Translations under genes and position numbers: made by a program
The notes under the pieces: model-generated
Databases searched by the model: none
What the model was told of the DNA's origin: nothing
Seen by the model: only the letters and a program-made list of their open reading frames with translations
DNA from: a virus
DNA: 32,071 nt
Reading direction: 5' to 3' (one strand)
IMG/VR virus record: IMGVR_UViG_3300013132_000151
Coordinates: 1 to 32,071 of that record
Shown here: positions 1-32,071 of the stretch, one piece after another
Layout: every line of letters begins with the position of its first letter
Position numbering within the stretch: the first letter of the stretch is position 1

Positions 1-1701
1 AACAGAAGTTCCGGGCACTAGCGTAGACCCGCTAGCAGTACCCTGAATTGGAATAAAAACGTCATCTCCGGTCAATGAATAAAAATCTGCGGGAGAACCT
101 GTATTTATTGGTAAAATAAATGATATACCATTTGCTGGATTGCCATAAAATACTTTTAATTGACTTTGCGTAGATCCCTGACCAAAAGTAAATCCGGTAA
201 ATCCCCACGGATTGGCATGAGTATTAAAATCTACTCTATAAAAAGCTCTGTTAATATGATTTAAATTTCTTTTAGCAGATAAATCATTAGATTCATTTAT
301 TAATCTAAAAAATCTTTTATCAGTATTAACAGACGACTCACCTGTATAAAAATGAGCTGCAACTGTTGTATTAAAATTAATATTGTATGGATTATAAACT
401 TTTTCATAAAAAGTTATACCATCTAATAATACAGTTAAAGTGTTTCCAACTGTTAATCCCAGAGGAATAAACCCAAATAATGGGGGCATAAACGAAACAG
501 TATTAACAATAGCACCTCCATAATTAGTTGTACCTCTAGTGTTAAAACCATAATCTAATTTGTGAAATGTATTTCCTGTTAAATTATTCGTAATACCATA
601 TGGTGTTTCTACCAAATTAAATGTTATTGGATCAAAAAACGATGAAGTTTTATCGGCAAAATCTACATTAGAAAAGCCTTGAGATAAAATAGGTAATCTT
701 GAAGAATTCGGACTTGTAAAATGGGTCACACCGGAAGATAAACTATAAACTCCGGTTAACCCAGAAGAAATATTATTTGTAATATTAATATTTGTTTGTG
801 GTAAAGTAATTAAATTACCCACAACAGATTCATCAGTAGAAAATGCTTGAAGTCCAAAAAATGAATTTGGGATTGGCATTAAATAATAACTTCCAGTCGG
901 AATATGTTTTGGCACTACAAATTCTGTAAAAGAAGTATTGAATATTGTTGTACCAGAAGTGTCAACAATTCTTCGGAGAGTATTAAATTTTGCATCGCTT
1001 CCAGAAATATTAGGATCTAAATAATCAGCATTTATTTCTGAAATTTCTGTAGATGTTAAATTAGAAGAATTTAAAGAAATATTATTAGTACACCCAAGTA
1101 ATGAAACAATACCATAAAAAGTTGCACCAGTTCCTATACCAACATAATATCTTTGAATATTAGCAGATTCTAAAGTTAATCCGAGAGTGGATCCTGCTAC
1201 TCCATTTGTAGCCGAAATAATATTAAATGGTCTAAATGAAAGCGTTTCACCTCTAGTTGATGATGCTACTTCAGCTATTTGACCAGATCCAGTTTGACCA
1301 AATGCTCCATATTTTAAAGTAAATGAATTTCTTGATCGATAATGTAAATCTCTAGCAAGTATTTGACTAGCAAGTCCACTATTAAATACATTTGATTGAG
1401 GAGAAAATAATGTAATCCCGATAAAATGGTTCCATGTAGTACCAGTATTACTGACAATAAGTCCATTTGAATTATTTGCTAGCACAAATTCTGAAGATAA
1501 ATTATCTTCCCTAAAAGTATCAATAGCAGTGTAAGGAATAGAAAGATTAAACGTGTTATTATTGATAAGAATGTCAAAAATAACTGAAGAAAAAGACACA
1601 CCATCAACAGAAAAGGTCAAACCAACAGTTAAAGGGGCACTTCCGGTGGTCAGGCCTATAAGAGTTTCGCTAATATTATGAGAGTGTGTTAATTCAGCCA
1701 T
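1..1701 (-). CDS. Large beta-rich structural-looking protein, 3' end outside window
   Basis: The reading frame is open from an ATG at 1701 to the window edge without a stop, so at least 567 residues are encoded and the C-terminus is missing. The protein begins MAELTHSHNISETLIGL and is rich in Thr, Ser, Asn, Gly and Phe, with many short hydrophobic strands and almost no long helices, as in phage fibre, sheath or decoration proteins. A GAGG ribosome binding site lies about nine bases upstream, and the ATG directly abuts the TAA of the large terminase gene, so it belongs to the same late operon. In T4 the gene after 17 is the tail sheath gene 18, but this N-terminus does not resemble gp18. I do not recognise the family. 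A virion surface protein or a strongly diverged or extended sheath are both possible. Confidence 0.8.
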   Translation of the reverse strand, partial: MAELTHSHNISETLIGLTTGSAPLTVGLTFSVDGVSFSSVIFDILINNNTFNLSIPYTAIDTFREDNLSSEFVLANNSNGLIVSNTGTTWNHFIGITLFSPQSNVFNSGLASQILARDLHYRSRNSFTLKYGAFGQTGSGQIAEVASSTRGETLSFRPFNIISATNGVAGSTLGLTLESANIQRYYVGIGTGATFYGIVSLLGCTNNISLNSSNLTSTEISEINADYLDPNISGSDAKFNTLRRIVDTSGTTIFNTSFTEFVVPKHIPTGSYYLMPIPNSFFGLQAFSTDESVVGNLITLPQTNINITNNISSGLTGVYSLSSGVTHFTSPNSSRLPILSQGFSNVDFADKTSSFFDPITFNLVETPYGITNNLTGNTFHKLDYGFNTRGTTNYGGAIVNTVSFMPPLFGFIPLGLTVGNTLTVLLDGITFYEKVYNPYNINFNTTVAAHFYTGESSVNTDKRFFRLINESNDLSAKRNLNHINRAFYRVDFNTHANPWGFTGFTFGQGSTQSQLKVFYGNPANGISFILPINTGSPADFYSLTGDDVFIPIQGTASGSTLVPGTSV

Positions 1702-3339
1702 TTATTTTACCTCAAACCATAAGTCGCCACCAAATTTCATCTCTTCCCTGTCATCCATATCTGCAACGAACATATGATTTTCTTGTTGTTGTTCATCTGT
1801 ATTTATTATTTTCTTATTCTTTAAATCCAACAAATCTTCGAAGTAAACTTGTCTAGTAAGCCAACCAAACAATACTAAGCACATAACTAAGTCATCGTTA
1901 TAGCCATCATCAGCCTGATAAGAATTTGCCTTTGAAATAAAAGTATAAAGCTCAGAAACCATGTCCTGATCAAAAAATACCAGTTTATCGCATTCAACTA
2001 GATTCTTGAGGGCAGCACACCCTATCTTTTTAAGAGCAGTGCTAGTTCTAACACCAAATTGCTTTTGGCCCCTACCGAATCCTAATGAAATTTTTTGACC
2101 AGCCCTACCCATGTATTGAGTTGAAATCAAATTTTCATACTCATAATCTCTATGTAAAATCTCAGTTACTTGGGAACCAACATCGTTGATTTCAACCAAG
2201 CAATGAGCATTGCCATACTCTGTGCAGGCATTATAGACTTCAATGGGAAAGTCAAATGGGGAGATGACATTGTTTCTATAGACCGCTACTACCTCAAACG
2301 GCTTTTTGTTTCCATCAATGATTACAAATGCGCTATAGTCATGTCCCTGACCTCTAGAAGTATCTACTACACAGAAGTAAATTCCATCCTCATTTGGTGG
2401 TTTGTAAATACTCAATCCGCCGGGTCTGCGTTCGTATGGCTGATTATAAACTAGCGTATTGAGTTTATATGTGGATATGAGAGTATTTGAAGAACCCAAG
2501 AATGAGCATTCAAATTCACTTTCAAACTGCATCTCGCTAGTCTGATCGATCATTTGCTGCCGCCATTCAGCCCCTCTCATGGGTCCACCCGGATACAGGG
2601 GTATTTGCCTCCAGTTAACCTCAATGGGCACATATTCGTTCTTACCCGGCTCTCCGTCCTTCTTAATAGCATTCTTCCAGAAGTGGTAGAACATGTTCAT
2701 ACCGTTTGGAGTACTAACCATCAATACCTTTGTTGTTTGGCCTGATGTTACGGTTGGGAATACTGAACTAAAGAATTCTTCAGCCACACTATTTGGAACG
2801 TGAGCGAATTCGTCCAAGAAGATCATGTTGAACGATCCACCACGAATCGCGGAGGCTGAGGTAGTTGATGCGATAATTTTAGATCCGTTTTCTAACTTTA
2901 ACGATCCTTTATTCCATTCCACTACGCCCTGCTGCAACCATTTAGGGAGATATTCATATGCCAATTGAAGTCTGCTTAAAATTTCTCTGGCAGTAGATCC
3001 TTTATTGGCTAGAATAGCTACATTCATACTCTGATTGAACAGAATATAATGTAGAATGTATGATACCATTGTGGTAGATTTACCCGACTGACGAGGGAGT
3101 TTTGCAATGATAAATCTGTTATCATGTATTTTTTGAACGATATCTTCCTGATAATCGTATAGATCAAATGGTACTAAACCTTTATCAAGAGAAACAATTT
3201 TGATGTAATTTCTAATAAAATATGTTGGATCTTTGGCACATTTAATATACTCCTGAACTTGCTCAGGGGTGTAATCAATATGGATTCCGGCCTCTTTGAG
3301 GTTCGAATTGCCTAGATAACCTTTATGTTTTTTGCTCAT
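1702..3339 (-). CDS. 17: Large terminase subunit, gp17-like packaging ATPase/nuclease
   Basis: This is the DNA-packaging motor: an N-terminal ATPase drives DNA into the prohead and a C-terminal RNase H-fold nuclease cuts the concatemer. The 545 residues show Walker A PRQSGKST at about 82-89, Walker B IFLDE at 173-177 with the catalytic Glu at 177, and the coupling motif STPNG at 209-213. Nuclease acidic residues are visible in VVDTSRG (D326), LVEIND (E383) and GYNDD (D482/D483). T4 gp17 is 610 residues, so this is slightly short but complete. Its ATG overlaps the stop of the preceding gp15-like gene in an ATGA, suggesting translational coupling. The small terminase gene lies one gene upstream rather than directly next to it. 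Confidence 0.97.
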   Translation of the reverse strand: MSKKHKGYLGNSNLKEAGIHIDYTPEQVQEYIKCAKDPTYFIRNYIKIVSLDKGLVPFDLYDYQEDIVQKIHDNRFIIAKLPRQSGKSTTMVSYILHYILFNQSMNVAILANKGSTAREILSRLQLAYEYLPKWLQQGVVEWNKGSLKLENGSKIIASTTSASAIRGGSFNMIFLDEFAHVPNSVAEEFFSSVFPTVTSGQTTKVLMVSTPNGMNMFYHFWKNAIKKDGEPGKNEYVPIEVNWRQIPLYPGGPMRGAEWRQQMIDQTSEMQFESEFECSFLGSSNTLISTYKLNTLVYNQPYERRPGGLSIYKPPNEDGIYFCVVDTSRGQGHDYSAFVIIDGNKKPFEVVAVYRNNVISPFDFPIEVYNACTEYGNAHCLVEINDVGSQVTEILHRDYEYENLISTQYMGRAGQKISLGFGRGQKQFGVRTSTALKKIGCAALKNLVECDKLVFFDQDMVSELYTFISKANSYQADDGYNDDLVMCLVLFGWLTRQVYFEDLLDLKNKKIINTDEQQQENHMFVADMDDREEMKFGGDLWFEVK

Positions 3340-6300
3340 GTTCTATAAGGTGCAGTAGTAATTCCATCTGTCGTTGGACCAGCATCTTGATATTCAAACC
3401 GTAAATTGTAATTGTTGAATGTGGTTCCATCAGCGAGAATAGAAACTTCATCTGTTATTAGCCAAACGCCCATGGGGTAATATTTACTTGGAATTAAATT
3501 GCCTACCAGTGTATTGCCAGCAAAAACATTTACACTAAATCTTCTAATATTTGGATTTGTTCTTAAAGTTCTCCATGAGTGGGTTCCAGTACTTTCAGTT
3601 ACTACTGATTTAGTATAAAAATCCAAATCTCTATTTCCCGTGGTTATGAGATTGATATTATCAAGGGTATTTCCTGTAAGAGGATCAACGCTTGTTGCTA
3701 AAACATTCTGGGCAAAATGATTGTTATACCAATTATCGTAGTAAGAATCTTGTTCTGGTTTTCCATAATCAGTAGTTAAAATATATGGAATTGGTAGAGT
3801 TATTCTATGCAATATAAGATTATTATCTGCTGCATTTGTAGCTAACAATCTTACTTTGCTCAAAAGTGGTGAATTTAATTTAGATGTATTAAATCCTCCA
3901 ACTTCAACCCGTAAACTTTCTGCAATGTTTATATCATCTGAACTTGAAAGATATTCGTATGTTCTTCCATGAGTTGCTACTTCCATGTCCCACAAAATAT
4001 GATTCAAAAGTATTTCATCATTATACTTGAAATTATTCCATGATTTAGGGTGAATTCCATAGTAACCAGCATCACCAGCGTCATTTTCGTTTGTTATAGG
4101 TCCTTGGAAAATGACTGATTGATAGAGAATATTAAGAGGTAAAGTTGTTAATAATTTCGATATAAAGATATTTTCATTATATGAATGGTAAAAATTAATT
4201 GGTTGCCAATTTGGATTTGGTCTTGGAAATGTTGTAAAATTTGTTTTTGAAAATATTGCTGGATCTGTATAAGTAAATCCCTCGGCATTGCCATTAGCTG
4301 ACGATGGGATAAAATCCATAAACCAACTATTTTCATAACCATGAGGAATATGATAACTGACTCTATTAAATTGAATATTATTATAAATAAAAATTCCAGA
4401 AACTCCATGGCTCATATTTTCTTCTATAATTCCACGAATAATTCTAGATTCATCCTTCATAGCGAGGAATGGCTCATATTTTTCGGATAATTTTGTCCCA
4501 GCATCTTGTCTTGTATTAGGGTCATAATATTCACCAAAGAATGTTACTAATGTTCCATCGCCTATTCTGGGAATTGAATTACTTGTTTCAAAATATTGTG
4601 AATTATACGAAATGCCACAGAAAAAGGAAGTTCCCGTCTGACCGAGATTTTCTGATGTAAACCAAGGAACTAATTTGTTAGACGCATTATTTACCTGTGC
4701 AAGAGTAGGATTATTTGGAGGTATAACTGTGTTTTCCACAAATGCAAAAGTAATAGCGTTTACTGGTGTGGGGGCATATCCAGTTCTTCTATACCTAGCC
4801 TGAAAATCAGTATAAGTATATGGAGAACCGTAAGGATAGTGATATATCAATTCATATGGTAAAGTCACTCCTTGTGAAAAACTTTGAGCAGTAGCATCAT
4901 GGAATCTACCAACAGATTTTATTCTTGGAAGTCTATTAACATGTACAGGAGCAAACTTACATCCGGGACTTCTGCGTTCGGTTGTTTCTTGCAAACCACC
5001 CCAATATTTCTTAAATTCATTATCATAAAATTCTTGTAATGGTAATGCGTCTATTGGAAATTGAATTCCTCCATGAATTCCTTTTTTGCTTAGTGGACCG
5101 CTGGTAGCATAAAGAAATGCATTTTTCATTCCATCAAAAATACGATCAAAAGATAATCCCGGATATTCAGCATATTTTGCTTCAAGCTGAGGCCAGAATT
5201 GATCTTGTTTTACTTTATTAATCCATGCAGTTGTTAATCCATCAACTAACAACATTAATTTCCATAATAATAAAGAATCTGTTCCTACACCTAGTCCCCA
5301 ACGCAATTCATGGTCATTAAAAATAATATCTACACATGGAGTAGGTGGAACAAAAGTAACTCCATTAATGTTTTTTCCAGCATAAACAAAATCAAATAAT
5401 TTATTCCATCCACCAACATAAGTAGTTCCGAATTTACCAGCAAAATTTTCTCTTCCAGTAAATCCTGTAGCAGCGTAAGCAGTAAATCCCAACATATCCG
5501 TAACAAGATTTGGAGTGAACGGAGAAGGTACTAAAAATGTATTACCATTATGGGCTAAATTATAACAATCCATATAAATTGGCAAACGCATCTTATCAAA
5601 CGAATCAAGATCATTACGACTACTATATGGTGGGTAGTTTGGTAGTGTTGATCCAGCAAAAATACCAGAATCAAATAACATTGTAGCTGGGTTGTTACTA
5701 CCAAAGGCAGTAATTTGCCAAGCTCTTAGACCCGTTGCCCCACGATTTGGATATAATTTTCTTGTAAATGTCGGATCAAAAAGTGTTCTTATTGATGGAC
5801 TACCCTGAGAGTGTGTAACTCCTGTTGAATATTTGCCCGTATCTGGATATCTATTTTGATTATTCTTATCAAGAATATATCCGCTAAATCCTGCTTCAAT
5901 TGTAATACCCGCTGATGGATATGATCCAATACTTATAGTGCTCGTAGTACCATTCCATCCCCAAAATCCGTTAATATAATAAGCTTGAGAACCATATGTT
6001 GCTTGGAACATATCCTCACTTGTTCTTCTATTTGCCAATGTACCTTGTGTTGTACCGAAGACAGCATCGCCTTGATTTGCATATAAATTTACATTTGCTC
6101 CGGGGCGCATATAAATTGATAAACATGGTAAAACTCTATTTTGGTCATAACTTATACCAGCCCACATACCATTGTGTATGACGCTCCCAAATGGAATTTG
6201 TGGATTGTCAATTGTATTTGCTCTAAATGTTAAACCAAATGCACGATAATATTCAAGTAATCCGGGTGTTTTAATGTTAAGATCATTATATGAGCCATAA

Positions 6301-7394
6301 TTATAAGCCAAGACAAGATTGTTGCCTCTATTAAATTGAGTTATACCACTCTGAGTAAAATAGTAATGATTAGAAGACATCAAATCATTGAATGATGTTC
6401 CGGCAAAATTAGCCAATGTTAACAAAGAGATATTCTCAGAAGAAGAACGAACTTCAAATGCTGGCGAATTATCTGATACTGTGCCAAAAAATACTCTAAC
6501 GTAGAGTTGCTGTAACAATGGAGCCGAAGCTGGAATTGCAAATGTAACACTATTTGTTCCATCACCTACATCAAAGGTTTCTGGATCATAAACAATTTCT
6601 TCAGTATAATTGGAAAGATTTGTAATAACTATAGTTGGATTTCTGGGGAATATTCCACCCTGTCTCCAAGTTACAGTTATTGATTGGTTATTAAGATACA
6701 AATCATCGTTGACTTGAACATCTGTGATGAATTGCAAAAAGCTATCTTGAGTGTTGAGATTAAAATCTGTCGTGAGAATAGGAGTCGCTTCTCGTTCAGG
6801 GCCAAACAAATAGGTACGCATAACAAACTGTAGGGTACTAACTACGGCTCTGCGATTACCGAATCCGCCTTCATAATCGTTTCCAATTTTGGATGCGACC
6901 AAATTGATTGGTACATCAATGCCTCTGGTCAAAGTTTTATCAAAATCCAGAGTTAGAATATATTCTGGAGTAAAGTATGGCGCAATCTGCTCAATGATTT
7001 GAAAGTTTTCTTCAATGTTGCGAGTATAAATCGCAAGATTAAATTGCATAAGGCAGGGATATTCACCAATTTTTACCTTAGCCTTTGTTTCTCCATCTTC
7101 CTGATAAAACAATTTATTAAATTCAAGTTTATTTCTATGTCTCTGCGTATCATATTGCAGATTAGACATATCAAAACTCATCATGGGAAGAGTTATTTGA
7201 AGCTTGTCCTTTTCAGAAATACTAGAAGGGTTCTGAAGACGGCTTACATACTTTTCTTTACCGCCATAAACAAGTGGCACTTTGATTTTTTTAGAATCTG
7301 ATGCATCTTCTCTATTGACGTAAATATTATTAAATAACGAAGCAAACGCTATCGTGTTCTTTTTAATGCAATCGTTATAAAATGAATCAAACAT
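3336..7394 (-). CDS. 15: gp15-like tail terminator with giant C-terminal extension
   Basis: The first roughly 225 residues match T4 gp15, the protein that caps the tail tube and sheath and joins the tail to the head. Similar stretches are MFDSFYND near the start, KIKVPLVYGGKEKYVSRLQ, LPMMSFDMSNLQYD and IYTRNIEENFQIIEQIAPYF. T4 gp15 is 272 residues; this protein has 1352. The extra 1100 or so residues are rich in Asn, Tyr, Gly, Ser and Thr, look beta-structured, and match no family I can name. No stop or frame break separates the two parts. The start overlaps the end of the small terminase gene by eight bases and the stop forms ATGA with the large terminase start. The extension is probably exposed at the neck, perhaps as a collar or whisker-like appendage; that role is inference. 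Confidence 0.85.
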   Translation of the reverse strand: MFDSFYNDCIKKNTIAFASLFNNIYVNREDASDSKKIKVPLVYGGKEKYVSRLQNPSSISEKDKLQITLPMMSFDMSNLQYDTQRHRNKLEFNKLFYQEDGETKAKVKIGEYPCLMQFNLAIYTRNIEENFQIIEQIAPYFTPEYILTLDFDKTLTRGIDVPINLVASKIGNDYEGGFGNRRAVVSTLQFVMRTYLFGPEREATPILTTDFNLNTQDSFLQFITDVQVNDDLYLNNQSITVTWRQGGIFPRNPTIVITNLSNYTEEIVYDPETFDVGDGTNSVTFAIPASAPLLQQLYVRVFFGTVSDNSPAFEVRSSSENISLLTLANFAGTSFNDLMSSNHYYFTQSGITQFNRGNNLVLAYNYGSYNDLNIKTPGLLEYYRAFGLTFRANTIDNPQIPFGSVIHNGMWAGISYDQNRVLPCLSIYMRPGANVNLYANQGDAVFGTTQGTLANRRTSEDMFQATYGSQAYYINGFWGWNGTTSTISIGSYPSAGITIEAGFSGYILDKNNQNRYPDTGKYSTGVTHSQGSPSIRTLFDPTFTRKLYPNRGATGLRAWQITAFGSNNPATMLFDSGIFAGSTLPNYPPYSSRNDLDSFDKMRLPIYMDCYNLAHNGNTFLVPSPFTPNLVTDMLGFTAYAATGFTGRENFAGKFGTTYVGGWNKLFDFVYAGKNINGVTFVPPTPCVDIIFNDHELRWGLGVGTDSLLLWKLMLLVDGLTTAWINKVKQDQFWPQLEAKYAEYPGLSFDRIFDGMKNAFLYATSGPLSKKGIHGGIQFPIDALPLQEFYDNEFKKYWGGLQETTERRSPGCKFAPVHVNRLPRIKSVGRFHDATAQSFSQGVTLPYELIYHYPYGSPYTYTDFQARYRRTGYAPTPVNAITFAFVENTVIPPNNPTLAQVNNASNKLVPWFTSENLGQTGTSFFCGISYNSQYFETSNSIPRIGDGTLVTFFGEYYDPNTRQDAGTKLSEKYEPFLAMKDESRIIRGIIEENMSHGVSGIFIYNNIQFNRVSYHIPHGYENSWFMDFIPSSANGNAEGFTYTDPAIFSKTNFTTFPRPNPNWQPINFYHSYNENIFISKLLTTLPLNILYQSVIFQGPITNENDAGDAGYYGIHPKSWNNFKYNDEILLNHILWDMEVATHGRTYEYLSSSDDINIAESLRVEVGGFNTSKLNSPLLSKVRLLATNAADNNLILHRITLPIPYILTTDYGKPEQDSYYDNWYNNHFAQNVLATSVDPLTGNTLDNINLITTGNRDLDFYTKSVVTESTGTHSWRTLRTNPNIRRFSVNVFAGNTLVGNLIPSKYYPMGVWLITDEVSILADGTTFNNYNLRFEYQDAGPTTDGITTAPYRT

Positions 7395-7803
7395 TGTTAT
7401 CCTGTATTATTGCTTTCTTTGAACTTCTTTCTTTATTTATCATGTCCTGAAGATCCAAAGTAGAACCCACAAAAATGGCATTATTTGTTTGTTTGATGGT
7501 TGTTCTTTCGCTATCCTTGACCTTAACATGGACATCCATGAGATCCTTATTGATCTCAGAGAGAGCCTTAAGCATGTTTGTAGCGACTTCGTAGGCTCTG
7601 GGGGAGTCTCCGTCCTGAGCAACCTGAAGAATGCCATCCAAAGCCATCTTGCCCTTTTCTAATATTTCTTTAATATTATCACGGGCATATTCATAGTCAT
7701 CTTCTACGTTTTTTTTAATTATAGAAGACTCTTGCTTCAAGGCTTTGGGGGTTGTTATTTCTAAAAAATTATTGAGTTGATCTTTATTTGTTATATCAGA
7801 CAT
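7387..7803 (-). CDS. 16: Small terminase subunit, gp16-like
   Basis: The 138-residue protein is the DNA-recognition and regulatory partner of the gp17 motor. The central block DDYEYARDNIKEILEKG (about 35-51), followed by MALDGILQVAQDGDSPRAYE (53-72), is the helical signature of the T4 gp16 family, and the segment from 75 to 100 is a predicted coiled coil as in the gp16 oligomerisation core. T4 gp16 has 164 residues; this one is shorter at both ends. The ATG at 7803 directly abuts the stop of the gp14 gene. In T4 the order is 15-16-17; here the gp15-like gene lies between 16 and 17. Confidence 0.92.
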   Translation of the reverse strand: MSDITNKDQLNNFLEITTPKALKQESSIIKKNVEDDYEYARDNIKEILEKGKMALDGILQVAQDGDSPRAYEVATNMLKALSEINKDLMDVHVKVKDSERTTIKQTNNAIFVGSTLDLQDMINKERSSKKAIIQDNNV

Positions 7804-8721
7804 TTAAATACCCTCTGAAAACGGATTATCTTCGCTATAGTCGATTAAGCTTGGGGTGACTCCAGCGTAATAATCTTGCACAAGCATGTCGAATGGATTA
7901 TCAATATCAGAAATATTATCTGTTTCTGTATTGAAGTAGGTAACCACATTGGAAGATGTAGCACCAGTCATTGAAGCAGTAATTCCAAATTCATTTGATA
8001 CCACAATATCTCCAGATAAGAACGTACCTTTGATCGGAGATAGTGTAAGTTGCTTCACTCTGGTATTGTAATTGACAACAGCAGCAGTCTTTGGAGATGA
8101 ACCCAAGGTGAAACCATTCTGGTATAGTTTATCACCAATCGTAAACTCATTCATGAAAGTACCACCAGCCTCATTGATAAACAATGAGTATGTTTCCTTT
8201 GAACGATCCATAATAGTATCCAATGGCGAATCTGTATTGAATTCTTCGTGCGAGAAGACAAAAGTTTCGCAGAATAATGTGAAAGTATAAAGTTTACCTA
8301 GCTGATAGAACGGGGTTTCGTGTTCAACAAAATTTATTTCAAAGAAGGTCTTAGATAAAGGAAAGTAAATAAGATCACCTTCTCTTGGGCGAGTGATTGT
8401 GTTAAATTTTTCAGTTACTTCTTTTGTAAATCTTTTCTTTGAAACGACTAAAGTAACATCGTCCTTTACTTCAATACCAAATCTAGAGGCCAAATCTCCT
8501 GCACCGCCAAATCCGTTGACAGTTGCTGGATACATCTCAATCTCAATTTTATTGGTAAATGTAGAAAGCGGATCTTCTCCATAAAGAACAGAAATATTAT
8601 TATATTCTCTTGGAATGTAAAAGCAGTTTTTACCCATCATTCGAATCGTTTCGATTACGATGGACTCTGTAACATTCTGCTCTCCAGAATAATTGTCTCT
8701 AAAATATGGATTTGTTGCCAT
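7804..8721 (-). CDS. 14: Neck protein gp14-like
   Basis: This protein joins the completed head to the tail in T4-type phages. The N-terminal half is strongly gp14-like: NPYFRDNYSGEQNVTESIVI, then GKNCFYIPREY, FTNKIEIEMYPATVNGFGG and ASRFGIEVKDDVTLVVSKKRF. The protein has 305 residues against 256 in T4; the extra length is in the C-terminal half, which contains beta-rich sequence around 190-270. It lies between gp13 and gp16, with two or fewer bases between genes, exactly the neighbourhood expected apart from the displaced gp15. Confidence 0.95.
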   Translation of the reverse strand: MATNPYFRDNYSGEQNVTESIVIETIRMMGKNCFYIPREYNNISVLYGEDPLSTFTNKIEIEMYPATVNGFGGAGDLASRFGIEVKDDVTLVVSKKRFTKEVTEKFNTITRPREGDLIYFPLSKTFFEINFVEHETPFYQLGKLYTFTLFCETFVFSHEEFNTDSPLDTIMDRSKETYSLFINEAGGTFMNEFTIGDKLYQNGFTLGSSPKTAAVVNYNTRVKQLTLSPIKGTFLSGDIVVSNEFGITASMTGATSSNVVTYFNTETDNISDIDNPFDMLVQDYYAGVTPSLIDYSEDNPFSEGI

Positions 8722-8723
8722 TT

Positions 8724-9530
8724 TTATCCTGTCATGAAGTCAGGTGGATATTCATACGCAGATCTTACTTGTTCTTCTAAGATGGCGATTTCCTGTATTG
8801 CTTCTCCAAAAATCGAGGATCCTCTAGTGACAATACCACCGGGAAGCTGAACACCATCAAACTTTGAAAGATTTGCGCCCCATTGTCTCTTGATAAGAGC
8901 CGTTACATATTTCTTAAGAAGAATGTCATTATAAATTTCTGTGTATCTTTCTGGGTCTAACAGGACATATGCTTCGACAGCCAGATGTGTTCCGGCTTTC
9001 ATTTCAGTCCAGTCAGTTTCAATTTGAAGCTTGTTTGTGACCTTGGAGAAACGAATAGCTCTTTCCGGGTCAAACATCATTTCGATCAACCGGATATATC
9101 TTTTAGCAATGTCATAAGTCGCTACTGGGGCAGCACCGCTTGTGTTAAGATTGGTGTTAATACCGAAGAAGTCATTCAATGCTAGCTGGTAGCGAATATC
9201 AAAAAAGTTATTTGAACTATGAGTACCAAAAGGAAAAATTCTTATAATCGATAAAATATCCCGTCCATCTGGACGGCCAGATGCATCGGCACCAACCATT
9301 GGACCAAAGGCATCAGTATTGATATATTTGCGATCCACATCTTGCTGCGTGACAACATAATCAAAATAGCAACGATCCACCCCGTCAAAATGCCTCTCGG
9401 CAAAGAACTGGAGTGCATCGTCAAGCCTGTCATAGGCTTGCTGCATATCGACATTTATTTCGATTACAGGAGATCCTAAAGCTCTAAAAGCGTAATCTAT
9501 TAAAGATTCTCTGGAATTTAATGCTGGCAT
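8724..9530 (-). CDS. 13: Neck protein gp13-like
   Basis: This is the second neck protein, which assembles with gp14 at the portal vertex to close the head and accept the tail. Visible family features are the opening SRESLIDYAFRALGSPVIEI, then QQAYDRLDDALQFFAERHFDG, DILSIIRIFPFG and the middle segment WTEMKAGTHLAVEAYVLLDP. It has 268 residues against 309 in T4. A 24-base gap without a clear Shine-Dalgarno precedes the ATG at 9530. The stop is followed after two bases by the gp14 start, so the pair is almost certainly translated from one message. Confidence 0.95.
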   Translation of the reverse strand: MPALNSRESLIDYAFRALGSPVIEINVDMQQAYDRLDDALQFFAERHFDGVDRCYFDYVVTQQDVDRKYINTDAFGPMVGADASGRPDGRDILSIIRIFPFGTHSSNNFFDIRYQLALNDFFGINTNLNTSGAAPVATYDIAKRYIRLIEMMFDPERAIRFSKVTNKLQIETDWTEMKAGTHLAVEAYVLLDPERYTEIYNDILLKKYVTALIKRQWGANLSKFDGVQLPGGIVTRGSSIFGEAIQEIAILEEQVRSAYEYPPDFMTG

Positions 9531-9554
9531 ACTAATATGTATGCTGCATTAGAT

Positions 9555-10136
9555 TCAGTCGGAATTTTTCTTAAACATGTTTTTAAGTTCATCTTGGGTT
9601 ACTTGCTTGGCTAAACCAAGGGCAGCAGGATCAAATTCATGCTGTGTAACTTGAACTTCCTGTACATCCGTAAAGTCCATATTTTCAATATAGAATTTTC
9701 TTGTAATAGGTTCGTTAGCTTCATCTGGATTGCTCTGTTTATAGTTTGAGAATCCCGGCATGGCCAACGGACAGGATAGGAAGGGGAAGTCTAACTTTGA
9801 ATACTCTTCAGCGGTTCCGTTGAGCCAAGTAGCCTTCTTATCTCCGCAGCCACATCCACCGCAATAGAATTTACCTTCAGTAGATGACTGTTTTAAATGT
9901 TGACATGGTGGCAATTCACCGCCAGAAGATTCATTACCAAAGCAACTCAACACTCTTAGTTGCTTGATTTCCTTGGGAGCTTTTTCTTTTGACAGTCCTC
10001 TAGAGGCATATGCCAAAGCAAATCCCTGAATCATCGTATAGAGTTTTTTTACATCAGTTTTTCCAGATGAAATATCTCTAAAAATTCTCACTTTATTACC
10101 ATTATTATCTTTGCCTTTATTACAACCACAACTCAC
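9555..10136 (-). CDS. Cysteine-rich zinc-ribbon-like protein
   Basis: The 193-residue protein starts with GTG; a strong GGAGGTG ribosome binding site (10141-10147) at proper spacing supports this start. Cysteines lie at 3, 5, 65, 78, 92, 95, 97 and 122. The core C-x13-C-x2-C-G-C-G (78 to 98), followed by a Cys-Pro at 122-123, suggests a small metal-binding fold. The same core with the same 13-residue spacing recurs in the protein at 30739-31227. The N-terminal 60 residues are basic; the C-terminal 60 are acidic with the pattern TQDELKNMFKK at the end. It sits between a baseplate-type gene and gp13, where T4 carries fibre and whisker genes, so it may be a structural or assembly factor. Function unknown. 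Confidence 0.85.
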   Translation of the reverse strand: MSCGCNKGKDNNGNKVRIFRDISSGKTDVKKLYTMIQGFALAYASRGLSKEKAPKEIKQLRVLSCFGNESSGGELPPCQHLKQSSTEGKFYCGGCGCGDKKATWLNGTAEEYSKLDFPFLSCPLAMPGFSNYKQSNPDEANEPITRKFYIENMDFTDVQEVQVTQHEFDPAALGLAKQVTQDELKNMFKKNSD

Positions 10137-10148
10137 AATTCACCTCCA

Positions 10149-10877
10149 TTACGGGTGGAATGTCAACCCGTTAAGATATGTAGCACTGTTTGTGACACCA
10201 GTTAGACCACTATTAAAGTAACTAAATATTGGCTCAAAGTTTCCTGTAAAGCCAGAAACTGTACTAAACATAACAGATCCTAGACCTACAATATAACGAT
10301 CCGCTCCGGGTATGCTTGAGTCTGAAGTTCCATCAGAATTATCACCTAGATCGTTTGTTGCAGTAGCTCCACTATACCCCTCAGTCTTAGAAAGACCAAT
10401 ATAATAGTTTGTAGCTGGTGCCATGACAAATGAACTTACGGTAGCTGGGGAATTATCATAGTGTACCCAAGTTCTCAATCCAGCATCAGTCTTGACTAGA
10501 TACCAACCAGTTCTAAACTGGACTTGTAGAGCATTGGTTCCAACTTGTGTGATACCAATAAGTTTAGTATCAGATCCAATAGTATCAGTCTTTGGATATA
10601 GAGGAATAGCCCCATCCCACTTAGGGAAATCTAGATTGTTGCTAAAGCATTCTTTAGCCCATGCTCCCAACATTTCAAAATTTAAAGTGTTGTCGAGAAG
10701 ACGTTTTTCTTGCAGTTCGTTTAATTCAGAGGCTTGAAGTGGATTTCCGGGTTGAAAAGCTACAAGTTGATTATTTGAAAAACCAAATGTAGTACCAACA
10801 TCAGAATCGTATGTTCTGCTATAATACGGTGACTGCTTTAGTGGAAAGTCATTTGAGTTGAATGGGGTGTTTGCCAT
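10149..10877 (-). CDS. Small baseplate or fibre-attachment-type virion protein
   Basis: The 242-residue protein carries FQPGNPLQASELNELQ at about 41-56, a motif like the FKPG-x-x-LQAxEL-x-x-LQ segment seen near the N-termini of many T4-type baseplate and fibre-base proteins. The C-terminal two thirds are Gly, Ser and Thr rich and beta-like. It follows the gp7-like gene after one base, so it occupies the position that genes 8 to 12 fill in T4. I infer a baseplate-peripheral or fibre-base role but cannot name the orthologue. T4 baseplate peripheral proteins are mostly larger, so this would be a minimal version. Confidence 0.8.
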   Translation of the reverse strand: MANTPFNSNDFPLKQSPYYSRTYDSDVGTTFGFSNNQLVAFQPGNPLQASELNELQEKRLLDNTLNFEMLGAWAKECFSNNLDFPKWDGAIPLYPKTDTIGSDTKLIGITQVGTNALQVQFRTGWYLVKTDAGLRTWVHYDNSPATVSSFVMAPATNYYIGLSKTEGYSGATATNDLGDNSDGTSDSSIPGADRYIVGLGSVMFSTVSGFTGNFEPIFSYFNSGLTGVTNSATYLNGLTFHP

Positions 10878-10878
10878 G

Positions 10879-11562
10879 TTAGATTACCAATGTCTTATAT
10901 CCTAGAATATTGAATGATTCTTCTATAGTCTTCTTGTCAGCAGCAGTGGCAGCAGTCGAGCTGACATCGATTTTGACAGTATATGTATTTTCAGAAGTTT
11001 TATCCTGAAGCTTATTTGTGGGTCCAATATTTGTAGAATTCAGTACAAAAGTAGAATTAGAATAATTGGCCGTAACTCCAGCAGTGAATCCATAAATTTG
11101 TTTAATAAAATACTCATATGAAGAATCAGTTCCCTTTACTGCAAGATATTTTTTCTGAATGTTTTCTATAAAGGGTCTGAAGTTTTCTACTTGTGTGGAG
11201 GTGTATGATATTCCATGAAAATCATGTGCGTACAGATAAATCAATTCATCGACTGAACTAAACGGGCGTTCTCGCAGACCCAATAGTTTTTCAAGTTCAT
11301 AATCTGCCCCAAATCCTCCACCAGAAACGACAGTAAATAGCCAGTCATAATAATTTTGTAAGAAGCTTACAAATCTTACTGGGCTTTTATTGTGTTGTTC
11401 TCGTATCCATTGAGGAAAGTATTCTTCAACGAAAATTTTATTTGTAGGTGGAGTAGTGCTTTTAAATGTTGTAGCAATATAACTTTCCAGTTCAGCAATA
11501 TAATAACTCGCATCGAATGATACGGTTAAACCTTGAGTTTCTGGATTGAAAAATAATATCAT
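10879..11562 (-). CDS. gp7-like baseplate wedge protein, short form
   Basis: The 227 residues include EEYFPQWIREQHNKSPVRF (46-64) followed by FLQNYYDWL, LRERPFSSVDELIYLYAHDF and AVKGTDSSYEYFIKQIYG (141-158). This arrangement, a membrane-free helical block ending in a KGT-x-x-S-x-x-(Y/F)-(F/L) segment, is typical of the N-terminal part of gp7-type wedge proteins in T4-like phages. T4 gp7 is over 1000 residues, so only the core that binds gp6 and gp53 may be kept here. The start forms an ATGA overlap with the gp6 stop, as expected for wedge genes translated together. The family call rests on motif resemblance and gene order. Confidence 0.75.
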   Translation of the reverse strand: MILFFNPETQGLTVSFDASYYIAELESYIATTFKSTTPPTNKIFVEEYFPQWIREQHNKSPVRFVSFLQNYYDWLFTVVSGGGFGADYELEKLLGLRERPFSSVDELIYLYAHDFHGISYTSTQVENFRPFIENIQKKYLAVKGTDSSYEYFIKQIYGFTAGVTANYSNSTFVLNSTNIGPTNKLQDKTSENTYTVKIDVSSTAATAADKKTIEESFNILGYKTLVI

Positions 11563-13244
11563 AGTATTTCTGTAGTTACTGTAAATGTAGGATCGACTAC
11601 AAAGTTCTTAACAGCTTCCATATCCTTGACAACAAAGTTAAAGATGATGCTTGTTGCATTAAAAGAATTCTTGAGCGAAATGACTCCTGTTTTGGGATTA
11701 AATCTTCCGACATAATCCATAAAAACATCAGAGGAATTCTTCATTTGAATTTTGTAAAACCCAGTAATATCTGCTACGATTGAACTAGTAAGTTTTACTG
11801 AGCCATATTTTGAAGTAAAAAGTTCTGTATTGAAACTTACAATTTCATTTTCAAACCCAAAATTTATACCATTTAAAAGACTGTGTGTGTAGGTCGCAGT
11901 CATTGAAATGGTTGTTTGATTCGTTGATAATGAAGAATCAACAGTTCTCATTATAGCAAGTAAATCCTCAGAATTTATGCTATTGAAAAATTCATTAACG
12001 TCATATACTGTTAGAGCAGATTCGATTCCTGATTTTAATTGAGCAGCAGTCTTCTTTGTTTTTGGAAGATACTTAGCTGCTACAGTAACAGCGAGTGAGA
12101 CTGTGATTGGTGGCGTATATTTGACTGTTATATTGCCAGCCTTGAAATCAACTAGATCGGAAATAATTTGATTTCCTATTGTGCTTGTTGAATTTATGAC
12201 CGAGAAATAACAAGTTCCAAATTCTTTAAGATTGGTATTTGCACCATTCCATACAGATATGTTAGTATCAATATCTTTAGTGGTATCATAAGTAGAATGT
12301 GTGCCGATGAATCCCTTAAGATCGTTGATTGTTACTATTCTTTTATTGGTTGGATTCAATGCAAAAATAAGCGGAGAAACTTCTCTTAGATACTCAACGC
12401 CTATTTGATTTAGACCACCAGAAGAATTAATATTTGTTGATATTGTAAAATATGGATTCGTTGATGTAAATACTTTGCAATTATTGCCCGATGTTCCACT
12501 TGAACGAATATAGTATAAAACTATTTCATCAGAAGTAAGCGGAATGTCGCCAGCAGCGTTTAATCTAGAATCTTGTCTTGACCCACCAAATACAATTCTA
12601 TATTTACCATTCACCTTTTCGACAAAGAAGACCTTTGAAGAACTTGTAGGAACTCCGGTAAAATTGACTGCATTTGTCCAATAGATATTAGCCACAGAAA
12701 CATAAATGTTTGCAATATCAATATTTGTGTCATCAAGTTCAATATAAGTTTCATTTGCATCCAAGAAATGCACTTCACTTACAATTGTTCCTTCGGTCAC
12801 AGGAATATCAAGATATCCACTTGAAAAGGTTTGAGTGTTGCCAGTATAGATGAATGATTTTTTACCGAATTCATTGCTTGCAGCAAATAAATCGAATTTT
12901 TGAAGAGTTGCCGAAGGTGAACCGGGTTTGAAGGTTAGTCTTATATTTGCAGTTGCAGATTTGTATCCGGGAGCGGTATACCCTATACCTTTCAAAATAT
13001 TCTCAATTGAAGATACCTTGGTGGCATTTTCGACGCTAGTTTCTTGATATAGGGCGTAAATGTAATATGCATAATACAGAGTATTGTATGATAAAACTGA
13101 AAGTAGAGAATCTGAAACCGAACCAGTTTCAAAGCCAATATCCTTACCAATATCTGTTTGCGTTTGTAGATATGTCTTAAGATCAGATTTTATTGAATCA
13201 AAATCTAATGCGGAAATGTCTAAATTATTGGTTGATATTGCCAT
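11559..13244 (-). CDS. 6: Baseplate wedge protein gp6-like
   Basis: gp6 dimers form the continuous inner ring that ties the baseplate wedges around the hub. The 561-residue protein has the gp6/J-type N-terminal block: ALDFDSIKSDLKTYLQTQ, then FETGSVSDSLLSVLSYNTLY and SSIENILKGIGYTAPGYKSA. The middle contains LREVSPLIFALNPTNKRIVT and LKGFIGTHSTYDT, equivalent to the region where gp6 proteins handle the ring domain. T4 gp6 has 660 residues. Neighbours on both sides (gp25-like upstream, gp7-like downstream) agree with the call, and the stop overlaps the next start in ATGA. Confidence 0.92.
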   Translation of the reverse strand: MAISTNNLDISALDFDSIKSDLKTYLQTQTDIGKDIGFETGSVSDSLLSVLSYNTLYYAYYIYALYQETSVENATKVSSIENILKGIGYTAPGYKSATANIRLTFKPGSPSATLQKFDLFAASNEFGKKSFIYTGNTQTFSSGYLDIPVTEGTIVSEVHFLDANETYIELDDTNIDIANIYVSVANIYWTNAVNFTGVPTSSSKVFFVEKVNGKYRIVFGGSRQDSRLNAAGDIPLTSDEIVLYYIRSSGTSGNNCKVFTSTNPYFTISTNINSSGGLNQIGVEYLREVSPLIFALNPTNKRIVTINDLKGFIGTHSTYDTTKDIDTNISVWNGANTNLKEFGTCYFSVINSTSTIGNQIISDLVDFKAGNITVKYTPPITVSLAVTVAAKYLPKTKKTAAQLKSGIESALTVYDVNEFFNSINSEDLLAIMRTVDSSLSTNQTTISMTATYTHSLLNGINFGFENEIVSFNTELFTSKYGSVKLTSSIVADITGFYKIQMKNSSDVFMDYVGRFNPKTGVISLKNSFNATSIIFNFVVKDMEAVKNFVVDPTFTVTTEIL

Positions 13245-13245
13245 T

Positions 13246-13620
13246 TTAGTATAAGTTCTGTTCTATTTTAACTGTGTTTGATCTACCAGACGAATTTAAT
13301 TTTGTTTTATAACGAATATCCAGAGAAACTTTATTATTGGTAACGCTGTTTGTGGTGATTTCTACCTCCGCAATCTCTCCATTAGTCACATGAGTAAGAT
13401 AATCGGGTATTAAACTTAAATAATATTCTCTATAAATTGGATCAACTGAATAATTTAGACTCGAAAGAGGAGAGCTTATGGCAAAATCTGAAATAATATC
13501 ACCTGTTTTGACATTGACTAGATTTGTAATGGTCTGATTCAAAGCAGAAGTAGTATTCAAAAGCACAAAATCTTTGCTTTTTGCCGATACTGTTAAGTTT
13601 AAATCAAAATCTTTTGCCAT
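13246..13620 (-). CDS. 25: gp25-like baseplate wedge/sheath-initiator protein
   Basis: The 124-residue protein has the size and domain layout of gp25, the baseplate protein from which sheath polymerisation starts. Segments that fit are SALNQTITNLVNVKTGD (25-41), where gp25 has its conserved loop before the helix, and the alternating strand pattern EIAEVEITTNSVTNNKVSLD towards the C-terminus. Direct sequence identity with T4 gp25 is weak, so the call leans on length and position: it lies one base from gp6 and next to the hub genes, as gp25 often does in contractile phages. Confidence 0.65.
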   Translation of the reverse strand: MAKDFDLNLTVSAKSKDFVLLNTTSALNQTITNLVNVKTGDIISDFAISSPLSSLNYSVDPIYREYYLSLIPDYLTHVTNGEIAEVEITTNSVTNNKVSLDIRYKTKLNSSGRSNTVKIEQNLY

Positions 13621-13621
13621 A

Positions 13622-14329
13622 TTAGCTATTTATTATTCCGAGTCCCGACACATCTCCGGGTTCTAGTAGATTAAGTCCAGCTGTAATAAGGTCATATGAA
13701 GCACAGTCTAATTCGCATTCATAATGGTAGTCTTTATTAAAGACATGCTTTACATTGAGAATTAACCATTTACCCGAAAAGCCAGACTGCGTTATGGATT
13801 CATTTTCTTTAGTCACAGTTCTGCTATCTTCAATTTCTATAATCTGTCCTATATCAAAAGAAAAATTACCTCTTACAGTTATTGATATTCTTCTTGCCTT
13901 CAAAAGTGTTTCGAAGGCAGATCGGAACATTGGAGTTTTCAATGGTGTATTATAGAATGATGCCGAAAGCTTTTTATGAGCCATATAAGTAAAAAACGGC
14001 TCACTTACATATGGACACTCACACGATATAGAAGAGGTTGGATGTCCCCATTCACATCCCAGATAAGTAGTACCTAAAATATTTGATATACCAGCACACT
14101 CAGATGCACTACTAAAAAGCTGTTCTATTGTTGAGTTGAGTGGTTCTGGTGTTATTGGTTTATAGGCACTTAATCTTGGAAATTTAGCAATACAATCTTC
14201 TATATCTCTTGGTTGATTATCAACAGCGTCTGGATTAGCACAAATATACTGCTCTACTTCCGAAAATCTTTCATCATGTTCATGCACTTCATGTAAAAAG
14301 TGCGTAAGAATTCTTTTAAACTGTTTCAT
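13622..14329 (-). CDS. Baseplate hub-domain protein
   Basis: The last 100 residues of this 235-residue protein, RRISITVRGNFSFDIGQIIEI followed by GFSGKWLILNVKHVF and YHYECELDCASYD, look like the terminal OB-fold or tail-tube-like domain of phage baseplate hub proteins (pattern: low-complexity strand, G-x-x-I-x-I, then SG-x-W-L-I-x-x-V-x-H). The N-terminal half is helical and acidic and contains several cysteines (CECPY near 105). It overlaps the end of the gp27-like gene by an ATGA, so it may supply a domain that other phages carry in the same chain. Function as a hub subunit is inferred. Confidence 0.65.
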   Translation of the reverse strand: MKQFKRILTHFLHEVHEHDERFSEVEQYICANPDAVDNQPRDIEDCIAKFPRLSAYKPITPEPLNSTIEQLFSSASECAGISNILGTTYLGCEWGHPTSSISCECPYVSEPFFTYMAHKKLSASFYNTPLKTPMFRSAFETLLKARRISITVRGNFSFDIGQIIEIEDSRTVTKENESITQSGFSGKWLILNVKHVFNKDYHYECELDCASYDLITAGLNLLEPGDVSGLGIINS

Positions 14330-16722
14330 ATTGCTGTGTAGCCTGTAGGTAATGGTTTGATGAAACTAAATGGATTACTCTGAGTACTTTGAATACCGAA
14401 TATTGGATTTGTGTTATCGCTTAGTTCACATTCAATACCACAGAATCCATCTATAGCATTCTGCACATCAAAAAGATAATATTTTGTATTTGGGCAAATG
14501 GTTAGATTTTGAGTAACGCCAGCAACAAGAGCAGTGATGCCAACACAAGTGTAGGTCAACCCAGTTAATCCATTAAGACCAGTTATATTTTTTTGTGTTA
14601 TCTTAGTAACATGATGTCTAGATCTAATATTACATTTAGTGCTAGTAGTTTGATTTGGAGGATCTGTATATTCATTTCCGTTTTCAAGTGACCAATTTTG
14701 TTTATTGCAACCAATGGGCATGATTCTATAATCATTAAATGCAAAGGTATCAACAATAGTACCACTTGTGTTTGTTCTAAGAACCAATTGCTTAAGTGTT
14801 AAATCATAACCAGATCCACCATAATAGAATCCAGTAGCACCTAAAGTTATACCATTGTTTAAATATGTGTATGTGTTTCCAAGGGATTCGGGATTGATGT
14901 GGAAATTCATCATTTCATTTGTATTGAAACAATATCCAACCCTACCATCCTTTTTACCAGCAAGAATATAATGAATATTGTGCTTCTTAGAAGCATTAGC
15001 TACTCCTGCCATGCCCAATGTAATATCGAAAACTGTTGTAACTGCGCCAGTTGGCCAATAGAAAGAATCATACTTGGAAATGTCCAAGGTGATTCCTTGA
15101 ATGGTGACACCAGCCAATGAGCCACCTATAATCGTGATTCCAGATAAAGAAGTATCATATCCGCTAAAGAAAACATTAAAATCTATAGGTACAAATTCTA
15201 CTTCTTTAAATGTGTAGAGATATACTGGATGCTTGGTGTCCGAGCTATTTGTCAGCACTCTATTGTATTTAACAACCGCATCAAAAGCAGCACCATCATC
15301 TGGACCTTCACCTTCCATACAGCATAGGACATACTTAAAGACATTATATTGTTCTTTTAAAGTAATTGTTTCATGATATGTTTTTTTCGCATTTTCAGCT
15401 CCATCAAGTATTTCAACTATTTTTGAAATCATTGCTTTACTTGACGTAATTCCCGGAGCATTGGCTGCTGTGAAAAAATCATCAGTATAAGGAAAAATAT
15501 CAAACATAGTTTGATAAATTTTTAATGTTGTCTTTGGTGAATCGATATTTGCATAAACATTAAATACTGGTTCATATGGTAAATTTAAATAGGTTGTATC
15601 ATAATAACCATATGGTTTATCATCAACGAATCGTTTAGTTGGAATATAAGCACTATAAAATAGCGTTATACCATCGACCACTTCATCTACCAAAGTGTAG
15701 GATAATCCTCGGTCATTTACTGAGCATAAATTTGCAAAATTAGGATGCAAATCAGTTATGTTATATTCAACATTTGTTTTTACATATTCAGTGTTGCCCA
15801 AGAAGTCGATGTAAGGTTTGTAAAAATCTGGGAATACGCACTCATAATAAGAACTTAGTGCACCAGAGTTTATGAGTTCTGAAAATGAGAATTGTTTTGT
15901 TGGTTTTATTTCAAATGGAACTTCTGTGCCTTGAATAGTATTAATATTACCAACAATAAATTTTGTAGAATAAGTTACATCTTCTGCATCTACAGGTATT
16001 ATGTTTTTAAATTGCAAACTTGCATTTGCGTCATCATAAACATAATATGACGGAAAATTATTTTCTGGGTCTGCTGGAAGAGCATATTTACTCATGTATA
16101 GTAAATGCGACATTGGGCTGTCATCAGTTACTCTGTTATTTGGATAAATGAGATTCTTATTTTTAAGATAATAGCAAGTTCTTGTAGATGCACCAGTTCC
16201 AGTATCAGAATAATAAAATCCAGCATTATTACAAATTCTATTAAACATCAAATTACTGTTATCAATAAATCCATATTTTAGCTCAGTAATATTTTGGCTG
16301 TTTATAGCTCTTTCATTTCTATAAAGATTCATTGAAAGAAGTTTAAATGTAACTAGCTTGGTATATTTTCTATCTGTTGCTCCACTTGAGTATGAACATT
16401 CCGAAGCAACATAATATTGTTCTATTTCTTCAGACGCATCATCATCCGAAGTAATCACAACTTTAATAATATCTTTACCAGAAGGATTTAATTTACCTAT
16501 TAAATCTCCGCGATCTCTTAATACTAAGATTCCGTTTGCATAGATGTTATCAATACCACTGCTGAATTCCAATCGTTCAAACATCGATCTAGAAACGGAA
16601 TCACCCACAAAAGTAAATGTAGGATCTCCAATATCAATATTGCCAATTAAAATATCTTCAAATGCTTCCGTACTATAATGATAAAAAGAAATCTCTCTTA
16701 TTTTAATAAAATTTGGAAGCAT
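14326..16722 (-). CDS. gp27-like baseplate hub protein, extended
   Basis: The N-terminal 250 residues follow the pattern of gp27-type hub proteins: FERLEFSSGIDNIYANGILV, then LRDRGDLIGKLNPSGKDIIK, and later KLVTFKLLSMNLYRNERAI and SPMSHLLYMSKYALPADPE followed by a short YVYDDANASLQFKNI segment. gp27 forms the trimeric ring that joins the central spike to the tail tube. T4 gp27 is 391 residues; this one has 798, with about 400 extra beta-rich residues of no recognised family at the C-terminal side. It sits between a gp53-like gene and a second hub-domain gene, which supports the assignment. Confidence 0.7.
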   Translation of the reverse strand: MLPNFIKIREISFYHYSTEAFEDILIGNIDIGDPTFTFVGDSVSRSMFERLEFSSGIDNIYANGILVLRDRGDLIGKLNPSGKDIIKVVITSDDDASEEIEQYYVASECSYSSGATDRKYTKLVTFKLLSMNLYRNERAINSQNITELKYGFIDNSNLMFNRICNNAGFYYSDTGTGASTRTCYYLKNKNLIYPNNRVTDDSPMSHLLYMSKYALPADPENNFPSYYVYDDANASLQFKNIIPVDAEDVTYSTKFIVGNINTIQGTEVPFEIKPTKQFSFSELINSGALSSYYECVFPDFYKPYIDFLGNTEYVKTNVEYNITDLHPNFANLCSVNDRGLSYTLVDEVVDGITLFYSAYIPTKRFVDDKPYGYYDTTYLNLPYEPVFNVYANIDSPKTTLKIYQTMFDIFPYTDDFFTAANAPGITSSKAMISKIVEILDGAENAKKTYHETITLKEQYNVFKYVLCCMEGEGPDDGAAFDAVVKYNRVLTNSSDTKHPVYLYTFKEVEFVPIDFNVFFSGYDTSLSGITIIGGSLAGVTIQGITLDISKYDSFYWPTGAVTTVFDITLGMAGVANASKKHNIHYILAGKKDGRVGYCFNTNEMMNFHINPESLGNTYTYLNNGITLGATGFYYGGSGYDLTLKQLVLRTNTSGTIVDTFAFNDYRIMPIGCNKQNWSLENGNEYTDPPNQTTSTKCNIRSRHHVTKITQKNITGLNGLTGLTYTCVGITALVAGVTQNLTICPNTKYYLFDVQNAIDGFCGIECELSDNTNPIFGIQSTQSNPFSFIKPLPTGYTAI

Positions 16723-16723
16723 A

Positions 16724-17425
16724 TTATAGTCTGTTCAATGTAAATGTACTTAGATCGCTTGATGCTTGACTTTGGGTTGACGAATATGTATCTGCAAATG
16801 CGTATTGAGATTTTGTTCCAGAGAAATGTGAATTAATGAGTGTTGGATTATACTTTTGTACCTTACCACCATCATCTGATACGAAGTTAAGAGGAAATTT
16901 ATTTTTAGTGCTACTTTGGGTTATAGTAGCATCGTCGTAAAAGATAGCACCATTTCTTATCACTTGCACAGCATCGGTTGCAAGTAATTTTCCTTTGTAT
17001 TTTGTGGAAATAGCAATGTTATCTGTAGAATCTGTTAATCTTTGTATAGAAGTTATTACAAAAAAATTATTAGTCGGATCAAAAAATGATCCTACTTTTT
17101 TAACAATAATATCACCGACCTGTAAATTAGGAAGAGCGTTTAAAATATAATAAACAGAATTTAATTCTTTAGTAATAAAGTATTTTGTTTTTGGTAAATC
17201 TGATTTTGGATTTACGATCTTTGATTTTTGCAATATTTGAAAACTTCTATTTGGATCTCCATATTTTGCATAAGAAACTTGTTCTGGTGAAAAATATTCA
17301 GATGGACTAAAAGATTCTTCCACCACATTTGGTAATTTAATCTTACCAAAGATATCTGCTATTTTGATATCTTTATTACCTTCAATTTTTGACAAAGTAA
17401 AAGTATTTTTGATATTAAGTTTCAT
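16724..17425 (-). CDS. 53: gp53-like baseplate wedge protein
   Basis: In T4 gp53 clamps adjacent wedges together and carries a LysM-like domain. Here AKYGDPNRSFQILQKSKIVN (53-72) aligns with the T4 segment in which a small residue, Y, G, N/D, P and a hydrophobic I-L core precede an N-x-x-x-x-P. The protein starts near MKLNIKNTF and has 233 residues against 196 in T4. The C-terminal third is beta-rich and Ser/Thr-rich at the very end. Start and gp48-like stop share a base (TAATG), placing it in the wedge and tube operon. The motif match is short, so the call is moderate. Confidence 0.6.
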   Translation of the reverse strand: MKLNIKNTFTLSKIEGNKDIKIADIFGKIKLPNVVEESFSPSEYFSPEQVSYAKYGDPNRSFQILQKSKIVNPKSDLPKTKYFITKELNSVYYILNALPNLQVGDIIVKKVGSFFDPTNNFFVITSIQRLTDSTDNIAISTKYKGKLLATDAVQVIRNGAIFYDDATITQSSTKNKFPLNFVSDDGGKVQKYNPTLINSHFSGTKSQYAFADTYSSTQSQASSDLSTFTLNRL

Positions 17426-18186
17426 TAGCCTATTCCTGCTGCAATTTCAGACTTGCTTCTGATACCACCAAGAGCACCGGGAACTCTTGTACCGGGTTCA
17501 AATTCCATAAAGGTCAATGACAGTCTAGTGGCTACTGGACTTCCGTCTATTCTATAACGAGGAACATAAGCATCCTGCTGTGGAATAGGGCTTACTGCAA
17601 CCGCAGCCAATACGCAAACTAGAGGCTCTTGTAGCCATTGAGAGGTTACTTTATAATTATTGCCAGCTATTCTCCACAGAGGTGGTGGATATGCCTTTTC
17701 TGGAACTCCACCAGTAACTGGATAAGACATAGTATTAAATAAATCGCAAATGGACCACACAACATCGGCTTCCTGAGCATTCTTTGGGACAAATAGATAT
17801 TGAAATCTAAATTGCCGTCTGGCTTCTGCTAATAACGCCAATTCAGTAATATTTGAAAATCTTCTGTACGTTTCCGTGGCAACTAATGGCTCCACAAAGC
17901 CAAAGACAGAAGATGCTATGCGCTCGGTCAAAGCCAATGGACCACCCGCATTTGCCATACCAGCAACGCTAAGGTGGGGACCAACAAAGCTGAGTTCTTC
18001 ATTGAATGTATGATTTGTTTCTAGATCATAGTTCATAGGCAACGGCAATATGACCGTTTCGACAGCTCTAGAAGCCACTCCAGCCCTAGTTCTATTCTGT
18101 GCTCGGACTGAGTAATCGGCAGCAGAAAAGTAAATCCAGAATGGATTTTCGGCTGCATATGCTAATGGATATCTATAAACTCCCAT
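17425..18186 (-). CDS. 48: gp48-like baseplate/tail-tube cap protein
   Basis: gp48 is the layer at which the tail tube is initiated on the baseplate. The 253-residue protein has the order of segments seen in gp48 relatives: MGVYRYPLAYAAENPFWIYF, a short VILPLPMNY segment at 45-53, FRFQYLFVPKNAQEADVVWS at 126-145 with an EA-x-x-V helix, then PPPLWRI and a closing block VPRYRIDGSPVATRLSLTFM ending in EFEPG. The last block, G-x-P-x-x-x-x-L-x-L-x-F-x-E, is a shared feature of tube-like baseplate proteins. It heads the minus-strand block, and its start is only 20 bases from the start of the gp4 gene on the other strand. Confidence 0.75.
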   Translation of the reverse strand: MGVYRYPLAYAAENPFWIYFSAADYSVRAQNRTRAGVASRAVETVILPLPMNYDLETNHTFNEELSFVGPHLSVAGMANAGGPLALTERIASSVFGFVEPLVATETYRRFSNITELALLAEARRQFRFQYLFVPKNAQEADVVWSICDLFNTMSYPVTGGVPEKAYPPPLWRIAGNNYKVTSQWLQEPLVCVLAAVAVSPIPQQDAYVPRYRIDGSPVATRLSLTFMEFEPGTRVPGALGGIRSKSEIAAGIG

Positions 18187-18206
18187 GCTTTATGTATAGA
18201 TATTGT
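18187..18206. promoter_or_regulatory. Head-to-head start region between gp48 and gp4
   Basis: Only 20 bases separate the gp48-like ATG (minus) from the preferred gp4 ATG (plus). On the minus strand the octamer TATACATA (18198-18191) is one mismatch from the T4 late promoter TATAAATA; on plus, TATAAACT (18174-18181) has two mismatches. If used, both would give very short or leaderless messages. No Shine-Dalgarno is visible on either side. This is a weak candidate, offered because the region must hold or overlap the start signals of two divergent blocks. Confidence 0.3.
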
Positions 18207-18644
18207 ATGCCGTATAAAACAAAAATTTTGCTTTCCAATCCCCATAAATACATGGGTGGAACTACGCATGTTTATACGAAATCCTTGTGGGAAAGAAAGT
18301 TTTGTAAATATCTAGACGAGACTGCAACCGTCAAAAAGTGGGGATATGAAAAAATTAAAATTCCATATCTTTCTCCCATTGACAAAAAAGTACATACTTA
18401 TTTTCCAGACTTCATAATTCTGACAGAAGAAAATGGTAAAGAACAAGTCTTCATAATAGAAGTCAAGCCAGTTAAACAAACAAAAAGTCCTGAGAAGAAA
18501 AAAAAGGCTACAAAAACTTATATGGAAGCAAAGATTCAATATTTAGTTAACGAAGCCAAATGGAATGCTACTAAGGTTTTATGCGAAAAAAATAATTGGA
18601 AGTTCAAAATTTTAACAGAAAAGACGCTATTCAATGCAAATTAA
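18207..18644 (+). CDS. 4: Head completion protein gp4-like (TnsA-like nuclease fold)
   Basis: gp4 helps close the packaged T4 head and is related to the TnsA endonuclease family. Visible features are LLSNPHKYMGGTTHVYTKSL, WERKFCKYLDE, IKIPYLSPIDKKVHTYFPDF, then IIEVKP: a PD...E-x-K catalytic arrangement with Asp at 68, Glu at 85 and Lys at 87 of the chosen start. I prefer the ATG at 18207 (MPYKTKILLSNP, 145 residues; T4 gp4 is 150), because relatives begin close to this KY/NPHKY block. An in-frame ATG at 18192 adds five residues, and the frame stays open further back into gp48 on the other strand. The last bases overlap the next start. Confidence 0.88.
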   Translation: MPYKTKILLSNPHKYMGGTTHVYTKSLWERKFCKYLDETATVKKWGYEKIKIPYLSPIDKKVHTYFPDFIILTEENGKEQVFIIEVKPVKQTKSPEKKKKATKTYMEAKIQYLVNEAKWNATKVLCEKNNWKFKILTEKTLFNAN

Positions 18645-19206
18645 CAGCTCAATTAATTACATAAAAAATAAGGTAGAAACTTATGGACTTCAAAGAAGCA
18701 ATCGCTTTGAAGTAAGTATTACAAGAAACGGCCAAGAAGTCGCTAATTCCATTCCGATGTTTTCAGTTCAATTCCCCAACAAATCAGTAGGAGTTATTGG
18801 AGATTTTACTACCGGACCAAATATTGGTAGAAATGTTCCGATCAACTTTGACTATGATAAAACAAGTTCATTGTTGATGACTATGGCCATTGATGCCAAA
18901 TGGACTAATTACAAAGCCATTAATGACTGGGTCGAAGATATCGTCAATGACGGATCTAAGCTAAATGGAAGTGGTACTGGATTTGCGGGTAATCGATATA
19001 CCTATGTAAATGATTATACATCTATTTTGGGTCAAGTTATAGTAGCCACTCTAAACTTACAAGATAAAATATCATCAACTTTTATATTTTCAGAGGCTTA
19101 TCCAATCGGCATTTTCCCACTACAATTTGGAGAAACAGAAAAAAATGCTGTTATGTTTGCAACGGTAGAATTTAATTTTAGAACTTATACATTTAAAAAT
19201 AATTGA
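18634..19206 (+). CDS. 54: gp54-like baseplate tail-tube initiator (tail tube family)
   Basis: The 190-residue protein has the tail tube fold pattern: SNRFEVSITRNG near 22, PMFSVQFPNKSVGVIGDF at 41-58, TMAIDAKWTNYKAINDWVED at 83-102 and a closing FATVEFNFRTYTF. The segment NYKAINDWV resembles NYRAMQDWV of T4 gp54, the initiator that sits between gp48 and the first gp19 ring; the tail tube protein gp19 shares the fold, so gp19 is the alternative. The gp4 gene overlaps its start by 11 bases and the gp26-like gene follows after seven, so it looks part of a tail-assembly operon with gp48 on the opposite strand. Confidence 0.68.
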   Translation: MQINSSINYIKNKVETYGLQRSNRFEVSITRNGQEVANSIPMFSVQFPNKSVGVIGDFTTGPNIGRNVPINFDYDKTSSLLMTMAIDAKWTNYKAINDWVEDIVNDGSKLNGSGTGFAGNRYTYVNDYTSILGQVIVATLNLQDKISSTFIFSEAYPIGIFPLQFGETEKNAVMFATVEFNFRTYTFKNN

Positions 19207-19213
19207 GGAATAT

Positions 19214-19885
19214 ATGTCATATTTTGAAAAAAGATTACCAAAGTACAAAGCAAAATTACTAAATGGCAAAGAACAATATTTCAGACCATTCTTAGTAAAA
19301 GATGAAAAAAATCTTGCGATCATAAAAGAAGAATCCAGAAATGATCTAGTAATCAAAACTGTGATGGATTTAATTAATGATTGTTATGATATGCCACTCA
19401 GTCCTAAAGCTGAACTCGCTTTAGTGGAACAATGCTTTTTATTTCTAAGAGCAAAGTCGATGGGAGAACAATTAGATCTAGAAATAACTTGCCCGACTAC
19501 TCAGGAAAAGCACAAGATCAGTCTTAATGTTTTAGATCATAAGATAAGTCTCATTGAAGGCAAGACTTTAATGATTGGTAATGGAGAAGTAGTTACCTTT
19601 GAAAGTATTAAAGCCAAAGATTGTATCTCTTCGGAGCTTACAGTCGAAGAAAAGGTTGCTTTACATATTAAATCATTTGAAAAACAAGATGAGTATTTCA
19701 TTATGGATAATCTTCCTCTTGAGGAAAGAGTTGAAGTTCTTAAAAATTTAAAAATCGATGAATACAATAAAATAAAGTATTTTATAGAAAATAATCCAGA
19801 AATTTATTTTGAAGTTGGCTACACAACTTCTGATGGAGTTTCAAGAACAGCAATTATTGGAGAACATCTGCGTTTTTTTTCTTAA
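19214..19885 (+). CDS. 26: gp26-like baseplate hub/tail assembly protein
   Basis: The 223-residue protein belongs to the T4 gp26 family (Pfam T4_baseplate): YFRPFLVKDEKNLAIIKEE (22-40), then a block of helices and the LFLRAKSMGEQLDLEITCPT segment near 75-95. T4 gp26 has 208 residues. In related phages this protein acts during hub and tail assembly. A GAGGA ribosome binding site sits seven bases before the ATG. Its last codons run through a stretch of eight T bases (19873-19880) directly before the TAA, and the -1 frame after that run is open and shows a gp51/chaperone-like tail (see the next entries). The normal product stops at 19885. Confidence 0.85.
   Translation: MSYFEKRLPKYKAKLLNGKEQYFRPFLVKDEKNLAIIKEESRNDLVIKTVMDLINDCYDMPLSPKAELALVEQCFLFLRAKSMGEQLDLEITCPTTQEKHKISLNVLDHKISLIEGKTLMIGNGEVVTFESIKAKDCISSELTVEEKVALHIKSFEKQDEYFIMDNLPLEERVEVLKNLKIDEYNKIKYFIENNPEIYFEVGYTTSDGVSRTAIIGEHLRFFS
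19873..19879 (+). promoter_or_regulatory. Candidate -1 ribosomal frameshift site
   Basis: Zero-frame codons here read CGT TTT TTT TCT TAA. The heptamer T TTT TTT fits the X-XXX-XXX slippery pattern, so tRNAs could re-pair one base back with no mismatch and continue as TTC TTA ATT, giving FFLILDSENL. A stop immediately follows the site in frame zero, as in many frameshift cassettes. I did not find an obvious stimulatory hairpin within 20 bases. The alternative is that the true genome has one T fewer or more and the two parts are one gene. Confidence 0.6.
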
Positions 19886-20079
19886 TTCTCGATAGTGAAA
19901 ATTTAGTAGATAAGTATGTAAAATTTTTCAATCTTATCTACAAACATGATCTTCCGCTATCCGAGATTGAAAGAATGATTCCATGGGAACTTGATGTTTT
20001 CATATCACAAATCAAAGCATATCAGACGGAGAAAAAACTTAAAGCAGCATCAGCAAAAGGATATAACGAATTATCATGA
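19879..20079 (+). CDS. -1 frame extension of gp26, chaperone/gp51-like tail
   Basis: After a -1 slip the message encodes 66 more residues: FLILDSENLVDKYVKFFNLI, then a helical block with IERMIPWELDVFISQIKAY, ending NELS before the TGA at 20077-20079. The total fusion would be about 288 residues. No start codon in this frame precedes the first 30 residues, so independent translation is unlikely. The TGA overlaps the next ATG in an ATGA, as for other gene junctions here, which argues that the frame is real. The motif MIPWE-x-x-(V/I), in a short helical tail after a gp26-like body, resembles C-terminal parts of tail assembly chaperones (lambda gpG-gpGT logic). Whether it equals T4 gp51 is uncertain. 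Confidence 0.65.
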   Translation, partial: FLILDSENLVDKYVKFFNLIYKHDLPLSEIERMIPWELDVFISQIKAYQTEKKLKAASAKGYNELS

Positions 20080-20843
20080 ACGAAGAACCTAAGCCAACCA
20101 ACTTCTTTAAAATGATCCTCACTGAGACATCTTCAAAGCCAGAAGATGACACCAATCTATTGGAAAAGGAAAAGGAGCAACTATTAGAAGATCTTGATAA
20201 TAAAAAAATTACTCAAGAGGCTTATGATAAAAGACTTCAGGAGATAGAAACTGAACTCGCAAATAAAAAATCTAGCTACAAGACTGAAGCCAAACCAGTA
20301 AAAACTACTAATGATGTTACTGGTGAAAAAAATGAAAAAGAAGAAGCATCAAATGAAAAGGTAACTGAAGTTGTACCAAAAGAGATTGAGGAAAAAACTC
20401 CACCCCCTCCGAAGATCAAAGAAGCTAAAGTAAAAACTAAGGAGAAGGAATTATCGGTACAAGAAAAGAAAGAGCGTCAGGCTGAAAGGAATATGCCTGA
20501 GCAAGACAAGATCAAGGTTGAAACTAGATCTGAACAGCTTTCAGTTTACGAGCAAAAGGAAGACCTTGAAGAAGTCGTTATGCAGAAAATTCAGGAATTG
20601 AAGACAATTCAATCCGGAAATCCTATTAAGATCAATCAAGAAAAATTTGATCCACAGCAACTTATTTCAGATAAATCAGAGGCTGCATCAGCACCCACAA
20701 TTCCCGCCATTCTTGGTCAAAGACCAATTCAACCAAACCGTAATGAACAATCAACCCGGAGCCTCAATAGTATTGGCGACTCCGGGTTGATATTGCAGTT
20801 ACAAAAAGTTCTTGACGTTAGCTGGAGAAATTTAAGTTATTAA
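20076..20843 (+). CDS. Charged coiled-coil protein, unknown function
   Basis: The 255-residue protein is dominated by Lys and Glu. Residues 27-66 form a heptad-like helix (LLEKEKEQLLEDLDNKKI and LQEIETELANKK), followed by a disordered Lys/Glu/Thr/Pro region (TPPPPKIKEAKVK) and a second short helical block near 160. No catalytic motif is seen. The start overlaps the -1 frame gp26 extension in ATGA, with an AAGGAT ribosome binding site upstream. The stop overlaps the convergent gp32 gene by four bases. The position after gp26 suggests a tail or hub assembly role, for example as a scaffold-like protein, but this is inference. A strong hairpin lies in its last 90 bases (see terminator entry). Confidence 0.75.
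   Translation: MNEEPKPTNFFKMILTETSSKPEDDTNLLEKEKEQLLEDLDNKKITQEAYDKRLQEIETELANKKSSYKTEAKPVKTTNDVTGEKNEKEEASNEKVTEVVPKEIEEKTPPPPKIKEAKVKTKEKELSVQEKKERQAERNMPEQDKIKVETRSEQLSVYEQKEDLEEVVMQKIQELKTIQSGNPIKINQEKFDPQQLISDKSEAASAPTIPAILGQRPIQPNRNEQSTRSLNSIGDSGLILQLQKVLDVSWRNLSY
20751..20790. terminator. Hairpin inside the coiled-coil gene, probable gp32 terminator
   Basis: Perfect 11-base arms TCAACCCGGAG (20751-20761) and CTCCGGGTTGA (20780-20790) flank an 18-base loop that holds a smaller CAATA/TATTG inner stem. The stem lies about 50 bases past the gp32 stop on the minus strand, and on that strand it is followed by TTGTTCATTA, a modest T-rich tail. It could end the gp32 message, and may also act on the plus strand. 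It is encoded inside the last codons of the opposing gene because no intergenic space exists. Confidence 0.55.
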
Positions 20844-21706
20844 TTTTCCCGAGACAGACGTTCGAAGTATGCCATCGCATCTTCTGAATCTGAAGGACCA
20901 GACCGCTTAGGAGATGATGGAGTATCTTCATCCTCAATCGTCTTTGACTGAGCACCAATGTCACGGAGATCCCCGCCAAGAACATCGTTCATCTTCTTCT
21001 TGAGGTCTTCGTAAGTCTTGAACTCAGTCGGGTTGACAAACTCGTTAAGCTTGTTAAGGTTCTTCCACAGCGACTCAAGCTTCTCATCATCACCACGATA
21101 GAGTTCTGACTGAGAATCAAACTCAGACTTATCGTAATTGATGAATCCAGCGACCTTACGAATCTTCAACTTAAAGTTAGCACCCTTCCAGAAGTCAAAT
21201 GGGTTGATGGCTTCCTCATCCTTGAACTGAGGCTGCATAGACTCCTGAATCTTGCCAAAGATCTTGGTGCCATACTTATAGAGGAACATCTTGCCATCGT
21301 TGGCCGGATTAGCCGGATCACTGACAACTAGAATGTTTGAGATATAGGAAAGCTTGCGCTTACGATTACGAGCGATATCCTTGTCCTTTTCGATACCACT
21401 GTTCCAGAGTTCGCTGTTGCCTTCGCAGATTGGGCACTTCTGACCAATCGTGGTTGGGCAATTCTCAATGAGCCAGCCACCCTTGCCTTGGAAGGCATGT
21501 GAGTAAACCTTAGCCCATGGAATGTCTTCTCCGGGAGCAGCAGGAAGGAAGCGAATAACGGCATAGCCATTACCAGCCTTATCGACTTCTGGCTTCCAGA
21601 ATCGATCATCCTTATAGGATGCTTCCTTATTGAGATCTTCAATCTTCTTGGTTAGATCTTCGATGCTTGACTTAGAACGCTTTTTGAAATCACTGAAATT
21701 TGACAT
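20840..21706 (-). CDS. 32: Single-stranded DNA-binding protein gp32
   Basis: gp32 coats single-stranded DNA at phage replication and recombination forks. The 288 residues show a basic N-terminal arm FKKRSKSS (7-14) for cooperative binding, a zinc site with H70, C83, C91 and C94 (SHAFQGKGGWLIENC then CPIC), the OB-fold core with KLSYISNILVV and FKLKIRKVAGF, and an acidic tail DSEDAMAYF that in T4 contacts replication proteins. T4 gp32 is 301 residues. Codons are noticeably richer in G and C at third positions than in neighbouring tail genes, as expected for a highly expressed protein. Its leader carries a competing-hairpin element. It follows gp33 as in T4, though without gene 59 between. Confidence 0.97.
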   Translation of the reverse strand: MSNFSDFKKRSKSSIEDLTKKIEDLNKEASYKDDRFWKPEVDKAGNGYAVIRFLPAAPGEDIPWAKVYSHAFQGKGGWLIENCPTTIGQKCPICEGNSELWNSGIEKDKDIARNRKRKLSYISNILVVSDPANPANDGKMFLYKYGTKIFGKIQESMQPQFKDEEAINPFDFWKGANFKLKIRKVAGFINYDKSEFDSQSELYRGDDEKLESLWKNLNKLNEFVNPTEFKTYEDLKKKMNDVLGGDLRDIGAQSKTIEDEDTPSSPKRSGPSDSEDAMAYFERLSREN

Positions 21707-21737
21707 ATAAAACCTTTCCCAAGGAACTACCTTGGCC
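21707..21737 (-). promoter_or_regulatory. gp32 leader with two competing hairpins
   Basis: Read on the minus strand, the leader contains CCAAGG (21735-21730), a five-base loop, CCTTGG (21724-21719), then GAAAGG and the ATG. The first two elements form a six-base-pair hairpin just upstream of the ribosome binding site (AAAGG, about 21717-21713). The same CCTT can instead pair with the AAGG of the ribosome binding site, with a GGGA tetraloop of the GNRA type between. The two hairpins exclude each other, and one would hide the ribosome binding site. T4 gp32 is known to repress its own translation by binding its leader. A switch of this kind is inferred, not shown. Confidence 0.55.
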
Positions 21738-21764
21738 TAATGAGAGTATGATACAGTAAAAAAT

Positions 21765-21992
21765 TTAAAAGGGAAGTCTAGACTTGTTGTTTTTAACAAT
21801 ATTTAGTTCCTTGCCCTCAGCCGAAAGCTTTTCGATTATCGGTCTGGAAATAAGCTTTGCAGCTGCTTCCGGTTCGATATTATATTCTTGTGCTGTGTTA
21901 AGAACAGCATCCAAATAGCTTGAATTGTGTTTAAGCACATAATCTTCCACTTTTTTGGAAAATTCATTTTTGTGTGAGATGTCTATGAGCAT
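21765..21992 (-). CDS. 33: Late transcription co-activator gp33-like
   Basis: T4 gp33 bridges the host RNA polymerase and the sliding clamp for late transcription and binds the polymerase beta flap through a hydrophobic C-terminus. This 75-residue protein matches the T4 core: KKVEDYVLKHNSSYLDAV (13-30), YNIEPEAAAKLISRPIIEKL (37-56) and a C-terminal SRLPF. T4 gp33 has 112 residues; the N-terminal part before the first helix is missing here. It lies directly upstream of gp32, as in T4. An AGG ribosome binding site is visible about nine bases from the ATG. The presence of gp33 implies clamp-dependent late promoters elsewhere in this genome. Confidence 0.85.
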   Translation of the reverse strand: MLIDISHKNEFSKKVEDYVLKHNSSYLDAVLNTAQEYNIEPEAAAKLISRPIIEKLSAEGKELNIVKNNKSRLPF

Positions 21993-22027
21993 TATATAAC
22001 CTATATATTACTGAAACTGGAGATAAA
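21993..22027. promoter_or_regulatory. Divergent start region of gp33 and the downstream plus genes
   Basis: The 35 bases between the divergent starts are almost entirely A and T on the gp33 side (TATATAACCTATATATTA) and carry a GGAG ribosome binding site for the plus gene (22019-22022). The octamer TATATATT (22002-22009) has two mismatches from the T4 late -10 sequence. A promoter for each direction must lie here or inside the flanking genes, but I cannot choose a precise one. Confidence 0.35.
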
Positions 22028-23092
22028 ATGGCAGCTGATACTGACGACAATGTAACTATTGTAGCATCTGGAGGAAATACTGCAAGCATCGCCACGGATT
22101 ATGGCACTACCGGGGACGCTGGCACATTCCTCACCCACCATGTTCAAGTAAATAAAATTGCATGGGGAAGTGATACTACAACTAATAGAGTGAGTGCTAC
22201 AAGTCCACTTCCCGTTTCTCTATACGGAATTACAGGTGGACTTACTTTAAATGCAATATCAAACGCCTATGTCAGAAATGTTTCTGGCACATATCTTGAA
22301 GTTGCTGGTATTTCTGGAGCCGCAGTTTCAGTTACTGATTCTGGGGCAAACACCAAGCTAACAACCATTTCAAATTCTCTTAATACAGGATCTGGTACTA
22401 CATTTGGTGTTCTAGTAAATACTCTTGCCGATACCTTCACTACGGGTGGAGGTGGTTACGTTCAGTCAGCCAGTACTGCATATCCCCTGTTTACGAAGAT
22501 AATTGGTGGAAACACCACAGCTTCTGCATCGATAGACACAAGTACTGGTGTGAATGCCCTTTACGTTTCGTTGGCTGGAGGATCCTTCAGCATCACCGCA
22601 AACTTAGCATCTACAGTTGCGGTTATCAACGACGTTTCATCACCCCTTAAGATTCAAGGTTATACGGGTGGAAATCCAGTAATTGTAACTGGAACAACCA
22701 TTGAATCTACACTATCCACGATAAGCACAAATGCCGCATATCTTGGAAATACTATAAACACAAATGTTGCTAATATTTCATCTTATCTTTCTGGTGGTAC
22801 AGGAAAGATCAAGACCATGCCTGAGTTGGTATCCACAGTATCAACGGGTTCCTTGGCTACTACTACTTCATTCCAAAGACTTACCTCAATCACTAGCATC
22901 GGCGTAACCTATGGAGTGCAAATTAAATCAGCCGCGTCAAATAGATACTCAGTCTATGTCACTGGCAATACGGGAGCAACTGGATTCCAGATGGATCCCG
23001 GTGAAAAGCTTTTCATCGAAATATCAAACCCATATAATCTTTTCGTAAAATCTGACACAGCTGCAACTACCGTATATTACCTAGCATACTAA
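22028..23092 (+). CDS. Ser/Thr/Gly-rich virion-type protein, unknown
   Basis: The 354-residue protein is very rich in Thr, Ser, Gly, Ala and Val and has no cysteine. It has regularly spaced strands with short turns (for example SPLPVSLYGITGGL at 59-72 and YVSLAGGSFSITANLASTV further on) and a possible C-terminal domain from about 265 to 354, ending DPGEKLFIEISNPYNLF and a short strand. This composition is typical of phage head decoration or fibre proteins. The ribosome binding site (GGAG) is good. It is followed after three bases by a gene with similar composition, so the two likely form a structural pair. No family recognised. Confidence 0.8.
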   Translation: MAADTDDNVTIVASGGNTASIATDYGTTGDAGTFLTHHVQVNKIAWGSDTTTNRVSATSPLPVSLYGITGGLTLNAISNAYVRNVSGTYLEVAGISGAAVSVTDSGANTKLTTISNSLNTGSGTTFGVLVNTLADTFTTGGGGYVQSASTAYPLFTKIIGGNTTASASIDTSTGVNALYVSLAGGSFSITANLASTVAVINDVSSPLKIQGYTGGNPVIVTGTTIESTLSTISTNAAYLGNTINTNVANISSYLSGGTGKIKTMPELVSTVSTGSLATTTSFQRLTSITSIGVTYGVQIKSAASNRYSVYVTGNTGATGFQMDPGEKLFIEISNPYNLFVKSDTAATTVYYLAY

Positions 23093-23095
23093 AAA

Positions 23096-24325
23096 ATGCA
23101 TTTTTCATCTCCCTCAAGTTATGCCTTCGTGGAAGTGCGTGGTGCTACCCTATACGGCATCCAACTTTTACAATCAGATGAGTATAGCTTGTACAATAAA
23201 CGGCTCAAATGTAGCCCTCAGTTTGTTTATTTTGACAGCTTCAATAAAGTTTTAATTGACTATAACGAATGTCTTCAAGATAGTGATTTCGAAGAACTTA
23301 GTCTATTCTTCGGAGGATTGACTGCTGGTTATACATTTACAATTTCAGGTGCTGATTACTTAGATGAGGCAGAAGTAATTGATGCTAATCTTGGTGGAAC
23401 ATACACCTTTGATTCTTATGTAAACAACATTGTAATTGCCAATGTAGTTACCATTGAAGATATTGATAATCAAATAACGAAATATAATAGAGATTATTTT
23501 TTACAACCTCCGCAATTTAATCGCATTTCAGGATTATCGGGTACGACTTACAACGTCATAAAAAATGTTCTGGGTAGAGAACTTCTCAATAATCTTGGTT
23601 TATATTACGGGGATTTTGTCAGCATTGATGGCTCAACCCTAAATCCCGGATACATCGGCGTATCCTATGTAAAAACTCTTGACAACGGGGAAGAACTTCT
23701 GTTCTTAACAGATTCTGTTATTAATGAAAGTTATATCGGAGAACAACTACAGTTTAAAGTATTCATGCGTGGCGTTAATGATCTTTCAAAATCATCAGAT
23801 GATACTGAAACTGGATCTTCAAAGCTTTACGATGCCGAAGGAACATTCCTTGAGTGTTTTGAAAATCAAACTGAACTGCAATCATATTTAAGACAATTTA
23901 AGTATCCTGCGGCCTATACCGAAGATGTTTTCTCGGTCGGTGGATCGTGCGATACTGGTTCAGCCCTAGCGACAAATGTCGTTCTAGGAACAAATTTTGA
24001 CCAAATTTACAAAATAAGTGTCAGTGGGATTGGCATCATCTATTCAAATAATTTGACCAATTTCCCAACATTAAGAAGAAATGTCATTTATAAATTTGAT
24101 ACATCACATGCTAGCAATTACGGATATTCATTGGTTTTTGAATCTTTAACTTTGGATGCCGTAGAACAAGCTTTAATAAATTCAAATACATCATATTATG
24201 GAGTTCCGGGTAAAAATGGCTCTTTTGTAATTTTAAATACGACATCCACATTCCCGGATAAAATTACTGTGAGACATTCAACTGATGCGGTTGCCTCAAG
24301 AAAAACCATAAATATAACGAACTAA
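23096..24325 (+). CDS. Structural-looking protein, unknown function
   Basis: The 409-residue protein mixes beta-strand sequence (YTFTISGADYLDEAEV, TFDSYVNNIVIANVV) with Tyr/Asn-rich stretches and a short helical region near 255-275 (FLECFENQTELQSYLRQFKY). It has only four cysteines and no visible catalytic motif. The C-terminus ends KTINITN. The start codon lies three bases from the stop of the preceding gene, so translation is probably coupled. A virion or tail accessory role is plausible from neighbourhood and composition alone. No family recognised. Confidence 0.8.
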   Translation: MHFSSPSSYAFVEVRGATLYGIQLLQSDEYSLYNKRLKCSPQFVYFDSFNKVLIDYNECLQDSDFEELSLFFGGLTAGYTFTISGADYLDEAEVIDANLGGTYTFDSYVNNIVIANVVTIEDIDNQITKYNRDYFLQPPQFNRISGLSGTTYNVIKNVLGRELLNNLGLYYGDFVSIDGSTLNPGYIGVSYVKTLDNGEELLFLTDSVINESYIGEQLQFKVFMRGVNDLSKSSDDTETGSSKLYDAEGTFLECFENQTELQSYLRQFKYPAAYTEDVFSVGGSCDTGSALATNVVLGTNFDQIYKISVSGIGIIYSNNLTNFPTLRRNVIYKFDTSHASNYGYSLVFESLTLDAVEQALINSNTSYYGVPGKNGSFVILNTTSTFPDKITVRHSTDAVASRKTINITN

Positions 24326-24326
24326 T

Positions 24327-24692
24327 ATGATAAACTTCAAAAAACATCCAAAAGGCTTTTATTATAAAATAATTTCCGAAAATCAAGTAAAAGTAGGATA
24401 TCAAGATATTGTATTTTTACTTTCATATAGCCCGGAAGGTGATATTTTAAATATTACTTCCGATGATATTAATAGTATTCATAATAACCAAAATTCTATG
24501 GTTGTTGCTCTAACTGGCCTTTTACATTATGAAGTCATGCTTGCACCAGAAAAAATAATTTTTCATCTGAAAAGAGATGACAATGTGCTAGAAAAGGCGA
24601 TGTTAGCACACCATTTAACTCTTGGATATTCTGCAATTGAAGGTAAAGAAAATCAATTTGGTAAAATAATTTATTTGGAATATTTAAAATGA
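24327..24692 (+). CDS. Small unknown protein
   Basis: The 121-residue protein opens MINFKKHPKGFYYKIISENQ and appears as a small alpha/beta domain with alternating hydrophobic residues (VKVGYQDIVFLLSYSPEG at 22-39) and helices in the second half (EKAMLAHHLTLGYSAIEG). One base separates its ATG from the upstream TAA, and its stop overlaps the next ATG in ATGA, so it is expressed with both neighbours. I recognise no family. Its small size suggests an accessory or assembly partner of the larger proteins beside it. Confidence 0.75.
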   Translation: MINFKKHPKGFYYKIISENQVKVGYQDIVFLLSYSPEGDILNITSDDINSIHNNQNSMVVALTGLLHYEVMLAPEKIIFHLKRDDNVLEKAMLAHHLTLGYSAIEGKENQFGKIIYLEYLK

Positions 24693-25615
24693 TAAGACTA
24701 AACGAAAACGATCAAAATCAATTTCATATACCGTCTGACCCAACCGTAAAAGCGGAGCAAGAAAAAAGAGAAAAGGAACGAGATGCGTTAATAAACTCTC
24801 TGTATGGCCAACCATCCGATACCCAACTGGCAATCGATCCGATGGGCATTTTCACCGATTTTGAAAATGTAAAAACCCAACTAGAAAAAAACGTCGGATT
24901 TGAGGCTCCAGCTAATTTCAAACAAAAACATATTAGAAATGTAGAAACTGTTACTGGTTCATTAATAGCGAGTCAATTATTAAGAAGTGGAGTCACTGCC
25001 ATTGGTGCGTTAGCAAGTGCTATTTCAAGTAAAATTCCCATAAGAGTTGGTGGCGTTGATGTTTCAAAAGAAACCGAGGCTATGAAAAAACTATTAAGTG
25101 GTGCTTTAAATTATGGCGGTAGAATTGCCATAGGATCTGAAGTTTACAAACTTTTATTTGGTTCGAATGAATATATGCAAAATGCAAAAGAACTTGGTAG
25201 TTTGGAAGCCACTGATGCTTTTGGTTCAACAAAAAGAGATGTAGTAAAAACTTTCGTAGAACCACCAGAAGATTTTAAAAAAGGTACATACACACCAGAA
25301 AGTATGAAGGCTGCTTATAGAAAAGAATTAAAGTTACAACCTACTGTAACAGATAAATTGTTTGCATCCGCACAACCATTTGTAAATAATGGAAGACCAG
25401 AAAGTGAGGGTCCATCAGATTATTACAAACAAATAGATCTTAAAAATAGAATACCCGAAGCTTTCCCATTTGTTGATGAATATAATCAATTCTTCGGGGG
25501 AGCACCTTCTACACCGAAGACAACACCAGCATATCCAAGTGATGATATGGAAACAAAACGAACGCAGCCGGGATTTGGGACAAATAAAAATGCCCCCGCC
25601 AAACCAACAACCTGA
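24689..25615 (+). CDS. Unknown helical protein with hydrophobic centre
   Basis: The 308-residue protein starts with an acidic and basic helix (VKAEQEKREKERDALINSL), has a hydrophobic stretch at about 93-117 (GSLIASQLLRSGVTAIGALA then SAISS) that is more amphipathic than a clean membrane span, and ends in a Pro/Thr-rich tail (PSTPKTTPAYPSD). No catalytic motif is visible. Its stop lies 26 bases inside the next gene when that gene starts at 25590. The function is unknown; placement in a plus operon of structural proteins suggests a virion-associated or assembly protein. Confidence 0.75.
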   Translation: MIRLNENDQNQFHIPSDPTVKAEQEKREKERDALINSLYGQPSDTQLAIDPMGIFTDFENVKTQLEKNVGFEAPANFKQKHIRNVETVTGSLIASQLLRSGVTAIGALASAISSKIPIRVGGVDVSKETEAMKKLLSGALNYGGRIAIGSEVYKLLFGSNEYMQNAKELGSLEATDAFGSTKRDVVKTFVEPPEDFKKGTYTPESMKAAYRKELKLQPTVTDKLFASAQPFVNNGRPESEGPSDYYKQIDLKNRIPEAFPFVDEYNQFFGGAPSTPKTTPAYPSDDMETKRTQPGFGTNKNAPAKPTT

Positions 25616-26372
25616 TCCGTTTGATAAAGTAAAACCTATTACCGAAGGTCTAGATCTATCAGCAATCTTTGCCGATCAAAAAGAAAGCAAAGAAGAAGAA
25701 GAAGACGAAGAAGACCAATCCACTTTAGAAATAAAGTTGGAGCGATTAGATGGAGAAATTTTTAAAATTTCCCAGACAGATTCTGACTATGCACCATCAG
25801 ACTCATTATCCATGGGGGAATTGATGGAAGCATTGGAAAAGTACATTTGCGTCGTAACATTCCGAAAAATAACTAATGGGCAAACCAGAATCATGACATG
25901 CACCCGAAATACAAATCTGGGAAATGCGGGTCGAACTGGTAAAGCTAGATTCTTCGGAAAACTAAAAGTTCCTAGAGTAAACTCACGGCTTAAATCATCA
26001 ATCATTGAAAGCCCATACCCCAAGTCAGGTCTTATTACTGTCTTTGATATGGATCTTAGATTCTATAGATCTTTCTATTATAAAACTATAGAGAGTATAG
26101 ATGTTCAAGTAGATAAGACAGCCAAAGAAGAAAAGAAAAACGAGAGAATACTGAATATCGTGGACCTTATAAATCGTGCCAAGGAAGAGGGAACCCCATT
26201 TGGGTTTATTCAAGAACAAACGCCTTTGGAAACAGAGGTGAAAGAAAATCCAATTGAGATAACAAATGCCGGATTGAAGGTCAGACGAAATAAAATAAAG
26301 GTAAACGAAAACTTAAAAGCAGAAGAAAACGTGATTAGAGTAGTGACAAAGGAAGATAATGAAAATACATAG
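25590..26372 (+). CDS. WYL_2 (DUF2693)-type domain protein with acidic region
   Basis: Starting at the ATG 25590 (MPPPNQQPDPFDKVKPI) the protein has 260 residues. The segment VTFRKITNGQTRIMTCTRNT (89-108) together with GLITVFDMDLRFYRSFYYKT (147-166) and ESI matches the two halves of the WYL_2/DUF2693 Sm-like barrel found in many T4-type phages (pattern: hydrophobic-T-F-x-K-x-x-G-x-x-R-x-M-x-C-T, then L-x-V-x-D-x-x-x-x-x-x-R-S-F). An unusual run ESKEEEEDEEDQ (32-43) precedes it. An insert of about 35 residues separates the two halves of the barrel. The open frame continues upstream to 25470, but that part reads as low-quality sequence over the preceding gene. The family's molecular role is unknown to me. 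Confidence 0.8.
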   Translation: MPPPNQQPDPFDKVKPITEGLDLSAIFADQKESKEEEEDEEDQSTLEIKLERLDGEIFKISQTDSDYAPSDSLSMGELMEALEKYICVVTFRKITNGQTRIMTCTRNTNLGNAGRTGKARFFGKLKVPRVNSRLKSSIIESPYPKSGLITVFDMDLRFYRSFYYKTIESIDVQVDKTAKEEKKNERILNIVDLINRAKEEGTPFGFIQEQTPLETEVKENPIEITNAGLKVRRNKIKVNENLKAEENVIRVVTKEDNENT

Positions 26373-26375
26373 TAT

Positions 26376-26543
26376 ATGGACAAGCAAGAATTAAAAGAAT
26401 CTCTTCTGACATTAATCAAAAAAGCGCATTCTTGCATTGATATATACGAAGACTATCTTTTAGAAACAAAAGACTGGCGCGCGCTGGCCAATGAAATGAA
26501 GACTCTAAGAGATACAGTTGAAAAAATTGAAGCTGAACTATGA
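26376..26543 (+). CDS. Small helical protein, 55 residues
   Basis: This short frame encodes MDKQELKESLLTLIKKAHSC and continues with IDIYEDYLLETKDWRALANE to end KIEAEL. The whole is predicted helical, with one tryptophan. It lies three bases after the stop of the WYL_2-type gene, and its TGA overlaps the ATG of the 1400-residue gene in ATGA. Those two junctions match the coupling seen throughout this operon, so I judge it a real gene despite its size. Function unknown. Confidence 0.65.
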   Translation: MDKQELKESLLTLIKKAHSCIDIYEDYLLETKDWRALANEMKTLRDTVEKIEAEL

Positions 26544-29500
26544 CCTTTTTATCTACTTGCTGCTGCGGATCTACTAAATCTCCACCACCACCCCCAACTG
26601 GATGCCCAGATGTTTGCTGTAGTAGCTGCATGTGGGGGGATAGAATAACAGCTTGGTCCGGCAATCCAATTGATCCAAATGATGATTTAGTCTTATATCA
26701 AGGTATTGATGTTGGTGCATCGCCAGTAGATTCAACTTTAAATAATCCTTTATTTAAATTTGAGTATAAAAACATGGGAGCATATTGGATTTGGTGGAAT
26801 CCTTCATACATGCTTAACTATACGACAAATGTTCCAGAATGCGAATCTACAGAATTTGTTAGTGCTTCACAATTTGGTGGACCGGGAAATGAAACTGATT
26901 CGCCCGGCTCAAATCTACATAGAAGTAGAATAGCACAAGGTGATAAATGCAGTCATACATTGATACCAAATCAATTTGATGAAGGTAATGATGCAGCTAG
27001 TGAAGATGGATTTGAGGGCGCGGTGACGTATTATGGCGGGGGTAAAGATCCAACGCAGAGTGGATTTGCAGCGTTTTTCACTACGCTAAAAGAGGGAATA
27101 GGTCGGGGAGCCAATTTCTTTGAAACTTTCTTTTTTACAGGAACATTACCCGGCCCCGCTGTTTCTGGACCTTCAAAGGAAGTTGGATATCCTTGCTCAA
27201 CAGCGTCAGAGGACAGCTGCTGTGTAGTCGCTAATATTGCAGATAATGCCGGATATGGTGCTGAAGAAGTAAGAAATTATTGCACTAAAATGGGCGTATC
27301 TCCATATAGAAGAAGAATAATGAAGGAACATTATCCATGGGCGTGGCAAATATTTTCTTATAATGAAGGTGACCCATATCCATTCACAACGCCTGTAAAT
27401 TATTTTTCACAAGGACAACCATTAACAGAACCAAGTGGTTTTTTAGAAGGTGGGATTTATAAAACACCTCTAAGAGCACAAATTTTAGCATTTATTCAAT
27501 GCGAACATCACTGGGGATTAGGAGAGGCCAACGCATGTTATCCTGATTTGGGTGATTTGCAAATTACATTTCCTTTAAGTTATATCATACCGAGAAGATT
27601 TATTTACGGATGCTCTGCAATACCGTTTTTTGAATTTGATATTGATGAATTTATTCTTGAAGATCCATCTTCGGCAGTTTTTTTCGATAAAGATAGTTTA
27701 ATTACCTTTATGCGTTCTTTTACTGCATTCTTTGATAATCCGATAGGAAATTTTGCACCATTCCCAGATCAACCGTATCCAGATGGAACAGCTATTTATT
27801 TTGTTCGTGAATATATTAATGAACTTACAAGAAGAAGATTTCAAAATATCTTAGTTAAAGATTGGAGACAGGAAGCTTACGAAGAAATTATTATAGCTGA
27901 AAGTTATTATAGAGAATCATTTGGCTTAACTGGTATTACTTTTGATCTTTTCGGAGAATTAGAAATTGAAAGACCTGTACCAATAAATGGAACTTCTGCT
28001 GAATTAATACAATCTTTTAGAAATTTGCCTGAGTATGAACGATCTAACTATATTGAAAAATCATTCCCCTTGCCATTAGGACCTGTTCGCAAAAGACGAA
28101 GAGCTTTATCCGTAAATGGATTATTTGATCAATTAGAAGGAAATGAATTAGTAAATGTATTCATGCCGTTTGATATTAATGAAATAATATCAAATTTTAA
28201 TCCAGATGCAGAATGCATGTTCAAAAATGATAATGGTGACGTAAATGAAGAATTAAAAAATTTACAAGCCATGAAATATGTAAATGTCTTTGAACCTATT
28301 AACAAAATTTGGGATACAAGTTATCCAGATGACGATGAGCCGACAAGAAATGCAAGGAAAATAGGATTAATAGCAAAGTTATCACAAATAACTTATACCT
28401 ATATGCTTGTACAGCCCGGAAGATGGGAATTTGCGGCATGGGGGCAGGGATTAGTTCAACAAGCAGGCCCACCACCAACTACCGGAGAACCTGATGACGC
28501 AGAACCAGATGAAACTGGCGGCGCATTCAATACACTTTCCAGACCCGAAAATAATTGGTTTTTTAGAAAATATGGATATGTGCAAGGACCAGAAAGTTTA
28601 TTAGAATGGCCTTCTTTTTCAAGAGTGTTAGCACACTCGCAAATTAATAATTGCACAACTCCCGTTGATGGAGATAGAGGAGACTTTGATTTTGCGTGGA
28701 ATCCGGGAACGAACTGTATAAGGGATGGCTGCATAACTCCGGATTCTGGACCGATTGAAGTTGGATGGGTTAATGATCCTTATTGTGGAAGATCAACTTA
28801 CTCACAACACCCAGATGTATTTTTAGGAACTCATAGCAACCCAGTTCAAGTTATTAACGACAGCAATCAACCATGCCCCGGTGGCGGAACTGAACAATAT
28901 TTTGAAGTAAGACCAGCTGGAAGAAATGAAGTGTCGTTTGTGAGATATCAAAGCAAAGACATGAAATGGGATACAACAGTAGTTCCGCATAGAGTAATAG
29001 AAAGAACAGAGGAAGAAAAAGAAGATTATAAAAACACTACTTTTAGTGTTGCATTAACAAAAACAAGAGATAATTGCCAGATATGTTGGGGACAGCCTTG
29101 TTCTTCTACTAATGAATATCTTTGGAATAAAGAAGAATATAAAGCCTTTAATGCTGCATGCTCCCCCTCTCCAGATGTAAGTTTTACATTTACATCTGAT
29201 TGTGCTGGAGTTTTTGTAGAAATAGGCACTCCAAGTGCTCCAGCAACACAAATACCTTATAATAATGACATTGATGTTATTTCTTATGATTTTGGTTGGT
29301 ATGGACCAATAGCATTTAGACGAACGAATCCATACGACGTTCCCGATGATGTTTTTGGATTTAATGTAGAACCAGTAACATATGAATGTGATGATACAAT
29401 TCAATATGATTTCTGCGAAAACACTAATGTGCAAGTTCACAGAGCAATTACAGCGCAAGGCGATCAAACACAATGGCCTTATGGTTTGCCGCCACAAAAA

Positions 29501-30742
29501 TTTTGGGAAGCCGCTCCATCCTATCCGTATAGTATTCCATATGCAAATTTTACTGGAATGTTCAATTCTGAATGTTGCGAATTAGTAAGTAAATGTGGAG
29601 GATGTGGTACATCTGTAAATTTTGATGAAAATTGTCAAAATATTGCATCGATTTGGTGTAGATCTCCAAAATATCCGCAAGAAGCATTCAAAGATTGGGT
29701 AGAAGCAGGTAAGCCTCCAGTTTTTGATTTTGGTCAATATGATGCTGAAAAGGGTATGGTTTTAGCATTTTCAAGTGCATTCTCGGGAAGACGGGATTTA
29801 AGCCCTGCTACTGGTGCTCCGGATATAACAACAGGACAAGATGGTTATGACAATATTCCCGCATCATATCTAAATTCTTTAAGTATTACAGAAGAATTTG
29901 ATTCTGTCGCTCCATCCCCATATCCGTTTGGTGGAGTAACATGGGGATTATGTATTCCTGATCATAATAATCAATTAATTTATACATCTGATAATCAATT
30001 TGATTGTTCAAATATTTTATTTAATGTAACTGAAGAACAATTAAATTTTATAGGAATGACAAACAATGCAATGATTAACAGATATAAAGGTAATTTTTGT
30101 GCATGCGGTGGGTTTTTTACACCAGTTTTAGAAGGAATTGTATTACCTAAAGAATCTTGTTTAGCTAGTGACATAGGAACAATACAATCAATTGAATGTC
30201 AGTCGGGGCCATCGACTTATAATTATGGCGAATTTGAAAGTCAATTAAATAATCCTCGCACAGAACACCATTACATTTGCAATTATATTGCGATATCTTT
30301 ATGTGCTGGACTAAAATTATTTAGTGATGGGCTGGGTAAATTTAGAAATATAGATGCACCTTGCCAATTAAATACATCATTATATAATGGTGTTACATGT
30401 AATAACACCAATGATTATCTTGTTAATCGATTGTGCTATGTTGCACCTGATCCAGATGATTATACTCCCCCGGATATAATTGTTTATTGTACTAATATTG
30501 GTGGTGAGCTATGCTTTGATATTACAGATCCTAGTACTTTTTTGGATACCGAGACAGGATGCTGTAGAAATTGTTTAGATGGACTTGACCCAGTTTCTGA
30601 GAATGTCAATTATAATTGCAGTGATTGTGGTGGTCTTAATATATTTGTTCACGAAAATGCCGCAAATCAACAAGGAAACATTGATTTTGCAAACTGGGCA
30701 AGAGAACAAAATCTTATTGGTTGCTGGAGAATTAAGCAATGA
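26540..30742 (+). CDS. Giant cysteine-rich protein of unknown function
   Basis: The 1400-residue protein opens MTFLSTCCCGSTKSPPPPPT, with cysteines at 7, 8, 9, 22, 26, 27 and 30 and a five-proline run. Cysteines continue as clusters through the chain, for example EDSCCVV, ECCELVSKCGGCG, NFCACGG and near the end GCCRNC followed by NCSDCGG. There is no signal peptide or transmembrane segment. It contains many aromatic and Pro-rich stretches and no recognised catalytic motif. Such a cysteine content is unusual for a phage protein that matures in the cytoplasm; metal binding or post-release disulphides are possible. A large adhesin or fibre-type virion protein is the best guess. It overlaps its neighbours at both ends in ATGA. 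Confidence 0.85.
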   Translation: MTFLSTCCCGSTKSPPPPPTGCPDVCCSSCMWGDRITAWSGNPIDPNDDLVLYQGIDVGASPVDSTLNNPLFKFEYKNMGAYWIWWNPSYMLNYTTNVPECESTEFVSASQFGGPGNETDSPGSNLHRSRIAQGDKCSHTLIPNQFDEGNDAASEDGFEGAVTYYGGGKDPTQSGFAAFFTTLKEGIGRGANFFETFFFTGTLPGPAVSGPSKEVGYPCSTASEDSCCVVANIADNAGYGAEEVRNYCTKMGVSPYRRRIMKEHYPWAWQIFSYNEGDPYPFTTPVNYFSQGQPLTEPSGFLEGGIYKTPLRAQILAFIQCEHHWGLGEANACYPDLGDLQITFPLSYIIPRRFIYGCSAIPFFEFDIDEFILEDPSSAVFFDKDSLITFMRSFTAFFDNPIGNFAPFPDQPYPDGTAIYFVREYINELTRRRFQNILVKDWRQEAYEEIIIAESYYRESFGLTGITFDLFGELEIERPVPINGTSAELIQSFRNLPEYERSNYIEKSFPLPLGPVRKRRRALSVNGLFDQLEGNELVNVFMPFDINEIISNFNPDAECMFKNDNGDVNEELKNLQAMKYVNVFEPINKIWDTSYPDDDEPTRNARKIGLIAKLSQITYTYMLVQPGRWEFAAWGQGLVQQAGPPPTTGEPDDAEPDETGGAFNTLSRPENNWFFRKYGYVQGPESLLEWPSFSRVLAHSQINNCTTPVDGDRGDFDFAWNPGTNCIRDGCITPDSGPIEVGWVNDPYCGRSTYSQHPDVFLGTHSNPVQVINDSNQPCPGGGTEQYFEVRPAGRNEVSFVRYQSKDMKWDTTVVPHRVIERTEEEKEDYKNTTFSVALTKTRDNCQICWGQPCSSTNEYLWNKEEYKAFNAACSPSPDVSFTFTSDCAGVFVEIGTPSAPATQIPYNNDIDVISYDFGWYGPIAFRRTNPYDVPDDVFGFNVEPVTYECDDTIQYDFCENTNVQVHRAITAQGDQTQWPYGLPPQKFWEAAPSYPYSIPYANFTGMFNSECCELVSKCGGCGTSVNFDENCQNIASIWCRSPKYPQEAFKDWVEAGKPPVFDFGQYDAEKGMVLAFSSAFSGRRDLSPATGAPDITTGQDGYDNIPASYLNSLSITEEFDSVAPSPYPFGGVTWGLCIPDHNNQLIYTSDNQFDCSNILFNVTEEQLNFIGMTNNAMINRYKGNFCACGGFFTPVLEGIVLPKESCLASDIGTIQSIECQSGPSTYNYGEFESQLNNPRTEHHYICNYIAISLCAGLKLFSDGLGKFRNIDAPCQLNTSLYNGVTCNNTNDYLVNRLCYVAPDPDDYTPPDIIVYCTNIGGELCFDITDPSTFLDTETGCCRNCLDGLDPVSENVNYNCSDCGGLNIFVHENAANQQGNIDFANWAREQNLIGCWRIKQ

Positions 30743-31227
30743 AAAAATTTAGAACAATAGAAAAATTTAAATCTAAATTACAATCTATAGAAAATCCAGA
30801 AAATAAGAATCATAATTCGCCTTTAATATCAATAAGTGCGATTACAAAAAATAAAATAAATAAAAATAAATCATTATTATTTAAAAAAATTATTAGTTAT
30901 TTTTTATTCGAATTAAATAGCGCATTCACAACAGAAGTATCCAAGAAAGTATTTGAGGCCAGAAAAGAACAATGCCTCAAATGCCCCGGTCTTGCCAAAT
31001 CACCACAAGATCCGATAGGGTATTGTAAACTCTGTGGCTGTGGCATGAACCCAAGAGCAAGGTTGACTGTAAAGTTAACTGTTGCTGGAGCCACATGCCC
31101 AAAGAAACTCTGGAAACCAGTACGGGGAAAGTTCTCAGTCAAGAATTTCATGAAGTCACTGCTTGGAATTTCACAGACACTGTGGTATAATCTCAAGCAA
31201 CTATGCAAATTAAAGAAACACAATTAG
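30739..31227 (+). CDS. Zinc-ribbon-like protein with CxxC...CxxCGCG core
   Basis: The 162-residue protein has a basic N-terminus and a core EQCLKCPGLAKS then YCKLCGCGMNPRARL followed by ATCPKKLW, with cysteines at 79, 82, 96, 99, 101 and 120. The order C-x2-C-x13-C-x2-C-x-C and a distal Cys-Pro fits a small metal-binding module, found as short unknown proteins in T4-type phages. The same inner spacing (C-x13-C-x2-C-G-C-G) occurs in the protein at 9555-10136. The first 65 residues are AT-rich and Lys/Asn/Ile-rich; sequence becomes more GC-rich from about 30950 onward, possibly a composite gene. It overlaps the next gene by 25 bases. Confidence 0.8.
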   Translation: MKKFRTIEKFKSKLQSIENPENKNHNSPLISISAITKNKINKNKSLLFKKIISYFLFELNSAFTTEVSKKVFEARKEQCLKCPGLAKSPQDPIGYCKLCGCGMNPRARLTVKLTVAGATCPKKLWKPVRGKFSVKNFMKSLLGISQTLWYNLKQLCKLKKHN

Positions 31228-32071
31228 ACTATTCGGATGTTCTGATCGTACCGCAACCATCAAAGGTCAACTCAAGATCTGATGTTTCCCTGATCAGAAC
31301 TGTGGGTAGAATTCCTTGGACGGGTGTTCCAGTCGTTGCAGCTAACATGGCTACGACTGGGACATTAAACATGGCAGAAGCCCTCACCAAGCACATGTGG
31401 TTAACTTGCTTGCATAAGCATTATACCGCGAATGATCTAGAATCACTTGCAAAGGATGTTCAGTATTTCTCCGCGCCGACTATCGGCATGGATACGGCAT
31501 CACAGCAGACATTCTACAAGGTCATGGAAAAGGAAAACTTTTTCAAGTTTGTCTGTATCGATGTGGCAAATGGTTACATCGAAAGTTTCAAGACACTAGT
31601 AAAAAATATTCGTACTGAGTACGGAGATCGTGTAAATATTATTGCAGGAAATGTTGTCACCCCAGAAGGAGTAGAAGCACTATGGATCGAAGGAGCAGAC
31701 TTTGTAAAGGTTGGAATCGGCCCCGGCAGCGCATGTACGACGCGCAAGATGACCGGAGTAGGGTATCCACAGTTTTCGGCGGTTCACCATTGCGCCGAAG
31801 ATGCAAAGAATCTTCCGGGGTTCTCGGGTATAGTCGCGGATGGTGGGTGCGTACATCCCGGTGATGTCGCCAAGGCTTTCGCCGCTGGTGCCAAGATGGT
31901 CATGCTAGGCGGCATGCTAGCAGGCCACGACGAGTCTGGTGGGTGGGAATATGACTATGCACAAGGCAAGTCAGTCCCGACCTTCTATGGCATGGCATCA
32001 GAACACGCAATGACAAATCACTACAATCATCGGCCAGAGTATCGTTGCGCTGAGGGAAAGAAAATTGTGGT
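31203..32071 (+). CDS. guaC: GMP reductase, 3' end outside window
   Basis: GMP reductase converts GMP to IMP with NADPH, releasing ammonia, and returns guanine nucleotides to the adenine branch. The 289 visible residues begin MQIKETQLDYSDVLIVPQPS, then VPVVAANMATTGT (42-54), FVCIDVANGY (116-125), IIAGNVVTPEG and GIGPGSACTTRKMTGVGYPQ (171-190), with catalytic Cys178 and Thr180. VADGGCVHPGDVAKAF and FYGMASEHAM followed by YRCAEGK (E284) complete the GMP reductase pattern. No CBS domains lie between, unlike IMP dehydrogenase. E. coli GuaC has 347 residues, so about 60 are missing at the edge. Codon use is more GC-rich than in the tail genes. No clear Shine-Dalgarno is seen before the ATG, which lies inside the preceding gene. 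Confidence 0.93.
   Translation, partial: MQIKETQLDYSDVLIVPQPSKVNSRSDVSLIRTVGRIPWTGVPVVAANMATTGTLNMAEALTKHMWLTCLHKHYTANDLESLAKDVQYFSAPTIGMDTASQQTFYKVMEKENFFKFVCIDVANGYIESFKTLVKNIRTEYGDRVNIIAGNVVTPEGVEALWIEGADFVKVGIGPGSACTTRKMTGVGYPQFSAVHHCAEDAKNLPGFSGIVADGGCVHPGDVAKAFAAGAKMVMLGGMLAGHDESGGWEYDYAQGKSVPTFYGMASEHAMTNHYNHRPEYRCAEGKKIV

Follow-up and report, generated by a model that had tools for sequence, protein, structure and literature searches.

What is made from a gp26-like gene that ends in a run of T just ahead of its stop codon, in front of a -1 frame that stays open for another 66 residues? Our analysis of the window, the whole 32,071-nt stretch of viral DNA in IMG/VR record IMGVR_UViG_3300013132_000151, makes it very probable that this locus encodes the tail assembly chaperone (TAC) of a T4-like myovirus, expressed by -1 programmed ribosomal frameshifting (PRF) as a short form, TAC-N, and an extended form, TAC-NC. 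This reading draws on sequence, frame selection, conservation, homology and fold resemblance, from which we infer the slippage itself, its rate, the effect of its stimulators and the chaperone role.

All elements of the locus lie on the plus strand. The gp26-like gene (19214..19885) encodes the putative TAC-N of 223 aa, and its 3' end reads CGT TTT TTT TCT TAA. Here, the slippery heptamer T TTT TTT (19873..19879) is contained in a T8 run (19873-19880) and positioned one sense codon ahead of the zero-frame stop TAA (19883..19885). In the -1 frame, no stop intervenes between 19834 and a TGA at 20077-20079. After a slip, the first codon of the new frame would be 19879-19881, and translation would proceed through F(19879)LILDSENL...NELS, that is, the 66 residues plus TGA of a gp51-like C-terminal domain (TAC-C, 19879..20079), yielding a fused protein of 288 residues (222 + 66). 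The TGA overlaps the start of the next gene (20076..20843), ATG 20076, as ATGA; this gene encodes a charged protein of 255 aa, for which searches of Pfam and PHROGs gave no convincing family. Direct reading of the window bears out what had been described from the letters in the sequence-only reading: the ending with T8 before the stop, the 66-residue open frame with its ATGA overlap, and a tail that has no start near its beginning, the first possible one being ATG 19975. The position from which that reading had counted the feature, 19862, falls inside gp26; coding in the new frame starts at 19879.

The surroundings of the locus are those of a T4-like morphogenesis region, with homologues of terminase subunits, Hc2, a head-tail adaptor and a baseplate wedge subunit, as well as of the tail tube, tail tube cap, head closure, an ssDNA-binding protein and a late transcription regulator. 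The tail-tube homologue is found directly upstream of the gp26-like gene (phrog_45, E 1.7e-17). A PHROGs profile search identified no tape-measure gene in the window; in HTVC008M, a putative tape-measure gene follows the tail with one gene in between. With an identity of 22-28% between its gp26 and that of 12 cyanophages and pelagiphages, the window is, on this measure, a distant and divergent T4-like lineage.

Several other features of the region deserve mention in their own right. A 108-nt block (18143-18250), identical to that in the contig L005, spans the region where two divergent genes overlap at their starts (17425-18186 on the minus strand, 18099-18644 on the plus strand), contains an ATAAATA motif at 18243 and is perhaps a promoter region. 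The gene at 18099-18644 matches phrog_218, 'head closure' (E 1.5e-47), and also the Pfam N-terminal domain of TnsA-like endonucleases (E 1e-17), such that this head completion protein looks nuclease-like by sequence. A Cys-rich ORF of 1400 aa at 26540-30742, without a PHROGs match at E 0.01, is perhaps a structural protein of the lineage.

What, then, are the two parts of the putative fusion? The gp26 body matches the Pfam family PF12322, T4_baseplate, with E 1e-24 and 87.9 bits, passing the gathering cut-off of 24.5, and the baseplate hub family phrog_150 with E 3.5e-29. The -1 tail has no match in Pfam at E 0.1, and is similar to phrog_634, the 'baseplate hub assembly catalyst' gp51 (E 3e-10, profile positions 58-117 of 121). 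Substantiating a coding function of this tail is its comparison between the window and L005, which are 17.7% diverged here: the changed codons are 17 synonymous and 4 non-synonymous in the -1 frame, versus 2/21 and 1/22 in the two alternative frames. This pattern argues for protein-level selection on the tail, whose open frame, judged by these substitutions, is not a product of chance. A precedent for the joining of both parts is provided by phage RB49, whose gp26 and gp51 are paralogous proteins (BLASTP E 2e-13). A profile of the body matches RB49 gp26 (E 7e-14) and residues 5-199 of RB49 gp51 (E 1.3e-9), whereas a profile of the tail matches residues 201-250 of gp51 (E 1.1e-6) and gives no match to RB49 gp26. 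Thus, gp26 corresponds to the short form, and gp51 represents the long form in one chain. At the level of sequence, a short protein and a C-terminally extended form are predicted, be it from one gene with a frameshift or from paralogous genes.

A T8 homopolymer in metagenome data might also reflect an error of sequencing or assembly, in which case the two frames would truly be one continuous gene. However, both the T8 and the tail are kept in all eight contigs of the same lineage, which stem from 8 different metagenome records (the pairs L002/L003 and L005/L006 being identical across the whole locus), and the same break with T TTT TTN is present in 19 of 24 named phage records (T6 and RB49 left out of this count), mostly as six T followed by C. 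Given the eight contigs with T8, we rejected such an error, the probability of which appears negligible.

The frameshift reading is further supported by the wider survey. T TTT TTN near the gp26 stop, followed by the same domain in the -1 frame, was found in 209 of the 209 further IMG/VR contigs in which that stop is readable, the last base of the heptamer being C in 163, T in 40 and A in 6. These counts are a sample of the collection, as each scan covered its best 80 loci; the 209 contigs (78 + 131) comprise 205 distinct stretches of 310 nt, with L229 and L236 alike throughout the locus and L117 alike to HTVC008M within the 310-nt stretch. In the first scan, made with a gp26 alignment, 78 of the best 80 loci contain the stop and two do not, and all 78 have the heptamer 0-3 codons before the stop together with the -1 tail, which in L048 and L071 runs off the contig. 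Two later scans, again of the best 80 loci each, gave 160 rows with 155 new locus ids, and dropping 24 repeat contigs left 131. All of these have slip site and tail. In 122, the heptamer is found 0-2 codons before the stop, and of these, three miss the PWE-like motif of the tail: L129 has PWA instead, the tail of L167 is truncated where its contig ends, and that of L183 is divergent. In the remaining 9, T TTT TTC is followed by the stop at a distance of 8 codons (L128, L130, L132, L142, L143, L145, L148, L153, L184). As the spacing amounts to 3 codons in four loci of the first scan (L061, L064, L076, L078) and to 8 in these nine, the end of the short form varies.

How do the exceptions among the named phages fit in? 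In the other five records, NTT TTC (ATT TTC or CTT TTC) takes the place of the heptamer, and the gp51 domain is still in the -1 frame. These belong to Pseudomonas phage Cygsa01, Vibrio phage K397 and three Ackermannviridae (L106, L107, L109, L112, L113), where the domain is annotated partly or not at all. In T6 and RB49, the gp26 slip site is absent, and the -1 frame past the stop belongs to a neighbouring gene, not to the domain. Relatives that encode both parts in one frame with no slippery run, which had been named beforehand as a finding that would speak against frameshifting, thus do exist. They do not refute the model, as T6 and RB49 conform to it by keeping the short gp26 as a separate gene, the paralogous gp51 being shown in RB49. 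The comparison of the junction across relatives, which had been proposed along with the frameshift itself, accordingly came out in its favour, with slip run and -1 frame conserved throughout the 209 further contigs; as far as these genomes can tell, the slip signal is genuine and common among the aquatic relatives of phage T4.

Is the heptamer conserved for its own sake, or for the amino acids it encodes? We collapsed 100 genes at 85% identity to 89, all of which have the heptamer; the 100-gene set left out the five NTT TTC records, T6 and RB49, and its 78 IMG/VR loci had not been selected for the heptamer. In every one of the 89, the codon ahead of TTT has T as its last base, across six different amino acids (S, D, N, A, R, H); from pooled codon use, the log10 probability of this is -21, a guide rather than a p-value since the genes are related. 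The last base of the heptamer is C in 56, T in 27, A in 6 and G in none, and of 19,841 other codon positions in the same genes, 11 show T TTT TTN. In 6 of the 89, a TTA (Leu) replaces the second Phe codon; thus, the protein sequence does not explain the run of T. For a pairwise test, 73 pairs with a nucleotide divergence of 10-30% were drawn from 226 genes, no gene being used twice. In these, the heptamer codons are identical in 143 of 146 cases, compared to a baseline of 0.546 for same-amino-acid codons of the body (P about 1e-33). An in-register X XXY YYZ motif, conserved beyond the need of the amino acids as expected for PRF, is therefore present.

Some codons of the tail stand out as well. 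The codon of the conserved Phe, tail codon 17, is identical in 93% of the 73 pairs, well above the baseline. In cyanophage-type relatives, tail codons 23-25 read CAT AAA TAT, with identities of 0.82, 0.81 and 0.67 against the synonymous baseline of 0.546; as CATAAATA resembles a T4-like late promoter, a late promoter for the next gene may be embedded in the frameshifted domain. Constraint on synonymous sites as a block downstream of the heptamer was not found family-wide in the 73 pairs.

In many cyanophages, gp51 is annotated as a separate short gene with its own start, and the -1 domain might simply be expressed in this way. Among 13 Kyanoviridae-type records, 11 annotate an ORF of 40-61 aa in the -1 frame (of the other two, one has no such ORF and one has no annotation, and none of the 13 annotates a join). 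In 4 of the 11, the annotated start is located 2-3 codons into the tail, so that nearly the whole domain would be made; in the 89 genes, some ATG, GTG or TTG precedes the conserved Phe in 47, an ATG being the first possible start before it in 17. However, the annotated start is 18 codons into the domain in the other 7 of the 11, 42 of the 89 genes have no ATG, GTG or TTG from the preceding -1 stop up to the conserved Phe, and in only 3 of the 89 is a start before this Phe accompanied by SD-like pairing of -4 kcal/mol or better. In the window, the sole ATG, GTG or TTG of the open frame, ATG 19975, sits mid-domain and would leave 34 residues, about half of the domain. Moreover, RB49 gp51 joins both parts in one chain, and a separate start would not need the heptamer. 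We therefore rejected a separate gp51 gene on the start-codon survey and consider it highly improbable.

Frameshift sites may be assisted by stimulators on either side, and upstream of the heptamer we find a candidate in the SD-like GGAGAA at 19859..19864 on the plus strand, the GGAG of which ends 10 nt before the heptamer (anti-SD dG -6.4). Across the family, anti-SD pairing is strongest for 8-mers that begin 16-18 nt ahead of the TTT codon; its mean at -16 is -6.25 kcal/mol, compared to -4.99 in synonymous shuffles and -0.84 over the gene as a whole. The best pairing between -24 and -7 averages -6.51 versus -5.09 for synonymous shuffles (z -10.1, n 89); at loci not used before, a set not collapsed for redundancy, it is -6.9 versus -5.42 (z -13.2, n 131). 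A pairing of -5 is reached in 67 of 89 and in 108 of 131 genes, respectively. In the nine late-stop contigs, the element is weaker (-5.01 versus -4.12), and four of them reach -5. The GGAG of the window is encoded by Gly-Glu, whereas cyanophages encode it by Glu-Gly, which argues for selection on the RNA. Against a selected SD-like element speaks the pairwise identity of the seven codons before the heptamer, which at 0.451 is below the 0.546 baseline. As a candidate 5' stimulator, the SD-like GGAG would probably help slippage through base pairing with the anti-SD of the ribosome during translation.

These observations also bear on whether the ribosome slips at all. RNA polymerase could instead insert an extra U at the T8 run, and the fused protein would result from ordinary translation of such an mRNA; the window and HTVC008M both have a T8, as do 11 of the 89 genes, and slippage in bacteria has been described on runs of 9 A or T, according to the part of PMC5009743 available to us. 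The run is limited to six T in 62 of the 89 genes, though, and to seven in 16, yet the identity of the heptamer codons is kept and the SD-like element is found at a near-fixed distance. Together, these features point to the ribosome as the shared mechanism. With six T in 62 of 89 genes, transcriptional slippage was rejected in this role, in which we deem it improbable; a contribution in the members with T8 is possible.

Assuming frameshifting on the ribosome, does RNA structure downstream of the heptamer contribute? The synonymous-shuffle test of folding covered 84 of the 89 genes, those with the stop more than one codon away being left out. Taken from 2 or 7 codons into the tail, 60-nt stretches fold more stably than their shuffles (z -1.21 and -1.29, n 84); the effect is weaker at 12 and 30 codons (-0.66 and -0.37), and upstream stretches give -0.42 and -0.06. 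Dinucleotide shuffles of the same downstream region give -0.71 to -1.48, with controls at -0.14 to -0.63. The 60 nt after the heptamer of the window itself are not unusually stable (z -0.18). It does have a 9-bp hairpin at 19906..19941 on the plus strand (19906-19914 with 19933-19941), identical in L005 and L007, with a z-score of -4.6 against mononucleotide shuffles for a stretch chosen after the hairpin had been seen. Starting 26 nt after the heptamer, further than is usual for such elements, it would be a possible, if atypical, 3' stimulator. A search of the window with Rfam returned no family at gathering score. We read the downstream folds, as far as the sequences indicate, as lineage-specific, and such a fold may help slippage.

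A 91-nt block over the slip site (19859-19949) is identical between the window and L005. At first sight a large signal, it is exceeded by three identical blocks of 101-108 nt within 6.7 kb, such that recombination or a general constraint may account for it.

What can be discerned from predicted structure about the role of gp26? AlphaFold2 models of the body and of the tail, the latter with three helices, reach pLDDT values of 85.9 and 83.1. In VIA-align, the first entry for residues 1-83 of the body model is the HK97 tail assembly chaperone 2ob9 (Z 7.5, rmsd 3.5, 81 aligned), followed by 3fgx, an uncharacterised bacillus protein, with a Z of 7.4, and then by an entry at 2.8. Best Z-scores of 7-8 are common in VIA-align even for models without a clear relative; here, it is the gap in Z and the identity of the top entry that are telling. 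The predicted fold of gp26 thus resembles that of the HK97 chaperone, with a middling Z that lends support rather than proof. Foldseek alone found no match in the PDB at E <= 0.001, the 50 matches listed being weak, unrelated chains without the HK97 chaperone among them; against predicted viral proteins, it returned many annotated baseplate hub proteins. A search by sequence for a related solved structure found none, entries of BRR2 helicase, with E 0.005 at best, being treated as chance.

Our characterization agrees with a scenario in which most ribosomes would terminate at TAA 19883 to yield the 223-residue TAC-N (gp26), while on U UUU UUU (19873-19879), a minority would slip back by one base and continue for another 66 residues. 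The slipped product would be the 288-residue TAC-NC, with the gp51 domain as its C-terminus. By analogy to gpG and gpGT of phage lambda, TAC-N would bind the tape measure, and the extra domain would recruit tail-tube subunits. The frameshift first suggested in the sequence-only reading is thereby supported by the conserved slip site and -1 tail, and its likening to gpG-gpGT is reinforced by the resemblance to the HK97 chaperone. Its further proposal, that gp26 and gp51 form a frameshift pair in this phage lineage, stands as to the pairing, in view of the profile matches to RB49, but not as a peculiarity of the lineage.

More generally, aquatic T4-like phages may possess a three-part cassette akin to that of dnaX, with an SD-like element about 10 nt upstream, the heptamer U UUU UUN and a lineage-specific fold, which would set the ratio of the chaperone forms by translation and which would have been dissolved in T4-type phages (T6, RB49) by a split into the paralogous genes 26 and 51. 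For this broader proposal, we consider the chances to be even. What our analysis newly adds is modest, namely a survey of this size, statistics at the codon level, the SD-like element and the resemblance in fold.

In outline, a system of this kind is already in print for T4-like phages, to which the window adds a divergent further case. Vladimirov and colleagues are said to have found frameshifting conserved in several T4-like groups, with T4 using genes 26 and 51. As related in the accessible portions of two later papers, their study describes TAC-N genes of T4-like phages with poly-T signals for frameshifting (Vladimirov, Gautam and Davidson, 2022, Virology 566:9, per PMC12846349) and some T4-like phages with a short gene plus a fusion gene (Vladimirov et al., 2022, per PMC10885494). 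As far as these accounts go, the T4-like TAC-N/TAC-NC (genes 26 and 51) and our locus are alike in having short and long forms and a poly-T slip site, with apparently no difference in kind. What sets the window apart is its T8 and the coding of the SD-like element by Gly-Glu instead of Glu-Gly. Phage lambda, with its gpG/gpGT, is a siphovirus, whereas the window represents a T4-like myovirus, and the slip heptamer of lambda differs from T TTT TTT. The frameshift in E. coli dnaX, where the SD spacing is about 10 nt, makes the shorter product, whereas here it would make the longer one. The dnaX cassette is otherwise similar, combining an upstream SD, a slippery heptamer and a downstream fold in the sections of PMC5009743 at hand, whereas here the stimulators are statistical. 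In the same sections, G-T frameshifting is called widely conserved 'except T4' (PMC5009743). The TAC locus of Vandenendeviridae and Andersonviridae, exemplified by phage Adele, likewise has a conserved -1 frameshift, with GTTTTT at the end of TAC-N, in different phage families; the excerpts of that report mention no SD element (PMC12846349). A search of titles and the starts of abstracts, with Vladimirov et al. (2022) outside its scope, found no description of an SD-like element at the gp26 slip site, for which we claim no priority. Finally, the frameshift reading sheds light on an older observation. In the available text of a study from 2010, cyanophage gp51 has only about 20% of the length of other gp51 proteins and lacks about 200 N-terminal residues, which is left unexplained there (PMC3037559). 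The short cyanophage gp51 would be the frameshifted end of gp26, not a truncated gene.
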